A DNA stretch of 64,000 nt from Pseudomonadota bacterium (GTDB lineage Bacteria > Pseudomonadota > Gammaproteobacteria > Eutrophobiales > Eutrophobiaceae), in contig JABFGI010000008.1 in the NCBI GenBank assembly GCA_013112535.1, positions 1 through 64,000 on the forward strand. Direction: 5' to 3'. The stretch's first letter is position 1. Every line of letters starts with the position of its first letter. The translations under genes and the position numbers were made by a program. Positions 1-64,000 of this stretch are shown one piece after another. The notes beneath the pieces are model-generated. The model was given only the letters and a program-made list of their open reading frames with translations, was not told where the DNA came from and searched no databases.

Positions 1-1
1 G

Positions 2-1138
2 GTAGCGACCTACACCACGACCGACGGCAGTGGCACCGACGACACCTCGACCCTAACGATTACCGTCACGCCGGTGGACGATGCGCCAGTGGCTAATGAT
101 GATGTGATGAATACATCGCAAGATACGCCAGTGAGTTTAGATGTAACAGCGAATGACACGGATCCGGATACAGGGGATACGTTAACGGTAACGCAAGTTA
201 ATGGTGGTGCGATCACGGCGGGTGGTGCATCGGTTGCAGTTGCAAACGGCACCGTCAGCCTGGCTGTTGACGGCAAGACCCTGACGTTTAACCCGACAGG
301 CGGTTATACCGGTCCAGTCGCATTTGATTACACGGTGAGTGATGGCGCATTAACAGACACGGCTAATATCACGGGAACTGTAAGTACCACGGCGGGAAGT
401 ACTGGAATAGGATCTGATGACGATTTTGTTTATGATGAAGTGACTAATGCTGACAAAATTCCTGAAGTGGGTGGTAGTAGAGGAGGTATCGGTTATAACG
501 ATACTCTAGCTAAATCCGGTGCTGTGCTGGACTTGGTTGAAAGTGTTAATAAAGACATTGAAGATAATGATTATGATGAGGCTAAGCTTGCCGGAGGCGA
601 TGGGCTTTGGGATGTCGCAGGTGTTAAAGGTTTTGCGGTTAGTTTTTCATTAACAGAATTGAGTTCTGGTTCTGAAGCTGATTTAAGTTTATTTCCTCTA
701 CGTATTGGAGCGCCTGAAGCGGAAGCTCAAGATCAATTAATTGTTAAATCAATATTACGTGACAGAACTTTATTTCTTGAAGTTGATTACACTATAAATA
801 GTGATCCAAATTTATTAGCAACTCGAATTTCGGTTATGCAGGTTAATGGTAATCCTCTACCAGAATGGTTACGAGTAGATGATAGAGGAAGACTGGTGAG
901 TGGCGAACCACCTGTTGGAACCGAGAATATTGAGTTGAGAATAGAAATAAAATTAAGTAATGATACTACGATAGTTCGCTATGTTGATGTTAATGTAAAT
1001 AGCGGTGAAATTGCCTCACTAGAGCAATTTAGTACTGAAGTTATTGCTGGTGCAAGTTTATTTGAGAATCAGATAGAAAAAGAAGCGATTAAATTTGAAA
1101 ATGCCTCAATTGATATAGAAAAATCATTTATTAATTAA
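2..1138 (+). CDS. 3' end of a giant cadherin/VCBS-type repeat adhesin (partial)
   Basis: The reading frame is open from base 2, so the gene begins upstream and only about 378 C-terminal residues are visible. The first ~130 residues are Thr/Asp-rich tandem-domain sequence of the VCBS/cadherin-like type (motifs such as VDDAPVANDD, 'TANDTDPDTGD', 'FDYTVSDGALTDTANIT'), typical of very large surface or biofilm adhesins. Residues ~130-250 are an acidic linker, followed by a second Ig-like module ending in 'NGNPLPEWLRVDDRGRLVSG'. I see no GGxGxD RTX nonapeptides in the visible part. The first ~400 bases are clearly more GC-rich than the rest, so repeats and C-terminal cap have different base composition. 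The export-type genes immediately downstream on the same strand suggest that this is their cargo; that link is inferred from position. Function: likely adhesion. Substrate unknown. Confidence 0.8.
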   Translation, partial: VATYTTTDGSGTDDTSTLTITVTPVDDAPVANDDVMNTSQDTPVSLDVTANDTDPDTGDTLTVTQVNGGAITAGGASVAVANGTVSLAVDGKTLTFNPTGGYTGPVAFDYTVSDGALTDTANITGTVSTTAGSTGIGSDDDFVYDEVTNADKIPEVGGSRGGIGYNDTLAKSGAVLDLVESVNKDIEDNDYDEAKLAGGDGLWDVAGVKGFAVSFSLTELSSGSEADLSLFPLRIGAPEAEAQDQLIVKSILRDRTLFLEVDYTINSDPNLLATRISVMQVNGNPLPEWLRVDDRGRLVSGEPPVGTENIELRIEIKLSNDTTIVRYVDVNVNSGEIASLEQFSTEVIAGASLFENQIEKEAIKFENASIDIEKSFIN

Positions 1139-1168
1139 TTAGTTAAAGGTATAATACAAAGTATTTGA

Positions 1169-1190
1169 TTAAGTGTCGGGGGACGCTTAA
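1169..1190 (+). terminator. possible weak terminator after the adhesin gene
   Basis: A hairpin with arms TTAAGTGTC and GACGCTTAA (nine pairs, one of them G-U) and a short G-rich loop lies 30 bases after the adhesin stop. It is followed by GTCTTTCT, which is only moderately U-rich. It could attenuate rather than end transcription into the export genes. Confidence 0.4.
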
Positions 1191-1275
1191 GTCTTTCTGG
1201 ATTTGCATATCTATAACAATGAGAGATATATATAATAAAATGGAAAATTATCTACCAGGTAATGAATATTAAATT

Positions 1276-2778
1276 ATGAATTACCGACTCCTTACAATAG
1301 CTTTTATAAGCCTTCTTATGTCTGGCTGTTCTTTAGTACCTGTTTCGTTTACACAAGAAGAATTGAAAGAACAAGCAAAGAATGATCGATCTACAGTTAC
1401 GCAAAATCAGGAAGCAATTGATGGGCCCGTAACATTATATGAAGCAATAGCACGAGCACTTAAATATAATCTGGATTTTCATTTAGAGTTTTCAGAAAAG
1501 ATTCTGGCAGAAACGAGTTTTGATTTATCTAAATACGAATTGTTACCGCAGTTAGTTGCCAAGACGGGTTATAACAGCCGAGATAAATTTAGTGGGTCAT
1601 CGAGCCGTTCATTATTGACTGGAACCCAATCATTACAATCATCGACTTCATCTGATCGAGATATTTTTACATCGGACTTAAGTTTAAGTTGGAACGTGCT
1701 TGATTTTGGATTGTCCTACATTCGCGCTAAACAATCAGGTGATAAAGTTCTTATTGCCGAAGAAGAAAAAAGAAAAGTTGTCAACAGGATTGTTCAGGAT
1801 GTGCGAACAGCTTATTGGCGTGCAGTCAGTAATGATAGGTTGATAGAAAGAATTGAAAAGTTACTCATTCGTGTATCCAAGGCGATTGAAGAATCCAAAA
1901 AAATTGAAGTAAACCGTTTAGATCGTCCTTTAACAGCATTGACCTATCAAAGAGAGCTAATAGGGATTAAACGTGAGCTTGAGGAATTACAACGAGACTT
2001 GTCTTTGGCAAAAATTCAACTGGCTGCTTTGATGAATCTACGCCCAGGCGAAGAGTATGAGTTGGTTATTCCTGATAGAACAGAGGTAGTGAATAAAGTT
2101 GATATATCTCCAGATATGATGGAACAATTGGCTCTGGAGAACAGACCTGAGATAAGAACAGTTTCTTATGAAGAACGCATAAATAGACAAGAAGCGAAAG
2201 CAGCTATACTTAGTTTAATGCCAGGTTTGGATCTTAATTTTGGTAAAAGTTATAGCACGAACTCATTTTTGTTTCATAACAACTGGTTAAGTTATGGTGC
2301 ACAAATAAGTTGGAATTTATTAAATATTTTTAAATTACCTTCGACTAACAAAAATATTGAAGCTAAAGCGAAAGTACTGGAAGCAAGACGTTTGGCCTTA
2401 ACCATGGCAATCATGACACAGGTGCATGTCAGTATGGCTCAATACCGACATTCACAGCGAGAATATAATACGGCGGCAGATTATTTTTTAACGCAACAAA
2501 AAATTCTTGAACAGTTAGAGTCCGGTGTCAGTGCAAACACGGTTACGGAACAATCATTAATCAGGGAGCAAATGAATATGATGGTTGCTGAAATTAAATA
2601 TGATATAGCATATTCAGATGTTGAAAATGCTTACGCCAGTATATTTGCCTCACTTGGAATAGATCCTTTTCCTATTGATACAGATACAAGCAGTGTAAAA
2701 TCATTAACGAGTTCTATAATGAAGTATTTTGATGGTTTATCATTACACGAACAATTATTTTCAATGAAAATTGAATAA
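1276..2778 (+). CDS. TolC-family outer-membrane efflux lipoprotein
   Basis: An outer-membrane channel of the TolC/OEP family, 500 residues, near the usual size for this group. The N-terminus is a lipoprotein signal with lipobox LMSGC (lipidated Cys18), then two OEP repeats: long helices such as 'YEAIARALKYNLDFHLEFSEK' region and beta-strand segments such as 'SDLSLSWNVLDFGLSY' and 'YGAQISWNLLNIFKLP', which is the classic paired 'W-N-(V/L)-L' hallmark. It would provide the outer-membrane exit duct for the adaptor proteins encoded immediately downstream (21-base gap). No ABC or RND pump is encoded nearby. The assignment to the family is strong; the cargo is inferred to be the upstream adhesin. 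Confidence 0.9.
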   Translation: MNYRLLTIAFISLLMSGCSLVPVSFTQEELKEQAKNDRSTVTQNQEAIDGPVTLYEAIARALKYNLDFHLEFSEKILAETSFDLSKYELLPQLVAKTGYNSRDKFSGSSSRSLLTGTQSLQSSTSSDRDIFTSDLSLSWNVLDFGLSYIRAKQSGDKVLIAEEEKRKVVNRIVQDVRTAYWRAVSNDRLIERIEKLLIRVSKAIEESKKIEVNRLDRPLTALTYQRELIGIKRELEELQRDLSLAKIQLAALMNLRPGEEYELVIPDRTEVVNKVDISPDMMEQLALENRPEIRTVSYEERINRQEAKAAILSLMPGLDLNFGKSYSTNSFLFHNNWLSYGAQISWNLLNIFKLPSTNKNIEAKAKVLEARRLALTMAIMTQVHVSMAQYRHSQREYNTAADYFLTQQKILEQLESGVSANTVTEQSLIREQMNMMVAEIKYDIAYSDVENAYASIFASLGIDPFPIDTDTSSVKSLTSSIMKYFDGLSLHEQLFSMKIE

Positions 2779-2799
2779 ATTAAAAAGAGGGTTGAGTAG

Positions 2800-3570
2800 A
2801 TGAAAGTAAAAAAAATATTTACCTTTATATTAACCCTTTGTTCTTTTCTTGTTGTCTTTGGTGCTTATGCAGCTGATGATGACTTGTTTTCCAATGGTAT
2901 TGTTGCGGACAATGTACGTGGTTTAATTAAACCCGTAGAGAAAGCAATTATCTCCAGCGAAATAGCGGGCAAAATTGATTCTATTCCTTTTAAGTCAGGT
3001 GATGCGTTTAAAAAAGGTGATGTGTTAGTTGCATTTGATTGTTCTTTTTATCGTGCTGATCTTGCTTCTGCTGAAGCGGCTTATAAATCTAAACAAAATA
3101 TTTATGAAAACAATAAGCAGTTACTGGCTTTGAATGCAATTAGTGATATAGATGTTTCTATTTCTAAAGCGGAAGTAGATATGGCGAGAGCTGAACGTAC
3201 AATGCGTGCAATACGTGTTAATCAATGCAAGATTAAAGCACCTTATAGTGGCAGAGTTATTGAGGTTGCTATCAATGAATTTGAAACTGTTCCCGCTGAT
3301 AAAGAAATTCTTTCCATACTTAATGATAGTCAATTAGAAATTGAATTGATTGTGCCTTCAAATTGGTTGAATTGGTTAACTGTAGGTGAATCATTTTCTT
3401 TTTTGATTGATGAAACAGGAAAAACACTTGAAGCTAAAGTGAGCAAGACCGGTGCTGTTGTTGATCCAGTCAGCCAGACGATAAAATTGGTTGGAAAATT
3501 TGAAAGTGAGTTGGACGATGTGCTCTCTGGTATGAGTGGTACAGCTCAATTTAAACAAAGTAATAACTAA
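2800..3570 (+). CDS. periplasmic HlyD/RND-type adaptor protein
   Basis: A 256-residue membrane-fusion-protein-like adaptor. Residues 1-24 are a cleavable Sec signal peptide ending in AYA. The mature part has a barrel-sandwich (lipoyl-like) domain split around a helical hairpin: 'IISSEIAGKIDSIPFKSGD' before it and 'CKIKAPYSGRVIEVAINE' after it, then a beta-barrel region. It has no transmembrane anchor, unlike classical HlyD, so it would be periplasmic. RBS GAGGG lies upstream of the ATG. It overlaps the next gene by one base, indicating translational coupling. Family assignment is clear; partner proteins are inferred from the operon. Confidence 0.88.
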   Translation: MKVKKIFTFILTLCSFLVVFGAYAADDDLFSNGIVADNVRGLIKPVEKAIISSEIAGKIDSIPFKSGDAFKKGDVLVAFDCSFYRADLASAEAAYKSKQNIYENNKQLLALNAISDIDVSISKAEVDMARAERTMRAIRVNQCKIKAPYSGRVIEVAINEFETVPADKEILSILNDSQLEIELIVPSNWLNWLTVGESFSFLIDETGKTLEAKVSKTGAVVDPVSQTIKLVGKFESELDDVLSGMSGTAQFKQSNN

Positions 3571-4970
3571 TGATGACTGATAATAATCAACAAACGCCTC
3601 AAGCTTCTGTAGCTAACCCTGCTACACCACAAGTTCCTGATATTACAGCTGTATCAAAATTGCTGCAATTGGAGTCTATGGCACGAGCTGCAAGCTCTGC
3701 GGAAGCACTACAATTTATGATCGTTAATGAAACAAGACGATTGGTTCCTTATAGGCAGGCATATTTGTTTTTATCAGCTCACCCTATTAAACGCGATTGT
3801 AAACTGGTTGCAGCATCGAGTATTGCTATTGTAGAAAAAAATGCACCATTTGCTACATGGTTAGAAAAACTTCTGGAGAAAGTATTTACCAGCGAAACTA
3901 TTTCGACACAAAGGTTACTAGATGTCGCAAGCTGCCCTGAAGAATTAAAGGAAGGCTGGAATGAATTCTCTTTACCATTCGTTTTATGGACACCTTTAAA
4001 AATGCCTGATGGCACATTCATTGGCGGATTGTGGACGACAAGAGAAGTTCCCTGGCAGGAAAATGAATTACCATTATTGAAACGTCTTGGTGAAACATAT
4101 GGGCATGCTTATGTTGCCGTTACGAGTCGAAAAGATCTTTATCACCGCCCTAAAACAGTCACTGTTGCTGTTTGGGTTATTATTGTTTTCTTATTACTGG
4201 TTTTTGTTAAGCCGATTAAATTATCTGCTTTGGCACCAGCAGAAGTTATAGCCAAAGAACCTGTTGTTGTAAGTTCACCAATGGATGGTGTTATTTCAGA
4301 AATAGAATTTTCACCGAATACACATGTTTCTAAAGGAGAGACATTATTCGTATTTGAAGATACGAATTTACGAAATGAATATAATGTGGCAGAGAAAACC
4401 TTAGCTGTTGCAGAAGCGGAATATCGCAAAGCAGCTCAAGGTTCATTTGGTGATACAAAAAGTAAAGCTCAAGTTTCGTTGTTGCAAGCTCAAACAGAAT
4501 TACATAAAAGTAAATTAAAGTTTGCTCGTGAATTGCTTGATAAAATTACCGTGAAAGCTGAAAAGTCCGGGCTATTAATTTACTCTGACAAATCAGATTG
4601 GATAGGAAAACCGGTTCAGGTCGGTGAACGGGTTATGGAGATTGCCGATACTGATAAAATTCAGTTAAAAGTTAATTTAGCAATTAATGATGCAATTGTT
4701 TTAAGGGAAGGTGCTAAAGTAGAAGTTTTTCTCGATGCTAATCCGTTGCATGCAATTGAAGCTACAGTCAATAGCACAAGTTATTTGGCTGAAAAATATA
4801 GTCAGGATACACTTTCTTATCGGGTTTACGCAGAATTCGATGATATTGAAAACGAGAAGTTAAGAATTGGTTTACAAGGTACTGCAAAGATGTACGGTGA
4901 ACGCGTCTCTGTTTTTTTCTATTTGTTTAGACGCCCTATTTCTTATGTGCGTCAATTATTGGGTATATGA
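3570..4970 (+). CDS. GAF-domain inner-membrane HlyD-family adaptor
   Basis: 466 residues with an unusual architecture. Residues ~30-185 form a predicted cytoplasmic GAF-type sensor domain ('AEALQFMIVNETRRLVPYRQ' start; 'FVLWTPLKMPDGTFIGGLW' core). One transmembrane helix follows at ~196-213 (VAVWVIIVFLLLVFV), then a periplasmic HlyD part: 'SSPMDGVISEIEFSPNTHVS', a helical hairpin, 'KITVKAEKSGLLIYSD', and a C-terminal beta-barrel. Classical adaptors have only a short cytoplasmic tail, so the GAF domain suggests that export is gated by a small ligand or by a cytoplasmic partner; the ligand is unknown. The gene overlaps the next one by four bases (ATGA). It is probably part of a tripartite complex with the TolC-like and M50/HlyD proteins. 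Confidence 0.85.
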   Translation: MMTDNNQQTPQASVANPATPQVPDITAVSKLLQLESMARAASSAEALQFMIVNETRRLVPYRQAYLFLSAHPIKRDCKLVAASSIAIVEKNAPFATWLEKLLEKVFTSETISTQRLLDVASCPEELKEGWNEFSLPFVLWTPLKMPDGTFIGGLWTTREVPWQENELPLLKRLGETYGHAYVAVTSRKDLYHRPKTVTVAVWVIIVFLLLVFVKPIKLSALAPAEVIAKEPVVVSSPMDGVISEIEFSPNTHVSKGETLFVFEDTNLRNEYNVAEKTLAVAEAEYRKAAQGSFGDTKSKAQVSLLQAQTELHKSKLKFARELLDKITVKAEKSGLLIYSDKSDWIGKPVQVGERVMEIADTDKIQLKVNLAINDAIVLREGAKVEVFLDANPLHAIEATVNSTSYLAEKYSQDTLSYRVYAEFDDIENEKLRIGLQGTAKMYGERVSVFFYLFRRPISYVRQLLGI

Positions 4971-7096
4971 GCGAAGCCGCAGCAGATGATTTTGCACTAC
5001 CTGTTTTACGCAACGATCTTCAATTAATTGAAGGCCCCGTTGCGCTTGATGGATCGCCAAGCTGGATTATTGTTGATCCTATCAGGAATAAATATTTTTC
5101 TATTGGCTGGATGGCTTTCCAACTTTTATCACGTTGGACCGTTGGTAAGGCCAGCTTATTAATTGAACGAATTAAAAATGAGTCAGCACTAGACATTCAA
5201 AAAGCTGATATTGAAAGTTTATTAACTTTCCTCTACGCGAATAGTTTGACTCTTGATCCTGCTAGCGGTTCAAGTAGTGACTATCTTCAGCAATATGAAG
5301 CCAGTAAACCTGGTTTATTAATGTGGCTGGTACACAATTATTTGTTTATCAAAATACCTTTAATTAAGCCGACCAAATTCTTAAAAAGAACGCTGATTTA
5401 TATTGAACCGCTGTTTTCCACAACAGCAATGAGTTTTATTGTACTCATTGGTCTAATAGGTCTTTATATTGTTGGAAGGCAGTGGGATACCTTCACTTCG
5501 ACATTTTTGTATTTTTTTAATTTGCAAGGTTTAGTATTTTATTTTTTCTCCCTTGTTTTTATAAAAATATTTCATGAGTTGGGACATGCGTATACGGCAG
5601 TCAGGTATGGTTGTAAAGTACCGACCATGGGTGTAGCGTTTCTGGTGATGTTTCCTATTTTGTATACGGATACTTCAGATACATGGCGTGTTAAGTCTGC
5701 AAGAGAACGGGTACATGTAGGTGCGGCAGGAATGGTTGTTGAGTTGTATATTGCCTGTATTGCAACATTTTGTTGGGGCTTTTTACCTGATGGTGTTTTG
5801 AAAAGCGCTGCTTTTATTCTGGCAACAACAAGTTGGATTATGTCTCTTGCAATCAATCTGAACTGCCTGATGAGATTTGATGGTTATTACATCCTTTCTG
5901 ATTTACTGGGTATTCAAAATCTGCAGAAAAGATCATTTGAAATAGGAAAATGGCGCTTGACTGAATTTCTTTTCGGTTTAGGTTTAAGACCACCAGAAGC
6001 ATTGCCGTCTCCCATGATAAAAAAACTTTATATTTATGCCGGCTGTGTTGCCGTTTATCGTTTTTTCCTTTTTATTGGTATTGCTGTTTTAGTTTATTAC
6101 ATGTTTTTTAAAGTATTAGGAATAATTTTATTTCTAATTGAAATTCTTTGGTTTATCGTTTTACCTGCATTTAAATTAATAATAGGTTGGTGGGAAATGA
6201 GGGGTATGATTATTAAGAAGCCACGTTTCTATATAACTGCAATATTCTTTATGTTTATTATTGCTGTGTTTATATATCCCTGGAACTCATCTATCGTTAT
6301 TCCCGCTGTATATGAGACTAAAGAAAAAACAACACTTTATGTAACATCACCCGGCTTCATTGAAAATAACTTAATGGAAAGAGGTTTGAAAGTAGAGAAA
6401 GGCGATATTCTGATGAAGTTGAATTCGCCAGAGCTGGAGTATGAAATTAAAACAACGTTGATGGAAATCGATATTTTAAAGCTACAAGCAAAAAGAATTG
6501 CTGCAAGTGCAGATGAATTATCTAATATTCAGGTTCTAGTTCAACAGTTGCAGGAAAGCCGTTCTAAATTAGATGGACTGTATGAAAAACAGAATCAATT
6601 TATTATTAAATCGCCAATAGATGGTGTTATTTTTGATATGGAAGAGTCCTTGCATGAAGGTCGCTGGATAAACCCGACGCTTGCTCTCGCTACGATTGTT
6701 CAACCCGAATATCCCTATATTATAGGATTAGCTCCAGAAACAGATTTATCAAGAATAAAAAAACAAGTCAGCGCAAAGTTCATTCCGGATAATCCACAAC
6801 TAGACTCGATTTGGTCTTATGTTGAAGATGTAGAGTTTGCCAATCTGAAAACTCTTGATTTACCTGTTCTTGCATCAGTATATGGTGGAAAGATTCCTGC
6901 CCAATTTGATAATAATGGTGAATTGATACCTGATAAATCAATATATCGAGTTCGACTAAAAGTGAGTCCTGTTGAAAAAGTTAATGTTGAAAATGAAATG
7001 CGTGGCGTCGTGCATATACAAGGAGAAGCTGAGAGTTTTATTAAACGGATGTATAAAATTGTGGTTTCTGTTTTTATTCGAGAATCAGGTTTCTAG
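4967..7096 (+). CDS. PqqD-like / M50 metallopeptidase / HlyD membrane protein
   Basis: 709 residues in three parts. Residues ~20-105 resemble a PqqD-type winged-helix peptide-binding domain ('SWIIVDPIRNKYFSIGWMAF'). Residues ~130-430 are a multi-pass membrane site-2 protease (peptidase M50) with HELGH at 203-207 and the second metal-ligand region RFDGYY at 303-308. Residues ~440-700 are a periplasmic HlyD/lipoyl-like adaptor ('SPGFIENNLMERGLKVEKGD', 'FIIKSPIDGVIFDMEES'). Proteins of this type are annotated in databases as 'putative peptide zinc metalloprotease'; none that I know has a settled role in giant-adhesin export. Both metal-binding motifs look intact, so proteolysis is plausible. The locus has no ATPase, so the energy source is an open question. 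It ends the operon. Confidence 0.88.
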   Translation: MSEAAADDFALPVLRNDLQLIEGPVALDGSPSWIIVDPIRNKYFSIGWMAFQLLSRWTVGKASLLIERIKNESALDIQKADIESLLTFLYANSLTLDPASGSSSDYLQQYEASKPGLLMWLVHNYLFIKIPLIKPTKFLKRTLIYIEPLFSTTAMSFIVLIGLIGLYIVGRQWDTFTSTFLYFFNLQGLVFYFFSLVFIKIFHELGHAYTAVRYGCKVPTMGVAFLVMFPILYTDTSDTWRVKSARERVHVGAAGMVVELYIACIATFCWGFLPDGVLKSAAFILATTSWIMSLAINLNCLMRFDGYYILSDLLGIQNLQKRSFEIGKWRLTEFLFGLGLRPPEALPSPMIKKLYIYAGCVAVYRFFLFIGIAVLVYYMFFKVLGIILFLIEILWFIVLPAFKLIIGWWEMRGMIIKKPRFYITAIFFMFIIAVFIYPWNSSIVIPAVYETKEKTTLYVTSPGFIENNLMERGLKVEKGDILMKLNSPELEYEIKTTLMEIDILKLQAKRIAASADELSNIQVLVQQLQESRSKLDGLYEKQNQFIIKSPIDGVIFDMEESLHEGRWINPTLALATIVQPEYPYIIGLAPETDLSRIKKQVSAKFIPDNPQLDSIWSYVEDVEFANLKTLDLPVLASVYGGKIPAQFDNNGELIPDKSIYRVRLKVSPVEKVNVENEMRGVVHIQGEAESFIKRMYKIVVSVFIRESGF

Positions 7097-7227
7097 TTTA
7101 CTAATTCATTTTATGTTGAAAATTTGACGTCCTTTACATATTCCATTTCATTTATGTGGACTGGTTCACATCAATTTATTATAATTAATTATATACTTCA
7201 AAAATATATTATAACTAATTGATTATT

Positions 7228-7572
7228 ATGAAAAATAAACATTTTTGTTTCCTTTTTTTTATAGCTGTTATTTTTTCTGTTTCAGCCTGTAATTCTGTAA
7301 CAGTTAAGAAAAGCGTGGCTAAAGTGGCTCAGTCTCCTGAAACCTTATACGTTTATGAAGACGGGAAGATGAAGCTTGATTCCAGGTATGTAGATAGTAA
7401 AGATGTTGTTATCTATCCAGATGGTAGGGGTGGTGAAAAGGCAGCAATAAAAGTCCACTTTCCATTGCATTCAGATTTTTATCGTGACTCAATTATTGTA
7501 GTACGAGTTGTAAATAAATTTGATGAATCAGTGACTCAAAATGAGTCTGAAAATGTAGATAACATAAATTGA
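7228..7572 (+). CDS. small lipoprotein of unknown function
   Basis: 114 residues from the ATG at 7228; an in-frame TTG three codons earlier is possible but less likely. The N-terminus MKNKHFCFLFFIAVIFSVSAC is a lipoprotein signal peptide with Cys21 as the lipidation site. The mature chain is short, Lys- and Val-rich with no motif that I recognise. It lies 130 bases after the M50/HlyD gene on the same strand and could be an accessory of that export locus, but the A/T-rich gap may contain its own promoter. No RBS is obvious. Confidence 0.65.
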   Translation: MKNKHFCFLFFIAVIFSVSACNSVTVKKSVAKVAQSPETLYVYEDGKMKLDSRYVDSKDVVIYPDGRGGEKAAIKVHFPLHSDFYRDSIIVVRVVNKFDESVTQNESENVDNIN

Positions 7573-7616
7573 TTGCATTCCTGTTTTTTTGAATATCATT
7601 CAGAATGGAGCTGTTG

Positions 7617-9590
7617 TTATCCTGCTAATAACTTTTTCTCCGCATTTATGATAGTGCTTGATGTGCCTTCTATGACAACGGCGTCGCCACTATTAAATTT
7701 AAATGTATCATTGAACGTGTCAATTCTTTCTTTGCCTCGTCTAACAGAAATAAGTAAAGTATTGGTTTGTTTAAGGTCAATACTGTTTATAGATTTACCT
7801 ACTGCATAGCTATCAGGTAATAACAATATGGTATGTAGCCTCAATGCATAGGCTTCATTTAGGCCTAAAGATTCCTCTCCGCGAAAGTAACCACGTAATC
7901 GTCGATATTCATCTTTTCTGGCTTGTTCAACAAACGCCATTGATTTATCTGTAGAAATATTTAAATGTTGTAGTACATGAATAGCAAGCATCATGCTTGC
8001 TTCAAAACTCTCCGGTACAACATTACTGGCACCGACATCGTGTAATTTATCCATATGTTGCTCATCTTTACTGCGGACGACGATGGGTATGTTTTCATTG
8101 ATTGAGCGAGCGCTTTGAATAACATGTTCTGCAATATGAGCATCGTCAAACGTAATAATTAATGTACTGCCACGTTCAATTTCAGCCTTTTCTAATATTT
8201 CAGCGTGAGTACTATCACCAAAGAAAACGTTCTCGCCTGCTTCCCAGGCTTCTCGAATTAAACTATGGTCCAAATCTAAAGCAACGTAAGGAATTCTCAT
8301 TTCACGAAGAATGTTTGCGAGATTTTGTCCAATACGACCGAAACCACAAATGATCACATGTTTCGATAATGTTTCGCAGGCAGATACAAGTTCTTTATCC
8401 GGTGCATTTAATCCCTTTGTATAAGTATCACGAAACAAGCGCTCCGTAATCCAGCTATTATATCGAATCAAAACAGGTGTGATTAACATACTTAATAGCG
8501 TAGCGGCGATGATAGGTTGAGATTCTTTCAACGTAAGTAAATTATTACTTATAGCAACGACAAGTACGGCGAAACTAAATTCTCCTGCTTGTCCGAGCAA
8601 CAGTCCTGTTCTGAATGCGGTTGGTGCTTTATAACCAGCAATGCGAGTTAATATTGCAATTACAGCACCTTTGCCCACGAGTAATCCTGCTGTTAAAAGT
8701 CCGATCCAGAACCATTCCCTTAATATAATAGATACATCAAGCTGTGCGCCGACACTAATAAAGAATAATCCCATTAACACATCTCTAAAAGGTCTTATAT
8801 CAGCCTGAACCTGATATTTATACTCTGTTTCACTCAACATCAGTCCCGCGAGGAACGCACCTAATGCGAGCGAAAGTCCGAGTTGATGTGTTAACCATGC
8901 AGCAGTTAAAGATACAAATAAAGTTGCAAGGGTGAACATTTCTGCAGACTGTGTTCCGGCAACCAGATGATAGAAAGGTCTTAATAATCGTCGCCCAATT
9001 TGGAACATAATAAAAAAAGCCAATAAGCCCTTAGACAATGCGATTAGCAGCGGCATGGTTAACGATTGTTCATTACTCAGGGTGAGTATTGGTATAATGA
9101 CAAGTAATGGGACAACAGCAAGATCCTGAAAAAGCAGGATTGAGATGGCGAGTTGGCCATGACGCGATTGCATCTCTAATTGATCAGTTAGCTGCTTTGC
9201 GACAATGGCTGTGGAGGAGAGTGCCAGGGCACCACCAACAACTAAAGCACCACGCCAGTCAATACCCGTTAACCAGGCAATCGTACCACCTGATAATGTT
9301 GAGATAATAACTTGAACACTACCGAGCCCAAATACCGTGGATTTCATTGCGATGAGTCGTGACAATGAAAATTCAAGACCGATCATGAAAAGTAGAAAGA
9401 CCACACCAATCTCAGCCAGTATTCGAATGCTTTCCTCTTCCGGAAGCCAGCCAAGTGCATGAGATCCAACTAAAGTACCAACAAGCAAATACCCTAAAAT
9501 CGGTGGGAGTTTAAGTCTTTTCATACCCCATACGACGATTACAGATAATGCCAGTAATATCAGGCCATCATTGAGAGCGCTATGATCCAT
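7617..9590 (-). CDS. CPA2-family cation/proton antiporter with TrkA domains (KefB/YbaL-like)
   Basis: 657 residues, the usual length for the Kef/YbaL group. An N-terminal Na+/H+-exchanger membrane domain spans residues ~1-380 with about 12 helices ('PPILGYLLVGTLVG', 'IGVVFLLFMIGLEFS', 'LLGQAGEFSFAVLVVA'). It is followed by a TrkA-N/RCK nucleotide-binding domain with the Rossmann motif 'HVIICGFGRIGQNLANIL' at ~405 and a TrkA-C domain at the end. Such proteins exchange K+ or Na+ for protons in the inner membrane under nucleotide or thiol control. The specific cation cannot be read from sequence. Convergent with the small lipoprotein gene and divergent from the small membrane protein gene at 9733. 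Confidence 0.9.
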   Translation of the reverse strand: MDHSALNDGLILLALSVIVVWGMKRLKLPPILGYLLVGTLVGSHALGWLPEEESIRILAEIGVVFLLFMIGLEFSLSRLIAMKSTVFGLGSVQVIISTLSGGTIAWLTGIDWRGALVVGGALALSSTAIVAKQLTDQLEMQSRHGQLAISILLFQDLAVVPLLVIIPILTLSNEQSLTMPLLIALSKGLLAFFIMFQIGRRLLRPFYHLVAGTQSAEMFTLATLFVSLTAAWLTHQLGLSLALGAFLAGLMLSETEYKYQVQADIRPFRDVLMGLFFISVGAQLDVSIILREWFWIGLLTAGLLVGKGAVIAILTRIAGYKAPTAFRTGLLLGQAGEFSFAVLVVAISNNLLTLKESQPIIAATLLSMLITPVLIRYNSWITERLFRDTYTKGLNAPDKELVSACETLSKHVIICGFGRIGQNLANILREMRIPYVALDLDHSLIREAWEAGENVFFGDSTHAEILEKAEIERGSTLIITFDDAHIAEHVIQSARSINENIPIVVRSKDEQHMDKLHDVGASNVVPESFEASMMLAIHVLQHLNISTDKSMAFVEQARKDEYRRLRGYFRGEESLGLNEAYALRLHTILLLPDSYAVGKSINSIDLKQTNTLLISVRRGKERIDTFNDTFKFNSGDAVVIEGTSSTIINAEKKLLAG

Positions 9591-9732
9591 ATAATAATTC
9601 TAATTGTTTTTTAATATCTAAGTCTAAATGATGAATATTATTAAAAGAAGTTAAATTAAAGCTGCAGGCTTGTGATCCTGATTAGGATAAAAGTTATACT
9701 AGGGATTTGTAATTGAGAGGAATGATAGAATT

Positions 9733-9921
9733 ATGCCTGTTTGGGAACAAGTGCTGATTGTTATTGCCATAATTGCTGTTCTATTTTTGTTGGGACCTCG
9801 TGCAAAAACGATGATGGAGGAAAGTCGCAATGCCGAAAACCCGGATTGGAAAGGAGCAATAATTCCATTGGTTATGGTTGTTGGTTTTGTCATCCTTCTA
9901 ATTGCAATGGTTAGAAGTTAA
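9733..9921 (+). CDS. small two-helix membrane protein, unknown function
   Basis: 62 residues. Two hydrophobic helices (residues ~6-22 'VLIVIAIIAVLFLLG' and ~42-59 'IIPLVMVVGFVILLI') are joined by a charged loop. A good RBS, GAGAGGA, precedes the ATG by about 12 bases. It stands alone between the divergent antiporter and a periplasmic protein gene. No family recognised. The coding call rests on the RBS and on the membrane-protein-like composition. Confidence 0.7.
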   Translation: MPVWEQVLIVIAIIAVLFLLGPRAKTMMEESRNAENPDWKGAIIPLVMVVGFVILLIAMVRS

Positions 9922-10076
9922 TGTGAAAAATTGAACGACTCTCCAGATAATGTATCGAACCAGTAGAGTAAAATTAGAAAGTGAATTAACCCTGCCTGAA
10001 TCAGCAAACAGGATTATTTAGAGCAGATAGTGATAAACTAATACCCGCCACACGGTGATTTTATTGAGGAAAAAAA

Positions 10077-10466
10077 ATGAATCTATTTAGAAAGTTAATG
10101 TTTATTTTGTTATTTTCAGGATTGTTGAATAGCAATGCTGTTTTGGCGGAAGATGAACCGGAAATTTTAAGTGCTGGTGAATTATTGGCAAGTTGCGAAG
10201 AAGGTTATGCACCTGGGGCACCTAATCAATATTGTATGCGTTATGTGTTCGGGTTAGTTCAAACAGTCCTAGGTTTACAACAAGCTGATGGAAGTGCCCC
10301 CATTTTTTGTATTGATCCACAAGTTGTTCGTTTAGAAGCAGCAACTGAAAATGTGATGGCTTATTTGCGTTCGCAATCTTCACGAGCCAATGACGAAGCC
10401 CAAATCATCGTCGTTGAAGCGTTAAACAAAAATTATCCCTGTCCTGCAACAGGTGGTCAAATCTAA
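10077..10466 (+). CDS. periplasmic Rap1a/Tai-like domain protein
   Basis: 129 residues with a Sec signal peptide (~1-24, ending VLA before EDEPE). The mature part resembles the Rap1a/Tai immunity-protein fold: a 'SAGELLASCE' opening, 'YCMRYVFGLVQTV', 'FCIDPQVVRLEAATENV' and a final 'ALNKNYPC', with four Cys that could form two disulfides. Rap1a and Tai proteins neutralise type VI peptidoglycan amidases in the periplasm, but no T6SS effector is nearby, so this may be an orphan immunity protein or an unrelated user of the fold. GAGGAAAAAA serves as RBS. It lies four bases upstream of ttcA and is probably cotranscribed. Confidence 0.7.
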   Translation: MNLFRKLMFILLFSGLLNSNAVLAEDEPEILSAGELLASCEEGYAPGAPNQYCMRYVFGLVQTVLGLQQADGSAPIFCIDPQVVRLEAATENVMAYLRSQSSRANDEAQIIVVEALNKNYPCPATGGQI

Positions 10467-10469
10467 CTA

Positions 10470-11321
10470 ATGTCAGTCGTTCAACGTAAAGAGAAATATA
10501 ACTACGATAAGCTGCAAAAACGATTACGGCGTAATGTTGGTCGTGCGATTGCTGATTTTAGCATGATTGAAGCTGGTGATCGGATCATGGTTTGTTTGTC
10601 GGGTGGGGCTGACTCCTATACGATGCTGGATATTTTACAAAATCTTCAACGTAGTGCGCCTGTCGAGTTTGAATTAATTGCGGTTAACCTTGATCAAAAA
10701 CAACCGGGTTTTCCTGAACATATTTTACCTGATTATCTGAATGAGCTTGGAATTGAATACCATATACTAGAAGAAGATACTTATAGTGTTGTTAAGCGTG
10801 TTATTCCTGAAGATAAAACTTATTGTGGACTTTGTTCCAGATTAAGACGTGGGATTATATATCGTTTTGCCAAAGAACAGGGCTATACAAAAATAGCTCT
10901 GGGGCATCATCGTGATGATATTGTTGAGACCTTATTTCTGAATATGTTTCATGGTGGCAAGTTAAAATCAATGCCGGCAAAATTATTAAGCGATGATGGA
11001 AATAATATTGTTATCAGACCTCTTGCTTATTGTGCCGAAACCGACATAAAAGCTTACGCAGAGGAAAAAGCCTTCCCGATAATTCCATGTAGTTTATGTG
11101 GTTCTCAGGATAATATGCAGCGCCAGAAAATTAAACAAATGTTAACGGAATGGAATAATGAACATCCGGGAAGAACGGAAAGTATTTTTAGTAGCCTACA
11201 GAATATTGTCCCGTCACACTTACTTGATACAGATGCTTATGAATTCTCTGATTTTGGAAGATTAGATGATAAACAGGTTCTCTCAAGTAAAGATTGGTTA
11301 ATTGGTGGCTCGCAGGAATAA
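10470..11321 (+). CDS. ttcA: tRNA 2-thiocytidine(32) synthetase TtcA
   Basis: 283 residues, typical of TtcA, which thiolates cytidine 32 of certain tRNAs using ATP and a [4Fe-4S] cluster in the cytoplasm. The PP-loop ATP motif SGGADS is at residues 44-49. The cluster cysteines are C119 and C122 (CGLC) and C207/C210 (CSLC), matching the three-Cys pattern of the family. '[17 protein letters not shown]' is the conserved central block. The start ATG is four bases after the preceding stop, suggesting cotranscription with the Rap1a-like gene. Confidence 0.96.
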
Positions 11322-11353
11322 TTTTTTTCTGTTCTGTTTATTCAATCATTACC

Positions 11354-12004
11354 ATGTCCGAATTACCTATTCTTTATCAAATTTTTATTTGGGCCATACC
11401 CGTTTTATTTGCAGTGACATTACATGAAGTCGGGCATGGTTGGGTGGCAAATCAACTAGGCGATAGTACTGCGAAAGAGTTGGGGCGTTTAACTGTTAAT
11501 CCTCTAAAACATATCGACCCAGTTGGAACTATCATCGTTCCTTTAATGATGTTTTTTGCTAGTGGATTTATTTTTGGCTGGGCGAAACCTGTCCCTGTTA
11601 ATTGGGACAGATTGAGAAACACAAAACGCGATATCGCTTTGGTAGCCTTAGCTGGTCCTGCAGCTAATTTAGTAATGATTTTATTCTGGCTGGTAATAGC
11701 AAAAGTATTTATTGGTTCAGCTGAACAGGGTCATTTTATTGCCAACATATTTACATTAATGGCCTGGGCGGGAATCATGATTAATAGTCTATTAATGATA
11801 CTTAACCTGTTTCCATTGCCGCCCCTGGATGGAAGTCGTGTTGTTTTTTCACTATTGCCAAGTCAAATAGCATACCGATACGCAAAGATTGAGCCTTACG
11901 GATTGATTATCCTTGTTGTATTATTGGTTAGTGGCACGTTATTCAAAATAATCGGCCCCATTATTTCCTGGATCGAGCATTTAATGTATTCATTGATAAT
12001 TTAA
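11354..12004 (+). CDS. M50B site-2 protease family membrane protein
   Basis: 216 residues from the ATG at 11354. A longer reading from a TTG at 11294 would overlap ttcA by 28 bases and add a non-conserved tail, so I prefer the ATG. Zinc motif HEVGH at residues 24-28 inside a membrane helix, 'GWAKPVPVN' loop, and the second metal-ligand block 'NLFPLPPLDGS' near residue 155, with 5-6 membrane segments. This is the YwhC/SREBP-like minimal intramembrane protease family; the substrate is unknown. It ends two bases before the next gene's start. Confidence 0.88.
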   Translation: MSELPILYQIFIWAIPVLFAVTLHEVGHGWVANQLGDSTAKELGRLTVNPLKHIDPVGTIIVPLMMFFASGFIFGWAKPVPVNWDRLRNTKRDIALVALAGPAANLVMILFWLVIAKVFIGSAEQGHFIANIFTLMAWAGIMINSLLMILNLFPLPPLDGSRVVFSLLPSQIAYRYAKIEPYGLIILVVLLVSGTLFKIIGPIISWIEHLMYSLII

Positions 12005-12006
12005 TT

Positions 12007-13050
12007 ATGCCTGTATCATCAATAATAGGTTTTGATAGCTTCAGCACCTTTGATTACGCTGTGTTATCGATTAATTTATTGTTGTTTCTGTTTTCAAAAC
12101 CAATCGTTCAAGGTTTTAAACGTAGTGATTCTAAATCAGTTGGTTCCAAGCTGTATGCGCTGCGTGCTATTAATATCATTTTATTTTTACTCTATGTTGC
12201 TGCTTTATTTATTGAAGGCTGGAGTAAACAAATATCTTTAACCGGCTTAACGTTTTTATTAGCATTCATTATTAGTCATTTACTCGATCTTTTTATTATC
12301 AAAAAATTTGGCCGTGAAAAAGAAATCGATGGGACTAACTATCATACCGAGACTTATCAATCTGAAATATTTTCTTTATTAGTAACATTGTTAACATTGA
12401 TCACAACAATTGTCATTGTGATTAATATCTGGGGAATGAACGACTGGCTTAAGGCAACCAGTGTTCTGGGAATACTGGCCATCCTTATTTTTTCAACCAA
12501 AGATGTCTGGATACCGGATAATATTAGTGGTCTTATTCTTTTGTATAACAATGATATTGAACCCGGTGCAGTGGTCAAAATTGACGATCAAGACTTGTTA
12601 GCCATTGTTGTTCAAACATCATTAACGCGCACGACTTTCCGCGATTTAAAAACGCGACATCAAATAGTTTTACCAAACACAGTTGTTAGAAACAGTAAAA
12701 TTGAAGTGTTAAGCAAAGGTCCGGCAAGCGGTTACATGCAGTTTGTTTATTTTAATATCGCTTATGGAATTGCAGCAGAAACAGTTGATAATTTATTAAA
12801 AGCTATATGGGAGAAAGCTTGCAAGGAATCGAAAGCAATAAATGAAGAACGTGAGCCGGAAATTAGTGTGGTAGATACCGGTGATCATGCCGTGAGCTGG
12901 AGACTCGGTTATAAATTAAAAAATCTTTATCTAATGCTGGAAGTTGAGTGTCTGGTGAAACGCATTGCTTATGAACTGGCAGAAGAACAAAAAATAGAAT
13001 TACAAACACCATTAACGCATAGTATTATGGAGAGCAAAACGCTGGAGTAA
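12007..13050 (+). CDS. MscS-family mechanosensitive channel-like protein
   Basis: 347 residues. Five hydrophobic segments (e.g. 'LSINLLLFLFSKPIVQ', 'LLVTLLTLITTIVIVI') lead into an MscS-type pore/beta region ('DNISGLILLYNNDIEPGAVV') and cytoplasmic domain ('RTTFRDLKTRHQIVLPNTVV'). The pore helix is less glycine/alanine-regular than in E. coli MscS, so it may be a divergent member of the family. It starts two bases after the M50B gene stop and is likely cotranscribed. Role: turgor release or a related ion leak, inferred from family. Confidence 0.8.
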   Translation: MPVSSIIGFDSFSTFDYAVLSINLLLFLFSKPIVQGFKRSDSKSVGSKLYALRAINIILFLLYVAALFIEGWSKQISLTGLTFLLAFIISHLLDLFIIKKFGREKEIDGTNYHTETYQSEIFSLLVTLLTLITTIVIVINIWGMNDWLKATSVLGILAILIFSTKDVWIPDNISGLILLYNNDIEPGAVVKIDDQDLLAIVVQTSLTRTTFRDLKTRHQIVLPNTVVRNSKIEVLSKGPASGYMQFVYFNIAYGIAAETVDNLLKAIWEKACKESKAINEEREPEISVVDTGDHAVSWRLGYKLKNLYLMLEVECLVKRIAYELAEEQKIELQTPLTHSIMESKTLE

Positions 13051-13071
13051 AATAATAACTGAATTAGAAAA

Positions 13072-13103
13072 GGAACGGTGCCATGCACCGTTCCACTAAT
13101 TTT
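13072..13103. terminator. bidirectional intrinsic terminator
   Basis: A perfect nine-base-pair hairpin, GGAACGGTG and CACCGTTCC, with the five-base loop CCATG, sits between two convergent MscS-type genes. An A-rich tract precedes it and ACTAATTTTTATTTTT follows, so it can end transcription in both directions. Confidence 0.85.
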
Positions 13104-13894
13104 TATTTTTCCACCGTATGCATATGCACATCTTGTTGTGGATAAGGAATAGAAATACCTTCTTTATCAAATGTCATTTTCACTGCTTCTGTGTAATCAA
13201 ATTTTAATCCCCAATAATCAGCAGAATTTACCCAGGGACGCACTACAAAGTTCACACTACTATCTGCAAGTTCTGATACAGCAACGACCGGTTCAGGATC
13301 TTTTAAGACACGCTCATCTTCTTCAAGTAGTTTAATAAGAATACCTTTTGCTTTTTTGATATCGTCATCGTAACCAATGCCAAATACCATATCGACACGA
13401 CGTGTATCCTTTGCAGAAAAGTTTGTAATGTTACTGCCAGTAATATTTGAGTTTGGGACGATAATTGCCTTGTTATCACCAGTGCGCATTTGCGTTGAAA
13501 ATATTTGTATCCCTTCAACAACACCGGCAACGCCGCCAGCTTCGATAAAATCGCCTACCTTGAAAGGTCGGAAAGCAATTATCATAACGCCAGATGCAAA
13601 ATTGGATAGAGAACTCTGCAATGATAAACCTATTGCTAAACCAGCCGCACCGATAATGGCGACGAATGATGTTGTTTGAATACCCAGTTGACTGAGTGCT
13701 GCAATAACAACAAACGCGATTAAAGCGACATAGGCAATGTTACTGGTGAATGAAGCGAGTAAAGCATCAATTTCCCGCTTTTCCATTACTACAGCAATAT
13801 AATTTTTGATACGTTTTGCCAACCAGATTCCACCAAACAGAATAATGGCTGCAATAATGATGTTTGTTACCAAAGGCGTAATTGAATCATTCAT
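13103..13894 (-). CDS. small-conductance mechanosensitive channel, MscS type
   Basis: 263 residues, close to canonical MscS. Three membrane helices occur in the first ~100 residues. The pore helix is Gly/Ala-rich ('GAAGLAIGLSLQSSLSNFAS') and is followed by the conserved beta domain 'RPFKVGDFIEAGGVAGVVE' and 'VPNSNITGSNITNFS'. It releases solutes when membrane tension rises on hypo-osmotic shock. It overlaps the EamA gene upstream by four bases (ATGA), so the two are translationally coupled. It faces a divergent MscS-family gene across a shared terminator. Confidence 0.93.
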   Translation of the reverse strand: MNDSITPLVTNIIIAAIILFGGIWLAKRIKNYIAVVMEKREIDALLASFTSNIAYVALIAFVVIAALSQLGIQTTSFVAIIGAAGLAIGLSLQSSLSNFASGVMIIAFRPFKVGDFIEAGGVAGVVEGIQIFSTQMRTGDNKAIIVPNSNITGSNITNFSAKDTRRVDMVFGIGYDDDIKKAKGILIKLLEEDERVLKDPEPVVAVSELADSSVNFVVRPWVNSADYWGLKFDYTEAVKMTFDKEGISIPYPQQDVHMHTVEK

Positions 13895-14790
13895 AACTCT
13901 TCCTCAATATTGATTATTTTTCTTTGTCTTATTGCACCTTCAAATTCAAATAAAAGCAAGCCCGATAGTATAAATGCACTACCGATTACAATTTGCAGAC
14001 TCAATGGTTCGTTATTTAGTATATTGCCTAAAAAAAGTGCACATACAGGAGTCATTAATGTAATCAATGATACACGTGTTGCCTCAACTCGTTTCAAAAC
14101 AAAATAAAAGAGATAAAAACCGACTACAGATCCAATGATTGAAAGGTAAAGTATTGAAAAACCGGCACGAGTTGGAATAGTCGTCGGTATTTCTACCCCA
14201 AATATATTCCATACAATCAGAAACAATATGGCAGCAACAATTAGACCACCGGTCATGGTTGAATAAGTTTCAATATCAGCATTGATCTTTTTAACTATAA
14301 CCATACTCAGGGAATAAAATATGGATGACATTAATACGCCAAATATGCCATAGCCTGTGTCAGGACTTAATTTCAATCCTGTATCAAACATGATGAATAG
14401 TCCAATAATCCCTAATACAATTGCAAAAAGTCGAAATGAGTTTAAACCGCGTTCACCCAGTAACTTCATGGCAAATAAACCGGTAAAAACAGGTGTTATG
14501 CCATAGATGGTTGATATCCAGCCAGAAGGAATAAACTGTGAGCTCCAGTAGACACTTAACATCGCTGTAAACAAACCTAATCCAACTGCAATATAAGTTT
14601 GTATTGCCTTTTTATTCCACGCAATCTTTTTACCCAAAAAGGTAATCAAACTGAACGCTATGACAGCACCCAGTATCATTCGGCTTGAAATGCCGAATAA
14701 AAATCCGACGGACTCACTACTCCATTGAATAGCCAGTGGTGTGGTAGCCCATATTAGTACGACTGATATGTAGGCTGTAACAAGTTGCAT
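13891..14790 (-). CDS. EamA/DMT-family transporter
   Basis: 299 residues, ten predicted membrane helices in two EamA repeats ('MQLVTAYISVVLIWATTPLAIQ' region; 'TRVSLITLMTPVCALFLGNIL'). The family exports amino acids or metabolites (cysteine/O-acetylserine, threonine) through the inner membrane; the substrate is not readable here. RBS AGGAG precedes the ATG. A possible translated leader with Cys codons followed by a terminator lies 190-350 bases upstream, which would fit amino-acid control. Coupled to the mscS gene downstream. Confidence 0.88.
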   Translation of the reverse strand: MQLVTAYISVVLIWATTPLAIQWSSESVGFLFGISSRMILGAVIAFSLITFLGKKIAWNKKAIQTYIAVGLGLFTAMLSVYWSSQFIPSGWISTIYGITPVFTGLFAMKLLGERGLNSFRLFAIVLGIIGLFIMFDTGLKLSPDTGYGIFGVLMSSIFYSLSMVIVKKINADIETYSTMTGGLIVAAILFLIVWNIFGVEIPTTIPTRAGFSILYLSIIGSVVGFYLFYFVLKRVEATRVSLITLMTPVCALFLGNILNNEPLSLQIVIGSAFILSGLLLFEFEGAIRQRKIINIEEEL

Positions 14791-14978
14791 GGTATTACTC
14801 CTATTAAATTGAAACGCTATGGATTTTCGGTTCTACAATCTAATGACACTTAATTCATTCATCCATCCATAGACAAACACTGTTCTCGCACATTCATGTG
14901 ATTCACAGCATTGCCCGCATGGATGCAGGTATTTAGAAATTGCATGAGCAAAATTTCTATCGCATCATTAATTCAAAC

Positions 14979-15008
14979 AAAAAAAAACCGCAGGTTTGTG
15001 GCCTGCGG
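14979..15008 (-). terminator. strong intrinsic terminator / possible attenuator
   Basis: On the minus strand: CCGCAGG, a seven-base loop, CCTGCGG, then a run of nine T. It either ends the sortase operon (170 bases after its last stop codon) or attenuates readthrough into the EamA gene. Confidence 0.85.
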
Positions 15009-15038
15009 CTTTTCGAAAAATCTTTATTTAGCTATTAA

Positions 15039-15140
15039 TTAAAAACTATGATTTTCTCCAGCACACAGGCAATAGGTGACACGCTTCAGCACGCAACGTT
15101 GCCAAAGTGAAATTAAAAGCATGTGTGATTGGTTGTTCAT
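15039..15140 (-). CDS. putative Cys-containing leader peptide
   Basis: A 33-codon ATG frame (34 with stop). It contains Trp13, Cys16, Cys24 and Cys26; the last two are nearly adjacent. It stops 27 bases before a strong terminator hairpin. The GCCTGTG stretch at 15070-15064, which covers the Cys24-Leu-Cys26 codons, could pair with CGCAGGC of the terminator's 5' arm (one G-U pair), giving an alternative fold. No clear Shine-Dalgarno or -10 box is visible, so translation is unproved. A chance open frame is the main alternative. Confidence 0.35.
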   Translation of the reverse strand: MNNQSHMLLISLWQRCVLKRVTYCLCAGENHSF

Positions 15141-15180
15141 AGGCGCGCGAGTTTCTGCTTATTTTTAAATATTGTCAAGT

Positions 15181-16506
15181 TTAATGTAACTGTAATAAAC
15201 GTTTTAGTTTTTCCGGTGTTGTAACAGGTTTTGATTTATACCCATCTATTTCTATAGAAGCAGATATAGTCGCTGATGGGTTTAACCTTATTAATTTGTA
15301 CCAGCCTTCATGACGATGCGCGATATTAATAAATTCGTTAACCGCCGGATCATTTTTATTGCCACTAATATTGATAGTTAAAGGTGGCGCTAATACTTCA
15401 CGATCGACCAGTAATATTCCTGCTTCTTCCATACGTGCGGTAGCGACTTCAGGAATACAACAATAGCGTAAGCCATGTTTGGTCATTTTTTTGAATAGAG
15501 GGTTACCACTGTAATGAAAAAGCAAGTTGACAAATCGGGTGATTGAAATATTTTCATCTATTTGTCTTGGTGGCGACGTATCATTTTTATTTATCAGTCT
15601 AGTGTTGTAACCACATAATTGATTTTTAAAGTTTTTATGCATAAATTCAGCTGATATGCATGCATAGTCAAGATATCTTTTATCAAAAGTAGCCCGGTAC
15701 ATCTGTAGCATTGCTCTAGCCATAGCCAACGTGTCGGATAAATGGAGTGGAGTACTGGTCATAATATTGGTGAGATAAGCACCAGTGACTCTGCGACAAT
15801 GTTGATTAATCCATTTTGTAGCTTTTATTGCCATGTTTAGACTTTGTTGGCTGCCACAATACTCATAATGTGTTGCCAACGCTTCTATCATCCATCCATT
15901 TTCACGAGTTACTATGCGTTTATCTACATCAGGTATACCAATTTTTTGACGTTGTGAGTCATCCAATGAGAAAAACAGTTCTGGTTTAATGTCCGCTACT
16001 TTATCGGTTTGGCCAGCGTAAAAAGCACCAACTTCGGAAGTCATAAAGTTTTTAATATATAACAAGATCGAATTTGTTGCTTTTAAATAGTGATCAAACT
16101 TTAACTGTGCATAAGCTAAAGAATATATTCTTAAGTGACCTGCCTGAGCAGCCATGGTTTTTCGATAATGTGGCACATCCCATTTACCTTGAGTTGAGTA
16201 TTGATATACGCCACCCCAGATCGGATCAAATAATGACATGGCATTATCTAATGTTAAGCTTGCCATGCGTGCTTCACTCAGTTCGTGATCGGCGGCAACA
16301 ACTAACGAGTACTCAACACTATCGCGATCAACAAACTTAACTGTTGACAATAAACCGCCTTGTTCCCAGTCAAAACTACGCATATGCATATAACGTAAAC
16401 GTCGTCGGCACTCATGACTCAGAACAGGATTAACCTGTTTGATTAACTTTAATTGTCGTTCAATAGTGATAGGTGTTTCATTGCTTGATTTTAATAAGGC
16501 ATGCAT
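15181..16506 (-). CDS. YyaL/SSP411-like six-hairpin domain protein lacking the thioredoxin domain
   Basis: 441 residues. The block 'DPIWGGVYQYSTQGKWDVPH' followed by 'YRKTMAAQAGHLRIYSLAY' matches the start of the (alpha/alpha)6-barrel of YyaL/SSP411 proteins (their 'GGGFHRYSTD..W.VPHFEKMLYDNA' pattern). The N-terminal thioredoxin-like DUF255 domain of those proteins is absent, replaced by ~75 residues of unknown type. The barrel is related to glycoside-processing enzymes; no activity can be stated. No signal peptide, so cytoplasmic. It is the last gene of the sortase operon, nine bases after the sortase stop, which suggests a link to the exported, sorted protein or its modification. The match is from memory of the family pattern. 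Confidence 0.65.
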   Translation of the reverse strand: MHALLKSSNETPITIERQLKLIKQVNPVLSHECRRRLRYMHMRSFDWEQGGLLSTVKFVDRDSVEYSLVVAADHELSEARMASLTLDNAMSLFDPIWGGVYQYSTQGKWDVPHYRKTMAAQAGHLRIYSLAYAQLKFDHYLKATNSILLYIKNFMTSEVGAFYAGQTDKVADIKPELFFSLDDSQRQKIGIPDVDKRIVTRENGWMIEALATHYEYCGSQQSLNMAIKATKWINQHCRRVTGAYLTNIMTSTPLHLSDTLAMARAMLQMYRATFDKRYLDYACISAEFMHKNFKNQLCGYNTRLINKNDTSPPRQIDENISITRFVNLLFHYSGNPLFKKMTKHGLRYCCIPEVATARMEEAGILLVDREVLAPPLTINISGNKNDPAVNEFINIAHRHEGWYKLIRLNPSATISASIEIDGYKSKPVTTPEKLKRLLQLH

Positions 16507-16515
16507 AGGATTTCC

Positions 16516-17109
16516 TCAACTAAGAATAAATGAATGTTTATATTTAGCGGTTACCATGTAACGTAATGGTCCACCAGCCTGAAGGGCATCAAAGGGATAA
16601 CAGGTAATTAGTATTAACTTGTTTTTTGAATCAACAGGAATATTTGCGATTTTTGTTTTATCAATAATTTGTAAATCAGTGACTTGATAAACACTTGTTT
16701 TGGATTTCGATTGAAGTTCAAAATGATCGCCTTTTCTTATGTTTTTCAGAAAAGCGAAATGAGTGTCACGATGTCCGGATATAATGACATTACCTTTCTC
16801 CCCGGGACTAGCGCTGTTAAAAAGATGCCCTGGGCCAAAAGCCAGTGAAGAACCACTGGCTCCGGCCAGGACAATGTGGCTAATACCATAAGCAGGTGCG
16901 CGTAGACGAGCGATAGGCCAGTGATCTGCCCAAGGCCAGGGTTTCACCTCCTTTTGGCCTTCAAGCGTTTCTGTCCATGCAGTCTCCAGGAGAAGCTGTG
17001 CCAACACCGCTTTGGCATGGATATAGGAACCTTGACCTATAAACCATAAACCACAGAGGGGGAGGAGGAACAAAATGATTTTAAAACTGATATTTTTAAA
17101 CATGTTCAT
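16516..17109 (-). CDS. class GN sortase (proteobacterial dedicated sortase)
   Basis: 197 residues. N-terminal membrane anchor (~7-25), then a sortase barrel with catalytic His113 (GNVIISGHRDTHF), Cys170 (LILITCYPF) and Arg183 (GGPLRY). All three catalytic residues are present. Such sortases cleave a C-terminal signal of a partner protein and transfer it to an unknown acceptor at the outer face of the inner membrane. It lies 15 bases after the dedicated substrate gene and with the OmpA-like gene and the divergent two-component genes forms the known marine proteobacterial sortase cluster. Confidence 0.94.
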   Translation of the reverse strand: MNMFKNISFKIILFLLPLCGLWFIGQGSYIHAKAVLAQLLLETAWTETLEGQKEVKPWPWADHWPIARLRAPAYGISHIVLAGASGSSLAFGPGHLFNSASPGEKGNVIISGHRDTHFAFLKNIRKGDHFELQSKSKTSVYQVTDLQIIDKTKIANIPVDSKNKLILITCYPFDALQAGGPLRYMVTAKYKHSFILS

Positions 17110-17124
17110 AACAATACTTAACTC

Positions 17125-19236
17125 TTAAACGTATGAATTTCGGTAACGGGTTAAATAAATCAGTGATGACAACAACATCAAAAACAAACCAATAATAAAA
17201 TTTAATCGTGCATCAGTTGCTGTTGCCGGAAACTGTTGCCCAAAGACTTTATTGTGATCCCAACCTGCTGGCAGGTGGGTTTGAATTGCATGCGAATCGA
17301 GCTTCTTCTCTATAGGTCTAACTGGTGTGACATCGACGGCAACAAGACTGGTAAATTTACTGACCAGGTGATGTTCTAATGCTGTTTCAATTATGGTTTG
17401 TTTTATTGATTCAAATTCAGCATCACGTTTTTGTTCCATCAAAGCTGCTATTTTATTTCGTGCCCATAGTGTGGAAATACCTTTTCTGTTTTGTCCGCCT
17501 TTAAGTATTAAACTGGATGCCCAAGTTTTGCCAGATACCTGACCGGTAATTTTTACTTCGCCAGGTTCATTCCTGGTTTTAGCTGTGATGACTAACGGCT
17601 CGCCTTTATAAAGATCCGTTATTTTTTGTGGCCAGATTTCCATGTCAGTTTCCATCCAGTCAATGGCAATATCTTTTAGTACCGGGTTCTCTATTTTTTC
17701 AAACAAGACTTGCATGCGCGTTTGTACTTCATCGAGTTTGCCTATATAGGTATGAGTGCCGCGTCCAAAATTAGCCGCGCGCTGCATAAAGTGGGAGTTG
17801 GGTGCTGATCCAATACCGACGGTAAATAAACGACTGTTTCCCAGTTTGTTCTGAATGATTTCAAACAAGGTCTGCTCATTGCCGATACTGCCATCAGTTA
17901 GGAAGATAACTTGTCGTAAATAATTATTGTTTTGTTGATTGTTTAAAGCGGCATGTAGGGCAGAAGCCATTTCAGTGCCGCCAGTCGCTTGTAATGAACG
18001 AACATAACGGATCGCTTGATCCAAAGCTTGTTGATTAACTTCTTGTGAATACTGAAAGAGTTTTGATGTAATTGAATTAAATTGAATAACGTTGAACTTA
18101 TCACCAGGCTTAAGCCGTGTTAACGCCAGTTCTAATGCAGCGCGTGCTTGAATGATAGATTGTCCGCCCATGGAACCGGAGGTATCGATAACGTAAATAA
18201 TTTCGCGGTTTAAGCTTTGTACCTCTTGCATTTCCGGTGGAACCATCATGATCATGGCATAAGTTTCGCCATTTTTCTTTTCTGTAAACAATGCCGCTTT
18301 TGGGGCAACGCTGGGTTTCGGTTTCCAGATTAATTCAAAATCACGATTAGCCAGTGTTGTTTCCTGTTTTAAAACGATCTGATATTGATCTGATTGTTTA
18401 TTAATATCTATCGCGTGATAAGGACTATCAATTTTTTCCAACGCCAGACCAGCATCAAGATCAATTTTTATCGAAACTGTATTATTACGATTGTTTCCCG
18501 GTCTTAATACTTGAGGTGTGATACGTGCAGCGTGAGGTACTTCATCCGTATTGACCGCCCAACCGGCACCTGAAAAGCCTTCAATGCGTTGTTTACCGGG
18601 AATGTACCGTGGGCCAACAACCATGGGAAAACGTAATGAAAAAACACCATTGTCATAATTAACAATCTGCTGGTATTCAATTTCTACTTTTATCGTTTCG
18701 TGAGGTGCGATATTGGCGACCGATGTTGTAAATATATTAGGCCTTTCCTGCTCGGTAAGTGCAGCCCGTTTCCCTTGTCGTTTAGCCTGTTTGTAAATTT
18801 TCTTTGCAGCTTGTTTTTCTTTTATTTGTCCTTCAATAAGACGTTCGCCAATTTTTAATCGCATCTGATCTACGGCAGCATTTTCAGGTAAAGGAAAAAC
18901 ATAAATGCCTTCTTGCCAGTCATCAGTCGTATTACTAAAACTTTGTGTGACGATAACACGGTTAATCATGCCAGTTATTGACATGACAACATCAATATTC
19001 AGTTGAGCCGCTTTACTGTAGTGACTATCTTGTTTAAACAAAAGCGAACCGTGACCAACATCAGTGATGTTGGTCACGATATCAGTGTCGTTAATTATGT
19101 CTTCAGTTTGTTCTGCTGCATTAACATGAACGCTATTAAAAAGTATAAACAAAACAAAACTAATGATTGAACCAGCACTTAAACCAACTGAAGCAAGAAG
19201 TACTTTTGGGTTTGATAGTAATTGACTTGATTTCAT
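17125..19236 (-). CDS. sortase target protein with VIT and vWA domains
   Basis: 703 residues. N-terminal hydrophobic signal (~16-40), a VIT domain (~60-190, 'VIVTQSFSNTTDDWQEGIYV'), and a von Willebrand A domain (~340-515) with an intact MIDAS start 'IIYVIDTSGSMGG'. The C-terminus has the sorting-signal layout: FPATATD at residues 669-675, a hydrophobic helix, and the basic tail RYRNSYV. This is the dedicated substrate of the sortase encoded next. vWA/VIT proteins of inter-alpha-trypsin-inhibitor type bind other proteins in a metal-dependent way; the ligand here is unknown. It starts five bases after the OmpA-like gene. Confidence 0.93.
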   Translation of the reverse strand: MKSSQLLSNPKVLLASVGLSAGSIISFVLFILFNSVHVNAAEQTEDIINDTDIVTNITDVGHGSLLFKQDSHYSKAAQLNIDVVMSITGMINRVIVTQSFSNTTDDWQEGIYVFPLPENAAVDQMRLKIGERLIEGQIKEKQAAKKIYKQAKRQGKRAALTEQERPNIFTTSVANIAPHETIKVEIEYQQIVNYDNGVFSLRFPMVVGPRYIPGKQRIEGFSGAGWAVNTDEVPHAARITPQVLRPGNNRNNTVSIKIDLDAGLALEKIDSPYHAIDINKQSDQYQIVLKQETTLANRDFELIWKPKPSVAPKAALFTEKKNGETYAMIMMVPPEMQEVQSLNREIIYVIDTSGSMGGQSIIQARAALELALTRLKPGDKFNVIQFNSITSKLFQYSQEVNQQALDQAIRYVRSLQATGGTEMASALHAALNNQQNNNYLRQVIFLTDGSIGNEQTLFEIIQNKLGNSRLFTVGIGSAPNSHFMQRAANFGRGTHTYIGKLDEVQTRMQVLFEKIENPVLKDIAIDWMETDMEIWPQKITDLYKGEPLVITAKTRNEPGEVKITGQVSGKTWASSLILKGGQNRKGISTLWARNKIAALMEQKRDAEFESIKQTIIETALEHHLVSKFTSLVAVDVTPVRPIEKKLDSHAIQTHLPAGWDHNKVFGQQFPATATDARLNFIIGLFLMLLSSLIYLTRYRNSYV

Positions 19237-19241
19237 GGTGT

Positions 19242-19952
19242 TTACACCTCGCGATCAAGTGTTAAGTTAATGGTTACGCGGCGATCAAAAACGTAGGCTT
19301 CCTTATCACCCTGTCGAGCCGCTGATTGTCGTTCACCATATGCATGTGTTTGTAGTCTGTTACTGGGAATGCCGGCATTAATAAACTCGTTGCGAACCTT
19401 ATCAACACGTTTTTTACTCAAGGCCATGTTATAACTTTCTGAACCACGATAATCGGTATGGCCTTCAATCTGGATCTGGATTTGCGAATAAGGTTTGATT
19501 AACTCAATCAGCTGTTGAATTTGCGGGCGTACATCATGCCGTATTTCTGCATCATCGGTTTTGTAGTAAATGACATAGGATATACCTCGACTTAATTTTT
19601 CCAGAGATTGAATTTCCTGACTGTTTACTACACGTTGCAATTCATTCCTGAATGCTTCGTGTGCCTGATTCATTTCATTTTGTTGATAAGCCAGTTCCAT
19701 GCTTTTGGTGTTTAATTTTTTTTCCAATGCAGCCATGGACTTGTCTGATTCAGTTTCACGATTACCAAACCAGGTGCCGCTGGCTGCACCGATGATAGCT
19801 CCCGGTGGACCAGCTAATAGCCCACCGATAAGCGCTCCAAGACCAAAGCCAGCATTTTCCTTAGTTGATGAAATGTGCTGTGTATCATCCGCGTTGGCTA
19901 TTGATTGAATAGCGAGTAAGCTGATGAATAAAATTGTTTTATATAATTTCAC
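19242..19952 (-). CDS. pdsO: sortase-system OmpA-family protein (PdsO type)
   Basis: 236 residues: signal peptide (~1-21, ending ANA), a glycine-zipper stretch at ~35-64 ('GLGALIGGLLAGPPGAIIGA'), a short coiled coil, then an OmpA C-terminal peptidoglycan-binding domain (~130-232) with 'IQIQIEGHTDYRGSESYN' and 'RRVTINL'. This domain order is that of the OmpA-family protein defined for proteobacterial sortase systems. It would tether the complex to peptidoglycan. First gene of the sortase operon; its promoter must lie in the 202-base divergent region shared with the regulator gene. Confidence 0.9.
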   Translation of the reverse strand: MKLYKTILFISLLAIQSIANADDTQHISSTKENAGFGLGALIGGLLAGPPGAIIGAASGTWFGNRETESDKSMAALEKKLNTKSMELAYQQNEMNQAHEAFRNELQRVVNSQEIQSLEKLSRGISYVIYYKTDDAEIRHDVRPQIQQLIELIKPYSQIQIQIEGHTDYRGSESYNMALSKKRVDKVRNEFINAGIPSNRLQTHAYGERQSAARQGDKEAYVFDRRVTINLTLDREV

Positions 19953-20023
19953 TATGCGTTCTCCTTTTCATTTACTGGATACTATTAAAGAACAGTGAAA
20001 TGGCAGCAGCTGGGTTGGATTGG

Positions 20024-20063
20024 GGCAATACGACGATCAAATGTGGCAGAATTATGGCAATAC
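20024..20063. promoter_or_regulatory. pair of GGCAATAC direct repeats in the divergent sortase control region
   Basis: GGCAATAC occurs at 20024-20031 and 20056-20063, 32 bases apart (about three helical turns), between the divergent pdsO-type operon and regulator gene. OmpR-type regulators commonly bind direct repeats, so this is a candidate site for the adjacent response regulator. Unsupported beyond position and repetition. Confidence 0.3.
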
Positions 20064-20154
20064 ATGCCCGGCTATTTAAATTTGTAAATAATCCCACTAA
20101 AGTTAGGGACAATAGAATCTGGTAAAAATAATAATTAACGGAGCAAGCCTGCCA

Positions 20155-20841
20155 ATGCCTAAACAAATAATTCTGGTTGAGGATGAACCTATTCTTTGTG
20201 AAAACTATGCAAAAGCCATTAAAGAACAAGGTTACGACGTAATAACTTGCAGTAACAAGCAGGAAGCTTTAACTACTGTAAATAAACAATTACCCGATCT
20301 TGCTATACTTGATATAGGTTTGGGGGATGATGCCGAAGCCGGTTTTGATTTGTGCCGTGAAATTCGTTCGCTATCAAATTCATTACCCATCATTTTTCTG
20401 ACAGCACGTGATTCAGATTTCGATACGATTTCCGGTTTACGTTTAGGAGCAGATGATTACCTTAGTAAAGATACCAGTATGCCGCATATTCTGGCTCGTA
20501 TTGCCGCCTTGTTTCGTCGAGTACAAGCCTTACAAACAACGATTGATTCTGAACAAATTAAATATGAACAATTGTTGGTTGATTCACAGCGTTTCCAGGT
20601 GAAATGGAATGATGAGGAAGTAGATTTAAGTTTAACAGAATTCTGGATGGTTCATTCCCTCGCAAAAAGAGTAGGCCATGTTAAAAACCGGGAGCAACTG
20701 ATGGGGGATTCAAATATCTATGTTGATGATGGCACGATTACTTCACATATAAAACGCATACGTAAAAAGTTTAAAGAAATAGATAGTTCATTTGATCACA
20801 TAGAAACTGTCTACGGTATAGGTTATCGATGGAAAACATAG
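20155..20841 (+). CDS. pdsR: sortase-system response regulator (PdsR type, OmpR family)
   Basis: 228 residues. Receiver domain ~4-120 with the acidic pocket VEDEP (8-12), phospho-acceptor Asp53 in 'LAILDIGLGDDAEAGFD' and the usual 'LGADDYLSKD' lysine loop. OmpR/PhoB winged-helix DNA-binding domain ~130-228 ('FWMVHSLAKRVGHVKNREQL', 'VYGIGYRW'). It fits the dedicated sortase-system regulator by sequence type and by location, divergent from the sortase operon. The kinase gene follows after nine bases. Confidence 0.92.
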   Translation: MPKQIILVEDEPILCENYAKAIKEQGYDVITCSNKQEALTTVNKQLPDLAILDIGLGDDAEAGFDLCREIRSLSNSLPIIFLTARDSDFDTISGLRLGADDYLSKDTSMPHILARIAALFRRVQALQTTIDSEQIKYEQLLVDSQRFQVKWNDEEVDLSLTEFWMVHSLAKRVGHVKNREQLMGDSNIYVDDGTITSHIKRIRKKFKEIDSSFDHIETVYGIGYRWKT

Positions 20842-20850
20842 TTTTATAGT

Positions 20851-22914
20851 ATGAGTTCAAAAAAAATAAGATTTTCATTGCGTAGTAAGTTAATGCTGCT
20901 ATCTATAGCAGTATTAATTATACCGTATATGGGATATGACTATTTACGGCAGATGGAATCTTATTTAAGAGATAACTTGCAAGCATCGCTGGTTGATACT
21001 GCTTATGCCGTTGCCGGCGCTTTAAATAATAAGCCTCTACTATTCGATACCAGTTTTGATCAGGAAGAAAATAACTTATACGTTCATCGATTGAATAATA
21101 CGGTTCAGCTTGATGGTTATACGGATGATTGGGAATCCTATATAGATTGGTCCGATACCTACCGTTCTGATTTAAAGAATAATCAGGATAGTTTTAAATT
21201 AATTATAAGCAAAGATGAACATTATTATTACGTATTGATACAGGTAATAGATGATGAGTTAATTTATTCTACTCTGGATCAATCAGAACGTATTAACGGC
21301 GATCACTTTGTGCTGGTCTATCGTGATCAATATCAACGACTGCAGAAAGACTATTTTTCACCAAGTAGCCCTGGATTAATTAGACCTTTTCGATACGAAG
21401 TAGATCTTGATGCCTATGGTGTAGAGGTCTTGAATAAGAAGAATCTGACCAATACGTCTGCTGTTTGGCAGACAACGGAAGCCGGGTACAATATTGAAAT
21501 AAATATTCCCGCCTACTTGATTGGTCAGCGAATGGGCTTTGTTTTTAATGATATTGATAAAACAAAAAAGAGCTCAATTAGTACTTTTGGTAAGGATACG
21601 TATGATGAACCGGGAAGAGTCATTAGCTCATCGAGAAGAATAGAATCAATTATTTCAATACAGGGTCGTAGTGAAGGACGAAGAATCTGGGTGTTGGATA
21701 AATCAGCACAAGTGCTTGCCAGTGATGGCAGTTTAAGACGTATATTTCCTGATAACGCGTTTAATATTATTTACACGCTATTATTACCACCAGCCTATGA
21801 TTTTTTTAAGGATGATTTAGCGGGCGCATCGCGTTTACAAGGAGCAGAAGTTAAAGATGCCTTATCCGGGAATACACAAACTCGCTGGCGTTCATCGCCG
21901 GATGGCAAAGCTGTTATTGTTTCCGCAGCCACACCTGTCTGGTTTGATAATCAGGTGATTGGTGCTGTTGTTATAGAAGAGACAACAAATAATATACAAA
22001 TTATGCAACGACAGGTTTTAGCAGGTCTTTTTAATAAAACCTTGTTTATTTTCCTTATTATTGTTTTTTTGCTATTACTGTTTGCAAGTCGTTTGTCTTC
22101 ACGTCTTATTAAACTCAATCGAGAAACAACCGAGGTGATTGATGAGTATGGCAAGGTAAAAGGTAATATCTCGGTGAGCACTTCCAGCGATGAAATTGGA
22201 GAATTATCGCGGAGTTTTTCTAATATGCTGGAACGTTTACAACAGTACCATATTTACCTTGAAGGAATGGCTAGTCGGCTTTCGCATGAATTACGCACAC
22301 CGATGGCTATTGTTAAATCTTCATTAGAACGATTGCAATCTGAGCAGGATGAAGAAAGTCGAAAAGAAATATTGAATGCCGCCGATACAGGCCTGCAACG
22401 ATTACAAACCTTGTTGACTCGTTTGAGTGAAGCAGCACGATTAGAGCAGGCATTACAGGAAGCAGAAAAAGAAGAAGTCAACATAAAAGAATTTTTGCAG
22501 CAATGTGTTGATGGTTATCGTTTAGCTTATCCGGAACAAGCATTCAATTTAAGTTTTACAGAAAAAAAACAGAATTTAAAAATAAACAGGGACTTGTTTT
22601 TTCAGATGCTGGATAAACTTATTTCGAATGCAGTCGATTTTTCCTATGGTGAAAAAGATATTTTAATTAATATAGTTGATATATCTGGTTCAGTAAAAAT
22701 AGAAGTTATTAATTTCGGATCAGGGTTACCTGAAGACATGCTTGATGAATTATTCAACTCAATGGTGTCTGTTCGTAATGAACGATCAGAAGCCGGTCCT
22801 CATCTTGGGTTAGGACTATTTGTTGCAAAATTAATTGCCGAGTTTCATGATGGAAAAATTTCGGCGAGTAATTTAAAAAATAACGAAGGAGTTTGTATCA
22901 GTATTGTTTTCTAG
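20851..22914 (+). CDS. pdsS: sortase-system sensor histidine kinase (PdsS type)
   Basis: 687 residues. A short N-terminal membrane segment (~13-27), a very large periplasmic sensor region (~30-390) rich in beta-structure with carbohydrate-binding-like character ('VQLDGYTDDWESYIDWSD'), a second membrane helix (~397-412 'IFLIIVFLLLLFASRLS'), HAMP, and a kinase core with H-box His479 in 'RLSHELRTPMAIVKS' and ATP-binding boxes toward the end ('DKLISNAVDFS', 'GPHLGLGLFVAKLIAEFHDG'). Partner of the preceding regulator. The periplasmic domain presumably senses the state of the envelope or the sorted protein; the ligand is unknown. Confidence 0.92.
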   Translation: MSSKKIRFSLRSKLMLLSIAVLIIPYMGYDYLRQMESYLRDNLQASLVDTAYAVAGALNNKPLLFDTSFDQEENNLYVHRLNNTVQLDGYTDDWESYIDWSDTYRSDLKNNQDSFKLIISKDEHYYYVLIQVIDDELIYSTLDQSERINGDHFVLVYRDQYQRLQKDYFSPSSPGLIRPFRYEVDLDAYGVEVLNKKNLTNTSAVWQTTEAGYNIEINIPAYLIGQRMGFVFNDIDKTKKSSISTFGKDTYDEPGRVISSSRRIESIISIQGRSEGRRIWVLDKSAQVLASDGSLRRIFPDNAFNIIYTLLLPPAYDFFKDDLAGASRLQGAEVKDALSGNTQTRWRSSPDGKAVIVSAATPVWFDNQVIGAVVIEETTNNIQIMQRQVLAGLFNKTLFIFLIIVFLLLLFASRLSSRLIKLNRETTEVIDEYGKVKGNISVSTSSDEIGELSRSFSNMLERLQQYHIYLEGMASRLSHELRTPMAIVKSSLERLQSEQDEESRKEILNAADTGLQRLQTLLTRLSEAARLEQALQEAEKEEVNIKEFLQQCVDGYRLAYPEQAFNLSFTEKKQNLKINRDLFFQMLDKLISNAVDFSYGEKDILINIVDISGSVKIEVINFGSGLPEDMLDELFNSMVSVRNERSEAGPHLGLGLFVAKLIAEFHDGKISASNLKNNEGVCISIVF

Positions 22915-22916
22915 AA

Positions 22917-23612
22917 TTACCATGATTTGGTTTTTTCTTCCGTTTCCAGAGAAAGTGGCCGGGCAATTAATCCGGATTGAGTTAATGAAACCAGGTAAGC
23001 TGCTTTATCCGACATAGGTAAATAGGTAGCACTACCGTAATAGGCGTCGACCCATGGTAACCATTTTTTATAGTCATTAATCAGTTTCCAGTAATCAACT
23101 TCATCTTTTGCACCAAGTGCGTGGGCTGTTCTTGGTTTAGCCAATTCTTCTTCAATATCACTATAGCGTCCGCCGATTCGTTCCAAACGATATTGTGCAT
23201 TGAGTCCCAATAATTGTGTCCAGCCTTTCCATTTGATAATACGGGCATCCATTTGCCATTCATCGCCATTAATTAAAAAAATGTCGGCTTCATCCTGATT
23301 TTTATAAGTAATTTCGACCTCAAATTGTTGGTCATCAAGCTGGTTAAATTTTAATTCAGCAATAGATTGTTCATACGTCAGGCGGTCGTAACTGAATAAG
23401 TTGATGGCAATAGAGAGAAACAGTAATCCAGCTAGCATAAGAGAGAGACCGGACAATCCCTGAAAACTTGCTGTCAGTGGTTTTCCTCGCAAAAAATGTT
23501 TGCTGGCCAGTATAAAAAGTATCACACTTAATAGTAGTAGCGCGCTAATTATGACCAAAATCCGATAATCCAGATTTAGTGTATTTTCAAGGTTGAAAAG
23601 CTCATTTAGCAT
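22917..23612 (-). CDS. conserved membrane protein of unknown function
   Basis: 231 residues. Two N-terminal membrane helices (~18-37 'ILVIISALLLLSVILFILA' and ~55-70 'LSLMLAGLLFLSIAINLF'), then a ~160-residue extracytoplasmic domain rich in Trp and charged residues ('GDEWQMDARIIKWKGWTQLL', 'DYKKWLPWVDAYYGSATYLP'). Similar proteins are sometimes labelled 'cation/multidrug efflux pump', but nothing here supports a transport role. It converges on the sortase kinase gene with two bases between stops, so it is not part of that operon. Confidence 0.75.
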   Translation of the reverse strand: MLNELFNLENTLNLDYRILVIISALLLLSVILFILASKHFLRGKPLTASFQGLSGLSLMLAGLLFLSIAINLFSYDRLTYEQSIAELKFNQLDDQQFEVEITYKNQDEADIFLINGDEWQMDARIIKWKGWTQLLGLNAQYRLERIGGRYSDIEEELAKPRTAHALGAKDEVDYWKLINDYKKWLPWVDAYYGSATYLPMSDKAAYLVSLTQSGLIARPLSLETEEKTKSW

Positions 23613-23817
23613 GGTGTTTATATAGAAGCTATAATTCTCGATTTCAGCTGTAAAAATCAGGTATTTACTAATGCTCTGGCTGACAATTCAAGCTTATCAT
23701 GTAATACTGAATCGTGGCTGAAATCATGTAAAATTCAGTCTAAAATGTAACTAGATTTTGGTCTGGATTGACCAGAAAAATAATAATAGTAACTACCTGA
23801 AATAATTCTAAAAAACG

Positions 23818-26316
23818 ATGTCTGAAAAGAATGATGAGCTCCGAAAGCGGATTGAAGAGCTAATACCTATTAACGAATTGCCGCCAAATCTCCAGTCAAA
23901 ATTACTGGAGCGAGCCCAAATTTTAGAAGTCAAGAAATCAAGGTTTCTCTTTAAGCAGGGCGACAAGGATGATTATTCCTATTATTTACTCGATGGTGAG
24001 GTTGAGTTACATGCGAATAAGCAGCTCGACAGTGTCATTCAAAGTACAAGCGATCGTGCTAAATATGCCCTGGCGCAATTACAGCCACGACAGTTCTCGG
24101 TAAAAGCCAAGACAGAATTAAAGGTATTGCTGGTTGAGCGTAAGCATCTCGACCAATTAATGTTGCTTGCACAGGAAAGCACTCTGAACCCCACCTTAAC
24201 GGGTGGCGGAACTGTCATAGAAGTCGATGAAGTTGATGGCGTTGATGATGATACTGACTGGATGACGCAGATGTTGCAATCAGAATTATTTTCGCGCATG
24301 CCGACGCACAATATACATCAGCTATTTGCCCTGCTTGAACCTATTGAGTTTAAAGCTGGAGATGTGGTCATTAAACAAGGCGATCCTGGAGAGCATTATT
24401 ATATTATTTCAGAAGGGCGTTGTGCGGTATCACGTAAACCATCACCACAAAGTAAAGACGTTAAACTGGCCGAACTTAAAGTAGGGGACAGTTTTGGTGA
24501 AGAAGCGCTAATTTCAGAATCAACACGTAACGCTACCGTTACAATGATGACTGATGGTGTATTGATGCAATTGGCAAAAGACACATTCGTCGAGTTAGTT
24601 AAAAATCCAACCTTGCAGTCGCTAAAGTTTGATGAAGCCGAAGCACTGGTTAATGAAGGTAGTGCGAAGTTTTTAGACGTGCGTTTTCCAAATGAACATA
24701 AGGAATCATCAATTGAAAACAGTCTTAATATTCCACTGAATTCATTGCGGTTACAGATTGATAAACTTGATACATCACTGATATACATTCTTTATTGTGA
24801 TACCGGTAGTCGTAGTTCTACCGGCACGTTTTTATTAGCAGAAAGAGGATTTGATGTCACTTATCTGGACGGCGGATTAGTTAATAATCCAGACGCGGCA
24901 AGTGTAAAAGCTACCGAAGCGGAAGAAACGAAAGCAAAACCAGAAGAAAAACATGAGCCGGTCAAGAAAGAAACAAAAGTTGATGACGCACCGAAGCCTG
25001 TAGAACCCGCCCCAAAAACTGATGATTCAGATAATGTAGAAATTGATGCTGAAGCTCGTGTTGAATTGTTGAATGCGAAGTTGGAAACAACTCAGTTAGA
25101 AATAACAAAAGTAGGCACGGAAGAAAAAGATGATACGGATCTGAAAAAGAAAAAAGAGCACGAAGAAGCCAGAAAAAAACTGGAAGAAGCGAAACAAAAA
25201 CTGGAGCAACAAAAGAAACAGGCTGAAACTGAAGCTAAACAGAAAGCAGAGCAGGAAGCGGCAAGAATTCAGAAAATGAAAGAAGAGTCTGAAAAGCAAA
25301 TGCAACTTGAGAAGAAAAAACTGGAAGAAGTTTATAACAAAAATGCCATGGAAATGGAGAAGTTGCAGAAGGCAAAAGAAGCAGCTGAAGAAAAAATGCG
25401 CTTAGAGCGTGAAAAACTTGAGCAGCAGGCGGAAGAAGCACGCAAGCAAATAGAAGAAGCAAAACGAATCAAGGAAGAAGCGGAAGCTTCAAAAAAGCAA
25501 TTGGAAGAAGTTGAAGCGTCCCAAAAACGTTTGGAAGAGGAATCTGCAAAGAAACGGCTTGAAGATGAAGAAAGGGAAAAGCAGTTGCAAGCTAAAGCCA
25601 AAGCTAAAATAGAAGTAGAGCGTAAGAAGTTGGCAGAACAATACGAACGTAATTCAAAAGAGTTTGAAGAATTACAAAAAGAAAAAGCAGCTGCAGAAGC
25701 TGCTCGTGCTGCCGCAAAGCAAGAAGCGGCTAAGATGATTGAAGAATACAAAATGTCTCATGACAAGACGCACGCAGAAGAACAAGCGAAGTTAAAAGCT
25801 GAACGTCAAAAGCTCGAGGAAGAGGCAAAGAAAATTCAGGCATCAATGAAGCAAATTCAGCAAGCCAAGGAAGAAGCTGAAAGAATCAAGCAGGAAGCAC
25901 TTCAACATGCTTCTGAATTAAAAACAAAACAGATGGATTCTACAAATTCACAAGTACAGCGCGATAAACTGGAAGTAGAAATTAAGGCAGCAGAGGAAAA
26001 GGCTGTCGAAGCTGAGCGTGAAATTGAAGATGCTGTTCATAGAGAAAAATTAACCGAGTCAGCAAAATACGAAAATGAAGCAGATCTGGATAAGAAGAAA
26101 AAACAAGAACAAGCATTGCTTGCACAAATTACAGGTGATTTAGAAGCGTTTGAAGAAGAACAGGAAGAAGAAAAAGCATCGATAACGCAAGTACAGATGC
26201 AGGCAGATATGATGAAACGGATTAAATTAAAAGCAGCGGAAGCCAAGAAAAATGCAGCTAAAGCAAATGAAAACCTGCTTGACGATATATCAAAACAACT
26301 AGGTAACGGGGACTAA
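23818..26316 (+). CDS. CNBD-CNBD-rhodanese protein with a long coiled-coil tail
   Basis: 832 residues, cytoplasmic. Residues ~28-120 are a first cyclic-nucleotide-binding fold lacking the phosphate-binding cassette. Residues ~160-265 are a second with the cassette intact ('GDSFGEEALISESTRNATV'). Residues ~270-355 are a rhodanese domain with active loop CDTGSRS (Cys327, C-x4-R). From ~370 to the end there is a Pro/Lys linker, then ~420 residues of nearly continuous Glu/Lys/Ala heptad coiled coil. The protein has a close paralogue at 28850 (same order, shorter tail). It suggests a ligand- and sulfur-responsive scaffold or filament-forming protein; partner unknown. Stand-alone gene with a ~75-base gap to the Fae-like gene. 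Confidence 0.88.
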   Translation: MSEKNDELRKRIEELIPINELPPNLQSKLLERAQILEVKKSRFLFKQGDKDDYSYYLLDGEVELHANKQLDSVIQSTSDRAKYALAQLQPRQFSVKAKTELKVLLVERKHLDQLMLLAQESTLNPTLTGGGTVIEVDEVDGVDDDTDWMTQMLQSELFSRMPTHNIHQLFALLEPIEFKAGDVVIKQGDPGEHYYIISEGRCAVSRKPSPQSKDVKLAELKVGDSFGEEALISESTRNATVTMMTDGVLMQLAKDTFVELVKNPTLQSLKFDEAEALVNEGSAKFLDVRFPNEHKESSIENSLNIPLNSLRLQIDKLDTSLIYILYCDTGSRSSTGTFLLAERGFDVTYLDGGLVNNPDAASVKATEAEETKAKPEEKHEPVKKETKVDDAPKPVEPAPKTDDSDNVEIDAEARVELLNAKLETTQLEITKVGTEEKDDTDLKKKKEHEEARKKLEEAKQKLEQQKKQAETEAKQKAEQEAARIQKMKEESEKQMQLEKKKLEEVYNKNAMEMEKLQKAKEAAEEKMRLEREKLEQQAEEARKQIEEAKRIKEEAEASKKQLEEVEASQKRLEEESAKKRLEDEEREKQLQAKAKAKIEVERKKLAEQYERNSKEFEELQKEKAAAEAARAAAKQEAAKMIEEYKMSHDKTHAEEQAKLKAERQKLEEEAKKIQASMKQIQQAKEEAERIKQEALQHASELKTKQMDSTNSQVQRDKLEVEIKAAEEKAVEAEREIEDAVHREKLTESAKYENEADLDKKKKQEQALLAQITGDLEAFEEEQEEEKASITQVQMQADMMKRIKLKAAEAKKNAAKANENLLDDISKQLGNGD

Positions 26317-26390
26317 ATAATCTTACCCTGTTATCTCTTTTTATTTTTCAATAAATAATTTTCATAAAAATAGTTTAAGGAGTATTAAAT

Positions 26391-26939
26391 ATGAGTGATC
26401 GTATAGTAATGCGTGTTGGCGAAGCGTTGGTAGCAGGTGGTCCACCAGGAACTGCAGCTGAGCCTGAAGTCGTTATCGGTGAGCTGGATGGACCTTTTGG
26501 AACTGCTTTTGCTAATCAAATGGCATCACAGGTAAAAGGGCATTCAAAAGTATTGGCCATAATGAATACCGATACAATGGTGCGACCAGCAACATTAATG
26601 GTTAGTAAAGTAACGGTTAACAAAGAACGTTATACCAATATCCTTATGGGGACTGTGCAAGGTGCAATTGCAAATGGTGTGCTTGATGCAGTTAGAAATG
26701 GTGATATACCTAAAGAGAAAGCTAATGATCTCGGAATCATTGTCTCAGTCTGGTTAAACCCATTAGTTGCTACTGCTGATGATTTAGATCATAAAATTCT
26801 GTTTGATATTCATCGAAAGGCAACTGCCGCTGCGATTCATAAAGCAATGAATAACGAACCTGATATTGACTGGTTATTGGAAAATCAGGAAAAGCTTGTT
26901 CACAAGTATTATCAAATGGGACTCGACGGTAAAATTTGA
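26391..26939 (+). CDS. formaldehyde-activating enzyme (Fae) homologue
   Basis: 182 residues, the length of Fae. Fae condenses formaldehyde with tetrahydromethanopterin in methylotrophs. The family signature is clear: 'VGEALVAGGPPG', 'GPFGTAFANQMASQVKGHSK', 'LMVSKVTVNKERYTNILMGT' and 'DAVRNGDIPKEKANDLGIIV'. By eye alignment, the conserved His of the 'HIDL' block, thought to be catalytic, is replaced by Glu/Pro residues ('EPEVVIG'), so activity may differ; this group may be Fae-like proteins of other function. No other C1 or methanopterin genes are in the window. Strong RBS TAAGGAG. It lies between the two CNBD-rhodanese paralogues. Confidence 0.85.
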   Translation: MSDRIVMRVGEALVAGGPPGTAAEPEVVIGELDGPFGTAFANQMASQVKGHSKVLAIMNTDTMVRPATLMVSKVTVNKERYTNILMGTVQGAIANGVLDAVRNGDIPKEKANDLGIIVSVWLNPLVATADDLDHKILFDIHRKATAAAIHKAMNNEPDIDWLLENQEKLVHKYYQMGLDGKI

Positions 26940-26972
26940 ACAGTCTCTGATAAGTGCGTTACATTTAAAATA

Positions 26973-28187
26973 ATGTCGATGAAAAAATATTTTAAAACTG
27001 TTTTTTTTGTTAGCCTGTTATTTTTTTCATCTATTTTAGTAGCAGAGAATAATGAAAGTTATCCTGTTATAAATAGTAATGTCATCTTATCTTCAGAATA
27101 CTTGTCTTCAACTTATCATCGTGTTGATTCTGTTGATATCAACAATGGTTATTATCATTTTATCGTTGAATCAGATATTGGACATTACGATATTCATTCA
27201 CTCGCTTTATTAAAGAAGCGAGTGAATGAAATTAAAACAGTTTCGCGTGCGATAAATTTATATGAGCAACAAGACAATGAGTTTTCAGGCGAGTTGCGTA
27301 GCCAGTTGATAATTTCCGGTGGTTCTGCTGTCGATTTATTGACAGCACCTATAAGTTCTGCAAAAAACCTGGCAGGTCAAATAGCCGGTAATCTTAATGC
27401 TACACTTGAAGGAGAAGACGCATTCGTTTATCAAGCAAAGAAGCATAGATCTTATGAGCCGAAAGATCTAACGACAGCAACACATAAACGTAACATCGCA
27501 TTCCAACTTGGACTTGATATGTATACCAATAACATGAAAGTTCAATCTTTTCTTAATACCGTTGCAAACGCACGATCTTCAGGTAAAGTTTCTGCCGGTG
27601 TTGGTTTAAGTAATGATGTCAGGAATGTGGATGAGATGGATCTGAAAATAAAATATTTAATTAAAAACAGCTCACTTTCTGAATTAAATGTCCATAACAG
27701 TGAATGGTTATCCAGAGTTGGTATAAAAGAATCATTAGTTAAAAGATTTTTGGGGCATCCTGTATTGTCACCAACGAATAAAACTTTAATTACAGCCTAT
27801 TTAACAAAGCTCGAAAATGTATCGAGACTGGATAAATTTATAGAGTTAGCTTTAACTACTAATAATGAATTACAAGCAACTTTATACGAGAGACTAAGTA
27901 AAAAGTTATGGCAGTATCATAATAATTTTGAAAAAATCTCTGTTTTATCAAATTATAAAGGACAGGTAGCGGCTATTACTGTTTCACGTAAAATAGTATT
28001 CTTTGATACTGCCGATCTTGTTATCTGGTCTGAAGAAAATCAGGAACAGTACGAAAAAGCGGCTGAACATGCAAAAAAATCGGGTTATAAAGGCTGGGAG
28101 ATAGTGAGCTTCGGTGAACTGACTCCATTAGCTAGTAAAAATATTGATTTATTGGCATACAGACAACAAGTTATTGTATCTGAGTAA
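26973..28187 (+). CDS. secreted protein of unknown function
   Basis: 404 residues. A Sec signal peptide at ~1-25 ('KTVFFVSLLFFSSILVA') precedes a long mixed alpha/beta chain. The segment 'IISGGSAVDLLTAPISSAKN' near residue 115 is the only low-complexity hydrophobic stretch. No catalytic motif or known domain recognised. It follows the Fae homologue by 33 bases on the same strand and may be cotranscribed. Convergent with a 100-residue protein on the minus strand. Confidence 0.75.
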   Translation: MSMKKYFKTVFFVSLLFFSSILVAENNESYPVINSNVILSSEYLSSTYHRVDSVDINNGYYHFIVESDIGHYDIHSLALLKKRVNEIKTVSRAINLYEQQDNEFSGELRSQLIISGGSAVDLLTAPISSAKNLAGQIAGNLNATLEGEDAFVYQAKKHRSYEPKDLTTATHKRNIAFQLGLDMYTNNMKVQSFLNTVANARSSGKVSAGVGLSNDVRNVDEMDLKIKYLIKNSSLSELNVHNSEWLSRVGIKESLVKRFLGHPVLSPTNKTLITAYLTKLENVSRLDKFIELALTTNNELQATLYERLSKKLWQYHNNFEKISVLSNYKGQVAAITVSRKIVFFDTADLVIWSEENQEQYEKAAEHAKKSGYKGWEIVSFGELTPLASKNIDLLAYRQQVIVSE

Positions 28188-28190
28188 TTA

Positions 28191-28493
28191 TTAAGGCTCA
28201 GAAGTAGGGTCTGTTGATGTATCCTCTAATTGTTTACTCAATGTATCGTGTCGATCACGTTGAAGACTTAGAAGTAATGATCTGATATTTTTTATATGTT
28301 TCATATAGATTTTTAATAAACCAATTTCAACGGGTGTTTTTGCATTACCTATTGAACGAATTCTTTCCTCGTAACAACTTAAATCATGAAGTAGCATTTC
28401 TTCATTATCATCAAGCATCTTTTCATAAAGAAAGATTTCCCATAACAGGGCTTGTTCTTTTTTATCTATCTTTATTAATTCCTTAGCAAACAC
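28191..28493 (-). CDS. small cytoplasmic helical protein, unknown function
   Basis: 100 residues, highly charged and probably all-helical ('KIDKKEQALLWEIFLYEKML', 'RIRSIGNAKTPVEIGLLKIY'). No signal peptide, membrane segment or recognised motif. AGGAG-like RBS precedes the ATG. It lies between the secreted unknown and the second CNBD-rhodanese gene; the four-base gap to its convergent neighbour leaves no room for a terminator there. Hypothetical, supported by length, codon use and RBS. Confidence 0.6.
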   Translation of the reverse strand: MFAKELIKIDKKEQALLWEIFLYEKMLDDNEEMLLHDLSCYEERIRSIGNAKTPVEIGLLKIYMKHIKNIRSLLLSLQRDRHDTLSKQLEDTSTDPTSEP

Positions 28494-28849
28494 AAACTTT
28501 CTCCTAATCAGTAACTATAAGTAAATAGCGCAAGCCGTGTGCCAAAAATTAAAATAAGAAATAATTATTAATATAATCAGTTAGTTGGGATAATTTTTTC
28601 CTTATTATTAAGTAATTATTTTAGCAATTTATGTCTAAATTGAAGGCTTTTCGTCGTTACGAAACGACGATTTTTATAAGTTTTACATCTGATTTTCTTT
28701 TACAACTATTAATATAAAAAATTTAGTTTAAAGAGATTAAATCTTGTGAGCATGTTCACAGATTAAGGTTTTGTCTGTATTAACAAGGAATTAAATAGCC
28801 TAAATATATACGCATAATTATTAAACGGTAAATGTGGAAGTGGTTAATT
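28494..28849. other. 356-base intergenic region, AT-rich, with one hairpin
   Basis: It separates the divergent small protein gene and the CNBD-rhodanese gene. The only clear structure is a terminator-like hairpin at 28651-28675. The remainder is strongly A/T-rich and no open frame of substance is present. Confidence 0.5.
28651..28675 (+). terminator. terminator-like hairpin without an obvious gene in front
   Basis: TCGTCGTT, loop ACGA, AACGACGA, then TTTTT, oriented to the plus strand. The nearest plus-strand gene stop is 460 bases upstream, and the next plus-strand gene starts 175 bases later, so it may end a small RNA or act in the leader of the gene at 28850. Confidence 0.7.
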
Positions 28850-30733
28850 ATGGCTCCGCAGTCAGATATTGAATTAAACAATGTATTAAGGTCGCTTGTT
28901 CCGATAAGCAATTTATCTAAAGATTCTATAGAGCAGATTTCTGCCAGTTCAGAAATTCAAACCTTCGCTGAAGGTTATATTATCTTTAATGAAGGTGATA
29001 ATGATGAATATGCTTATTATTTATTAGAAGGGAAGCTGGAACTCATCTCAACAAATAGCACGAACTTTCAAATTATTTCGGGAACAGATGATGCGCGTTA
29101 TCCTTTAGCACAGTTTCAGCCACGTCAATATACAGCTAAAGCCGTAACAGACTCCATGGTGTTGGCGATAAACAGAACTTTTCTTGATTCATTATTAGTT
29201 GGGAACCGGGTTGATAACTCATCTATGGAACATGGTGTAGAAGTAAATGATATTGATAGTGATGATACTGATGACTGGATGAGCCGAATTTTACAATCAC
29301 CACTTTACATTAATATCTCTGTTGAAAATATACATAAGATATTTACCAAAATTGAATCGCTTGATGTGAAAAAAGGTGAAGTTGTAATCAATCAAGGTGA
29401 TGACGGTGATTTCTATTACATTATACAAATTGGCCGTTGTAGCGTATCGAGAAAACCTACTTCTACATCACAAGACATTAAGTTAACCGAATTAAGAGAA
29501 GGTGATGCGTTTGGTGAAGAATCGATTATAGCAAATTTAAAACGTAATGCCTCCGTGACCATGTTAACTGATGGCAGGTTAATGCGACTCGAAAAAAATG
29601 ACTTTAAGGAGTTAATTCTTAATCCTATATTAAAGGAAATTGATTTTGAGTCAGCTCAATCATTGATAAACAAGGGTGCTGTTTGGCTGGATGTTCGTTA
29701 TCCTGATGAGTATCAGGATTACGCAATAGAAGGAAGTTTAAATATACCCTTGAACCTGCTCCGTTTGCAGGTTGAAAAACTCGATAAGTCAAGACAGTAT
29801 ATTGTTTGTTGTGATACAGCTTCTCGTAGTTCTATAGCAGCCTATATTCTTGCGCAAAATGGTTACGATGTGCTTCATTTAAATAAAGGTTTAAAGAGCC
29901 TGTTACGAGACGAAGATATAGAGCAAATAGAAACGCAGGAAATTGCAAAAATAGAATCTACTAATGTTGTACCTTTTAAAAATAGTAATCCTGAAAATGA
30001 ACATGTTTTAAGCAGTACGTTTCATGATGAAATGACACTCTTGCGTGAAGAGCTGGATTCAATAAAAAATCAATTCAAGGAATTGTCTAACGTAAGGCAG
30101 ATGGCAACGGAGCTTAAAAAAACAGTTATATCTGATACTGAAAAGAAATTAAAAATACAAAGAGAGCGGATTAATTTACAAACACAAAATGCTAATAAGT
30201 TGATTCAGCAAGCACAGAAATTACAACAGGAACTTAAAGATGAAAAACGTTTTATACATGAAGAGGTTGATAAAAGTCGCCTGGCGCAAGAGCAAACTAT
30301 GCATAATATACAAAAAAGTATAAATCAGCGTTTGATGGACGAAGAAAAGAAGATGCAGGAATTTTATTCATGGAAAGATAAAGAGATTAAAAAAATAAGA
30401 GAGCTTAAGAAAACAGCTGAGCAGGAATATCTGGCTAATAAAATAGAAAATGAATTGAAAAATAAAGAACAGCCTGACCATAAATCTGTGAATGCTGAAG
30501 TTGATAAACATCAAGCAGATGAAAAACAGATAATAAGTAGTGATTTAAAGGAATGGTTAAAGGAACAGGTTAAAAATGAATTGTCACCAATCAATCAGGA
30601 AGTACAGCAAGCCAAGCGCCGCTTGATAGAGCAGGCTAATCTACGTGCAGAGAAGTCCAGAAAAATTACCAAGATACATGACCAGACTCTTAGTACTGAA
30701 ATAAATAATCTGGTTAAAGGAATTGATAACTAA
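28850..30733 (+). CDS. CNBD-CNBD-rhodanese protein with coiled-coil tail (paralogue)
   Basis: 627 residues from the ATG at 28850, chosen because GGAAG lies nine bases upstream and the paralogue at 23818 starts with the same 'M-x-polar' layout; a longer start at 28832 is possible. Residue ~20-115 is a degenerate first CNBD, ~155-260 a second CNBD with the cassette ('GDAFGEESIIANLKRNASV'), then a rhodanese domain with active loop CDTASRS (Cys321), and a coiled-coil tail of ~250 residues, roughly half that of the paralogue. The tail begins around 'DEMTLLREELDSIKNQFKE'. No operon partner. Probably forms hetero-oligomers with the paralogue; inference. Confidence 0.87.
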   Translation: MAPQSDIELNNVLRSLVPISNLSKDSIEQISASSEIQTFAEGYIIFNEGDNDEYAYYLLEGKLELISTNSTNFQIISGTDDARYPLAQFQPRQYTAKAVTDSMVLAINRTFLDSLLVGNRVDNSSMEHGVEVNDIDSDDTDDWMSRILQSPLYINISVENIHKIFTKIESLDVKKGEVVINQGDDGDFYYIIQIGRCSVSRKPTSTSQDIKLTELREGDAFGEESIIANLKRNASVTMLTDGRLMRLEKNDFKELILNPILKEIDFESAQSLINKGAVWLDVRYPDEYQDYAIEGSLNIPLNLLRLQVEKLDKSRQYIVCCDTASRSSIAAYILAQNGYDVLHLNKGLKSLLRDEDIEQIETQEIAKIESTNVVPFKNSNPENEHVLSSTFHDEMTLLREELDSIKNQFKELSNVRQMATELKKTVISDTEKKLKIQRERINLQTQNANKLIQQAQKLQQELKDEKRFIHEEVDKSRLAQEQTMHNIQKSINQRLMDEEKKMQEFYSWKDKEIKKIRELKKTAEQEYLANKIENELKNKEQPDHKSVNAEVDKHQADEKQIISSDLKEWLKEQVKNELSPINQEVQQAKRRLIEQANLRAEKSRKITKIHDQTLSTEINNLVKGIDN

Positions 30734-30747
30734 CAGTGACTAGTCTA

Positions 30748-31584
30748 TTACCATAACTCCCAAACGGGAGTGAGTTCCTTCGGAATAGTCGTTAAATTTC
30801 CAAGTTTTGCCCAGGGTGTTTTGCCACTATGGTAATCAGAACCTGCTGATGCGGCCATGTCGTATTTTTTTGCATAATTAGTTACGGTTATAATTTCATC
30901 TTTATTATTATTTCCCGTGACCACTTCAATCGCTTTACCACCGACGTCTTTAAATTCAGAAATTAGTTTTCGTAACTTTGTCGCGGTCATTTTGTATCTT
31001 AATGGATGTGCAATAACAGCAACACCACCTGCGCTATTGATGTTATTGATTGTTTCATCCAGATCAGGCCACTCAACAGAAACATAGCCCGGTTTGTTCC
31101 TAACGAGAAAATGTTTAAAGACATCTGCATAGTTTTTTGCATAATTATTATTGACCAGAAATTGAGCAAAGTGTTGGCGAGTAACAGTACCTTTCCCTGC
31201 AAGTTGCTTTGCATTGTCATAGGCATTGTTGATGCCGGTTTTTTTCAACTTGTCACCAATTTTTATAGCTCGTTCTTCGCGAAGTTGATTTAAATAAATG
31301 GTGGAATCAATGATTGCTTTACTGTTGGCATCGATATTCAATCCAACTATATGGATCGTTTTATTATTCCAACGCATTGATAGTTCAATTCCATTGATCA
31401 AATTTATATTATATTGAGTCGCTGCTGTTTGTGCTTCGGATAGTCCAGCAACAGTATCGTGGTCAGTCAGAGCAAGTGTTTCTACGCCATTATGTGCAGC
31501 CATCTTAACAAGTTCAGTTGGAGTTAATTCGCCATCTGAAGCAGTTGAATGCGCGTGTAAATCGATAGTTGATTGATATTTCAT
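30748..31584 (-). CDS. PHP-domain phosphoesterase (TrpH / RNase AM type)
   Basis: 278 residues. PHP metal-binding motifs are evident: 'DLHAHSTASDGELTPTELV' at the N-terminus, 'ALTDHDTVAGL', 'VIAHPLRYK' and 'GSDYHSG'. The family includes E. coli YciV/RNase AM, a 5'-3' RNase and 3',5'-nucleotide phosphatase. Cytoplasmic. It is the last gene of a four-gene minus-strand operon (apbE, DUF3301, yajQ-type, this gene), starting six bases after the yajQ stop. Confidence 0.92.
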   Translation of the reverse strand: MKYQSTIDLHAHSTASDGELTPTELVKMAAHNGVETLALTDHDTVAGLSEAQTAATQYNINLINGIELSMRWNNKTIHIVGLNIDANSKAIIDSTIYLNQLREERAIKIGDKLKKTGINNAYDNAKQLAGKGTVTRQHFAQFLVNNNYAKNYADVFKHFLVRNKPGYVSVEWPDLDETINNINSAGGVAVIAHPLRYKMTATKLRKLISEFKDVGGKAIEVVTGNNNKDEIITVTNYAKKYDMAASAGSDYHSGKTPWAKLGNLTTIPKELTPVWELW

Positions 31585-31590
31585 CTATGA

Positions 31591-32073
31591 TTAGTCGCGA
31601 AAGTTAATGTATTGAAGAGGAATATCAAATTTTGCTTCTTTTATTTCGGTTATTGTTGCTTGTAAATCATCACGCTTCTTTCCGGTAATACGCACCTGAT
31701 CACCCTGAATAGCGGCTTGTGTTTTTAACTTGCTGGATTTAATCATTTTCACAATTTTTCTGGCAAGTTCTTTATCAACGCCTTTCTTTATACTGACAAT
31801 TTGTCGTGCTTCATTATTATTTTCGACGATGTCGCCATAATCCAGACATCGAATATCAATACCACGTTTTGTTACTTTTGTTTCCAAAATATCCTGAATT
31901 TGTTTTATCTGAAATTCAGAAGAAGAAATAATGGTTAGATTATTATCAACCATTTCAATTTTTGAATTGGTTCCCTTAAAGTCAAAACGATTACTGATTT
32001 CCCTGTTGGCCTGATCAATCGCATTGCTTAATTCATGTTGATCAATTTCGGAAACGACATCAAATGAGGGCAT
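31591..32073 (-). CDS. YajQ-family nucleotide-binding protein
   Basis: 160 residues, the family length. Two RNP-like repeats; signature 'MPSFDVVSEIDQHELSNAID' start, 'NRFDFKGTNSKIEM', and 'FDIPLQYINFRD' at the end. Members of this family bind c-di-GMP in Xanthomonas and Pseudomonas and nucleic acids elsewhere. Cytoplasmic. RBS AGGAG precedes the start. Cotranscribed with the PHP phosphoesterase. Confidence 0.95.
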   Translation of the reverse strand: MPSFDVVSEIDQHELSNAIDQANREISNRFDFKGTNSKIEMVDNNLTIISSSEFQIKQIQDILETKVTKRGIDIRCLDYGDIVENNNEARQIVSIKKGVDKELARKIVKMIKSSKLKTQAAIQGDQVRITGKKRDDLQATITEIKEAKFDIPLQYINFRD

Positions 32074-32099
32074 GGTATAAACTCTCCTGACAATACTAT

Positions 32100-32426
32100 T
32101 TAATGAACATTATCGTGAATTATACCATCAGGATGATCAAGCTGTATGAATTGAAGCTGATTACCAATCAAATAGGCCGTTCCGTTAAAGCGGTTGTGTC
32201 CATCAAGGCTGAATTCAAAATGATAATAACGGTGAAACGCAAAATTCCCCGAATAATTACGCCCGGGTTTCATTGATTCTAAAGAAACAGTTTCATCCAG
32301 AAATTGAAAATTTACATCCTGGCAGTAGCGTCTTGAACGCGATACGGCTGTTTCGCGTGCGCGTAAAGTATCCTGCCAAAACCAGATGACAAGTCCTAAT
32401 AGAATTAAAAAAATAATTTCGTTCAT
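32100..32426 (-). CDS. DUF3301 small membrane-anchored protein
   Basis: 108 residues. An N-terminal membrane helix (~3-17 'EIIFLILLGLVIWFW') and the family block 'WQDTLRARETAV..SRRYC', then a short beta-rich domain. Widespread in gammaproteobacteria with no assigned function. It overlaps the apbE stop by four bases, indicating translational coupling. Confidence 0.85.
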   Translation of the reverse strand: MNEIIFLILLGLVIWFWQDTLRARETAVSRSRRYCQDVNFQFLDETVSLESMKPGRNYSGNFAFHRYYHFEFSLDGHNRFNGTAYLIGNQLQFIQLDHPDGIIHDNVH

Positions 32427-33439
32427 TGGCTTGATAAGTAGGGTTTGAAAGAATCATTATACCGTTCTTCAAAGCCTGTTTGTGTTTTAGAAAGGGTATA
32501 CACAGCAAGACCAAGCTCATTTGCTAACCGGTGTGTTTTTTCTGTACCCAACACCATAAAAGCTGTCGCCATTGCATCGGCATGCATGGTTGATTTATCT
32601 AACACAGTGACGGATGCAAGATTATGGTTTATCGGTTTTCCTGTAATTGGATCAATTGTATGGGAATAGCGAACGCCATCTTTTTCAAAATAGTTTCGAT
32701 AATCGCCGGAAGTGGCCATTGCCATATTATTTAAATTAACAATACGTTGAACAGAACGTTCGAATACGTTGGCTTGCTCGATACCTATTTGCCAGGCTTG
32801 TTGATTGGCGTTCACGCCTTTACCAATTAATTCACCGCCAATTTCGACAAGATAATTTTGAATATTATTTTTATCGAGATAAAGAGCAATCTTATCGACA
32901 GCAAAACCTTTGGCAATACCAGACAGATCGATATAAATAGCCGGATCAGATTTCAAGATACGGTTTGCCAACAGGTCTAATTCTATTTTTTTATAGCCGG
33001 TATGTTGCTTTGTCTCATGTAATAGTGATTCTTGTGGAATCTCTTGTGTATACGGATCAGGGCCAAAGCCCCAGATATTCACCAGGGGCCCGACAGTGAC
33101 ATCAAATGCACCGTTGGTTGTGATGCTGACATGATTTGCATGCAACATCACACCATAAAGGTCATCGGAAATGAGTTGCCAATCGTTTGAACCTGACTGG
33201 TTCAATAAGGATAATTCTGAATCAGGTATATAGGTCGACATTGATTGATTAACATCAGTAAGTATAGATTCAATATCAGCATGTATCCTGTCCTTATCTG
33301 AGATATTTTTACCGAGCATCAGTTTAATAGAATAGGTTGTGCCCATTGTCATGCCACTAATCGTGACTAATTCATCTGGTGCACGCTCACAGGCACTGAT
33401 AATGCATATAAATAATAAAATAGAGAATAAAACGCGCAT
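32423..33439 (-). CDS. apbE: FAD:protein FMN transferase (ApbE) lipoprotein
   Basis: 338 residues from the ATG at 33439, chosen because it begins a lipoprotein signal (MRVLFSILLFICIISAC, Cys17); a start 11 codons earlier is open but adds residues before the signal. ApbE attaches FMN to Thr of Na+-translocating NQR/RNF subunits or related flavoproteins in the periplasm. Signatures: 'MTMGTTYSIKL', 'VGPLVNIWGFGP', 'DLSGIAKGFAVDKI', 'LVEIGGELIGKG' and 'HTIDPITGKPI'. The Asp/Gly FAD- and Mg-binding positions appear intact. First gene of the four-gene operon. Confidence 0.93.
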   Translation of the reverse strand: MRVLFSILLFICIISACERAPDELVTISGMTMGTTYSIKLMLGKNISDKDRIHADIESILTDVNQSMSTYIPDSELSLLNQSGSNDWQLISDDLYGVMLHANHVSITTNGAFDVTVGPLVNIWGFGPDPYTQEIPQESLLHETKQHTGYKKIELDLLANRILKSDPAIYIDLSGIAKGFAVDKIALYLDKNNIQNYLVEIGGELIGKGVNANQQAWQIGIEQANVFERSVQRIVNLNNMAMATSGDYRNYFEKDGVRYSHTIDPITGKPINHNLASVTVLDKSTMHADAMATAFMVLGTEKTHRLANELGLAVYTLSKTQTGFEERYNDSFKPYLSSQ

Positions 33440-33485
33440 GGAATAATCTTGAATAAATGTGAAATTGTTCAATTGGATAAAAACG

Positions 33486-33520
33486 ACCTTATTTGAGTAA
33501 GGTTCTAAACTAAATAAGGT
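33486..33520. repeat. nine-base inverted repeat between divergent apbE and M15 genes
   Basis: ACCTTATTT at 33486-33494 and its exact complement AAATAAGGT at 33512-33520, separated by 17 bases, in the ~285-base divergent region. A two-part hairpin (AATAACC...GGTTATT enclosing AGACC/GGTCT) also occurs at 33628-33662. These could be an operator and a leader hairpin. Confidence 0.4.
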
Positions 33521-33725
33521 AGTGGCATATACGTATCATAACAATAATATATGGTTATGGCTTTCAATAGAAAGTGTCGCTTCATTTAAGAACCTTTTTA
33601 CCCGGAATGTGGCAGTGTAGCATCAAAAATAACCGTAAAAAGAGACCAAAGGTCTGGTTATTTTCTTCATTTAGTCTGGTTGAAAAAACTGCTATGCTTG
33701 CGATATTATTGGCATTGAAGTCCTA

Positions 33726-34589
33726 ATGGTTGAAAGTATGAAGAGAAGGCATTTATTAAAAACGCTTGGAGCAGGCTGTCTGGGAATGACTGTTGCCCCG
33801 GAATTATTAGCAGCGGCAGCAAGAGGCCATTTTGCCGGCAAAATATACAGCCCTGATGATGGATTGAAAGATTATCTTCATAAGATCAAAAATTTTAATA
33901 AACCCCACGATGGAGATGTTCAGCTAGAACATAATCTTTATCAAACATTTGAATCAACGGTTATGCGACTTAGACGACTACAGAAGCTGGTCGGGCATGG
34001 CAATTTCAACATTTTAAACTTTACCGACGGTCTTGCACTTGCAAGAAACTATCCTAAAGTTGGCAAATTTCCAAAGGAAGAACTCAAATTTCTGGAAATC
34101 GTTTTTTATGAAGATGGCCAACGTTACGGATTCATGGGACAAAAACCGATCACAGAAATTACCGAACAAATTAAGAAGAAAGATGTCCTTAAAATTCCCC
34201 GTAGTGGTAATTTTCTATATAAGGACAGATCGGTAGAATTATTTGAAGAAATAAAAAAAGAAGTCGGCGATCAGGTTATCCTGACGTCGGGAATTCGTAG
34301 TGTCATGAAACAATTTCTGCTGTTTCTGAACAAAGTATACGAAAGTGAAGGTAATCTCTCCCTTGCATCACGTTCACTCGCACCTCCCGGTTATTCTTTT
34401 CATGGCAACGGTGATTTCGATGTTGGCCAAAAAGGTTATGGTAAATTAAATTTCACAGGCACATTTACAGAAACCGATGTTTATAAAAAACTGGCTGAAC
34501 TTGGTTATTTAAAATTGCGATATCCTGAAGATAACCGACTTGGCGTACGCTACGAGCCCTGGCACATCAAAATTAACGTGTCTGTATAA
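33726..34589 (+). CDS. M15-family D,D-carboxypeptidase-like peptidase with Tat-like signal
   Basis: 287 residues. The N-terminus MKRRHLLKTLGAGCLGMTVA (from Met5) resembles a twin-arginine signal with 'KRRHLLK' before a hydrophobic core. The C-terminal half carries VanY/M15 zinc-peptidase features: 'ILTSGIRSVMKQFLLFL', 'YSFHGNGDFDVGQ' (metal His and Asp) and 'YEPWHIKI' (catalytic Glu, metal His near residue 280). Such enzymes trim peptidoglycan stem peptides or cleave D-Ala-D-Ala. The region ~40-180 is unassigned. Divergent from apbE. Start may be 33726 or the ATG at 33738, which begins the signal directly. Confidence 0.82.
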   Translation: MVESMKRRHLLKTLGAGCLGMTVAPELLAAAARGHFAGKIYSPDDGLKDYLHKIKNFNKPHDGDVQLEHNLYQTFESTVMRLRRLQKLVGHGNFNILNFTDGLALARNYPKVGKFPKEELKFLEIVFYEDGQRYGFMGQKPITEITEQIKKKDVLKIPRSGNFLYKDRSVELFEEIKKEVGDQVILTSGIRSVMKQFLLFLNKVYESEGNLSLASRSLAPPGYSFHGNGDFDVGQKGYGKLNFTGTFTETDVYKKLAELGYLKLRYPEDNRLGVRYEPWHIKINVSV

Positions 34590-34693
34590 AATAGCTATAA
34601 ATAACTTTCTCTTTTTCAACTAGAAGCCGACATTAACGCCCGTATCAGTAACCGGAGCAAGATCAGCTTCAATAGATCAGACGACGAATGCTT

Positions 34694-35077
34694 TCAGGCA
34701 GAAGAGGCGCACTCGGATTTAAGCCAGTCATGAGCGTCACTTTCATTTGTAAACAATTTACAATTATATCCGGCGTTGCGAAATACTGTTTCAATAAAGT
34801 TATGTGAGTGGTCGTTTATCGAATGGAGGATGGCAATTTTAGACTCATGTTTTAACCCGTATGATGCCATGTTTTCATATGCCATACTATAATTATCCAG
34901 CGTGCTGGCAACGTTTGGAATTCCGCGAACATCTGCACAGTAATTCAGGAGATCGTCCCGTTGTGCCGTTTCAACTGCCTCTTTTGCAAAGCTCTGTTCC
35001 AGATCGGCCGTTATCGATTTATAAACCTTGATAAGCACGAAGCCCTTTTCTTTTATAGAATCGATTTTATAATCCAT
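34694..35077 (-). CDS. small STAS-like cytoplasmic protein, unknown function
   Basis: 127 residues from the ATG at 35077 (a GTG five codons earlier is also open; neither has a strong RBS). Predicted alternating beta/alpha pattern ('GFVLIKVYKSITADLEQSFA', 'LLNYCADVRGIPNVASTLDN', 'KIAILHSINDHSHNFIETVF') resembling STAS/SpoIIAA-like domains, which act as regulatory or binding modules. No catalytic motif. Stand-alone, downstream of the M15 peptidase in convergent orientation. Confidence 0.6.
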   Translation of the reverse strand: MDYKIDSIKEKGFVLIKVYKSITADLEQSFAKEAVETAQRDDLLNYCADVRGIPNVASTLDNYSMAYENMASYGLKHESKIAILHSINDHSHNFIETVFRNAGYNCKLFTNESDAHDWLKSECASSA

Positions 35078-35228
35078 AAGCAATTCATACACTCTTATTA
35101 TAAACGGGCAAGTCTTATACCCCGGTTACAAAATATGTAAAATTATAAATTGAACCTTATAATTTAAATATAGTAACAATTTTATCTCTTTACAATTCAT
35201 TATGGGTCGGTAGCAGCATCATACATAA

Positions 35229-37037
35229 TTAATGTGATTGTCTTACCCCATAAAGCTTGGAGTAGAGTCCATCCTGAGATAGTAATTCACCATGTGTGCC
35301 TTGTTCGCCTATTGTTCCTGCTTCAAAGACATAGACATGGTTTGCCTGTTTAATGGCGCTTAATCTGTGTGCAACAATTATAGTCGTTTTATCATTTAAG
35401 AAATCAGTAAGTGCTGTATGTAAGTGATATTCTGTTTCGGCATCTAATGCCGATGTCGCTTCGTCGAGTATTACCACATTAGGTTCACTTAGTACCATAC
35501 GTGCTATAGCTAAACGTTGGCGTTGTCCGCCCGAGAGTCTGATACCTTGTCTACCGACTATAGTATCGAGTTTGTTGGGTAATTGTTCGATGGTTTCCTT
35601 GAGTTGAGCAATCTCAAGAGCGTGCCATAAGTCTTTATCTTCCAGTTCGCGTCCCAGGGTTAAATTAATTCGAACTGTATCGTTAAACAATGCCGGATGT
35701 TGTAACACAGTCGCAACATGCTCGCGGACAACATCAAGACCTATCTTTGTTACCGGCACATCATCATAAAATATATTGCCGCTTTTAGAAGGGTATAAAC
35801 CTATCAACACTTGTACCAGAGTCGATTTCCCGCCACCACTTGCACCTACCAGTGCCACTTTTTCGCCAGGTTCAATTTCAAGGTTAATGCCATCTAGTAC
35901 ATCCGGGCCATCACCATAGGCAAAATGCAGATCAGAAATAGTGATACCCACGGTATTTTTATTTTCAAATGGATTAATGATATGTGGATAGTCTGGTTCC
36001 TGCTTCAACTTTACTAATTCATTAATACGTCCCAACGCCGCTTTCGCACTATAAAAAGCGTATTGAATATTCAGGATTTCCTGAACGGGCGCCATCATGA
36101 ACCAGAGATAGCCAAACACAGCAAACATTTGACCAATACTCAAACCTGAATAAATAACCATAACCATGGCAACCGCTCTAAAGATATCAAAGCCGAATAA
36201 AAACACGACAAAACTTAATCGTCCTGCTGTATCACTTTTCCATGCGAATGCAATACCATGATCCTTAACTTGTCCGGCGTGTTCAATGATGCGTTGTAAA
36301 TAATGCTTTTCTCTATTACTGGCGCGAATTTGATGAATAGAGTCCAGTGTTTCAACAAGCGATTGCTGGAAAACTGCAAACGCCGAGTTTTCGTTTTTCT
36401 TTAACTCTTTAACGCGTTTTCCTAATACAGTTGTGAAGTAAATAACAATAGGGTTGGCAAACAGGATTAACGTGGCAATTTGCCAATGCATGATAAGTAA
36501 TATGATTGCTACGCCAATAACTGTTAATACAGCAATAAGCAACTTGCTGACAGTTGTTCCTACAAAATTATCAACCGTTGTAAGGTCTGTAACAAAGTAA
36601 GACGCAACCGTTCCGCTTCCCAGTGTTTCATATTCCGACATCGATACACTGCTTAAACGTTGTAGTAATCTACGACGAATAAGAAAAATCACATCTTTCG
36701 CAATAATTGTAAATTGTCTTGTCTGAAGTACGTTAAGAAATAATGAAGCAAGGCGTAAGAACAAGGTAAGAATTAGCAGTGAAACAATATAGAGCACGGG
36801 GCTATGCCAGGACGATGGCGTAATACTGTTTATTGTATTAACGACAATAGCCGGTTTGTTTAACAATACTTCATCAACTAATAAAGGCATTAACAACGGC
36901 ACAGGTACACTTGCCAGTGTTGCCACAACAGCAATAATATTAGCCATTATCAATTGACGTTTATGTTGTTTGGCAACGCTTAAAATATATTGCCAGTTAT
37001 ATTCTTGTGGCTCTTCTTTACTCAGTGTCATGTCCAT
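35229..37037 (-). CDS. ABC exporter, fused membrane and ATPase domains
   Basis: 602 residues, a half-transporter (MsbA/MDR type) that dimerises in the inner membrane. Six-helix membrane domain ~25-320, then an ATPase domain with Walker A GASGGGKST, signature LSGGQRQRL, Walker B 'NVVILDEATSALD' and the H-loop 'IIVAHRLS'. All catalytic motifs intact. The substrate cannot be told from sequence; lipid or drug export is usual. It begins 27 bases after srkA and may be cotranscribed. It is far from the HlyD locus (28 kb) so I do not link it to that system. Confidence 0.93.
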   Translation of the reverse strand: MDMTLSKEEPQEYNWQYILSVAKQHKRQLIMANIIAVVATLASVPVPLLMPLLVDEVLLNKPAIVVNTINSITPSSWHSPVLYIVSLLILTLFLRLASLFLNVLQTRQFTIIAKDVIFLIRRRLLQRLSSVSMSEYETLGSGTVASYFVTDLTTVDNFVGTTVSKLLIAVLTVIGVAIILLIMHWQIATLILFANPIVIYFTTVLGKRVKELKKNENSAFAVFQQSLVETLDSIHQIRASNREKHYLQRIIEHAGQVKDHGIAFAWKSDTAGRLSFVVFLFGFDIFRAVAMVMVIYSGLSIGQMFAVFGYLWFMMAPVQEILNIQYAFYSAKAALGRINELVKLKQEPDYPHIINPFENKNTVGITISDLHFAYGDGPDVLDGINLEIEPGEKVALVGASGGGKSTLVQVLIGLYPSKSGNIFYDDVPVTKIGLDVVREHVATVLQHPALFNDTVRINLTLGRELEDKDLWHALEIAQLKETIEQLPNKLDTIVGRQGIRLSGGQRQRLAIARMVLSEPNVVILDEATSALDAETEYHLHTALTDFLNDKTTIIVAHRLSAIKQANHVYVFEAGTIGEQGTHGELLSQDGLYSKLYGVRQSH

Positions 37038-37064
37038 TGTTTTATTTTAAAGTACATTTTTAGA

Positions 37065-38060
37065 TTATCCATACCAGACTAGAGGTTCTTCTTGCATTAA
37101 CGCTGCCTGTTCCCGCAAACTTAGAATATGATCTTCCCAATAACGTTGACTATTAAAAAAAGGAAATGCGATTGGAAACGCCGGGTCTTCCCAACGTTGT
37201 GCCAACCATGCAGCATAATGAATTAATCGCAACGTTCTTAATGCTTCAACTAAATGTAATTCGCGTGGTGGAAAATCACGAAACTCGGTATAGCCTTCCA
37301 AAAAATCATTGAGTCTTGCTGTCATGTATTGTCTGTCGCCGGACAAGAACATCCAGATATCCTGCACTGCCGGCCCTGATCGCGAATCATCAAAGTCAAC
37401 GATATAGAAATGTTCATCACGCGTTAATATATTACCTTGATGACAATCACCATGCAGCCTTAAACTTTTGTATTCTCCTGCTTGTTCAAAACAATCTTTT
37501 ATTCTGATAATCAGATCATCTGTCAATGTTTTATATGCCGTTTCCAGATCCATGGGGATGAAATTATTTTCAGTTATATATTGAATGGGTTTAATAGCAA
37601 AGTCTTCAATGCTAATCGTTGGTCTGGCAGAAAATGATTTTGTTTCGCCGATATTATGCAATTGACCAAGAATTCGACCGAGTTGTAATAAATGATCGGG
37701 ATTATCGAGTTCCGGTGAATATCCGCCAAAACGCGGATACAGGGAAAAACGGTAACCTTCATAAGTGAATATCGTTTCATCATCAATTACTACAGGCGCA
37801 ACAACGGGTAAATCTGCCTGTGCCAATTCCAGCGTAAATTGGTGCTCTTCCTTGATCATGTCATCGGTCCAGCGGGCAGGACGGTAAAACTTGGCAATAA
37901 TTGGCGACTCATCTTCAATACCGATTTGATAGACACGGTTTTCATAGCTATTGAGTGCGAGTATCCGCCTGTCAGAGAGATAGTTCAGTGATTCAACCGC
38001 ATTAACGATGGTATCAGGGCCAAGTTGGCTATAATTAAGCAAGTAGGAATTTTCAGTCAT
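37065..38060 (-). CDS. srkA: stress response kinase A (SrkA/YihE)
   Basis: 331 residues, matching the E. coli stress-response Ser/Thr kinase family. Aminoglycoside-phosphotransferase-like fold: 'LALNSYENRVYQIGIED' opening, catalytic loop 'LRLHGDCHQGNILTRD', and metal-binding 'YIVDFDDSRSGPAVQDIWMF'. SrkA counteracts stress-induced cell death; cytoplasmic. First gene of a probable operon with the ABC exporter. Confidence 0.93.
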   Translation of the reverse strand: MTENSYLLNYSQLGPDTIVNAVESLNYLSDRRILALNSYENRVYQIGIEDESPIIAKFYRPARWTDDMIKEEHQFTLELAQADLPVVAPVVIDDETIFTYEGYRFSLYPRFGGYSPELDNPDHLLQLGRILGQLHNIGETKSFSARPTISIEDFAIKPIQYITENNFIPMDLETAYKTLTDDLIIRIKDCFEQAGEYKSLRLHGDCHQGNILTRDEHFYIVDFDDSRSGPAVQDIWMFLSGDRQYMTARLNDFLEGYTEFRDFPPRELHLVEALRTLRLIHYAAWLAQRWEDPAFPIAFPFFNSQRYWEDHILSLREQAALMQEEPLVWYG

Positions 38061-38191
38061 GATGCGAGTCTATCAGAAGTCGTACAATGCGAATGAAACA
38101 ATGCCTAAAAATAATTAAATTACTATGCAAAACAGTACGATACAGGATAAGCTTTTGCAGATGAGTTTTCACAGAAAAAGGACATGACGGC

Positions 38192-39448
38192 ATGAGTTCA
38201 GAAATTTCTGCGCTAACTAAAGATGCCAATGTGGGTGATATTGATGCTCAACTACAGCTTGCTGATCTTTATGAGCAAGGATTTGGTGTGCCACAAGATC
38301 ATGGACAGGCAGCCTATTGGTACCGAAAAGCCGCTGAACAAGGGGCAGGCAAGGCGCAATCGCGTCTTGGTCAAATGTATTTACGTGGAATAGGTGTTCC
38401 GGAAGATTATAAAGAAGCATCGCATTGGTTAAATAAATCCGCAGATCAGGGTGATGCGACGGCACAGGCTAATTTAGCCTGGTGTTATCAACATGGTCTG
38501 GGTGTTGAAAAGAATTATAAACAGGCGTTTGACTGGTATCACAAATCGGCTGAAAGAGGTCATGCCGGCGCGCGCTATAACCTTGCCTATATGTATTCAA
38601 AAGGGATAGGCATATCTGAAAATCATGAAGAATCTTTAAAGTGGTATTTACTTGCAGCTGAACAGGGACATATGAAAGCGCAACTTAATGTTGGATTAAT
38701 GTTTGCACAAGGACTTGGGACAAAAACAAATGAGCAAGAAGCCGCACGATGGTATAAGGAAGCAGCGAATCAGGGTTATGCCAAAGCGCAATATAATCTT
38801 GCGTTAATGTATGGTGGTGGCATAGGTGTGCCGCAAGATGATGAAGAGGCTTTTAAATGGCATCAAATGGCAGCGAAACAAGGCTATGCCCGTGCTCAAT
38901 TTAATATGGGACTGTTTTACATTAATGGTTTAGGTGTACCACAGGACTATGCCGCAGCTGAAAAATGTTTCCAGTTAGCCGCACAACAATCCTATGCAAA
39001 AGCAAACTATCAACTGGGCAAAATGCATGCCTTTGGACTGGGCTTACATCTTAATGAAATACTTGCTGCAAAATATTACCGTATGGCTGCGGACGCAGGC
39101 TATAACAAAGCACAATATCGTTTAGGGCATCTTTATATTGATGGCCAGGGCGTAGAAAAAAATGAAACGATAGCGTGTGAATGGTTTGAAAAATCAGCAA
39201 GACAAGGCTACCCAAAAGCACAACATATGATAGGTGTGCGTTATGCAAAAGGATTGGGGGTTATTAAAGATTATGTAAAAGCGTATGCCTGGCTTTTGTT
39301 AGCAAATGATTCTGGTGATGAACATGTTAAAGAAGCACTAAACCGCATCCGTAAAAAACTATCGGAAGGACAAGTTACAGAAGCAGAAGTGCTTGCCAGT
39401 GAATTTAGTCAAGCTTATAAAAGAAGAGAAAGCCAACTTACGAATTGA
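38192..39448 (+). CDS. Sel1-repeat protein
   Basis: 418 residues with about ten tandem Sel1-like repeats of ~36 residues, each ending near 'AEQGxxxAQxxLGxMYxxGxGV' (e.g. 'AYWYRKAAEQGAGKAQ', 'KWYLLAAEQGHMKAQLN'). No signal peptide, so a cytoplasmic scaffold is likely. The TPR-like solenoid mediates protein contacts; partner unknown. RBS AAAGGA upstream. Divergent from srkA, 131 bases. Confidence 0.9.
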   Translation: MSSEISALTKDANVGDIDAQLQLADLYEQGFGVPQDHGQAAYWYRKAAEQGAGKAQSRLGQMYLRGIGVPEDYKEASHWLNKSADQGDATAQANLAWCYQHGLGVEKNYKQAFDWYHKSAERGHAGARYNLAYMYSKGIGISENHEESLKWYLLAAEQGHMKAQLNVGLMFAQGLGTKTNEQEAARWYKEAANQGYAKAQYNLALMYGGGIGVPQDDEEAFKWHQMAAKQGYARAQFNMGLFYINGLGVPQDYAAAEKCFQLAAQQSYAKANYQLGKMHAFGLGLHLNEILAAKYYRMAADAGYNKAQYRLGHLYIDGQGVEKNETIACEWFEKSARQGYPKAQHMIGVRYAKGLGVIKDYVKAYAWLLLANDSGDEHVKEALNRIRKKLSEGQVTEAEVLASEFSQAYKRRESQLTN

Positions 39449-39454
39449 AATATA

Positions 39455-39585
39455 TTTTTGGCAATAAACCGGAAGTAAACAACGGCATCTTAAAACTACT
39501 GATCAGGAAGTCTTTTGGTCATATCAAGATCAATTTGATGGAGTCTATAGCTTACTCAGTATTTTTGGCAACAGACTGGAAGTAT
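39455..39585. repeat. imperfect 25-base direct repeat
   Basis: TTTTTGGCAAtAaAccGGAAGTA-like sequence occurs near 39455-39477 and again near 39561-39583 with a few mismatches, 106 bases apart, just downstream of the Sel1 gene. The second copy ends a ~34-codon plus-strand frame ending 'SIFGNRLEV', probably a remnant of a lost gene. Confidence 0.35.
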
Positions 39586-39841
39586 GACGTATCGTTAAAA
39601 TATCAATTTGATCTGAACGAATAAGGTAAATAATTCGATAGCTACCTTCATAAATTTCTCTAATATCTTCCCGTTGATATTTTAATACTATCTTGCCTTG
39701 TTTCGGATGATCCGCAAGTAATTCAACGTGCTGAGTGATTTGATCTATAAAATTAAAAGCATTTTCAGGTTAATCAGTCGCGATATAATCATATATCTGT
39801 TGTAGACGTAGACGTCCTTTTCTAGTCCAGTTTACTTTCAT
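39545..39841 (-). pseudogene. ParE/RelE-family toxin gene broken by a nonsense codon
   Basis: The frame from the ATG at 39841 reads like a ParE toxin ('MKVNWTRKGRLRLQQIYDYI', then after the stop 'PENAFNFIDQITQHVELLAD', 'HPKQGK', 'YEGSYRIIYLIRSDQIDILT', 'RHTSSLLP'). Codon 24 (39772-39770) is TAA where the family usually has Asn/Gln-Pro before Glu-Asn-Ala, so a single base change (CAA to TAA) would explain it. The rest of the frame is intact to a TAG at 39547-39545. The ATG overlaps the antitoxin stop (ATGA). Probably a toxin inactivated by mutation, so the antitoxin persists alone. Confidence 0.8.
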
Positions 39842-40032
39842 TCAGATAATCCAAACTCCTTACGAACAGTCTCATTATCGCTAACACGACCAGCCATACT
39901 ATCTTGCAAGCCCTCTTCTATATCTTGAATGACAGATAATTCATAAATTAGATCTTTCCAACTAACTTCATCAGGTAACTGATCAATGATTTGATGGGCA
40001 GATTGTTTAACAGAGTGTGCAGATGTACTCAT
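39838..40032 (-). CDS. antitoxin of a type II ParE-type module
   Basis: 64 residues, mostly helical and acidic ('SVKQSAHQIIDQLPDEVSWK', 'DLIYELSVIQDIEEGLQDSM'). It matches the 'addiction module protein' antitoxin style that precedes ParE/RelE toxins. The stop overlaps the toxin start by four bases. With the toxin nonsense-mutated, this is likely an orphan antitoxin that may still repress its own promoter. Confidence 0.75.
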   Translation of the reverse strand: MSTSAHSVKQSAHQIIDQLPDEVSWKDLIYELSVIQDIEEGLQDSMAGRVSDNETVRKEFGLSE

Positions 40033-40194
40033 TACAATTCCTCATAAATTCCGTTGTCATTGGTGTTAATGAATTTTAGCATTTTTTTTCTAAAAAGCCG
40101 ATTGATATGATAATGCCAAAAGGATAAATTATTCTTATTAAAATATAATCAAAGCACTTACAACATACTGTTTCTAAATGGATTTATATCAATA

Positions 40195-40779
40195 ATGCTA
40201 CCCTCCACAAATACCCAAGAAATCAAAAGACTTCCCGGCCAGTACTATGATGAGGAGACGAACCTTCATTACAACTACTTCCGTTATTACGACCCTAGTT
40301 TGGGACGATATATTACGAGTGATCCGATAGGGTTAAATGCAGGACCAAATACATATGTTTATGTTAAAAATAAACCTCTAAGATATACTGACAGATTAGG
40401 TCTTAAATGGGAATGTGAATGGGTGGTTACTAAATATTATGACAAAAATGTACCGCGTTTAGTTCAGCCTGAACTTGGATATTGGGATGATTTATGTTTA
40501 CCATTTGCAACGCCAACTATTGGAGTTCCTGACCCAACTACACCAAGAAGTGGATATTATAATAAGGCAGCTAGCCATCCAAGTAGGCTCCCATCTGCTA
40601 TTGATTTTTCTTTTGAAATGAAATGTATAAAACAATGGGTAGTTAAACAAGAAGAGAAATGGGAGATGGATGTTGAAAGATGGATGTCAGGCTATATGAA
40701 ATGCGTAGATGATTGTACAGGTGAGACCAAAAATCACTGGGGGTCAGATCGCCCAGCAGATAGTCCGCCGGACATTTAA
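40195..40779 (+). CDS. orphan Rhs tip: C-terminal fragment with variable toxin-like domain
   Basis: 194 residues. Residues ~13-70 are the conserved end of an Rhs/YD-repeat core ('[20 protein letters not shown]', '[20 protein letters not shown]'), followed after 'DRLGL' by a unique ~125-residue tail rich in Cys and Trp ('WECEWVV', '[14 protein letters not shown]'). Rhs-family proteins deliver such C-terminal toxins to neighbours. Here only the tip is present, with no full-length Rhs upstream, so it is either silent stock for recombination or a decayed gene. Homology to the second tip starts exactly at '[10 protein letters not shown]' (40232), the same boundary as its mirror copy. The next gene is the candidate immunity protein. 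Toxin type not recognised. Confidence 0.75.
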
Positions 40780-40791
40780 AAGGAGATTTGT

Positions 40792-41310
40792 ATGACAAAA
40801 AATATTTTAATGTATTTTATGCTACCTGTTTTAATGAGTAATGTAGCATGCGTATTAGCCAGCAGTAGTCTTGATGATTGGGTGGAGAATAAAACTGATA
40901 AGGATGAAAATTTACTATGTAAATTAGAACATAATGATAATTATTTTTTAGCATCTGAAAGCGATGGCCGATTAAAAGTTGCGTATCGAATTGATGTGAC
41001 TTCATCAACTAATAAGCCTAAATCATTTATATTACGTTGGGAATTTCAAAATGAAAACAATGAATATATTGGATTAAATGTTTCTCCAGAAGTTATAGAT
41101 AATGGCTATGTTACGCAAGGAGATAAAATCTTTGCTGAAGAAGTATCATACAGAAATGTTTTTCTAAATGATTCTAAACGATTAAAAATTAATATAGGGT
41201 TAAAGAAATATATATCTAGTGATGATGTGCCTTCATCTAGAGACTTGAATGATAACGATTTAGAAAAAATAAGTTTTTGCGATACTCCGAGCCCAATATT
41301 AGTTAAGTAA
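40792..41310 (+). CDS. candidate immunity protein for the Rhs tip, exported
   Basis: 172 residues, starting 13 bases after the Rhs tip with a strong RBS AAAAGGAG. The N-terminus (residues ~1-25, 'ILMYFMLPVLMSNVACVLAS') is a signal peptide, so the protein is periplasmic, as would fit protection from a toxin acting outside the cytoplasm. The mature part is beta-rich with no recognised motif ('SFILRWEFQNENNEYIGL'). Immunity role is inferred only from position. It is followed by an (AT)n tract and a terminator at 41375. Confidence 0.6.
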   Translation: MTKNILMYFMLPVLMSNVACVLASSSLDDWVENKTDKDENLLCKLEHNDNYFLASESDGRLKVAYRIDVTSSTNKPKSFILRWEFQNENNEYIGLNVSPEVIDNGYVTQGDKIFAEEVSYRNVFLNDSKRLKINIGLKKYISSDDVPSSRDLNDNDLEKISFCDTPSPILVK

Positions 41311-41329
41311 ATATATATATATATATATA
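41311..41329. repeat. (AT)n microsatellite
   Basis: Nine and a half consecutive AT units immediately after the candidate immunity gene's stop. It is a slippage-prone tract, not in a coding frame. Confidence 0.9.
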
Positions 41330-41339
41330 GTTGTTAACT

Positions 41340-41411
41340 TTAATTAAAGGATTCAGAGCCCTTTCGGTAAGAAGAAGCCCCTCACGGGACTTTTTTATTG
41401 TCTGCGATTTA
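41340..41411 (+). repeat. left copy of a ~65-base inverted repeat flanking the Rhs island centre, containing a terminator
   Basis: TTAATTAAAGGATTCAGAGCCC... through ...TTTTTTATTGTCTGCGATTT is mirrored at 41897-41962. The shared core is 'AAAGG-(G)-TCAGAGCCCTTT', '(A)AGAAGCCCCTCA(A/C)GGG(G/A)CTTTTTTATTGTCT(G/A)CGATTT'. Sequences of 'AAAGGGGTCAGAGCCC' type also flank REP/RAYT-like elements in other gammaproteobacteria, but here each copy lies just past a candidate immunity gene. The stem AAGCCCC/GGGACTT plus T run at 41375-41396 would end the plus-strand Rhs transcript. Confidence 0.7.
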
Positions 41412-41507
41412 TATGGAACATTGCCAGTATCCTGGAACGGGTTCACCAGAATCGGTGGAACGCTTAACCAGTTTTGTGGCACATTTTGGCCAGCGCATGC
41501 AGAAGAG

Positions 41508-41678
41508 TTAGTCTTCAATAATTTCACGTCCCACAGCAGGCATATTTAGCCATTGACGATCTTCTTCGGTTCTCTTAATAGACTCTTTCGGCGTATTTGC
41601 AAGCATTTCTATTAACTCAGGACTTGGTTCATCCACTTCGTTACGTGTAGTTACATTTCTAAGTTTTTCTTTGCTCAT
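41508..41678 (-). CDS. small protein of 56 residues, unknown function
   Basis: An ATG frame in the Rhs island, 56 residues, hydrophilic ('MSKEKLRNVTTRNEVDEPSP', 'KRTEEDRQWLNMPAVGREII'). Too short for common tracks. The length and charge are like an antitoxin or a small regulator, but no partner toxin is next to it. Only composition and an uninterrupted frame support it; the start is followed upstream by an A-rich region without a clear RBS. Confidence 0.4.
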   Translation of the reverse strand: MSKEKLRNVTTRNEVDEPSPELIEMLANTPKESIKRTEEDRQWLNMPAVGREIIED

Positions 41679-41717
41679 TTAAGTTTAAACATAGCATAAT
41701 TTCACATCTGATATAAC

Positions 41718-41893
41718 TTGCAACGAGCGGAATGGTTGCAACACTTTTTCGGAAACGTTGCAACGAATTACCGGAACGCTTGCAACTTTTGAGTGGAATA
41801 TGCAGGTGCATATTCCACTAAAAAGTTTCAACGGTTCCGGTGATCTGTTTCAACCGTTCCGAAAAACCGTTTCAAACATTCCGCTCGTTTCAA
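41718..41893. repeat. 176-base near-perfect palindrome with internal repeats
   Basis: The two 88-base arms mirror each other around 41805/41806. The inner 13 pairs are exact (AGTGGAATATGCA at 41792-41804; complement at 41807-41819), leaving a two-base centre. The left arm holds three short repeats of GGAA-N3-TTGCAAC type, about 24 bases apart, and the right arm holds the matching TTTCAAC forms. The whole would fold into a very long hairpin or cruciform. It lies between the two inverted-repeat copies. Not coding. Confidence 0.9.
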
Positions 41894-41896
41894 CCT

Positions 41897-41962
41897 AAAT
41901 CGTAGACAATAAAAAAGCCCCTTGAGGGGCTTCTTATAAAAGGGCTCTGACCCCTTTAATTT
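41897..41962 (-). repeat. right copy of the inverted repeat, containing a perfect terminator
   Basis: Mirror of 41340-41411. The stem AAGCCCC (41915-41921), loop TTGA, GGGGCTT (41926-41932) is a perfect seven-pair hairpin, and the minus strand then runs TTTTTT. It terminates the minus-strand immunity/Rhs transcript. Starts immediately at the candidate immunity gene's stop. Confidence 0.75.
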
Positions 41963-42381
41963 CAATTATCATCTATATTATTAGGAAAAATACCTATAAG
42001 AATACTTATCCCAGAAGATATTGAAAATATAGTAAATAGATATTGATTAAAGTTAGAAATTATTGTGCCTATAAGGGATCCGAATCCTGCAAATAAAAAA
42101 CAATAAGCAACTATATGAAAAAAATGTAGAGAACCATTACTTATAAAATTACTTTTCCAATTTGGAAAAATTAAGACACCTCCGTAATTGATCTCTCTAT
42201 ATTTCACAAACTTAATGAATGGTATTAAAAATAAAATTGGCAAAATAACAACAACTACGTAATCAACATTAACACCAAAACCTAAATCAATTTCTTCTAC
42301 TGAAAGTCCTATACTAATACCCCCATAAAAAAAAGAGGCGATAAGTAATAGTCGGATAAAAAACCAAATTTTATTAATCAT
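41962..42381 (-). CDS. candidate membrane immunity protein for the second Rhs tip
   Basis: 139 residues with four predicted membrane helices ('WFFIRLLLIASFFYGGISIG', 'YVVVVILPILFLIPFIKFV', 'FFHIVAYCFLFAGFGSLIG', 'FTIFSISSGISILIGIF'). It begins 14 bases after the Rhs tip stop, the position expected of a cognate immunity gene; membrane immunity proteins commonly protect from pore-forming toxins, which would suit the Gly-rich toxin tail. Both statements are inference. Unknown family. Confidence 0.55.
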   Translation of the reverse strand: MINKIWFFIRLLLIASFFYGGISIGLSVEEIDLGFGVNVDYVVVVILPILFLIPFIKFVKYREINYGGVLIFPNWKSNFISNGSLHFFHIVAYCFLFAGFGSLIGTIISNFNQYLFTIFSISSGISILIGIFPNNIDDN

Positions 42382-42394
42382 AATTTAATAGTCA

Positions 42395-42994
42395 TTAATT
42401 ACATTCGCATGGCGTTTCTTTACAGTTTCCAATGGTTACTGTACAGCTGTCAACACCAATAGAAGCACCAATCCCTGGCCCATACCCAATTGAAAGCCCA
42501 CCTCCACCGATATTTATACTTATTCCTTTCCAAGCAAAGGCTAAATCAAGGCTAAAATATGTGACTTCTGGATCTAAATCTTTACCGCACTTTGGACCAA
42601 AGAAATTAACATTATAACTAACGTCTCCCGCAGCTAATAACCCCGGACCTCTTCTATTACATTGCATTGTATAAGCACATATTTCTCCAGTTTTACTGTT
42701 TTCAATAAAGCCAGCGGATAGAATTGCCTGTGATGAGTCTTCTCCACCTGTTATTGTAATTATTCCAATAACGCCTCCACTCAAACCGTGCCATATGTCT
42801 AAGCCCAATGGGTCAGAATATTTTAAAGGATTACCAGTAACATAAGCATATGTATTTGGCCCAGCTCTTAACCCAATCGGATCACTCGTAATGTACCTTC
42901 CCAAGCTAGGATCATAGTAACGATAGTAATTGTAATGCAGCCCTGTCTCCTCATCATAGTACTGGCCGGGGAAACGTATGCTATATAATTGGTT
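42395..42994 (-). CDS. orphan Rhs tip, 5'-truncated, with Gly-rich toxin-like tail
   Basis: The frame is open from just after a TAG at 42997 but has no good start; a TTG at 42904 would begin partway through the Rhs core. From '[20 protein letters not shown]' (42972) through '[20 protein letters not shown]' it is Rhs core; after 'DPLGL' the ~125-residue tail is unique, Gly/Ile-rich ('[18 protein letters not shown]') with paired Cys ('[16 protein letters not shown]'). The other tip (40195) shares the same 26-base opening (CCCGGCCAGTACTATGATGA region). Likely a displaced Rhs 3' cassette, inverted relative to the first. Toxin type not recognised. Confidence 0.7.
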
Positions 42995-43035
42995 CTACAA
43001 GTTATACTTGATGCAACATGGGATGTTTATATTTT

Positions 43036-44469
43036 TTAAAATACAGGTGAAATAATTTTCAGGTTATCCAGTTTCAAAGGCTTATCCATCTTTTCCAGAA
43101 TTTCTTCCTGTTGATATAAACGCAATATATCGTAATAGCGTCTTACTCTTCTTACAAACGCGACGGGTTCATGACCTCTGGCGTAGCCATGTTTTGTTTT
43201 TTTATGCCACTCTTTTTTACTTAGTTTCGGCAGGTGTTTTTCTACATCAACCCAACGATTAGGATCGTCACCCTGAGACTGTGTAATGATGCGCGCATCT
43301 TCTAAATGGCCCAGGCCAACGTTGTATGCAGCCAGTGTCATCCATGAACGATCAGGTTCCTGAATTTGTTCCGGTAAAGAATTTTTCAATATCCCCAGGT
43401 ATTTTGTGCCACCTATGATGCTTTGTTCGGGATCAAGACGATTAGTTACGCCAACTCGTTTAGCGGTATCTTTTGTCAACATCATTAATCCTCTGACACC
43501 GGTATGAGAACGTGCTTTGGCATTCCAATGTGATTCCTGATAACTGATGGCTGCAAGAAATCGCATATCGAAATCGTTATCGACAGCCGCTTTTTCAAAG
43601 TAAGTTCTGAACTCTGGCAACGTGGATGCTATTCTTTTCAGGTAATACTGGATATCAATATAATTAAAGACGTTAAGGTGACTAAAGTAGGCGTTGTATC
43701 GCTGTTTAAATTTCACATCTACTTTATATTGACGAATAAAATTATTCATAGAATTATAAATAGAAATATCATCACTATTATAAGTAAGCCAGTGTGATGG
43801 ATATTGTTTAGGCAAAGTAAAAGCGATTTTTATTTCTGGATATAAATAACGATAGTAAGTATAAATATCTTCGCTGATGACACTGAGTCTGAAGTTACCC
43901 AAATTAACCTGTTCAAGGACTTGTCGATTATTACCGTCAGGTAGCTCCAGCCAGAATAGGCCGGGATGATCAGGTTTAAGGCTGGATAATATTAAAGAAG
44001 GTGTGCTGCCATTGGCAACGATAACGGTGCTTGGTGTAATCTCTTCGATTGATTTTGGTAATTTGTTATCACGATGACCAATAACGTACCATTTATCATT
44101 ATTATATGCTTCGCCATACAATATATTATCATCTGGATAAACGGGTAAACTACCTGTAATACCAATATGAGCTTTACCTTGTTTTAACAGGGCGATAATC
44201 TCGCTTATTGTTTCAGCCCTGATTATTTCGAGCTCTACTCCAATTGCGTCTGCATACGCAGCGATAACTTCATAGTCATACCCTTTAATTAATGATTCAT
44301 CAGGAAAATAGAGGGGTGGCGTTGCAATCAGTGCGACACGCAAACTGCCACGGGATTGAATGCGATCTAGCTGCGATAACTTGTCTGAGCAACCGCTCAG
44401 GCTGAAAAAGAGACAAAGTAGCAGGAGCTGGCATGCTGTATGCGTCAATATATCGCTCATATGTCTCAT
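43036..44469 (-). CDS. mltF: membrane-bound lytic murein transglycosylase MltF
   Basis: 477 residues. Lipoprotein signal with Cys27 (from Met1) in 'LFFSLSGC'; a start three codons later gives Cys24. Residues ~40-270 are a periplasmic solute-binding (SBP_bac_3) domain and ~290-450 an SLT domain with the catalytic Glu in 'ISYQESHWNAKARSHTGVRG', plus 'GGTKYLGIL' and 'AAYNVGLGH'. The enzyme cleaves peptidoglycan glycan strands from the outer membrane. It follows the Rhs island and marks its boundary. Confidence 0.95.
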   Translation of the reverse strand: MRHMSDILTHTACQLLLLCLFFSLSGCSDKLSQLDRIQSRGSLRVALIATPPLYFPDESLIKGYDYEVIAAYADAIGVELEIIRAETISEIIALLKQGKAHIGITGSLPVYPDDNILYGEAYNNDKWYVIGHRDNKLPKSIEEITPSTVIVANGSTPSLILSSLKPDHPGLFWLELPDGNNRQVLEQVNLGNFRLSVISEDIYTYYRYLYPEIKIAFTLPKQYPSHWLTYNSDDISIYNSMNNFIRQYKVDVKFKQRYNAYFSHLNVFNYIDIQYYLKRIASTLPEFRTYFEKAAVDNDFDMRFLAAISYQESHWNAKARSHTGVRGLMMLTKDTAKRVGVTNRLDPEQSIIGGTKYLGILKNSLPEQIQEPDRSWMTLAAYNVGLGHLEDARIITQSQGDDPNRWVDVEKHLPKLSKKEWHKKTKHGYARGHEPVAFVRRVRRYYDILRLYQQEEILEKMDKPLKLDNLKIISPVF

Positions 44470-44572
44470 TTTGTATAATTAAAACTTAAATAGGTAAGCA
44501 TATTCACATTCTAAAGCAGTCTAGTATATGATTGGTAAATGATTTAAATAATATAAGAAAACAATAATAAAC

Positions 44573-45256
44573 GTGTTACGAATAATTCAAAAAATTACAA
44601 TTTTATTCATGTTAAGCATTTTGAATAGTCATGCAGAGACCTTGCCGGTTGAAAATTACGACGAAGTTGCCTTAAACACGTTTTGGAATGAACTCTATTC
44701 TAATGGTGGCTGGTCGCTATATTGCGGTTTTCGTTTCGATCCTGCTTCGACACTTACCGAGGGGCGTTTATTTGTTATAGAGCAAATTTATCCGGTGAGC
44801 TGGATGTTAAAGCATGTAAATTGTAACAGTCGACGTCAGTGTCGACTGGATAAAAAATCACGTTTTACTCGTATGGAAGCGGACATGCATAATTTATATC
44901 CCGTATGGCAGGAAACCAATATTTCAAGACGTGATACTTTATTTGGCATGATAGACGGTGAAAACTGGCGTTATGATAAATGCGATTTTGAACGCTATCT
45001 TGGGGTAACCGAGCCACGACCTTTAGCGCGAGGAAATATTGCTCGTTCAATTTTTTATATGCATAACGAATACGGTGTTCCTGTTGATAAGGAGATGCTG
45101 GTGCTACTAAAGAAATGGAATCGGGAAGATCCACCGAGTAAACAGGAGATTTTAAGGAATACGATTATCGAAGAATTACAGGGTAATCGAAATAAGTATA
45201 TTGATAACCCGGCTTTGGCGGAGCAGATTTCCAGTAAATGGATAGCTAACGAGTGA
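44573..45256 (+). CDS. endonuclease I (NucM/EndA) family protein with altered catalytic motif
   Basis: 227 residues. GTG start chosen because it gives a complete signal peptide ('IIQKITILFMLSILNSHA') ahead of the mature chain. The family is recognisable: 'LYCGFRF', 'CNSRRQCRLDKKSRFTRME', 'ADMHNLYPVWQET', 'CDFERYLGVTEPRPLARGN', 'IARSIFYMHNEYG' and 'LQGNRNKYIDNP'. Endonuclease I proteins cleave DNA nonspecifically in periplasm or medium. The usual 'EHV-x-P' block, whose His is the general base, here reads 'IEQIYPVSW', with Gln in place of His, so nuclease activity is doubtful. Stop abuts the convergent egtD stop. Confidence 0.8.
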   Translation: MLRIIQKITILFMLSILNSHAETLPVENYDEVALNTFWNELYSNGGWSLYCGFRFDPASTLTEGRLFVIEQIYPVSWMLKHVNCNSRRQCRLDKKSRFTRMEADMHNLYPVWQETNISRRDTLFGMIDGENWRYDKCDFERYLGVTEPRPLARGNIARSIFYMHNEYGVPVDKEMLVLLKKWNREDPPSKQEILRNTIIEELQGNRNKYIDNPALAEQISSKWIANE

Positions 45257-46264
45257 TTACTTGGAAGCGAGAACTAACGAGAAATACTGGTTGTCATCTT
45301 CATAATGATCAGTAATCGAAAAGCCAGCGTCAGTTAACATTTCTTCAATACCGGAGTAGGTATACTTCTGACTAATCTCAGTCAAGATACTTTCATCTTT
45401 ATCAAAATGAATGGTTTTCTCCAGATCATTGATTTTGACTTCCTGCTTTCTGATAGATGTTAATCGCATTTCAATCCTTTCTTTTTCTGTATTGAATGTT
45501 GCAGAATGTGTAAACGCATTGATATCAAAATTTGCATTTAATTCCCTGTTCAATACATGAAGTACATTTAAATTAAATTCAGCAGTAATGCCCTGAGCAT
45601 CATTATAGGCAGCATGTAAGACATCATTTTTCTTTACACGATCGATGCCAATTAAAAAATGGTCACCCTCACGCATTACGTCATAAAGTTCATTTATAAA
45701 CGCTAAAGCTTCATGTTGTTCAAAATTACCAATGGTACTACCCAGAAACAAATACAAATGTGAACCTTGTGTTGCAGGTAAATTTCCCAGTCCGCCGTGA
45801 TAATCGCCAAGTAAAGGTTTTAAGTCGAGCCACTGGTATTCTTTTGACAGCTTTTGTGCTGATTCAACCAATGCTTCTTCGCATACATCAAAGGGTGCAT
45901 AGGTGCAGCTATGCGAAATATGCTGGCAAGCATCAAACAATCGACGTGTTTTTACAGAATAACCACTACCGAGTTCAAGAATTTGTTCGGGACGGGTTTT
46001 ATCAATTATTTCGACAGCATATTCTGTTAACAGGGTGTTTTCGGTTCGGGTTGGATAGTATTCCGGTGTAGAGCAGATTTGGTCGAAGAGTTCGGATCCT
46101 CTTTCATCATAAAAATACTTTGGCGAAAGACTTCGAGGACGATTTAACAAGCTTTCACATACATCATCCTGCATATCCGGGACAATACGTGTTGGCATAA
46201 CCGGAATGCAGCTCGTTTCCCCAATATTCACATTTGATTCGGCGTATTTAGTTGATATTTGCAT
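45257..46264 (-). CDS. egtD: L-histidine N-alpha-methyltransferase (EgtD)
   Basis: 335 residues, the length of EgtD, which makes hercynine (trimethylhistidine) from His and S-adenosylmethionine, the first step of ergothioneine synthesis. Signature 'SLSPKYFYDERGSELFDQIC', SAM site 'ILELGSGYSVKTRRL', 'GDYHGGLGNLPA' and 'YLFLGSTIGNF'. No egtB sulfoxide synthase gene lies in the window, so the pathway would need a distant partner or the product is hercynine. Divergent from the AddB-like gene. Confidence 0.9.
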   Translation of the reverse strand: MQISTKYAESNVNIGETSCIPVMPTRIVPDMQDDVCESLLNRPRSLSPKYFYDERGSELFDQICSTPEYYPTRTENTLLTEYAVEIIDKTRPEQILELGSGYSVKTRRLFDACQHISHSCTYAPFDVCEEALVESAQKLSKEYQWLDLKPLLGDYHGGLGNLPATQGSHLYLFLGSTIGNFEQHEALAFINELYDVMREGDHFLIGIDRVKKNDVLHAAYNDAQGITAEFNLNVLHVLNRELNANFDINAFTHSATFNTEKERIEMRLTSIRKQEVKINDLEKTIHFDKDESILTEISQKYTYSGIEEMLTDAGFSITDHYEDDNQYFSLVLASK

Positions 46265-46400
46265 CAGATTCTCTGCTTGAAATTATTATTCTAAATTTCA
46301 GTCACAAGGCTAACATTGTCAGTTTATAATGCCAATGTGACCTGAGCATGAATAAGAGGTTCACATTAAACATTTTTCACAATGGTGGCTTCAAACTCGA

Positions 46401-49064
46401 ATGGATAGCAGTCTCAGCAAATTGATAGGCAATGGCGCCACGATTATTACGCCTACGCAGCGTTTAAGTCGCCACATCCGTTACCAATTTGCGACAGATC
46501 AGGTTTCTCAGGGCAAACAAGCCTGGCAGACGCCGGACTGTTTGCCCTGGACAGCCTGGTGTAAACGTAGTTTTGAATCGCTATCATTTCGTACAAAAGA
46601 TAATCGAATATTATTGAATAAGCTGCAGCAGCAATGGTTGTGGCAGGACATAATCAGCCGTTCGAAATATAGAGAACAATTATTGCAGGTGACGGCAACA
46701 GCAAAGCAGGTTGCGCAAGCCTACCAGTTAACCAGGGAATGGTGTGTTCCCATTTTTCCTGAAAAGACTTACTTATCAGAAGATGCCTATGCTTTTAAAA
46801 ACTGGGCAGATAATTATGAGAAACAAAAACAGGAAAATTACTGGCTCGATGATGCCTGCTTACCTGATTACATCACAGCGCATATCAATGAATTAAAATC
46901 ATCATTAAACGTAATTGTATTTTACGATTTTGATCAGCTTACGACACAACAACAAAATCTTAAAAGTGCGTTATTAGATGCAGACATTCAAATTGAAGAA
47001 ATTAATCCTGCCGGTAGAAACGAATCAACCCGGTTTAGTAAATACACGGATAATCAATCCGAAATACAGGCGGCGGCGTGGTGGGCAAAACAACATCTGG
47101 AAAAAGATCAAAATGTGACGATAGGTATTCTTGCACCTGATCTCAGGGCGATACGGGATAAAATAGATCATGGTTTTGCATCGGTATTAACACCACAAAA
47201 ATGGCTAACCGTTAATGAAACAATTCACAAACCTTATTCAATATCGTTGGGCAAGCCGTTATCTACTTATCCATTAACCCATACTGCGCTTAATTTGCTT
47301 TCATTGGGTAAGCGAAAAGTGTCATTAAATATTTTAAGTACCTTACTCCATTCTCCATTTATATCGGCTGCAACAGAAGAAGCGGCAATACGGGCAAAGT
47401 TTGATGCGGCACTAAGACGACTTGGTGAACAGCAACTAAGTCTGAAAAACTTATACTGGATTGCTGAAGAGCGTTGTAAGGAATATGAGCAATGTGATCA
47501 GTTTATTCAGTTAGTAAAAAAATTTGAAGTTTCTTTTTTAAGTCATGCCAAAAAGCAAAGCTTGCGACAATGGACGACAACGTTTTCAGAATGGTTAACC
47601 GGTTTTGGTTGGCCGGGCGAACGAAGTTTGAATAGTGATGAACATCAGGTTATGACAGCCTGGCAATCTGCTTTGACACAACTCGGTAGTCTGGATGGAC
47701 TAAGTAAACCAGTCAGTTTTAGTACAGCATTATTCCAGTTAAACAGATTATTAAGCGAAACACATTTTCAACCGGAAACAGCGGAAACACCCATTCAAAT
47801 ATCGGGTATAACCGGTGCGGCCGGTATGCAGTTTGATTACCTTTGGGTGATGGGAATGCAAGATGACAACTGGCCAGCATTAATGCCGGTGAATTCCTTT
47901 ATTCCGATTACATGCCAGCGAGATTTTAATATTCCAACAGTCAGTACTGATGCGCAACTTGAGTTAGCCCGCTTTATAACTGATAAATTAAAAGAATCTG
48001 CTAAAGAAGTAGTGTTTAGTTATGCCAGTAAGGAAGGTGATCGCCAGTGTCGGCCAAGCCCGGTGATAAAAGGTATTGCTGTAAAAGAGAATAACGATGA
48101 AGATTATGATGATTATAAAAATGTAATATTTGAGTCATCTGCAATAGAAAGCTTTATCGATATTAATGCCCCGGAAATACCTGTTGGCAAAACAGCAAAT
48201 GGCGGGAGTTCTTTATTTAAAGATCAATCAGGCTGTCCTTTCAAAGCGTTTGCAAGACACCGTTTGCATGCTGAAGCCTTACAGCAAGTTGATATTGGTT
48301 TAAGTGCAGCCGAACGCGGTAATTTGGTACATAAAGCCTTGCAATATTTATGGCAACGTTTGAAGTCATTAGAAAATTTAAAATATAAAACTGAACTGGA
48401 ATTGAATGAATTAATTCACTCAGTTGTTTCCGAAGCAATCAAATTGCAAGTCTCGCAACAACCGGAAACATTTGCTGATCGTTTTACTGAACTGGAACAA
48501 CAACGGCTTGAGCTTTTATTAAAACAATGGTTGTTAATTGAAAATGATCGCAGTGATTTTAAAGTGATTGCAACGGAGGACTGGAAAACGATTCTTTTTG
48601 AGGATATTGAATTACATCTACGCATTGATCGTATTGATGAATTAGCGGATGGTCGTTGTGTCATTATTGATTATAAAACCGGTCCAGTCAGTAAGAATGA
48701 TTGGGAAACGGAAAACCCCAATGATCCGCAGTTACCCTTATATGCAGTCACAAATTCGCAACAAGTTGCGGCAATTGCTTTTGCAAGTTTAAAACGTGGC
48801 AAGTTGGGATTTGTTGGGCAGACTGAGTCAGAGGATATATTGCCAAAGGTTAAACAAGATGCTGAATTGGCATGGCAGGATAAACTCGATAACTGGGAGC
48901 AAATATTAATCAAACTTGCCAACGATTTTCGGCAAGGTGTCGCAACAGTAGAGCCAACCCGAACAGCATGTCGATATTGTGATTTACACGCTTTATGTCG
49001 TATACATGAACGTATAGAGACTTTTGATGAAAGTCTGGAAGAAGAGGGATCGGTCGATGTCTAA
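46401..49064 (+). CDS. AddB-like / PD-(D/E)XK nuclease repair protein
   Basis: 887 residues. N-terminal two-thirds resemble a degenerate UvrD-like helicase ('NGATIITPTQRLSRHIRYQF', 'ISGITGAAGMQFDYLWVMGM'). The C-terminal part (~590-880) is a RecB-type nuclease with 'CVIIDYKTGP' and four Cys that could hold an Fe-S cluster: one in 'DQSGCPFKAFARHRL' and three in 'TACRYCDLHALC'. This is the 'probable DNA repair protein' family, the AddB-like partner of the AddA-like gene that follows with an eight-base overlap. Together they would process double-strand breaks in the cytoplasm. Confidence 0.88.
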   Translation: MDSSLSKLIGNGATIITPTQRLSRHIRYQFATDQVSQGKQAWQTPDCLPWTAWCKRSFESLSFRTKDNRILLNKLQQQWLWQDIISRSKYREQLLQVTATAKQVAQAYQLTREWCVPIFPEKTYLSEDAYAFKNWADNYEKQKQENYWLDDACLPDYITAHINELKSSLNVIVFYDFDQLTTQQQNLKSALLDADIQIEEINPAGRNESTRFSKYTDNQSEIQAAAWWAKQHLEKDQNVTIGILAPDLRAIRDKIDHGFASVLTPQKWLTVNETIHKPYSISLGKPLSTYPLTHTALNLLSLGKRKVSLNILSTLLHSPFISAATEEAAIRAKFDAALRRLGEQQLSLKNLYWIAEERCKEYEQCDQFIQLVKKFEVSFLSHAKKQSLRQWTTTFSEWLTGFGWPGERSLNSDEHQVMTAWQSALTQLGSLDGLSKPVSFSTALFQLNRLLSETHFQPETAETPIQISGITGAAGMQFDYLWVMGMQDDNWPALMPVNSFIPITCQRDFNIPTVSTDAQLELARFITDKLKESAKEVVFSYASKEGDRQCRPSPVIKGIAVKENNDEDYDDYKNVIFESSAIESFIDINAPEIPVGKTANGGSSLFKDQSGCPFKAFARHRLHAEALQQVDIGLSAAERGNLVHKALQYLWQRLKSLENLKYKTELELNELIHSVVSEAIKLQVSQQPETFADRFTELEQQRLELLLKQWLLIENDRSDFKVIATEDWKTILFEDIELHLRIDRIDELADGRCVIIDYKTGPVSKNDWETENPNDPQLPLYAVTNSQQVAAIAFASLKRGKLGFVGQTESEDILPKVKQDAELAWQDKLDNWEQILIKLANDFRQGVATVEPTRTACRYCDLHALCRIHERIETFDESLEEEGSVDV

Positions 49065-52000
49065 ACCTGTTGCTGATATCGAAGCCAGAACAAGAGCGCT
49101 CTCCCCAGATCAGTCTTTTATCATTCAGGCACCGGCAGGTTCCGGTAAAACCGGATTATTAATCCAACGCTATTTAAGATTGCTTGCTTTAGTTGATGCG
49201 CCGGAAGAAATTATTGCGATTACCTTTACGCGTAAGGCGGCGGCAGAAATGCAAAGCAGGATCCTGGAAGCATTAGACAACGTCTTGTTAAATAAAGAGC
49301 CAAAGACTGATCATGAAAAAGTGACTTTTGATTTAGCCGTTGCTGCATTAAAACGAGATCAGGAAAAAGGCTGGCAAATATGTGATAACCCCGGTCGGTT
49401 ACGCTTACAAACAATTGATTCGCTTTGTGCTTCTTTAACCAGGCAAATGCCGATGTTGGCCAAACTGGGAACGCAGCCGGAAACACTGGAAGACGCAGAA
49501 CCCTTATACCAGCAAGCAGCGATAAATACGTTGGCCGGACTTGAAAGTGGTGAAGGTTGGTCTGATGTGATTGCAAACCTGGTCTTTCACCTTGATAACG
49601 ATTTACCGCGGATTAAAAACCTGATCGTTGATATGTTAAGAAAACGCGATCAATGGTTACAGCATGTTGTGCTTGAACATGAACGTGATCAAATGGAACA
49701 GGCTTTGGTCAGATTGATTGAAGATCAGTTAAGCATTGTTAAAAATAAATTTCCAAACCAGTTTGAAAGTGAGCTGGTTGAATTAATACGGTTTGCCGCA
49801 AAAAATTTAAATGAATCGGATCCGGGTAACCCTGTTTCACTATGTCACTCTTTGTCATCTATTCCTGACAGTTCAGCAGAATCCTTGAGTTATTGGTGTG
49901 GAATTGGTGAGTTGTTGTTAACCAGAACCGGAACATGGCGTAAACAATTTACTGTTAAAAATGGTTTCCCCCCTGCAAGCGGTAACAAGCTTGAAGCAGA
50001 TGAACGTAATGCCAGAAAAAAACAAATACAGGGATTGTTAATAGCGTTACAAAAAATCGAAGGTTTACAACAGGCATTGGCAAAAGTCAGCAGTTTACCT
50101 CCGGCAAAATATTCGGATTCGGAATGGTTAATTGTTAATGCCTTATGTGAACTGTTAATGATTGCTGCCGCACAATTACGGTTAATTTTTGCTGAACGTA
50201 ATCAAATGGACTTTATTGGTATAGCCGCATCAGCTGTTGAAGCATTGGGAACGGATGATGCCCCGACGGAGTTGGCATTGTCCATGGATTATCATATTAA
50301 ACATTTACTGGTTGATGAGTATCAGGATATTTCTGTAAGCCAGTATCGTCTACTACAACGATTGACCCGTGAATGGTCTATGGATGATGGACGTAGCCTG
50401 TTCCTGGTAGGTGATCCGATGCAATCTATCTATCGTTTTCGTCAGGCTGAAGTCGCGCTTTTTATTAAAACGTTTCATGAAAAGTCACTAGGAAATATTC
50501 CACTGGAAGCATTGAAACTTAGTGTGAACTTCAGATCGCAGCAGAATCTGGTCGAATGGGTTAATCATAGTTTTAAATCCATCTTTCCAAAACAGGATGA
50601 TTTAATTACCAGTGCCGTTTCCTATAGCGAAGCGGTAGCGTTTGATAAGTCCGTATCAAGTAATAATGTAAAAATAGTTCCGCAATATGGACGCTCTTAT
50701 AAAAGAGAATCACAAAATCTTGTCGATATAGTTAAAGAGATAAAACAAAAAAATCAAGACGATAATATTGCCATACTGGTTCGTAGTCGATCTCATTTAG
50801 CTGAAGTTATCCCGGCATTAAGAAAAGAAAAAATTGCATTCCAGGCGATTGATATCGAAGGCCTTGGGACACAAGCTTCTATTCAGGACTTGCTTGCTTT
50901 AACTCGCGCATTTTTATATCCGGCAGATCGTGTTGCCTGGCTAGCGTGTTTACGTGCGGCCTGGTGTGGATTAAATCTCAAATCATTATTTCTGCTTTGC
51001 GACAATAACAAGGATAAAACAGTCTGGGAATGTGTTTGTGATCTTGATTTAATTAATCAACTGGAAGCAGATGAGCAGGTGAGGTTACAAAATTTTAAAG
51101 TAAAATTTGAAACAATCTCCGCGCAAAAACAACGTTTTTCACTACGAGATTCAATCGAGTCATTATGGATACAGCTTGGAGGCCCAGCTAGCTTATCGAA
51201 CAAGATAGAACTTGAAAATTGTGCTACTTATTTTTCTTTACTGGAAAATCTTGATCAGGGTGGCACGATAGAAGATTTAAAAGAACTACTCGATAATGTT
51301 AGTCAATTATATGCAGCCCCCGATTTGAAAGAAGATGGTCAATTGCAAGTGATGACCATACATAAAGCCAAAGGCCTGGAATTTGACCATGTGATTTTGC
51401 CTGGACTCGGACGCTCGCCGCGAGCTACTCAAGGCGACTTACTGGTTTGGTTATTACGACAACGGGAAAATCAAAAGGAAGATCTTGTTCTGGCGCCGAT
51501 ACGTGAAGCAGGACATTTTCAGGCACCACTTTATGATTTCATTAACAATACCGATAAAGCCAAACAAGGTTATGAAGATGCACGCTTGCTTTATGTTGCA
51601 ACAACGCGCACGAAAAAAACATTACATCTACTTGGACATGCCAGCGTTAAAGAAAAGAAAGATGAAATTTTATGTGATGCTCAAAATCGATCTTTGCTCG
51701 GGTATTTATGGCCTACGCTAAAATCGGTTTACGAACAACACATGCCGGCATCTATAGAGCAAAGCGAAGAAGAATCAGCCGTTGTCATTAATCAGGAAAC
51801 GAAACGATTAAAGAAAACCTGGCAATTACCTGAGGCACCAGCCGCGATACAATGGCATAACTCAGCTGCGGATGAAATACAGACAGAACAGGTCTTGATC
51901 GAATTTGAATGGGCAGGTGAGACAATCAAGCATATCGGATCTGTAGTGCATGGTGCAATTCAATGCATGGCAGAAGAGGGTCTGGGTAAATGGACGAGTG

Positions 52001-52458
52001 AATATATTTATACTGAACAGCAGAGCTTTGATACAGCGTTGAAACAATTCGGCGTACCGCAGGATGAAAGAAAAGAGGCTGTTGAGCGCGTTGTAGATGC
52101 ATTAATCAATATGATTAATGATGAAAGAGGACAATGGATACTTTCAAACAAACACAATAAGCAACAAAATGAATATGCAATTACTGGTGTTGTCGACAAT
52201 AAAATAACCAATGCCATACTCGACAGAACCTTCATTGATGAAGAAGGTATACGCTGGATTATTGATTATAAAACCAGCCGACATGAAGGAAAAAATATTG
52301 ATGCATTTTTAAATCACGAGCAAGAGCGTTATCAGGAACAACTGGAAAAATATGCTAGCTTACTGCGGCAGATTGGTAATGAAAATATTAAACTTGGTTT
52401 GTATTTTCCTTTATTGCAAGGCTGGAGAGAATGGGACTACCGATCAGGGAAAGAGTAA
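49057..52458 (+). CDS. AddA-like UvrD-family helicase-nuclease
   Basis: 1133 residues from the ATG at 49057 (MSKPVADIE), favoured over an earlier in-frame start because GAAGAGGGA sits correctly ahead of it. Superfamily 1 helicase motifs: Walker A 'QAPAGSGKTGLL', motif II 'VDEYQDISVSQY', 'LVGDPMQSIYRFRQAEV', 'SVNFRSQQ' and 'MTIHKAKGLEFDHVILPG'. RecB-like nuclease near the end, 'WIIDYKTSRHEG'. All ATPase motifs intact. Functions with the AddB-like protein in end resection. The four-protein RecBCD set is not seen here. Confidence 0.9.
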   Translation: MSKPVADIEARTRALSPDQSFIIQAPAGSGKTGLLIQRYLRLLALVDAPEEIIAITFTRKAAAEMQSRILEALDNVLLNKEPKTDHEKVTFDLAVAALKRDQEKGWQICDNPGRLRLQTIDSLCASLTRQMPMLAKLGTQPETLEDAEPLYQQAAINTLAGLESGEGWSDVIANLVFHLDNDLPRIKNLIVDMLRKRDQWLQHVVLEHERDQMEQALVRLIEDQLSIVKNKFPNQFESELVELIRFAAKNLNESDPGNPVSLCHSLSSIPDSSAESLSYWCGIGELLLTRTGTWRKQFTVKNGFPPASGNKLEADERNARKKQIQGLLIALQKIEGLQQALAKVSSLPPAKYSDSEWLIVNALCELLMIAAAQLRLIFAERNQMDFIGIAASAVEALGTDDAPTELALSMDYHIKHLLVDEYQDISVSQYRLLQRLTREWSMDDGRSLFLVGDPMQSIYRFRQAEVALFIKTFHEKSLGNIPLEALKLSVNFRSQQNLVEWVNHSFKSIFPKQDDLITSAVSYSEAVAFDKSVSSNNVKIVPQYGRSYKRESQNLVDIVKEIKQKNQDDNIAILVRSRSHLAEVIPALRKEKIAFQAIDIEGLGTQASIQDLLALTRAFLYPADRVAWLACLRAAWCGLNLKSLFLLCDNNKDKTVWECVCDLDLINQLEADEQVRLQNFKVKFETISAQKQRFSLRDSIESLWIQLGGPASLSNKIELENCATYFSLLENLDQGGTIEDLKELLDNVSQLYAAPDLKEDGQLQVMTIHKAKGLEFDHVILPGLGRSPRATQGDLLVWLLRQRENQKEDLVLAPIREAGHFQAPLYDFINNTDKAKQGYEDARLLYVATTRTKKTLHLLGHASVKEKKDEILCDAQNRSLLGYLWPTLKSVYEQHMPASIEQSEEESAVVINQETKRLKKTWQLPEAPAAIQWHNSAADEIQTEQVLIEFEWAGETIKHIGSVVHGAIQCMAEEGLGKWTSEYIYTEQQSFDTALKQFGVPQDERKEAVERVVDALINMINDERGQWILSNKHNKQQNEYAITGVVDNKITNAILDRTFIDEEGIRWIIDYKTSRHEGKNIDAFLNHEQERYQEQLEKYASLLRQIGNENIKLGLYFPLLQGWREWDYRSGKE

Positions 52459-52489
52459 TTATCTTTTTACTATAAAACTGTAGAACGTT

Positions 52490-52924
52490 ATGACTGAAAT
52501 TCAAAAAGCAGATCCAACTGCCAGAAAAAAAGCACTTTTCATAATTATAATTGGTGGAAGTGTCGGTGCGTTGTTTCTTTTTCTTTGTTCAATCTATAAA
52601 GTCGATATTTATAATTGGCTTGATAATAATCTGGAGTTTCTTTTAGATCATTCTTCTTATGTTTTATTTGTATTATTCATACTGTTTAGTCCATTAATTA
52701 TTTTCTCAGTATATTTCTATAAGTTTTCACTTCGTATTATTAATGACGAAAGAATGCCTCCAGATAATTATCCTGTAGTCCGGGACACAAAGGTTTTTAC
52801 AGGTTCGCAAGCACTATCTCGTGCCAGACTACTTCAACTGTTTTCCTTGTTATTGATAATAATTGCTATTGTCGTTCCAGCATTTATTGTCCATGTCTTT
52901 AACACAATTTTTTCGTCAATATAA
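52490..52924 (+). CDS. membrane protein of unknown function
   Basis: 144 residues with three hydrophobic helices ('FIIIIGGSVGALFLFLCSIY', 'YVLFVLFILFSPLIIFSVYF', 'LLLIIIAIVVPAFIVHVF') and a polar loop between the second and third. It follows the helicase gene by 31 bases and could be on the same transcript, but shares no evident role with it. No recognised family. Confidence 0.65.
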   Translation: MTEIQKADPTARKKALFIIIIGGSVGALFLFLCSIYKVDIYNWLDNNLEFLLDHSSYVLFVLFILFSPLIIFSVYFYKFSLRIINDERMPPDNYPVVRDTKVFTGSQALSRARLLQLFSLLLIIIAIVVPAFIVHVFNTIFSSI

Positions 52925-52946
52925 TCGGTTAGTCATACCAGAATAA

Positions 52947-52962
52947 GGTTCAAATATGAACC
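52947..52962. promoter_or_regulatory. dyad GGTTCA-N4-TGAACC (site 1)
   Basis: GGTTCAAATATGAACC, extended to AAGGTTCA/TGAACCTT, about 85 bases upstream of the start of the secreted protein at 53047. The same 6-4-6 dyad occurs at 62742 and 63014. Candidate binding site for a dimeric regulator; it could also be the terminator-like end of the upstream transcript, but no U run follows. Confidence 0.5.
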
Positions 52963-53046
52963 TTAATGCCAGCATTTTTTGTTTCGAATGTCCTATAGTT
53001 AACTGACCTGGTTATATTATGGTCATATATAAAATGAGGATTTATT

Positions 53047-53625
53047 CTGAATATTAAAAAAATAATGTTAATTGGCACTCTGTTATATTCAAGTGCTTCC
53101 TACTCTGGTGTTCACGACTTGCCAAATGTCATTGATAATCTGCCGGATTTTGAATTTAATAATATGAAATTAGGAGATAATTTATCAACAGTATTTTTTG
53201 ATAAATATTGCCCAGCGGCTTTAAAAGACAGTGCAGAAATTGAATGTAAACAAAAGACAGAATTGAGTGGAATAAACTTATCAATCCTCTATTTTTTTTA
53301 TAATAAAAAATTACTTGCGATATCATTTAATTTTCCGTCATCAAACTACAATGATTTGATAGATATTTATACCGAAAAGTTTTCACAGTCTCCTCACAGT
53401 AATAGTGAGGAACCACTATTATTAAATACTGAAACTAAGTATATAAATGAAAAATCATCATGGAATACAACATCAGGGGAATTTGTTATAGCAAAGTACT
53501 GGAATAATGTTAAGAAAGGTTCGGCGCATATAATGTCCAATGACTATGAAAAATACAAGGTTGATAAAAGAGAAAAACTGAATGAAGGAATTTTTAAACG
53601 GATATATAGAGCTATTTTTGATTAG
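53047..53625 (+). CDS. secreted protein of unknown function, non-ATG start proposed
   Basis: 192 residues if read from the CTG at 53047; 186 from the ATG at 53065. GAGGA lies seven bases upstream of the CTG, while the ATG has no RBS, and the CTG start supplies a positively charged end to the signal peptide ('NIKKIMLIGTLLYSSASYSG'). The mature part has Cys pairs ('CPAALKDSAEIECKQKTEL') and no recognised domain. It is preceded by a GGTTCA dyad. Downstream DUF2835 gene follows after 15 bases. Confidence 0.65.
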   Translation: MNIKKIMLIGTLLYSSASYSGVHDLPNVIDNLPDFEFNNMKLGDNLSTVFFDKYCPAALKDSAEIECKQKTELSGINLSILYFFYNKKLLAISFNFPSSNYNDLIDIYTEKFSQSPHSNSEEPLLLNTETKYINEKSSWNTTSGEFVIAKYWNNVKKGSAHIMSNDYEKYKVDKREKLNEGIFKRIYRAIFD

Positions 53626-53640
53626 TAATAGTGGCTTGTC

Positions 53641-53883
53641 ATGAAAAGTCAAATACCAGCATATCGCCTTCGTTTTAAACTTTCGTTGTCAACGGAGACA
53701 TATCTGGCCTATTACAAGGGAAAAGCCAATAGTATTCAAGTGCGTTCGCTCGATAATAAAAAGATTCGGTTTCCTGCAAATGCCATTCGTAATTTTCTTA
53801 CTCATGACGGTGTTCATGGTTTGTTTGAAATTCAGTTTGATGAATGTAATAAACTCGTGGAAATAGAAAAAATTAGCTTATAG
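53641..53883 (+). CDS. DUF2835 protein
   Basis: 80 residues, matching DUF2835 in length and pattern ('RFKLSLSTETYLAYYKGKAN', 'KKIRFPANAIRNFLTHDGVH', 'GLFEIQFDECNKLVEI'). Small cytoplasmic protein of unknown function, common in gammaproteobacteria. Convergent with the HDOD gene, 21 bases between stops. Confidence 0.85.
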   Translation: MKSQIPAYRLRFKLSLSTETYLAYYKGKANSIQVRSLDNKKIRFPANAIRNFLTHDGVHGLFEIQFDECNKLVEIEKISL

Positions 53884-53904
53884 CTATATGTATGTATCCT
53901 TGAT

Positions 53905-54777
53905 TTAATGAATGCTCTCCAGATCATTCAATTCATCATTTAAATCGGCTTTTATTTCTTCACCCAATTCAACAAACAGTGCTTCTTGCACAACCAGTTC
54001 ATCAAGTGCAGAAGAGCAATTACCACAAAAATGCCAGATGTATTTTTCTTTATGTTCATTTAATACTTCATTTACAAGGAAGTTTGATAGTGTTAGTACG
54101 GCGTTTAAACCGCGGACATTCTTGTCACTAATTTCAGAATAATCAGTTTCTCCCTGAATTAGTAATGTTGTAGCGACAACAAGAGGCAATGTCCATTTTT
54201 TAGCAAAGCTACTTGCAATCAATATATTTGATGTACCGTAATGTTCGAGTTCTTCTACGTGTACAGGTTTGGCCTTTTCACAGGCACTTGTAAAAACTTG
54301 TTCATAATTATTGAAATTTTTATGTAAGATCATGCTGCCACTGTTTTGAAACATTCCGGCTGTATATGCATCATCTCTATCAATACCTTCAACTATCGTT
54401 GTTAATTTGCTTGCACATAGTGCATTCATAACGGAACGCCGCCAAAGAAATTCAGATACATCTGTCTGTAATAATAATGCATCTTGTAGCTTCGGAGTAA
54501 GCACTAATATCCTGACCTTATCCGCTCCAATAAGTGATACTGCATGATTAACAGAAGTAATCTTGCTACGCATGCCAAATAATGGTGAGTTAATGATTTT
54601 CAGAACCATTTGCGACATCGCCGGATCTTTGCCAATCAAGTTACTGATAGAGCTGATGTCAGCATTTTGTCGTATGCCTTCATCTAATGCAGCTACGACT
54701 TTTGGGTAATGAGGTAAATTGAGACGGTGAGCTAAGCCTTTATTATCAACATATTCCATTACATTATCACTATCCAT
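53905..54777 (-). CDS. HDOD-domain protein
   Basis: 290 residues. HDOD signature over residues ~15-215: 'LPHYPKVVAALDEGIRQNAD', 'IGKDPAMSQMVLKIINSPLF', 'SVNHAVSLIGADKVRILVLT'. HDOD domains are degenerate HD hydrolases that act in signalling and protein binding. The histidines and aspartates of active HD enzymes are not conserved here. Stand-alone minus-strand gene. Role unknown. Confidence 0.88.
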   Translation of the reverse strand: MDSDNVMEYVDNKGLAHRLNLPHYPKVVAALDEGIRQNADISSISNLIGKDPAMSQMVLKIINSPLFGMRSKITSVNHAVSLIGADKVRILVLTPKLQDALLLQTDVSEFLWRRSVMNALCASKLTTIVEGIDRDDAYTAGMFQNSGSMILHKNFNNYEQVFTSACEKAKPVHVEELEHYGTSNILIASSFAKKWTLPLVVATTLLIQGETDYSEISDKNVRGLNAVLTLSNFLVNEVLNEHKEKYIWHFCGNCSSALDELVVQEALFVELGEEIKADLNDELNDLESIH

Positions 54778-54901
54778 TTTTAATCCTTTATTGAAGAAAA
54801 TTTTAAATTTAAGCTCTACATAAGCAAACTATATGCCAATATAACCGTGAGATTTTAGAATCATATTGAGCGTTATGTCATTGGAAACAAAAATAAGACA
54901 G

Positions 54902-55762
54902 CTAGAATCTGTTTAATAAATATATATCATCCTTATCAAGTTCAATCGTATTTGCTTGTAAACTGTCTTGAATACTTGCAACTTTGCTAGCACCGGGTAT
55001 AGGTAAAATTGAGGCGCTTTTATTTAGTAGCCATGCTATCAATATTTGATAAGGCGAAGCGTTATGTTTATCAGCAAGGACTTTTAATGAATCATTATCA
55101 GTAAGTTGTTTGTGTTGGAAATGTCCACCAACGGGACTATGAGCAATGAAAGTAATATTGCTTTTTTCGCAAAACTCAACAGTACCATCATTAAATGATC
55201 GCTGATCAAATAAACTGCATCGATTCTGAACCGATATGATTTGCGTTATAGAAAGCGCGATTTGTACCTGTTCTAAATTGACGTTTGATAAACCAATATA
55301 TTGTATTTTTCCTTCATTTTTTAAATTTAAAAGTTCACCAACTGATTCAGCTAACGGGATTTCTGGATCAGGCGAATGTAATTGATATAGAAAAATAGAC
55401 TCTGTATTAAGGTCGATCAGGCTTTGTTCGCAAGACTGTCTTAAAAATGCAGGCTTAGCATTTGCTATCCAGTTATTTTCATTACGTTTAATACCGCCTT
55501 TTGTAGCAACATGGATATTATTTTTCTGATTTAACTTTGATAATGTTTTTTCTATCAACCTTTCATTGTGGCCGACTTCTGATTCATCCATGCAATAGAC
55601 ATTCGCTGTATCAATAAAATTACCACCAGCATGAATGAAAGCCTCAATTACGGCATGTGCTTGAGTCGGGTCTGGCCGACCATTCAACGACAAGGGCATC
55701 GCACCAAGACCTATTGGAAAAATTTCAATATTGGTATTATTAAACTGTCTGGAATTTTCCAT
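54902..55762 (-). CDS. aldo/keto reductase
   Basis: 286 residues with the AKR catalytic set visible: Asp/Tyr in 'NFIDTANVYCMDESEVGHNE', Lys in 'HVATKGGIKR', His in 'FLYQLHSPDPEIP', and the NADP-binding 'ILPIPGASKVASIQDSL'. Cytoplasmic NADPH-dependent reductase; substrate unknown. Last gene of a three-gene operon with the aspartoacylase-like and glutamate-cysteine-ligase-like genes (16-base gap), so its substrate may be related to a glutamyl or aldehyde metabolite. Confidence 0.9.
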   Translation of the reverse strand: MENSRQFNNTNIEIFPIGLGAMPLSLNGRPDPTQAHAVIEAFIHAGGNFIDTANVYCMDESEVGHNERLIEKTLSKLNQKNNIHVATKGGIKRNENNWIANAKPAFLRQSCEQSLIDLNTESIFLYQLHSPDPEIPLAESVGELLNLKNEGKIQYIGLSNVNLEQVQIALSITQIISVQNRCSLFDQRSFNDGTVEFCEKSNITFIAHSPVGGHFQHKQLTDNDSLKVLADKHNASPYQILIAWLLNKSASILPIPGASKVASIQDSLQANTIELDKDDIYLLNRF

Positions 55763-55778
55763 GACGATTAATAATTAA

Positions 55779-56819
55779 CTAGCTCCATAAAGGAGAATCA
55801 TCGCTAAGGATTTTTTCACCTTGACTAATATCATAACGCTCCATCAAATAGCATAGACAATCCTGTTTAATAATGTCGATATCAGTAGTAAGCATAGCCG
55901 GAACCAGTCTTGTTTTACTATATATTTTATTGTCCTTAATATAAAAATAGTTATCAAAAATATCCTGGCCTTCTTCGTCAAGAACAATAAGTGGTTTTGA
56001 TAACTCTTTTCTGGTTTCCCCAAGTAAAGTGTCACTATTAATTTCTTCGAAATTTAATTTTTCTACTCCCTTGATAAATTCAATATCAGCTTTTTCGCCA
56101 TTAAAGCAAAAACTATATTCGTTCGGTATTTTTATTATGCCAACGGTATGATACAGGTCGATCGTTTCTTCAATACCTTCATCCGCTTCGATAGAATCCA
56201 GTTGTAGTATTTTATCGACAAAGTCCGTTGTTATTTGAATGCCATATTCATCTCCTGGTTGACCACACTCCAGGGTAACGGCGGGACAGATCTTGGCAAA
56301 GGCCAGGCTTTGAACACCTGTCGGTCGAATAAAGTAAATTACCATACGACTAAATTCACGCGCTAACTTCAGGTATTTTTTTCCTAACTTATTAATACAG
56401 GCGTAATGCGGGTTTAAACCATTATTATTGTGAATATCGATACTGGCAAAGATGTCACGTTCCTGCATGATTTTGAGTACAGATTGCATCATCAGGTTTT
56501 CCGGTTCAGTACCATTATTCCAAACTCTATTAAAATCAGGTTGGGTTTCCAGTTTACGTTTTTTGTAGCGTGCGGCTTTCACGTTGCCAATAAATATTGA
56601 TAATGAACGTGGTAGAGTTTGTCCCTGATATTTGGCGAGAATATTTTTAACGACTTCCCAACCACTGTTTTCATTGCCATGCAGCAAAACAGAGAGAAAC
56701 AACGCGGGATCTTTCTTTCCCTTAAGATGGACTAATGTTGGCCCGGATAATTCTTCATGTAATCGGTGAGCGGGGAGACTAAGAACCTTGTCGCTTAATT
56801 CATTTATTATTTTTAGCAT
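55779..56819 (-). CDS. M14/aspartoacylase-like zinc peptidase family protein
   Basis: 346 residues. Zn-site motifs of the succinylglutamate desuccinylase/aspartoacylase group: 'LHGNENSGWEVV' (HxxE), 'PDFNRVWN', 'ASIDIHNNNGLNPHYAC' and a later acidic 'AVTLECGQPGDEYG'. The family removes acyl or amino acid groups. It abuts the glutamate-cysteine-ligase-like gene with no gap, so it may modify that enzyme's product. The second half (~200-346) is unassigned. Confidence 0.82.
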   Translation of the reverse strand: MLKIINELSDKVLSLPAHRLHEELSGPTLVHLKGKKDPALFLSVLLHGNENSGWEVVKNILAKYQGQTLPRSLSIFIGNVKAARYKKRKLETQPDFNRVWNNGTEPENLMMQSVLKIMQERDIFASIDIHNNNGLNPHYACINKLGKKYLKLAREFSRMVIYFIRPTGVQSLAFAKICPAVTLECGQPGDEYGIQITTDFVDKILQLDSIEADEGIEETIDLYHTVGIIKIPNEYSFCFNGEKADIEFIKGVEKLNFEEINSDTLLGETRKELSKPLIVLDEEGQDIFDNYFYIKDNKIYSKTRLVPAMLTTDIDIIKQDCLCYLMERYDISQGEKILSDDSPLWS

Positions 56820-58235
56820 TTATATTGTCCACTTATGTACAGGCAATCCGCTGTTTTGTTGTTCAAGATAGTCTAGGCTAAGACCCTGCATATCTTTGCC
56901 ATGTTTATGAATCCAACGACGTTGCCAGTTGGCACCATTTTGCTGGTTTTCAACTCGGTCATGAATAATTGAGATGTATTTATCTATATCGTCCGGATCA
57001 ATATTTATTTTCCCAAGGCCGCGCCGGGCAGCAGGTATTAATTCATCCAGCAAAAGATTTCTGACAGAAGTCTCTCCCTGACCAGGCCAATAAAGTCTGG
57101 AATTAAGTCCATTTCGGGCACAGTCGTAAAAATTTTGTTTGGCTGTATGAAATGGAAGTTCTTCCCTGAATTTTTCAACATCATCAACTAATGCATGAGC
57201 CAAACCAAAATAAAAAGCTGCATTGGCAATGCTATCGATAACACTGGGGCCGGCAGGAATAACGCGATGTTCAATGCGTAAATGTGGTTTTTGATTCTCG
57301 TCAAAACCTATTAAAGGTCTGTTCCATCGCCAAATAGTTCCGTTATGAAATCGTAGATGGCTCAGGTGAGTATGTTCATCCTGTTTTTTTAATGGGACCA
57401 GTATTGGATAATGAGCCAGATTTTCATCAAAGCATTCCATTAGCGACTGTTGTGCATAGCTGCTACCAAAAGTAACACGACGGTAGTCTTTATTACCCAA
57501 CTCGATAGATTGTTCAAACAAAGGGATGCGAGTTTCATCCCAAAGCTGAAGTCCAAATAGATAGGGTGAGTTTGCTGTTGCTGCAATGATAGGGGCAGAT
57601 AGCATAATAGAAGCATTATAAAAATCTGCAGCATTTTCAATTGCTACCTGTAAATGAAGTTGAAACGAAGTACAGGCAGACTCAAGCATCACGTCATAGT
57701 GTGTTGTCTTGAGTGATTCTTTGCCGCTTATATCCAGGTTAATTGGCTTGCCGTTTCTTAATCTGAAGATTTGTTCGTTTAATGCCTTATAACGGTTTAA
57801 CTGAGACATATTCGCCAGCGTTAATTGATTTTCCTGAATGTCCGGCAATATTCCAATCATCATTAGTTCTGCTGAAAGATCCTGAGCAATATGTCGACAG
57901 GCATTCCAGGTTAGCTGGAGATTATTTTGCATCTGACTCAATGCATTATTCTTCAAAACAACCGGGGTGCTATTAAGTTCGACATTAAAGGCAGCAAGTT
58001 CGTGTACAACCATTGGGTCATTCAACCGATTTAGGAAAGACTGGTTGATGGGGTTAGGTAAACCAGCTGCGTTTACCAGTATCGCCTCTATTTCGTAACC
58101 ACCGACAGGACCTTTATTAGAAAAGAAATCTTTATTAAAACAATCCGAGAGCAGGGACGTTTCATTATTTAAATTCTGTGTGAAAGTACTAAAATCATGA
58201 GGTGAAAATGTATCCGAATCTATTTCTTGTCCCAT
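56820..58235 (-). CDS. glutamate-cysteine-ligase-like carboxylate-amine ligase
   Basis: 471 residues. Resembles the GCS2/YbdK-type glutamate-cysteine ligase family: 'VGGYEIEAILVNAAGLPNP', 'AFNVELNSTPVVL', 'VMLESACTSFQLHLQV', 'IWRWNRPLIGFD' and 'HLRIEHRVIPAGPS'. Such enzymes join an amino acid to glutamate or a related acid with ATP; some make glutathione precursors and others unknown peptides. First gene of the three-gene operon. Confidence 0.8.
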   Translation of the reverse strand: MGQEIDSDTFSPHDFSTFTQNLNNETSLLSDCFNKDFFSNKGPVGGYEIEAILVNAAGLPNPINQSFLNRLNDPMVVHELAAFNVELNSTPVVLKNNALSQMQNNLQLTWNACRHIAQDLSAELMMIGILPDIQENQLTLANMSQLNRYKALNEQIFRLRNGKPINLDISGKESLKTTHYDVMLESACTSFQLHLQVAIENAADFYNASIMLSAPIIAATANSPYLFGLQLWDETRIPLFEQSIELGNKDYRRVTFGSSYAQQSLMECFDENLAHYPILVPLKKQDEHTHLSHLRFHNGTIWRWNRPLIGFDENQKPHLRIEHRVIPAGPSVIDSIANAAFYFGLAHALVDDVEKFREELPFHTAKQNFYDCARNGLNSRLYWPGQGETSVRNLLLDELIPAARRGLGKINIDPDDIDKYISIIHDRVENQQNGANWQRRWIHKHGKDMQGLSLDYLEQQNSGLPVHKWTI

Positions 58236-58335
58236 TTATTCAGTTCTCATTTATTAATGACAAAATTTTTATCTTAAATCCGACTATCCAATCTTTATCA
58301 TACGACTTTTATGTATATCTGTTAACATCTAAAGA

Positions 58336-59040
58336 ATGACTAATGAGTTAAAAGCAAGAGAAGCAAGAAAATTATTATTAGCCGGGTATCAGGGAGTTTT
58401 AAGTACACATTCTGTCGACGTTAAAGGTTATCCCTTTGGCTCGGTTGTACCTTATTGTTTAAACAAAGCAGGAATGCCAATCATCCTGATTAGCTCTATT
58501 GCACAGCACACTAAAAATATCCTGTCTGATTCAAAAGTATCGTTGGTTGTTACAGAAATTGAAGCTGATGATCTTCAGGCTGTTGGTAGAATTACCTATA
58601 TTGCTAATGCTGTAAAAATGGATGACGATCAAGACAGCATAGAGCGATACTATCAATATTTTCCGCAGTCGCGAGATTTTCATAAAATACATGATTTTGA
58701 CTTTTACCTGCTTCAGCCTGTACGCATCCGGTTTATAGGTGGATTTGGTCAAATTTACTGGTTGGATAATGATGAATTTTTATTAACCAATCTGTTTAGT
58801 TTTGATGATGAAAAAGGAATGATTGACCACATGAATCTTGATCATGCCGATGCAATTAAGCATTATTGTGATTCAAATGATATTCAATATTCAGAAGAGT
58901 CTTGCCCTGTTATGGTTGGAATTGATTGTGAAGGGTTTAATATACGAATCGGTGCTCGTATACATCGCATTAATTTTGTCGAGCCGGTAAAATCAGCATT
59001 AGAAGTTCGCACGGCATTGGTTGAAATGGCAAAAAGTTAA
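58336..59040 (+). CDS. HugZ-family PNPOx-like protein with DUF2470
   Basis: 234 residues. N-terminal split-barrel PNPOx-like domain (~5-150; 'YQGVLSTHSVDVKGYPFGSV', 'LISSIAQHTKNILSDSKVSL') and C-terminal DUF2470 (~155-230; 'MIDHMNLDHADAIKHYC'). The HugZ group includes haem-binding or haem-degrading proteins; whether this one binds haem is not visible. First gene of a short plus-strand cluster with pilin-like and EF-hand genes. Confidence 0.88.
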   Translation: MTNELKAREARKLLLAGYQGVLSTHSVDVKGYPFGSVVPYCLNKAGMPIILISSIAQHTKNILSDSKVSLVVTEIEADDLQAVGRITYIANAVKMDDDQDSIERYYQYFPQSRDFHKIHDFDFYLLQPVRIRFIGGFGQIYWLDNDEFLLTNLFSFDDEKGMIDHMNLDHADAIKHYCDSNDIQYSEESCPVMVGIDCEGFNIRIGARIHRINFVEPVKSALEVRTALVEMAKS

Positions 59041-59042
59041 TT

Positions 59043-59534
59043 ATGAATAAGACGCTGGTAATTTTAATTCTCGCAGTGATTGTTCTATGCTGGAATTTCG
59101 TTTTTACCGATACAAAAAAAATTGATTTAACTGACCCTGCCAAAGTACTACAGGGATTATCTCAATCAATACAATATAAACTTGCCATAATAAAATATTG
59201 GAAAGAGAAAAAAAGTTTGCCTGATGCTGATGAGTGGTCAAATGCAGGTAATAATATTGAAATTGATACCAGTAAGTCGCTGGTTGAGACTATTGAAGTA
59301 GGTATGGATGCACCGGGAGCTATTACGGTTTATTTTGCGAACAAAGAAAATATACCACTTGAAAAAGATATTGATGGAACAAAGATCGTATTAGTGCCGG
59401 AAATAAACGGAGAAAGACTGGTTTGGACTTGTAGAGGGACAATGCATCAGGAATACATGCCAAGTAAATGTCAGCAGGATATTCCTGAAGACAATACAAA
59501 AATAGAATTACAAGGTAATAATCAAGAGAGATAA
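59043..59534 (+). CDS. pilin-like protein with one membrane helix
   Basis: 163 residues. N-terminal helix (residues ~4-18 'TLVILILAVIVLCWNFVF'), then a domain whose end resembles PilA-type pilins ('GAITVYFANKENIPLEKDID', 'VPEINGERLVWTCRGTMHQE', 'YMPSKCQQD', with two Cys in the pattern of the pilin disulfide loop). It has no type III leader peptide motif (no G-F/E processing site), so it is not itself a canonical pilin. Starts two bases after the hugZ-type gene. Confidence 0.7.
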   Translation: MNKTLVILILAVIVLCWNFVFTDTKKIDLTDPAKVLQGLSQSIQYKLAIIKYWKEKKSLPDADEWSNAGNNIEIDTSKSLVETIEVGMDAPGAITVYFANKENIPLEKDIDGTKIVLVPEINGERLVWTCRGTMHQEYMPSKCQQDIPEDNTKIELQGNNQER

Positions 59535-59537
59535 CGA

Positions 59538-59768
59538 ATGAGCGATTTAACTGAAGACGAACTGGTAGAAATAAAAAAAATATTTGCTAAATACGATGTT
59601 GATGATAACGATACCATTGATTGGGAAGAATTTTGCAATATGGTAGATGAACTGGATATTGAAGTATCGTTAAAAGATAGAACGATTGTGTTTGATAAAG
59701 TAGATACTAATCACTCCGGCATGATTAATTTTGAAGAATTTGTCGAATGTTGGAAAAATAAGGGCTAG
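59538..59768 (+). CDS. EF-hand calcium-binding protein
   Basis: 76 residues, two EF-hand loops of twelve residues: D20-E31 (DVDDNDTIDWEE) and D56-E67 (DTNHSGMINFEE). Both have the acidic residues at ligand positions 1, 3, 5 and 12. No signal peptide, so a cytoplasmic calcium sensor or buffer is likely. It follows the pilin-like gene by three bases and is convergent with the CNBD gene. Confidence 0.92.
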   Translation: MSDLTEDELVEIKKIFAKYDVDDNDTIDWEEFCNMVDELDIEVSLKDRTIVFDKVDTNHSGMINFEEFVECWKNKG

Positions 59769-59779
59769 AGATTTGAGTG

Positions 59780-60271
59780 TTACGCTGCGACTTCGTCTGC
59801 CAGTTTATCTGTTGTTATCCTCAGGTTATCACTTAAACTCTGAGCAACACCTTTAAGTATATTAACGCCGAGTTCTGGTTCAGACTGAATCATAAGGTCA
59901 AATGCTTTTTGAGTCAGTACTGCTAATTGAGTGTCTTCAACAGCTCTTATTGTGGCTGATCTCGGCTCATTATCAATTATCGCCATTTCACCGATACAAT
60001 AGCCTTCATTTAGCGTAGCGATGACAGTAGTAAAGTTTTGCCAGGTTGTTAGTTTGATAACTTCCAATGAACCTGAAATGATGAAGCAGACATAGTCGCC
60101 GTCATCGCCTTCTTTAAACAGGGTTTCTCCTGTTTTTAATTCCAGCTTTTCAATATAAGCCATAATCTTATCCATCTGCTCTGCAGATAAATAAGAAAAA
60201 AATAAATGATTTTTTAACAATTCTTTCATAACCATGCCCAGGTTATTAAACCTTGGATTAGTTATCGGCAA
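59780..60271 (-). CDS. cyclic-nucleotide-binding domain protein
   Basis: 163 residues, one CNBD and nothing else. Phosphate-binding cassette 'GYCIGEMAIIDNEPRSATI' is intact, with 'LFKEGDDGDYVCFIISGSLE' ahead. No DNA-binding domain. Start 60271; an ATG at 60235 would begin right at the folded part. It belongs to the same domain family as the second CNBDs of the proteins at 23818 and 28850 but is short. Possibly cotranscribed with the two exported proteins upstream (29-base gap). Confidence 0.88.
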   Translation of the reverse strand: MPITNPRFNNLGMVMKELLKNHLFFSYLSAEQMDKIMAYIEKLELKTGETLFKEGDDGDYVCFIISGSLEVIKLTTWQNFTTVIATLNEGYCIGEMAIIDNEPRSATIRAVEDTQLAVLTQKAFDLMIQSEPELGVNILKGVAQSLSDNLRITTDKLADEVAA

Positions 60272-60300
60272 AAATAAAGGTTTCTATAGTGTTATTTTTA

Positions 60301-61191
60301 TCAAACTCTACATTGACTCACTTTCTGTATATGAGACTGGCTTATATTGTGTTTATGATCATGTGATTCCAGAAACTTTGCTTCCAGTACGTATGCGAGG
60401 GATTCCAGTTCATTTTTGCACTTGACGTTATCATCTAACCCTGTTTGATATTGTAAATAATGAACCAGTTCGTGTAATAAAATTCCTTTGCCTTCATCAG
60501 TATCCAGATCAATTGTGTCGAGTAGATAAACGGCTTTTTCATTAAAGTTATACAGCCCGAAAATCTGCAAGTTTTCCGGGTTTACTGCTTTTGGTAATTT
60601 CCCACCAAACGCCACCACGGCAATTTGCCTGGCAGAGACCTTCTTTATGTCCGGTAAAGTATCAATATTGTATTCAAAAGAAGAATGACTGTTTATCCAT
60701 CCTAACAGTCCTGACACCAGTTCATCCTGGCTCTTGTATGAATCAAAGTCGAAATCAAATCCCGGTTCAACATGTGTCTGGGTAACATCATTATCAAGAT
60801 GCGTATCATGGTCATGACCGAATGAAGATTTTGCCTGAGCTGTTTGCGACATTAAACCCGCAGTTAACATCATGACAGAGACAACATTAGCATGATGACG
60901 ATTTTTGACACGTTTAACACCTTCAAGAAAGTCGGCACGTTGGTCTTCCTTTAACTCATAGCCCTGTTTTCTGGAAAACTCAACAATCTTTTGAAAAGCA
61001 AACGGATCTTTTTGTTCCAGACCATGTTCATAGACGAGAGTATGTTTCCCGTCGATGATACATGGGTGAACCATCGCTTGTTGTTTCTTCTTCAATGTCA
61101 TTGACTGCATGATTCGTTCAACCAGATTACCTGGTTGTTTCTGCGCATCAATCTTGTGAAGATTGTTGAGTATGCTTACCACATCAGACAT
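60301..61191 (-). CDS. exported putative zinc metalloprotease with N-terminal shared module
   Basis: 296 residues. Residues 1-85 are a soluble module shared with the gene next to it: VHPCII at 41-46, 'LVYEHGLEQKDP' and 'LKEDQR' at 80-85. A signal-peptide-like segment follows at ~101-120 (VSVMMLTAGLM, AQA/K). The exported part contains HELVH at 240-244 ('GILLHELVHYLQYQTG'), a zincin active-site motif. The protein thus has a ~100-residue cytoplasmic extension in front of its signal. Function unknown; protease activity inferred. RBS GGAGA precedes the start. Confidence 0.75.
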   Translation of the reverse strand: MSDVVSILNNLHKIDAQKQPGNLVERIMQSMTLKKKQQAMVHPCIIDGKHTLVYEHGLEQKDPFAFQKIVEFSRKQGYELKEDQRADFLEGVKRVKNRHHANVVSVMMLTAGLMSQTAQAKSSFGHDHDTHLDNDVTQTHVEPGFDFDFDSYKSQDELVSGLLGWINSHSSFEYNIDTLPDIKKVSARQIAVVAFGGKLPKAVNPENLQIFGLYNFNEKAVYLLDTIDLDTDEGKGILLHELVHYLQYQTGLDDNVKCKNELESLAYVLEAKFLESHDHKHNISQSHIQKVSQCRV

Positions 61192-61234
61192 ATGTTTATT
61201 TATTCTCCAAACCGTTAATTAAATTAATTAACAA

Positions 61235-62248
61235 TTAGCTCTTGTCGCCACTAATGTCGCTGGCAGAAGCAATATTCATATCAGGTGTTTTACCACTGGC
61301 AATCAGGTTTTTAACTGTTTCATTAATGGCTGTGCCATAAGCATTACCAAGATTAGAGTAATCTTCTTCGGCCAAAACAGCGGTATAACCAATTGCATAA
61401 GATGCTTTTAATAATCCCATGCCATCTTTACTACCATCGCCCATCATTAACTGCATGGATGAATTATCTTTGTCGCCAAGTAACTGGTCATAAGGGCCCC
61501 ATAACTTGGGAGAAGAAAAAGCACCGCCGCCAACAAGCACATCCAGAACTACCTTACCGTCACCAGCGTGATAACCTAGTGCACCAAAACCCTCTCCTTC
61601 GTAGTAACTAAAGGTTTCGCCATTGGCAAAGGTTCTTTCATATTTATTGATGAAACCGCCAACATAACCCTGCGGCATTTTGATGCCACGAGTACTAACG
61701 CGTTTCAATTTTCCTTCGGCCTTGGTTTGTGCTGCAACAGCAAGGATAGATTCTGTTTCACCATAAGGATTGGTTATAAAACGTTTACCGTTTTCCTGAA
61801 TATAAGCTCGGTCAGAACGGTCGTAGGTTCCGGTAACTTCAATATCAGACATAACTTTAATATCCGAGCCAGGTGCTCCAATGTCAGCGGCACTAGATGA
61901 ACCGGACATAAAGATACCACTGGCAAGAAATAACAAAGGCAAAGACTTAGCCAATCTTCGTTCAAATTTAACAGGTTTACTTTCCTTAACGCGTTGATCT
62001 TCCTTGATACCAAAGTTATTCATCTGCGCATAAGCCTTTAATTGTTCAAAAGCTTCAGGACTCTGCTCCTGAAGACCATACTCGTGAACTAACACGCGAT
62101 GATTGTTAATAATACAAGGGTGAACTTTTGTCGCCTTTTTTAATTTGCGTTTAATTCTGTTCTTAAGAAAGCTTTCTGACACTCTCTCAATCCAGTTCGT
62201 AGGTTCATCACCTTCCTCGATTGTACTTACTGCAGCATTCATACTCAT
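61235..62248 (-). CDS. exported protein with N-terminal shared module, unknown function
   Basis: 337 residues. Module at 1-86 matches the neighbour: VHPCII at 42-47, 'LVHEYGLQEQSPEAFEQL', IKEDQR at 81-86. The membrane or signal segment is at ~101-120 (SLPLLFLASGIFM, SSSA/AD). The rest is a secreted domain rich in Gly and aromatic residues with no recognised family ('GGFINKYERTFANGETFSYY', 'VVLDVLVGGGAFSSPKLWGP'). RBS GGAGA precedes the start. Lies in an operon between the winged-helix gene and the metalloprotease gene. Confidence 0.75.
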   Translation of the reverse strand: MSMNAAVSTIEEGDEPTNWIERVSESFLKNRIKRKLKKATKVHPCIINNHRVLVHEYGLQEQSPEAFEQLKAYAQMNNFGIKEDQRVKESKPVKFERRLAKSLPLLFLASGIFMSGSSSAADIGAPGSDIKVMSDIEVTGTYDRSDRAYIQENGKRFITNPYGETESILAVAAQTKAEGKLKRVSTRGIKMPQGYVGGFINKYERTFANGETFSYYEGEGFGALGYHAGDGKVVLDVLVGGGAFSSPKLWGPYDQLLGDKDNSSMQLMMGDGSKDGMGLLKASYAIGYTAVLAEEDYSNLGNAYGTAINETVKNLIASGKTPDMNIASASDISGDKS

Positions 62249-62289
62249 GTTAAAATCTCCAATAATATTAAAATAATAAACCTGTTTAT

Positions 62290-62688
62290 CTATGCAGATT
62301 CAGCTTGCGGCTTTCTTGAATCCACCCATTGTGATACAAAACTATCAAAATCATCTTTAAACTTGTCCGTCAACCTTACGCGTTTCACTCTTGAATCATT
62401 TTTGTCATGCACTCGAGTGACTATTCGCATCTCTTCAAGCAACTCCAGATTTCGAAGCGACTTGTTTCGTGGTTCACCCACATTTAAATAAACTTCTTTT
62501 ACTGACGGCATATGATGTCGCAAATTACTTATGCCAATAAAAAAAACAGTGTCGAATATTGTTCCGAGCATTTTACTTTTGCTCAGGGTTGTTGATTCAT
62601 TCGAATATAGCCCAATCAAATCAACAAACCGATCTCTGACTCTCAACAAATTTTCCAATTCGCCTTCGCGATAATTTAATTCCATCAC
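62290..62688 (-). CDS. winged-helix transcription regulator (MarR-like)
   Basis: 132 residues. Helical start 'ENLLRVRDRFVDLIGLY', helix-turn-helix over ~60-95 ('MPSVKEVYLNVGEPRNKSLR') and a wing 'THDKNDSRVKRVRLTD'-like segment near 110. Predicted to bind DNA as a dimer. First gene of the operon with the two module-tagged exported proteins, 41 bases ahead of the first. The dyad at 62742 lies 54 bases upstream of its start and fits autoregulation. Confidence 0.75.
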   Translation of the reverse strand: MMELNYREGELENLLRVRDRFVDLIGLYSNESTTLSKSKMLGTIFDTVFFIGISNLRHHMPSVKEVYLNVGEPRNKSLRNLELLEEMRIVTRVHDKNDSRVKRVRLTDKFKDDFDSFVSQWVDSRKPQAESA

Positions 62689-62741
62689 TGCTTTTATGCT
62701 TCCAAGTCTAGTAACTCAATTTATTCACGCAATGTGTTAAG

Positions 62742-62757
62742 GGTTCAGTTCTGAACC
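62742..62757. promoter_or_regulatory. dyad GGTTCA-N4-TGAACC (site 2)
   Basis: GGTTCAGTTCTGAACC, perfect 6-4-6 dyad, 54 bases upstream of the winged-helix gene start, an expected operator position on the minus-strand promoter. Confidence 0.6.
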
Positions 62758-63013
62758 TAGTTTTAACTTATGGCGTAAAACACTTGCCAGACCTCAAATA
62801 TCAAAGCAAAAACCGATAATTTTTTTACTTAACAATCCGGGTCTACATTTAACGTTCCCGAGCAGTCGAGCCAAACCTGATCCGAAATCAACCTATACCC
62901 TGTTTATCGGTAAGTGTTCTTAAAAACTTTAGGATTCAATGACATAGTGGAAGCGTAATGATTAACTCGTAATATATTGAAATAGCAGGAATTTTGTATT
63001 AATTGCTGAAAAC

Positions 63014-63029
63014 AGGTTCAGATTTGAAC
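63014..63029. promoter_or_regulatory. dyad GGTTCA-N4-TGAACC (site 3)
   Basis: GGTTCAGATTTGAACC, part of a longer ten-pair dyad AACAGGTTCA/TGAACCTGTT (63011-63034). About 330 bases upstream of the winged-helix gene and ~100 bases after the GGDEF stop. No T run follows, so an operator or secondary site is likelier than a terminator. Confidence 0.5.
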
Positions 63030-63125
63030 CTGTTTATGGAGCAGTTGGATTTTAGAATAGTGAAGGAGATATATGCTATATCAGGAATTGATAAATTTTT
63101 CCGACAAAAAGTAACAGGTATAACA

Positions 63126-64000
63126 TCAGCTACCGTTAGCTACTTTTAAGTTAGCATTTGTTTTTTCATATGCACGTATTTTTAGCTCTTTGGCAACGAC
63201 AGCGCGGTCTCTGCCTGTTTCCTTGGCTTGATAAAGTGCTGTATCCGCAGCTTTTATTAAATCCTTTGGATTTTGTCCGTGATACGGGAAGGAAGCGATA
63301 CCAATTGAAGTCGTTATATTACTAAGTGCTTTTCCCTGATAATGGAATGTAAGTTCTTTCAGGCTTTCTCTGATTTGTTTTGCCCTTTGTTCCAGGATAG
63401 ATAAGGGTGCTCCTGGCATGATTAACATAAATTCCTCACCGCCAAAACGACACACAATATCGCTATCGCGTAGTTTATTACGCATAAGGCTAGCAAACTC
63501 TACCAGCACCATATCGCCCGCATCATGACCATAATTATCGTTGTAACTTTTGAAGTGATCTATGTCGAGCATGAGTATTCCCAATTCTGTTTTTGAACGC
63601 GTGCAGCGAGAGAATTCCCTTTCAATAGTTTCTTCCATATAACGACGATTGTATAACTTGGTTAATGGATCCCGTATAGATTGTTCTTCTAATGCTTCGC
63701 GTAATTTTAGACTGACTAATGCAAGAGCAAGATTGTCGGCTGTCATATTAACCAATCTTTGTCTGGATTCAATTAGACGATCATAATCTTCTTCAGATAA
63801 GCCATGTTCTATTTTTGGAAATTGTAAATGCAACATCCCTACCATCTCACCTTGCGCAATAATAGGGACACAAGTGTAACCATGTTCGGGAGTAGCGGTG
63901 AGATGTTTGCAAACCAGTCCATGTTCAGCATCATTCACAGTATGTGTTTTACCTTGTCTTAGTGACCAGCAATCATCAGAAGTTATTACGGGTAATTGTG
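63126..64000 (-). CDS. GAF-GGDEF diguanylate cyclase, N-terminus outside window (partial)
   Basis: The frame stays open to the window edge, so the gene continues beyond 64000; a GTG at 63938 is an internal codon, not the true start. The visible N-part is the end of a GAF domain ('DDCWSLRQGKTHTV', 'LVCKHL', 'YTCVPIIAQGEMVGMLHLQF'), then GGDEF ~115-270 with 'RDPLTKLYNRRYM', 'GILMLDIDHFKSYNDNYGHD' and the active-site 'CRFGGEEFMLIMPG'. The GGEEF form is catalytic. It would make c-di-GMP in the cytoplasm, gated by the GAF domain. Confidence 0.92.
   Translation of the reverse strand, partial: QLPVITSDDCWSLRQGKTHTVNDAEHGLVCKHLTATPEHGYTCVPIIAQGEMVGMLHLQFPKIEHGLSEEDYDRLIESRQRLVNMTADNLALALVSLKLREALEEQSIRDPLTKLYNRRYMEETIEREFSRCTRSKTELGILMLDIDHFKSYNDNYGHDAGDMVLVEFASLMRNKLRDSDIVCRFGGEEFMLIMPGAPLSILEQRAKQIRESLKELTFHYQGKALSNITTSIGIASFPYHGQNPKDLIKAADTALYQAKETGRDRAVVAKELKIRAYEKTNANLKVANGS

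Follow-up and report, generated by a model that had tools for sequence, protein, structure and literature searches.

A proposed export system for giant repeat adhesins that pairs an N-terminal LExR leader with an M50 peptidase–adaptor fusion and has no ABC exporter in its cassette

The closest described relative of the locus analyzed here is a module reported by Kamneva et al. in 2015 (PMC4452313), which consists of SecA_DEAD, M50, GAF-HlyD and HlyD proteins (for instance, META1p2399-2402 of Methylobacterium extorquens). These authors remarked on the absence of an ABC protein and proposed a role in secretion, with SecA_DEAD as the motor and the M50 protein as a possible pore; they reported neither a substrate nor a signal (PMC4452313). 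We found no other paper on this gene set, and no prior account of a link to a leader or of a SecA-less form as a system, but only open-licence papers were covered and earlier work may have been missed. On a link to polymorphic-toxin trafficking, no text on M50 and TolC was found in PMC3482391.

Three other bodies of work touch on the locus. Giant adhesins such as LapA, SiiE and the RTX adhesins leave the cell by type I secretion (T1SS), and the DDxP giants have been assigned to ordinary T1SS (PMC7730722). The LEPR-XLL domain (NF012209, 'LEPR-8K') has a name without a function, and we found no published account, in the open-licence literature, of how LEPR-XLL or DUF4347 giants exit the cell. 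These proteins, which reach ~19,000 aa in our data, are among the largest in bacteria. Finally, the RiPP leader systems (the RREs TbiB1, CteB and SuiB; the M50 protein EpeP and the daptide protease NF041824) share an RRE fold and an M50 core with the locus, but their substrates are small modified peptides and they have no fusion to an adaptor or TolC.

The window is a 64,000-nucleotide stretch from a Pseudomonadota bacterium, and all features given below lie on its plus strand. Four genes form the cassette, with exactly the order and coordinates given in an earlier note made from the sequence alone. The first (1276..2778) encodes a TolC-family outer-membrane channel (OEP, 8.3e-37) that is a lipoprotein, its lipobox LMSGC having been recognized by eye. 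The second (2800..3570) encodes a soluble periplasmic adaptor of the HlyD/RND-MFP type (TIGR01730, 6e-34, over the cut-off) with a cleavable signal peptide, also assigned by eye. The third (3570..4970) encodes an inner-membrane adaptor with a cytoplasmic GAF-like domain, one TM helix and a periplasmic HlyD domain (HlyD_3, 1.4e-13). The fourth (4967..7096) encodes a single protein of 709 aa, hereafter M50-HlyD, in which profiles, an AlphaFold2 (AF2) model and Foldseek indicate an RRE/PqqD-like domain, an M50 intramembrane peptidase and a periplasmic adaptor domain. Families stated in the earlier note were matched as follows: OEP, HlyD_3 in three proteins (1e-15, 1e-13 and 2e-5) and Peptidase_M50. 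Its GAF domain held only by way of relatives: the window's own third-gene protein has no GAF match by Pfam alone, but 7 out of 12 relatives reach the Pfam GAF profile (best 2.8e-12). A small predicted lipoprotein is encoded downstream of the cassette (7219..7572). It is kept in L028-L034 and L049, that is, in the genus of the window and close relatives, and was not found in more distant cassettes in the same comparison; it is possibly outside the system, and its role is uncertain.

The 3' end of a giant repeat adhesin had been claimed directly upstream of the cassette, and the ORF at 2..1138 was confirmed as the C-terminal part of such a protein, our proposed substrate. It contains Big_9 and cadherin-like repeats (Big_9, 2e-17; Cadherin_4, 4e-14) and a conserved C-terminal domain that also stands beside the cassette in L028-L034, L036, L037 and L041. 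Because the window begins at the end of a contig (C8), the adhesin gene is truncated by the assembly. The same genome encodes two DUF4347 proteins, both of which start with a charged stretch followed by LEPRIMFDAAG and lack a Sec-like hydrophobic core. One of them (2,546+ aa) extends to the very end of contig C12, and this end has an exact 81-bp repeat in common with the window start; judging from these sequences, it is likely the 5' part of the window adhesin, in which DUF4347 comes after the leader. The second, complete at 1,040 aa and far from the cassette, has the same C-terminal domain and is likely a substrate in trans. An unbroken arrangement is seen in a relative (G050), where a 3,128-aa gene with the same leader directly precedes the genes for TolC, HlyD, GAF-HlyD and M50-HlyD. 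In another genome (G041) a deletion joins the start of a DUF4347 protein in frame to the end of the M50 protein, as would be expected if adhesin, TolC, HlyD, GAF-HlyD and M50-HlyD were contiguous in that order; an assembly error could also explain it. At the other end of the giants, a tail of the F..Q[LVIMA] type occurs within the last 60 aa of 53 out of 73 type A (window-form) proteins versus 50 out of 451 controls, which is enriched but degenerate. We do not claim a C-terminal secretion signal, as the strict FSEQL motif was too narrow (14/119) and the looser one degenerate.

The M50-HlyD protein matches Peptidase_M50 barely above the cut-off (2e-6). It has the features that define the M50 family, an HExxH motif and a distal Asp ligand within TM helices: HELGH lies at residues 203-207 (5573..5587) and FDGYY, with the third metal ligand Asp305, at residues 304-308 (5876..5890), both where the earlier note had them. 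The ligand and catalytic residues H203, E204, H207 and D305 are unchanged in an alignment of 19 relatives, and 132 of 137 distinct relatives have the HExxH motif. Proteolytic activity is inferred from these intact residues only. The M50 core matches the model of the daptide HExxH protease (NF041824) at 6e-40, yet falls under its cut-off. The AF2 model of the whole protein (pLDDT 82) has a beta3-helix3 N-terminal domain, membrane helices bearing HELGH and FDGYY, and a C-terminal adaptor of MacA/EmrA/MexA fold with an alpha-hairpin (residues ~439-690; 6281..7036), for which Foldseek returned 3fpp (2e-14), EmrA and MexA (both ~1e-12). As a Foldseek search with the whole model returned the adaptor half only, the N-terminal domain (residues ~10-95; 4994..5251) was folded separately (pLDDT 79). 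The predicted domain has the winged fold of three strands and three helices that defines RRE/PqqD domains. Its six best PDB matches are all RREs (probability 0.84-0.99, E 0.05-0.14, two of them leader-bound), namely TbiB1 with its leader (5v1u/5v1v, 0.98-0.99), CteB (5why/5wgg) and, lower, SuiB. The domain thus matches RREs in a predicted structure; the E-values are weak (best 0.05) and its proposed binding of the leader is inferred. The PqqD domain recognized in the earlier note was not matched by Pfam alone in the window's own protein; 5 of 19 relatives do reach the Pfam PqqD profile (best 1.6e-6), and the model resembles RREs.

M50-HlyD proteins occur in two kinds of gene set. Type A, the form in the window, comprises TolC, HlyD, GAF-HlyD and M50-HlyD, and type B comprises GAF-HlyD, M50-HlyD, SecA_DEAD and HlyD, to which a small DUF3467 protein is often added. 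It is type B that Kamneva et al. described (PMC4452313). The window form has homologous, alignable M50-HlyD, GAF-HlyD (GAF via relatives) and HlyD proteins and so meets the gene-set criterion of that module, but it lacks the secondary SecA_DEAD that also defines it and has its own TolC beside the adhesin. With type I secretion it shares an HlyD adaptor, a TolC channel and a giant Ig/cadherin-repeat substrate, and differs in that the ABC exporter (TM plus NBD) that serves as the T1SS motor is missing, the leader is N-terminal, and a peptidase is fused to an adaptor. The window system would thus be a type-I-like duct outside both definitions. What is newly identified here is a leader signal and a substrate class for a kind of system that had been described computationally and remained uncharacterized.

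The leader motif of the adhesins is LExRxxFD[AG]A, where the x of LExR can be P, S, Q, E, R, T, K or A; a fixed LEPR was too strict. Among the cassette-adjacent giants with a closed N-terminus, 33 of 45 have it, compared with 0 of 451 control ORFs. After the hydrophobic pair, type A leaders always continue with D (52/52) and type B leaders mostly with S (9/11; P=2e-9), and the leader subtype follows the machine subtype: xFD goes with the SecA-less form and LLSA with the SecA_DEAD form. Type B giants and some type A giants pass the LEPR-XLL cut-off, and the window-type leader is a sub-cut-off variant. The 1,040-aa protein of the window genome scores 11.9 bits against a cut-off of 17, and a search of this genome with NF012209 gave no match at E ≤ 0.01; a relative (G024) does pass.

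To assess how closely leader and machine go together, we used a sample of 397 genomes in which M50-HlyD was counted at E<1e-50. M50-HlyD is present in 84 genomes and LEPR-XLL in 47, with both in 46 (Fisher P~1e-35); for the sole genome with LEPR-XLL and without M50-HlyD (G278), the protein concerned is a 64-aa ORF. LEPR-XLL or DUF4347 is found in 81 of the 84 machine genomes, and two of the remaining three (G407 and G296) have an LExR giant beside the machine. DUF4347 proteins bear an LExR leader in 68 out of 69 cases where the genome or locus has the machine versus 0 out of 14 where it is absent (P=6e-15; L190/G102, which has no machine, was placed in the machine-absent group). DUF4347 was rejected as the only substrate marker, as some of these proteins are found where there is no machine, and these do not bear the leader. 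Since related genomes are not independent, these P values are descriptive and overstate independence, but the pattern recurs across phyla and through losses. As far as sequences can tell, the pairing of machine and substrate is strongly supported. This coupling suggests a function for the LEPR-XLL domain and a substrate for the 2015 SecA_DEAD module, both of which are testable.

The five genes also travel together. On an IncHI1B plasmid of Escherichia coli (G5), TolC, adaptor, HlyD and M50-HlyD come after a giant of 3,668 aa, in which ALESRQLFDGAAL stands at residue 18. The five-gene block is present in 24 of 5426 E. coli genomes, in nearly identical and mostly plasmid-borne copies. Such movement as a block would show the behavior expected of a self-contained system.

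We consider it fairly probable that the five genes constitute a self-contained system for the export and surface display of giant repeat adhesins, with export and cleavage being inferred. The adhesin would carry the LExRxxFD[AG]A leader in place of a Sec signal peptide. The cytoplasmic RRE/PqqD-like domain of M50-HlyD would bind this leader and deliver the chain to the inner-membrane unit that M50-HlyD and GAF-HlyD would form together, where the M50 site would cut the leader off. The periplasmic adaptor domains, the soluble HlyD and the TolC lipoprotein would form a duct to the surface, and with such a duct no ABC exporter would be needed. That the RRE binds the leader, that the M50 site cleaves it and that the chain passes through the duct are all inferences for which there is no experiment. 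To our knowledge, no M50 protein is established as a protein-conducting channel. By analogy, a precedent for an M50 peptidase in both cleavage and export may be EpeP, an intramembrane M50 protein presumed to perform both steps on an epipeptide (PMC10885120). The type A cassette encodes no motor and there is a single canonical SecA in the genome, which leaves the energy step without an explanation; we infer as candidates the membrane potential, the housekeeping SecA, or Ca-driven folding outside the cell. A distinct Gram-negative secretion class for giant adhesins, with the RRE-M50-adaptor fusion as its translocation unit in the inner membrane, a cleavable LExR leader and no dedicated ATPase, is a tentative proposal that may well prove wrong.

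One alternative that we regard as unlikely but cannot set aside is a two-step route, in which the housekeeping SecA/SecYEG carries the adhesin over the inner membrane with LExR as an unusual signal, the M50 protein releases the leader, and HlyD and TolC take over the protein in the periplasm for the step to the surface. A motor of the Sec type is not foreign to this family, as the sister module has its own SecA_DEAD (PMC4452313), and in the 397-genome sample each of the 22 genomes with SecA_DEAD also has M50-HlyD. Moreover, canonical SecA is kept in type A genomes (in the window genome, SecA_DEAD gave a single match, a 901-aa open frame that is the one canonical SecA), and one of the adaptors is soluble and periplasmic. 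No SecA_DEAD protein was found in type A cassettes among the 80 named loci and the complete genomes. Against this route, the leaders have no hydrophobic core: a hydrophobicity of 2.0 is reached by 2 out of 60 leaders versus 42 out of 47 TolC N-termini, which argues that they are not Sec signals. Furthermore, several DUF4347 proteins without a machine appear by eye to bear Sec signals instead, so that LExR seems to replace such a signal and not to mimic it, and the RRE domain is predicted to be cytoplasmic.

A conventional T1SS whose ABC exporter is encoded elsewhere, with the M50 protein as an accessory processing enzyme, would account for the T1SS-like TolC and HlyD parts, but we think it quite improbable. 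No ABC or RND gene lies within the cassette, in line with the earlier note (for RND the statement is limited to the cassette), and no ABC protein of the window genome passes the LssB or PrtD T1SS cut-offs; of exporter-type ABCs, it has three that are full-length, namely MsbA (over the cut-off), a PglK-like and an MsbA-like protein. Among 53 genomes of the window's family, the LssB cut-off is passed in four, two of which lack M50-HlyD and two of which (G008 and G030) have type B. The earlier note would have been refuted by M50-HlyD always co-occurring with a dedicated ABC exporter, and only these last two M50-HlyD genomes of the family have an LssB-type ABC. Full-length LssB-like ABCs under the cut-off are encoded in three type A genomes (G023, G027 and G050), where an ABC partner can thus not be ruled out; in the window genome and in the majority of type A carriers of the family, the matches are only partial and MsbA-like. 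The N-terminal position of the signal and the plasmid-borne travel of the five genes without an ABC also speak against this explanation.

Very improbable in our judgment is that the M50 and GAF proteins are a regulatory protease for anchoring or release of the adhesin, which would be exported by another route. In its favor, a role in regulated proteolysis is common among M50 proteases, GAF domains are ligand sensors, and LapA-type adhesins are under proteolytic control; but both proteins bear adaptor domains and are accompanied by a TolC of their own, and the cassette conserves neither an anti-sigma factor nor another exporter. A small-molecule efflux operon lying beside the adhesin by chance is barely credible, for although annotators label the parts as efflux RND adaptors, the cassette has no pump protein, and giant-adhesin adjacency and leader coupling recur across phyla.

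The proposed export system is widespread. In the window's family, 18 of the 53 genomes have M50-HlyD, and the 13 with DUF4347 all fall within these 18. A scan of 84,980 species returned at least 584 relatives, of which 80 were kept (from Thiotrichaceae, Nitrospira, Azospirillum, Rhizobium, Pelagibacteraceae (SAR11), Marinomonas, Pseudomonas and others). The neighborhood survey of M50-HlyD that the earlier note had suggested was run, and most, indeed nearly all, loci with enough flank have a giant ORF beside the cassette (in the window's family, the 80 named loci and also complete genomes). From one locus, the earlier note had inferred export or processing of the adhesin by a peptidase-based unit without an ABC protein; this adjacency and the near-restriction of the LExR leader to machine genomes support that inference, while export and cleavage themselves are undemonstrated. 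The SecA-less form, found in SAR11, Nitrospira, Rhizobium and E. coli plasmids, would show that export through an HlyD-TolC duct can do without an ABC pump. In G008, the type A locus is a remnant, yet a small DUF4347 protein persists, and its leader is of the D type.

Within the genome sample, other open reading frames with the LEPR-XLL leader (NF012209) reach 19,427 aa. A type B giant, the large repeat adhesin proposed as export substrate, measures 15,406 aa at loci L052/L057/L058 and L043 (G008, a relative in the window's family). The cassette is also present in SAR11 (Pelagibacteraceae; L134, L139, L146 and L156) despite the small genomes, there with an LExR giant of 2,300 aa and TolC upstream and divergent. 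The last 60 aa of type A giants are enriched in a degenerate F..QL motif with a helical tail, possibly a second signal.

All five cassette genes occur on an E. coli IncHI1B plasmid (NZ_CP060066.1, L284:695-18073), near lac and fec genes. The five-gene cassette was found in 24 of 5,426 E. coli genomes, and also on Citrobacter and Hafnia plasmids.

The window's own genome encodes a second, complete LExR-DUF4347 protein of 1,040 aa (contig C5; L060:7336-10458, minus strand), remote from the cassette and adjoined by genes for an ABC-2 type transporter; this protein would be a handy mini-substrate. In the related genome G041, a LEPR-DUF4347 adhesin start is joined in-frame to the C-terminal end of M50-HlyD (L049:7589-8596), as if the entire intervening system had been lost in a single deletion; alternatively, the join is an assembly error.

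A small predicted lipoprotein (window 7219-7572), weakly similar to CopK, keeps its position 3' of the M50 gene only within the genus. Type B loci repeatedly encode a small DUF3467 protein in the stretch that separates the giant from GAF-HlyD (L043:12886-13203; likewise L229, L231 and others). The window also encodes a full-length MsbA-like ABC exporter (35229-37037, minus strand) scoring below the MsbA family cut-off, a second MsbA-type protein in addition to the true MsbA on C5.

What the first reader, a model, noticed from the sequence alone, without database searches (positions are those of the whole stretch)
52947..63029. Recurrent dyad GGTTCA-N4-TGAACC at three sites
Identical half-sites and spacing occur at 52947, 62742 and 63014. 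Two flank the control region of the winged-helix/exported protein operon and one lies upstream of a small secreted protein gene with no known family. Random occurrence of a 12-base specific dyad three times in 64 kb is unlikely. The winged-helix protein at 62290 is the obvious candidate regulator.
Basis: partly seen in the sequence, partly recalled or inferred. Interest (0 to 1): 0.6.

Follow-up and report, generated by a model that had tools for sequence, protein, structure and literature searches.

The report
MarR-like regulator's conserved promoter sites
Three identical mirror-image DNA sites near a small DNA-binding protein gene are very probably its binding sites: close relatives that keep the gene keep the sites, set a fixed distance from the promoter, so this looks like a small, previously undescribed gene-control circuit of a familiar kind.

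Summary
GGTTCA-N4-TGAACC occurs exactly at 52947, 62742 and 63015 (not 63014). These are the only three exact copies in the 3.05 Mb genome. All nine one-mismatch copies lie inside ORFs.

The sites are conserved. All five same-genus orthologues of the winged-helix gene keep both upstream dyads at 0-2 mismatches. All five orthologues of the small secreted protein keep one upstream.

Dyad plus hexamer matches only those two places in the genome, and 25 places in 12 genus genomes against 0 for a reversed control. The distal (63015) and proximal dyads bracket a sigma-28-like promoter.

The winged-helix protein has a MarR-type fold. Best reading: it binds these sites, probably activating from about -52 and regulating itself. 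In relatives the same layout precedes a diguanylate cyclase, an adhesin-like gene and possible small RNAs.

Binding, direction of control and ligand are untested. One genome keeps a site without a detected regulator. This is a new regulon of a known kind.

The parts
52947..52962 (+). Dyad GGTTCA-AATA-TGAACC, proposed operator of the secreted-protein gene
   Evidence: conserved upstream of 5 of 5 orthologues found
52994..52999 (+). Predicted -10 element TATAGT starting 32 bases after the dyad; no good -35 seen by eye
   Evidence: conserved position in orthologues (one is +1)
53065..53625 (+). Small secreted protein gene (186 aa, signal-peptide-like start, no Pfam family)
   Evidence: fold search gave no significant match
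63015..63030 (.). Distal dyad GGTTCA-GATT-TGAACC of the winged-helix operon
   Evidence: kept at 0-1 mismatch in 5 of 5 same-genus orthologues, 273-292 bases from the proximal dyad
62904..62931 (-). Predicted sigma-28 (FliA-type) promoter TAAAG-N15-ACCGATAA reading toward the operon, between the two dyads
   Evidence: present in 5 of 5 same-genus orthologues (0-1 mismatch); boxes 95% identical against 69% for the whole intergenic stretch
62742..62757 (.). Proximal dyad GGTTCA-GTTC-TGAACC, proposed operator of the winged-helix operon
62727..62732 (-). Weak -35-like TTGCGT, 16 bases before the predicted -10
   Evidence: sequence
62705..62710 (-). Predicted -10 element TAGACT starting 32 bases after the proximal dyad
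62290..62688 (-). MarR-type winged-helix protein gene (132 aa), proposed reader of the dyads; the ATG at 62685 is the likelier start (alignment A2)
61235..62248 (-). Second operon gene: DUF3579-like N-terminal part, membrane segment by eye, exported part (337 aa)
60301..61191 (-). Third operon gene: related N-terminal part, membrane segment by eye, DUF6647 metallopeptidase-like part with HELVH (296 aa)
   Evidence: (DUF6647 just under the cut-off)

Best explanation
GGTTCA-N4-TGAACC is the operator of the MarR-type winged-helix protein encoded at 62290-62688. Shown by sequence: the dyads are unique in this genome, intergenic, conserved with the regulator gene, and two of the three sit at a fixed distance (31 bases) upstream of a -10-like hexamer. 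Inferred: a dimer of the protein binds each dyad. At the two gene-proximal sites it sits centred near -52, just upstream of a poor -35, and most likely helps RNA polymerase start (activation); it thereby controls its own operon (two exported or membrane proteins, one metallopeptidase-like) and the secreted-protein gene 10 kb away. The distal dyad at 63015 lies on the far side of a sigma-28-like promoter and close to a whole number of helical turns from the proximal dyad, which would suit a DNA loop or a second input site that tunes the flagellar-type promoter.
For: Only 3 exact copies in 3.05 Mb, all within 10.1 kb, reversed control 0. Conserved in 5 of 5 same-genus winged-helix orthologues and 5 of 5 secreted-protein orthologues. 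Dyad arms 96% identical against 69% for the whole intergenic alignment. The dyad-to-(-10) distance is 31 bases in 9 of the 10 winged-helix-type promoters tabulated; the tenth (G017) is 41 by my count on the sequence, one helical turn more. It is also 31 in 5 of 6 secreted-protein promoters (32 in the sixth), while the dyad-to-coding distance varies from 46 to 79. Dyad plus -10 pattern: 2 hits in the own genome, both these promoters; 25 in the 12 genus genomes (20 intergenic, 5 in ORFs) against 0 reversed; 6 against 5 in 28 other genomes. In G017 the winged-helix gene and the other operon genes lie on different contigs and both keep a dyad promoter. MarR-type fold (Z about 12 to MepR over 113 residues, rmsd 3.5).
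Against: No binding or expression data. G002 (85% complete) keeps the dyad at the secreted-protein gene with no winged-helix match, and G005 has a dyad element with none. In G005 a fragment of the third operon gene starts at base 19 of a contig, so the rest may be unassembled. The distal dyad has no -10 at the fixed distance. Promoter elements are predictions; the winged-helix -10s are only 4 of 6 matches to TATAAT. The genus genomes are related, so counts are not independent. G016 carries the regulator, but its operon dyads have 3 mismatches each. Position -52 is unusual for an activator, and activation against repression is inferred from geometry alone.
Confidence: 0.73

Rival explanations
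1. Same operator and regulator, but the protein is a repressor: it binds the proximal dyad, and perhaps loops to the distal dyad, to shut the sigma-28 and sigma-70 promoters until a ligand releases it.
For: Most characterised MarR proteins are ligand-released autorepressors (general knowledge). Two dyads bracket the sigma-28-like promoter, 273-292 bases apart, within about a quarter turn of a whole number of helical turns in all 6 genomes.
Against: The proximal dyad does not overlap the predicted -10 or -35. The constant 31-base distance in unrelated promoters suggests contact with polymerase rather than simple blocking. The phase agreement is weak evidence (six related genomes).
Confidence: 0.3
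2. The dyads are transcription terminators or RNA hairpins.
For: Each folds as a 6-9 base-pair hairpin with a 4-base loop; the one at 52947 follows a stop codon by 22 bases; 62741 was listed as terminator-like on the + strand.
Against: On the transcribed strand none has a clear U-run after the stem (63015 has only TGTTTT, partly inside its longer stem). The outermost pair is broken in 11 of 29 tabulated sites. The sequence is conserved, not just the pairing, and the distance to a -10 is fixed. Terminators with this stem would be expected elsewhere, but only three copies exist.
Confidence: 0.05
3. The dyads belong to a different regulator encoded elsewhere; the winged-helix gene is only a target.
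For: G002 keeps a secreted-protein dyad without a detectable winged-helix gene.
Against: Of the other five same-genus genomes without the gene, four (G001, G006, G008, G010) have no intergenic dyad promoter; G005 has one, possibly with an assembly gap at the operon. A wide-acting regulator would be expected to have sites far from this locus in the own genome, and there are none.
Confidence: 0.2
4. Chance recurrence of a short palindrome.
For: Motif picked after the fact from a 64 kb window.
Against: Shuffles, reversed controls and conservation across relatives.
Confidence: 0.01

Closest known systems
MarR family regulators SlyA / RovA / MepR
   Same: Winged-helix fold with flanking helices; best solved-structure matches by profile (SlyA, E 5e-4) and by fold (MepR Z 12.3). 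Palindromic 16-base operator next to the regulator's own gene. SlyA is known as an activator of a silenced promoter (PMC2156107, listing and start of abstract only).
   Different: Only about 12-22% identity in the structural matches. Protein scores below Pfam's HTH_27 cut-off (19.8 against 22.2 bits). Operon partners are exported or peptidase-like proteins, and the promoter layout with sigma-28 was not found in print in my searches.
PapX / FocX of uropathogenic E. coli
   Same: MarR-like proteins encoded with surface-structure genes that bind a palindrome upstream of flagellar control genes (PMC6246914, passages read).
   Different: They repress motility through a 29-bp site 220 bp upstream of the flhDC start; here the dyad is 16 bp, sits at the regulator's own promoter and at a fixed distance from a -10.

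Membership tests
MarR family transcription regulator | Winged-helix domain between N- and C-terminal helices, 130-170 residues | tested here: met
   AlphaFold model pLDDT 81.8, helix-helix-helix-helix-strand-strand-helix; 107 PDB matches at E <= 0.001, of which the 50 shown look almost all MarR-type; Z up to 12.3, rmsd 3.5 over 113 residues. The other four AlphaFold models were less confident (54.6-67.0).
MarR family transcription regulator | Sequence match to curated MarR-type models | tested here: inconclusive
   HTH_27 E 0.001, below cut-off; NCBIfam SlyA E 0.0016, below cut-off; profile search against PDB: SlyA E 5e-4
MarR family transcription regulator | Palindromic operator at its own promoter | tested here: met
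   Dyad upstream of the gene here and in all 8 other loci examined, diverged in G016 and G017. Presence only; binding not tested
MarR family transcription regulator | Dimer that binds the dyad, often released by a small ligand | not testable with these tools
   needs protein
Intrinsic terminator | Stem-loop followed by a U-run on the transcribed strand | tested here: not met
   Stems fold, but the tails on the transcribed strand lack clear U-runs; the only listed match is on the + strand at 62741
Dispersed repeat (REP- or uptake-sequence-like) | Many copies across the genome | tested here: not met
   3 exact copies in 3.05 Mb

The most novel reading that the evidence does not exclude
A lineage-restricted MarR-type activator that contacts RNA polymerase from a fixed site near -52 at both ordinary and flagellar (sigma-28) promoters, and so ties a flagellar-class signal to secreted proteins, a membrane peptidase pair, a diguanylate cyclase, an adhesin and small RNAs: a motility-to-attachment switch. 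In G016 the dyad stands 31 bases before CGATAA of the predicted sigma-28 -10 of flagellin, the same spacing as at the other promoters.
Probability: 0.25. Interest if true: 0.6.

Novelty: new member of a known kind. Interest (0 to 1): 0.42.

Why it matters
It turns a bare motif sighting into a testable regulon: a specific protein, a 16-base operator, a fixed promoter geometry and a target list across an uncultured gammaproteobacterial genus. If the geometry does mean activation on two kinds of sigma factor, it would be a clean case for studying how MarR proteins activate, which is less well understood than how they repress (my general knowledge).

Tried and rejected
Terminator and RNA-hairpin readings, a dispersed repeat and chance were tested and rejected. 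The -10 spacing was looked for at the distal dyad by eye and by the pattern and not found. The secreted protein: no Pfam family (a sub-threshold 'Virulence determinant' match at E 0.017 was not pursued), no significant fold match. Search for a homologue of the G004 RNA-like element in the own genome: none; only G004 (2) and G005 (1) among 40 genomes. Search for the diguanylate cyclase of L140 in the own genome: none at E <= 1e-60 among 16 genomes (3 hits: G003, G007, G009). The paper search with bare half-sites matched 'marrow' and was useless; the exact motif strings gave 0 papers. A search for MarR activator papers gave 7 listings, a six-term search gave 0, a MarR/diguanylate cyclase search gave 1 unrelated review. 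DUF3579/DUF6647 gave one paper, passages read. FliA itself was not looked for in the own genome. Loci L053-L056 were fetched and not analysed. In one search thirteen of the loci were examined; the four non-genus rows from G013 and G042 were not. The family-averaged -10 profile used four promoter families; the G003:C50, G016 flagellin, G004:C45 and G011 adhesin sites were tabulated but left out of it.

Full report
Observation. The dyad GGTTCA-N4-TGAACC is present exactly at 52947-52962, 62742-62757 and 63015-63030 (the finding's 63014 is off by one). The whole 3.05 Mb genome has only these three, and the reversed pattern has none. With up to two mismatches there are 102 places against 47 for the reversed control; nine of these have one mismatch and all nine lie inside long ORFs. 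About 91% of the window is coding, yet all three exact copies are intergenic. A look-elsewhere test over all 6-base dyads with spacings 0-10 found no comparable word in 60 shuffles of the window.

Conservation at the winged-helix operon. Orthologues of the 62290 gene occur in 8 of 58 genomes searched, the own included, and in the same 8 of 53 genomes of the family; a named collection gave eight loci, one of them (L050) absent from my G-handle set (records of the window's own genome may be left out there). All five same-genus orthologues (G003, G004, G007, G009, G011) keep a proximal dyad (0-2 mismatches) and a distal dyad (0-1 mismatch), 273-292 bases apart. In G016 the corresponding sites have three mismatches each. 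L050 has an exact proximal dyad. In G017 the gene and the rest of the operon are on different contigs, and each has a dyad in front: two mismatches at the gene, one at the operon. Dyad arms are 96% identical among the six genus sequences against 69% for the intergenic alignment.

Conservation at the secreted-protein gene. Orthologues of the 53065 gene were found in 6 of 37 genomes, the own included. All six keep a dyad with 0-2 mismatches upstream.

A fixed distance to the promoter. Aligning upstream regions showed a -10-like hexamer starting 32 bases after the dyad at both unrelated promoters: TAGACT at 62710-62705 on the minus strand and TATAGT at 52994-52999. The distance is 31 bases in 9 of 10 winged-helix-type promoters tabulated, and in the tenth (G017) TAAACT starts at base 42, one helical turn further by my count on the sequence. 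It is 31 in 5 of 6 secreted-protein promoters and 32 in the sixth. The distance from dyad to the coding start varies between 46 and 79, so it is the promoter, not the gene, that is held in register. As a genome-wide test I searched GTTCA-N4-TGAAC-N31..33-TANNNT in 40 genomes. The own genome has two hits, exactly these promoters. The 12 genus genomes have 25 hits against 0 for the reversed control, in 9 of the 12; 20 are intergenic and 5 in ORFs. The 28 other genomes have 6 against 5.

Further members in relatives. New intergenic hits lie upstream of a membrane diguanylate cyclase (GGDEF, read by eye) in G003, G007 and G009, which are the only genomes of 16 with that gene; upstream of a large repetitive adhesin-like gene in G011, whose promoter closely repeats the winged-helix promoter of that genome; upstream of a 145-aa ORF in G004:C45; and in front of short structured elements in G004 (two copies, perfect TATAAT at +32) and G005. 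In G016 an exact dyad precedes a flagellin gene, with CGATAA of its predicted sigma-28 -10 at +32. G003:C50 has a dyad in front of another RNA-like element at a looser spacing. Not every exact dyad in relatives fits: those in G019 (two, both in ORFs) and G022 (intergenic) show no such hexamer.

A flagellar-type promoter between the two dyads. A TAAAG-N15-ACCGATAA box lies at 62904-62931 reading toward the operon, conserved in all six genus sequences. In this genome the exact box TAAAG-N14/15-GCCGATAA occurs six times, reversed control 0, and by eye lies in front of chemoreceptor-like, EAL/HDOD, PilZ and HD-GYP-like ORFs among others, which suits a sigma-28 regulon; FliA itself was not searched for. 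The sigma-28 consensus is recalled, not taken from a call.

The regulator. The 132-residue protein has a MarR-type model (pLDDT 81.8), with MepR, SlyA and RovA among the best structural matches, and weak sequence matches to SlyA. It is the only DNA-binding candidate I found at the locus; the nearby cyclic-nucleotide-binding protein matched only that domain.

Mechanism. The dyad centre falls near -52 of the predicted start and does not overlap -35 or -10. The constant spacing across unrelated promoters, one turn longer in one case, is most easily explained by contact with RNA polymerase, so activation is my preferred reading; classical MarR repression remains a strong rival. The distal dyad lacks the -10 spacing and stands 102-106 bases before the sigma-28 CGATA; spacings to the proximal dyad are near whole helical turns, which would fit looping but rests on six related genomes.

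Limits. The relatives whose records are named are assemblies of uncultured bacteria, and all the genomes compared are related; promoter elements are predictions, and I have no binding, start-site or expression data. My paper searches found no description of this motif or system; they cover only the open library.

Noticed in passing
60301-62248: The two genes after the regulator share a related DUF3579-like N-terminal part followed by a membrane segment and different exported parts, one with an HELVH metallopeptidase-like motif; each has relatives in 17 of 37 genomes searched. A paper places DUF6647 in peptidase clan MA.
   Followed up: partly
L030:1501-1660, L024:31-190, L023:1114-1197: G004 (two copies) and G005 (one) carry a dyad followed by a -10-like hexamer (perfect TATAAT in G004) and, in G004, a stem-loop with a T-rich tail, looking like a roughly 75-nt C-rich small RNA gene; no Rfam match apart from a nearby tRNA.
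   Followed up: partly
L136: In G011 a near-copy of the winged-helix promoter, dyad included, stands in front of a large repetitive adhesin-like ORF.
   Followed up: partly
L021:1464-1516: In G016, which has the regulator, an exact dyad lies just upstream of the predicted sigma-28 promoter of a flagellin gene.
   Followed up: partly
L027:1300-1516: In G003 an exact dyad reads (reverse strand) into a region with stem-loop-like repeats that could be another small RNA.
   Followed up: no
60262-60288: A sigma-28-like box (one mismatch) lies at the start of the cyclic-nucleotide-binding gene 59780-60271 on the minus strand.
   Followed up: no
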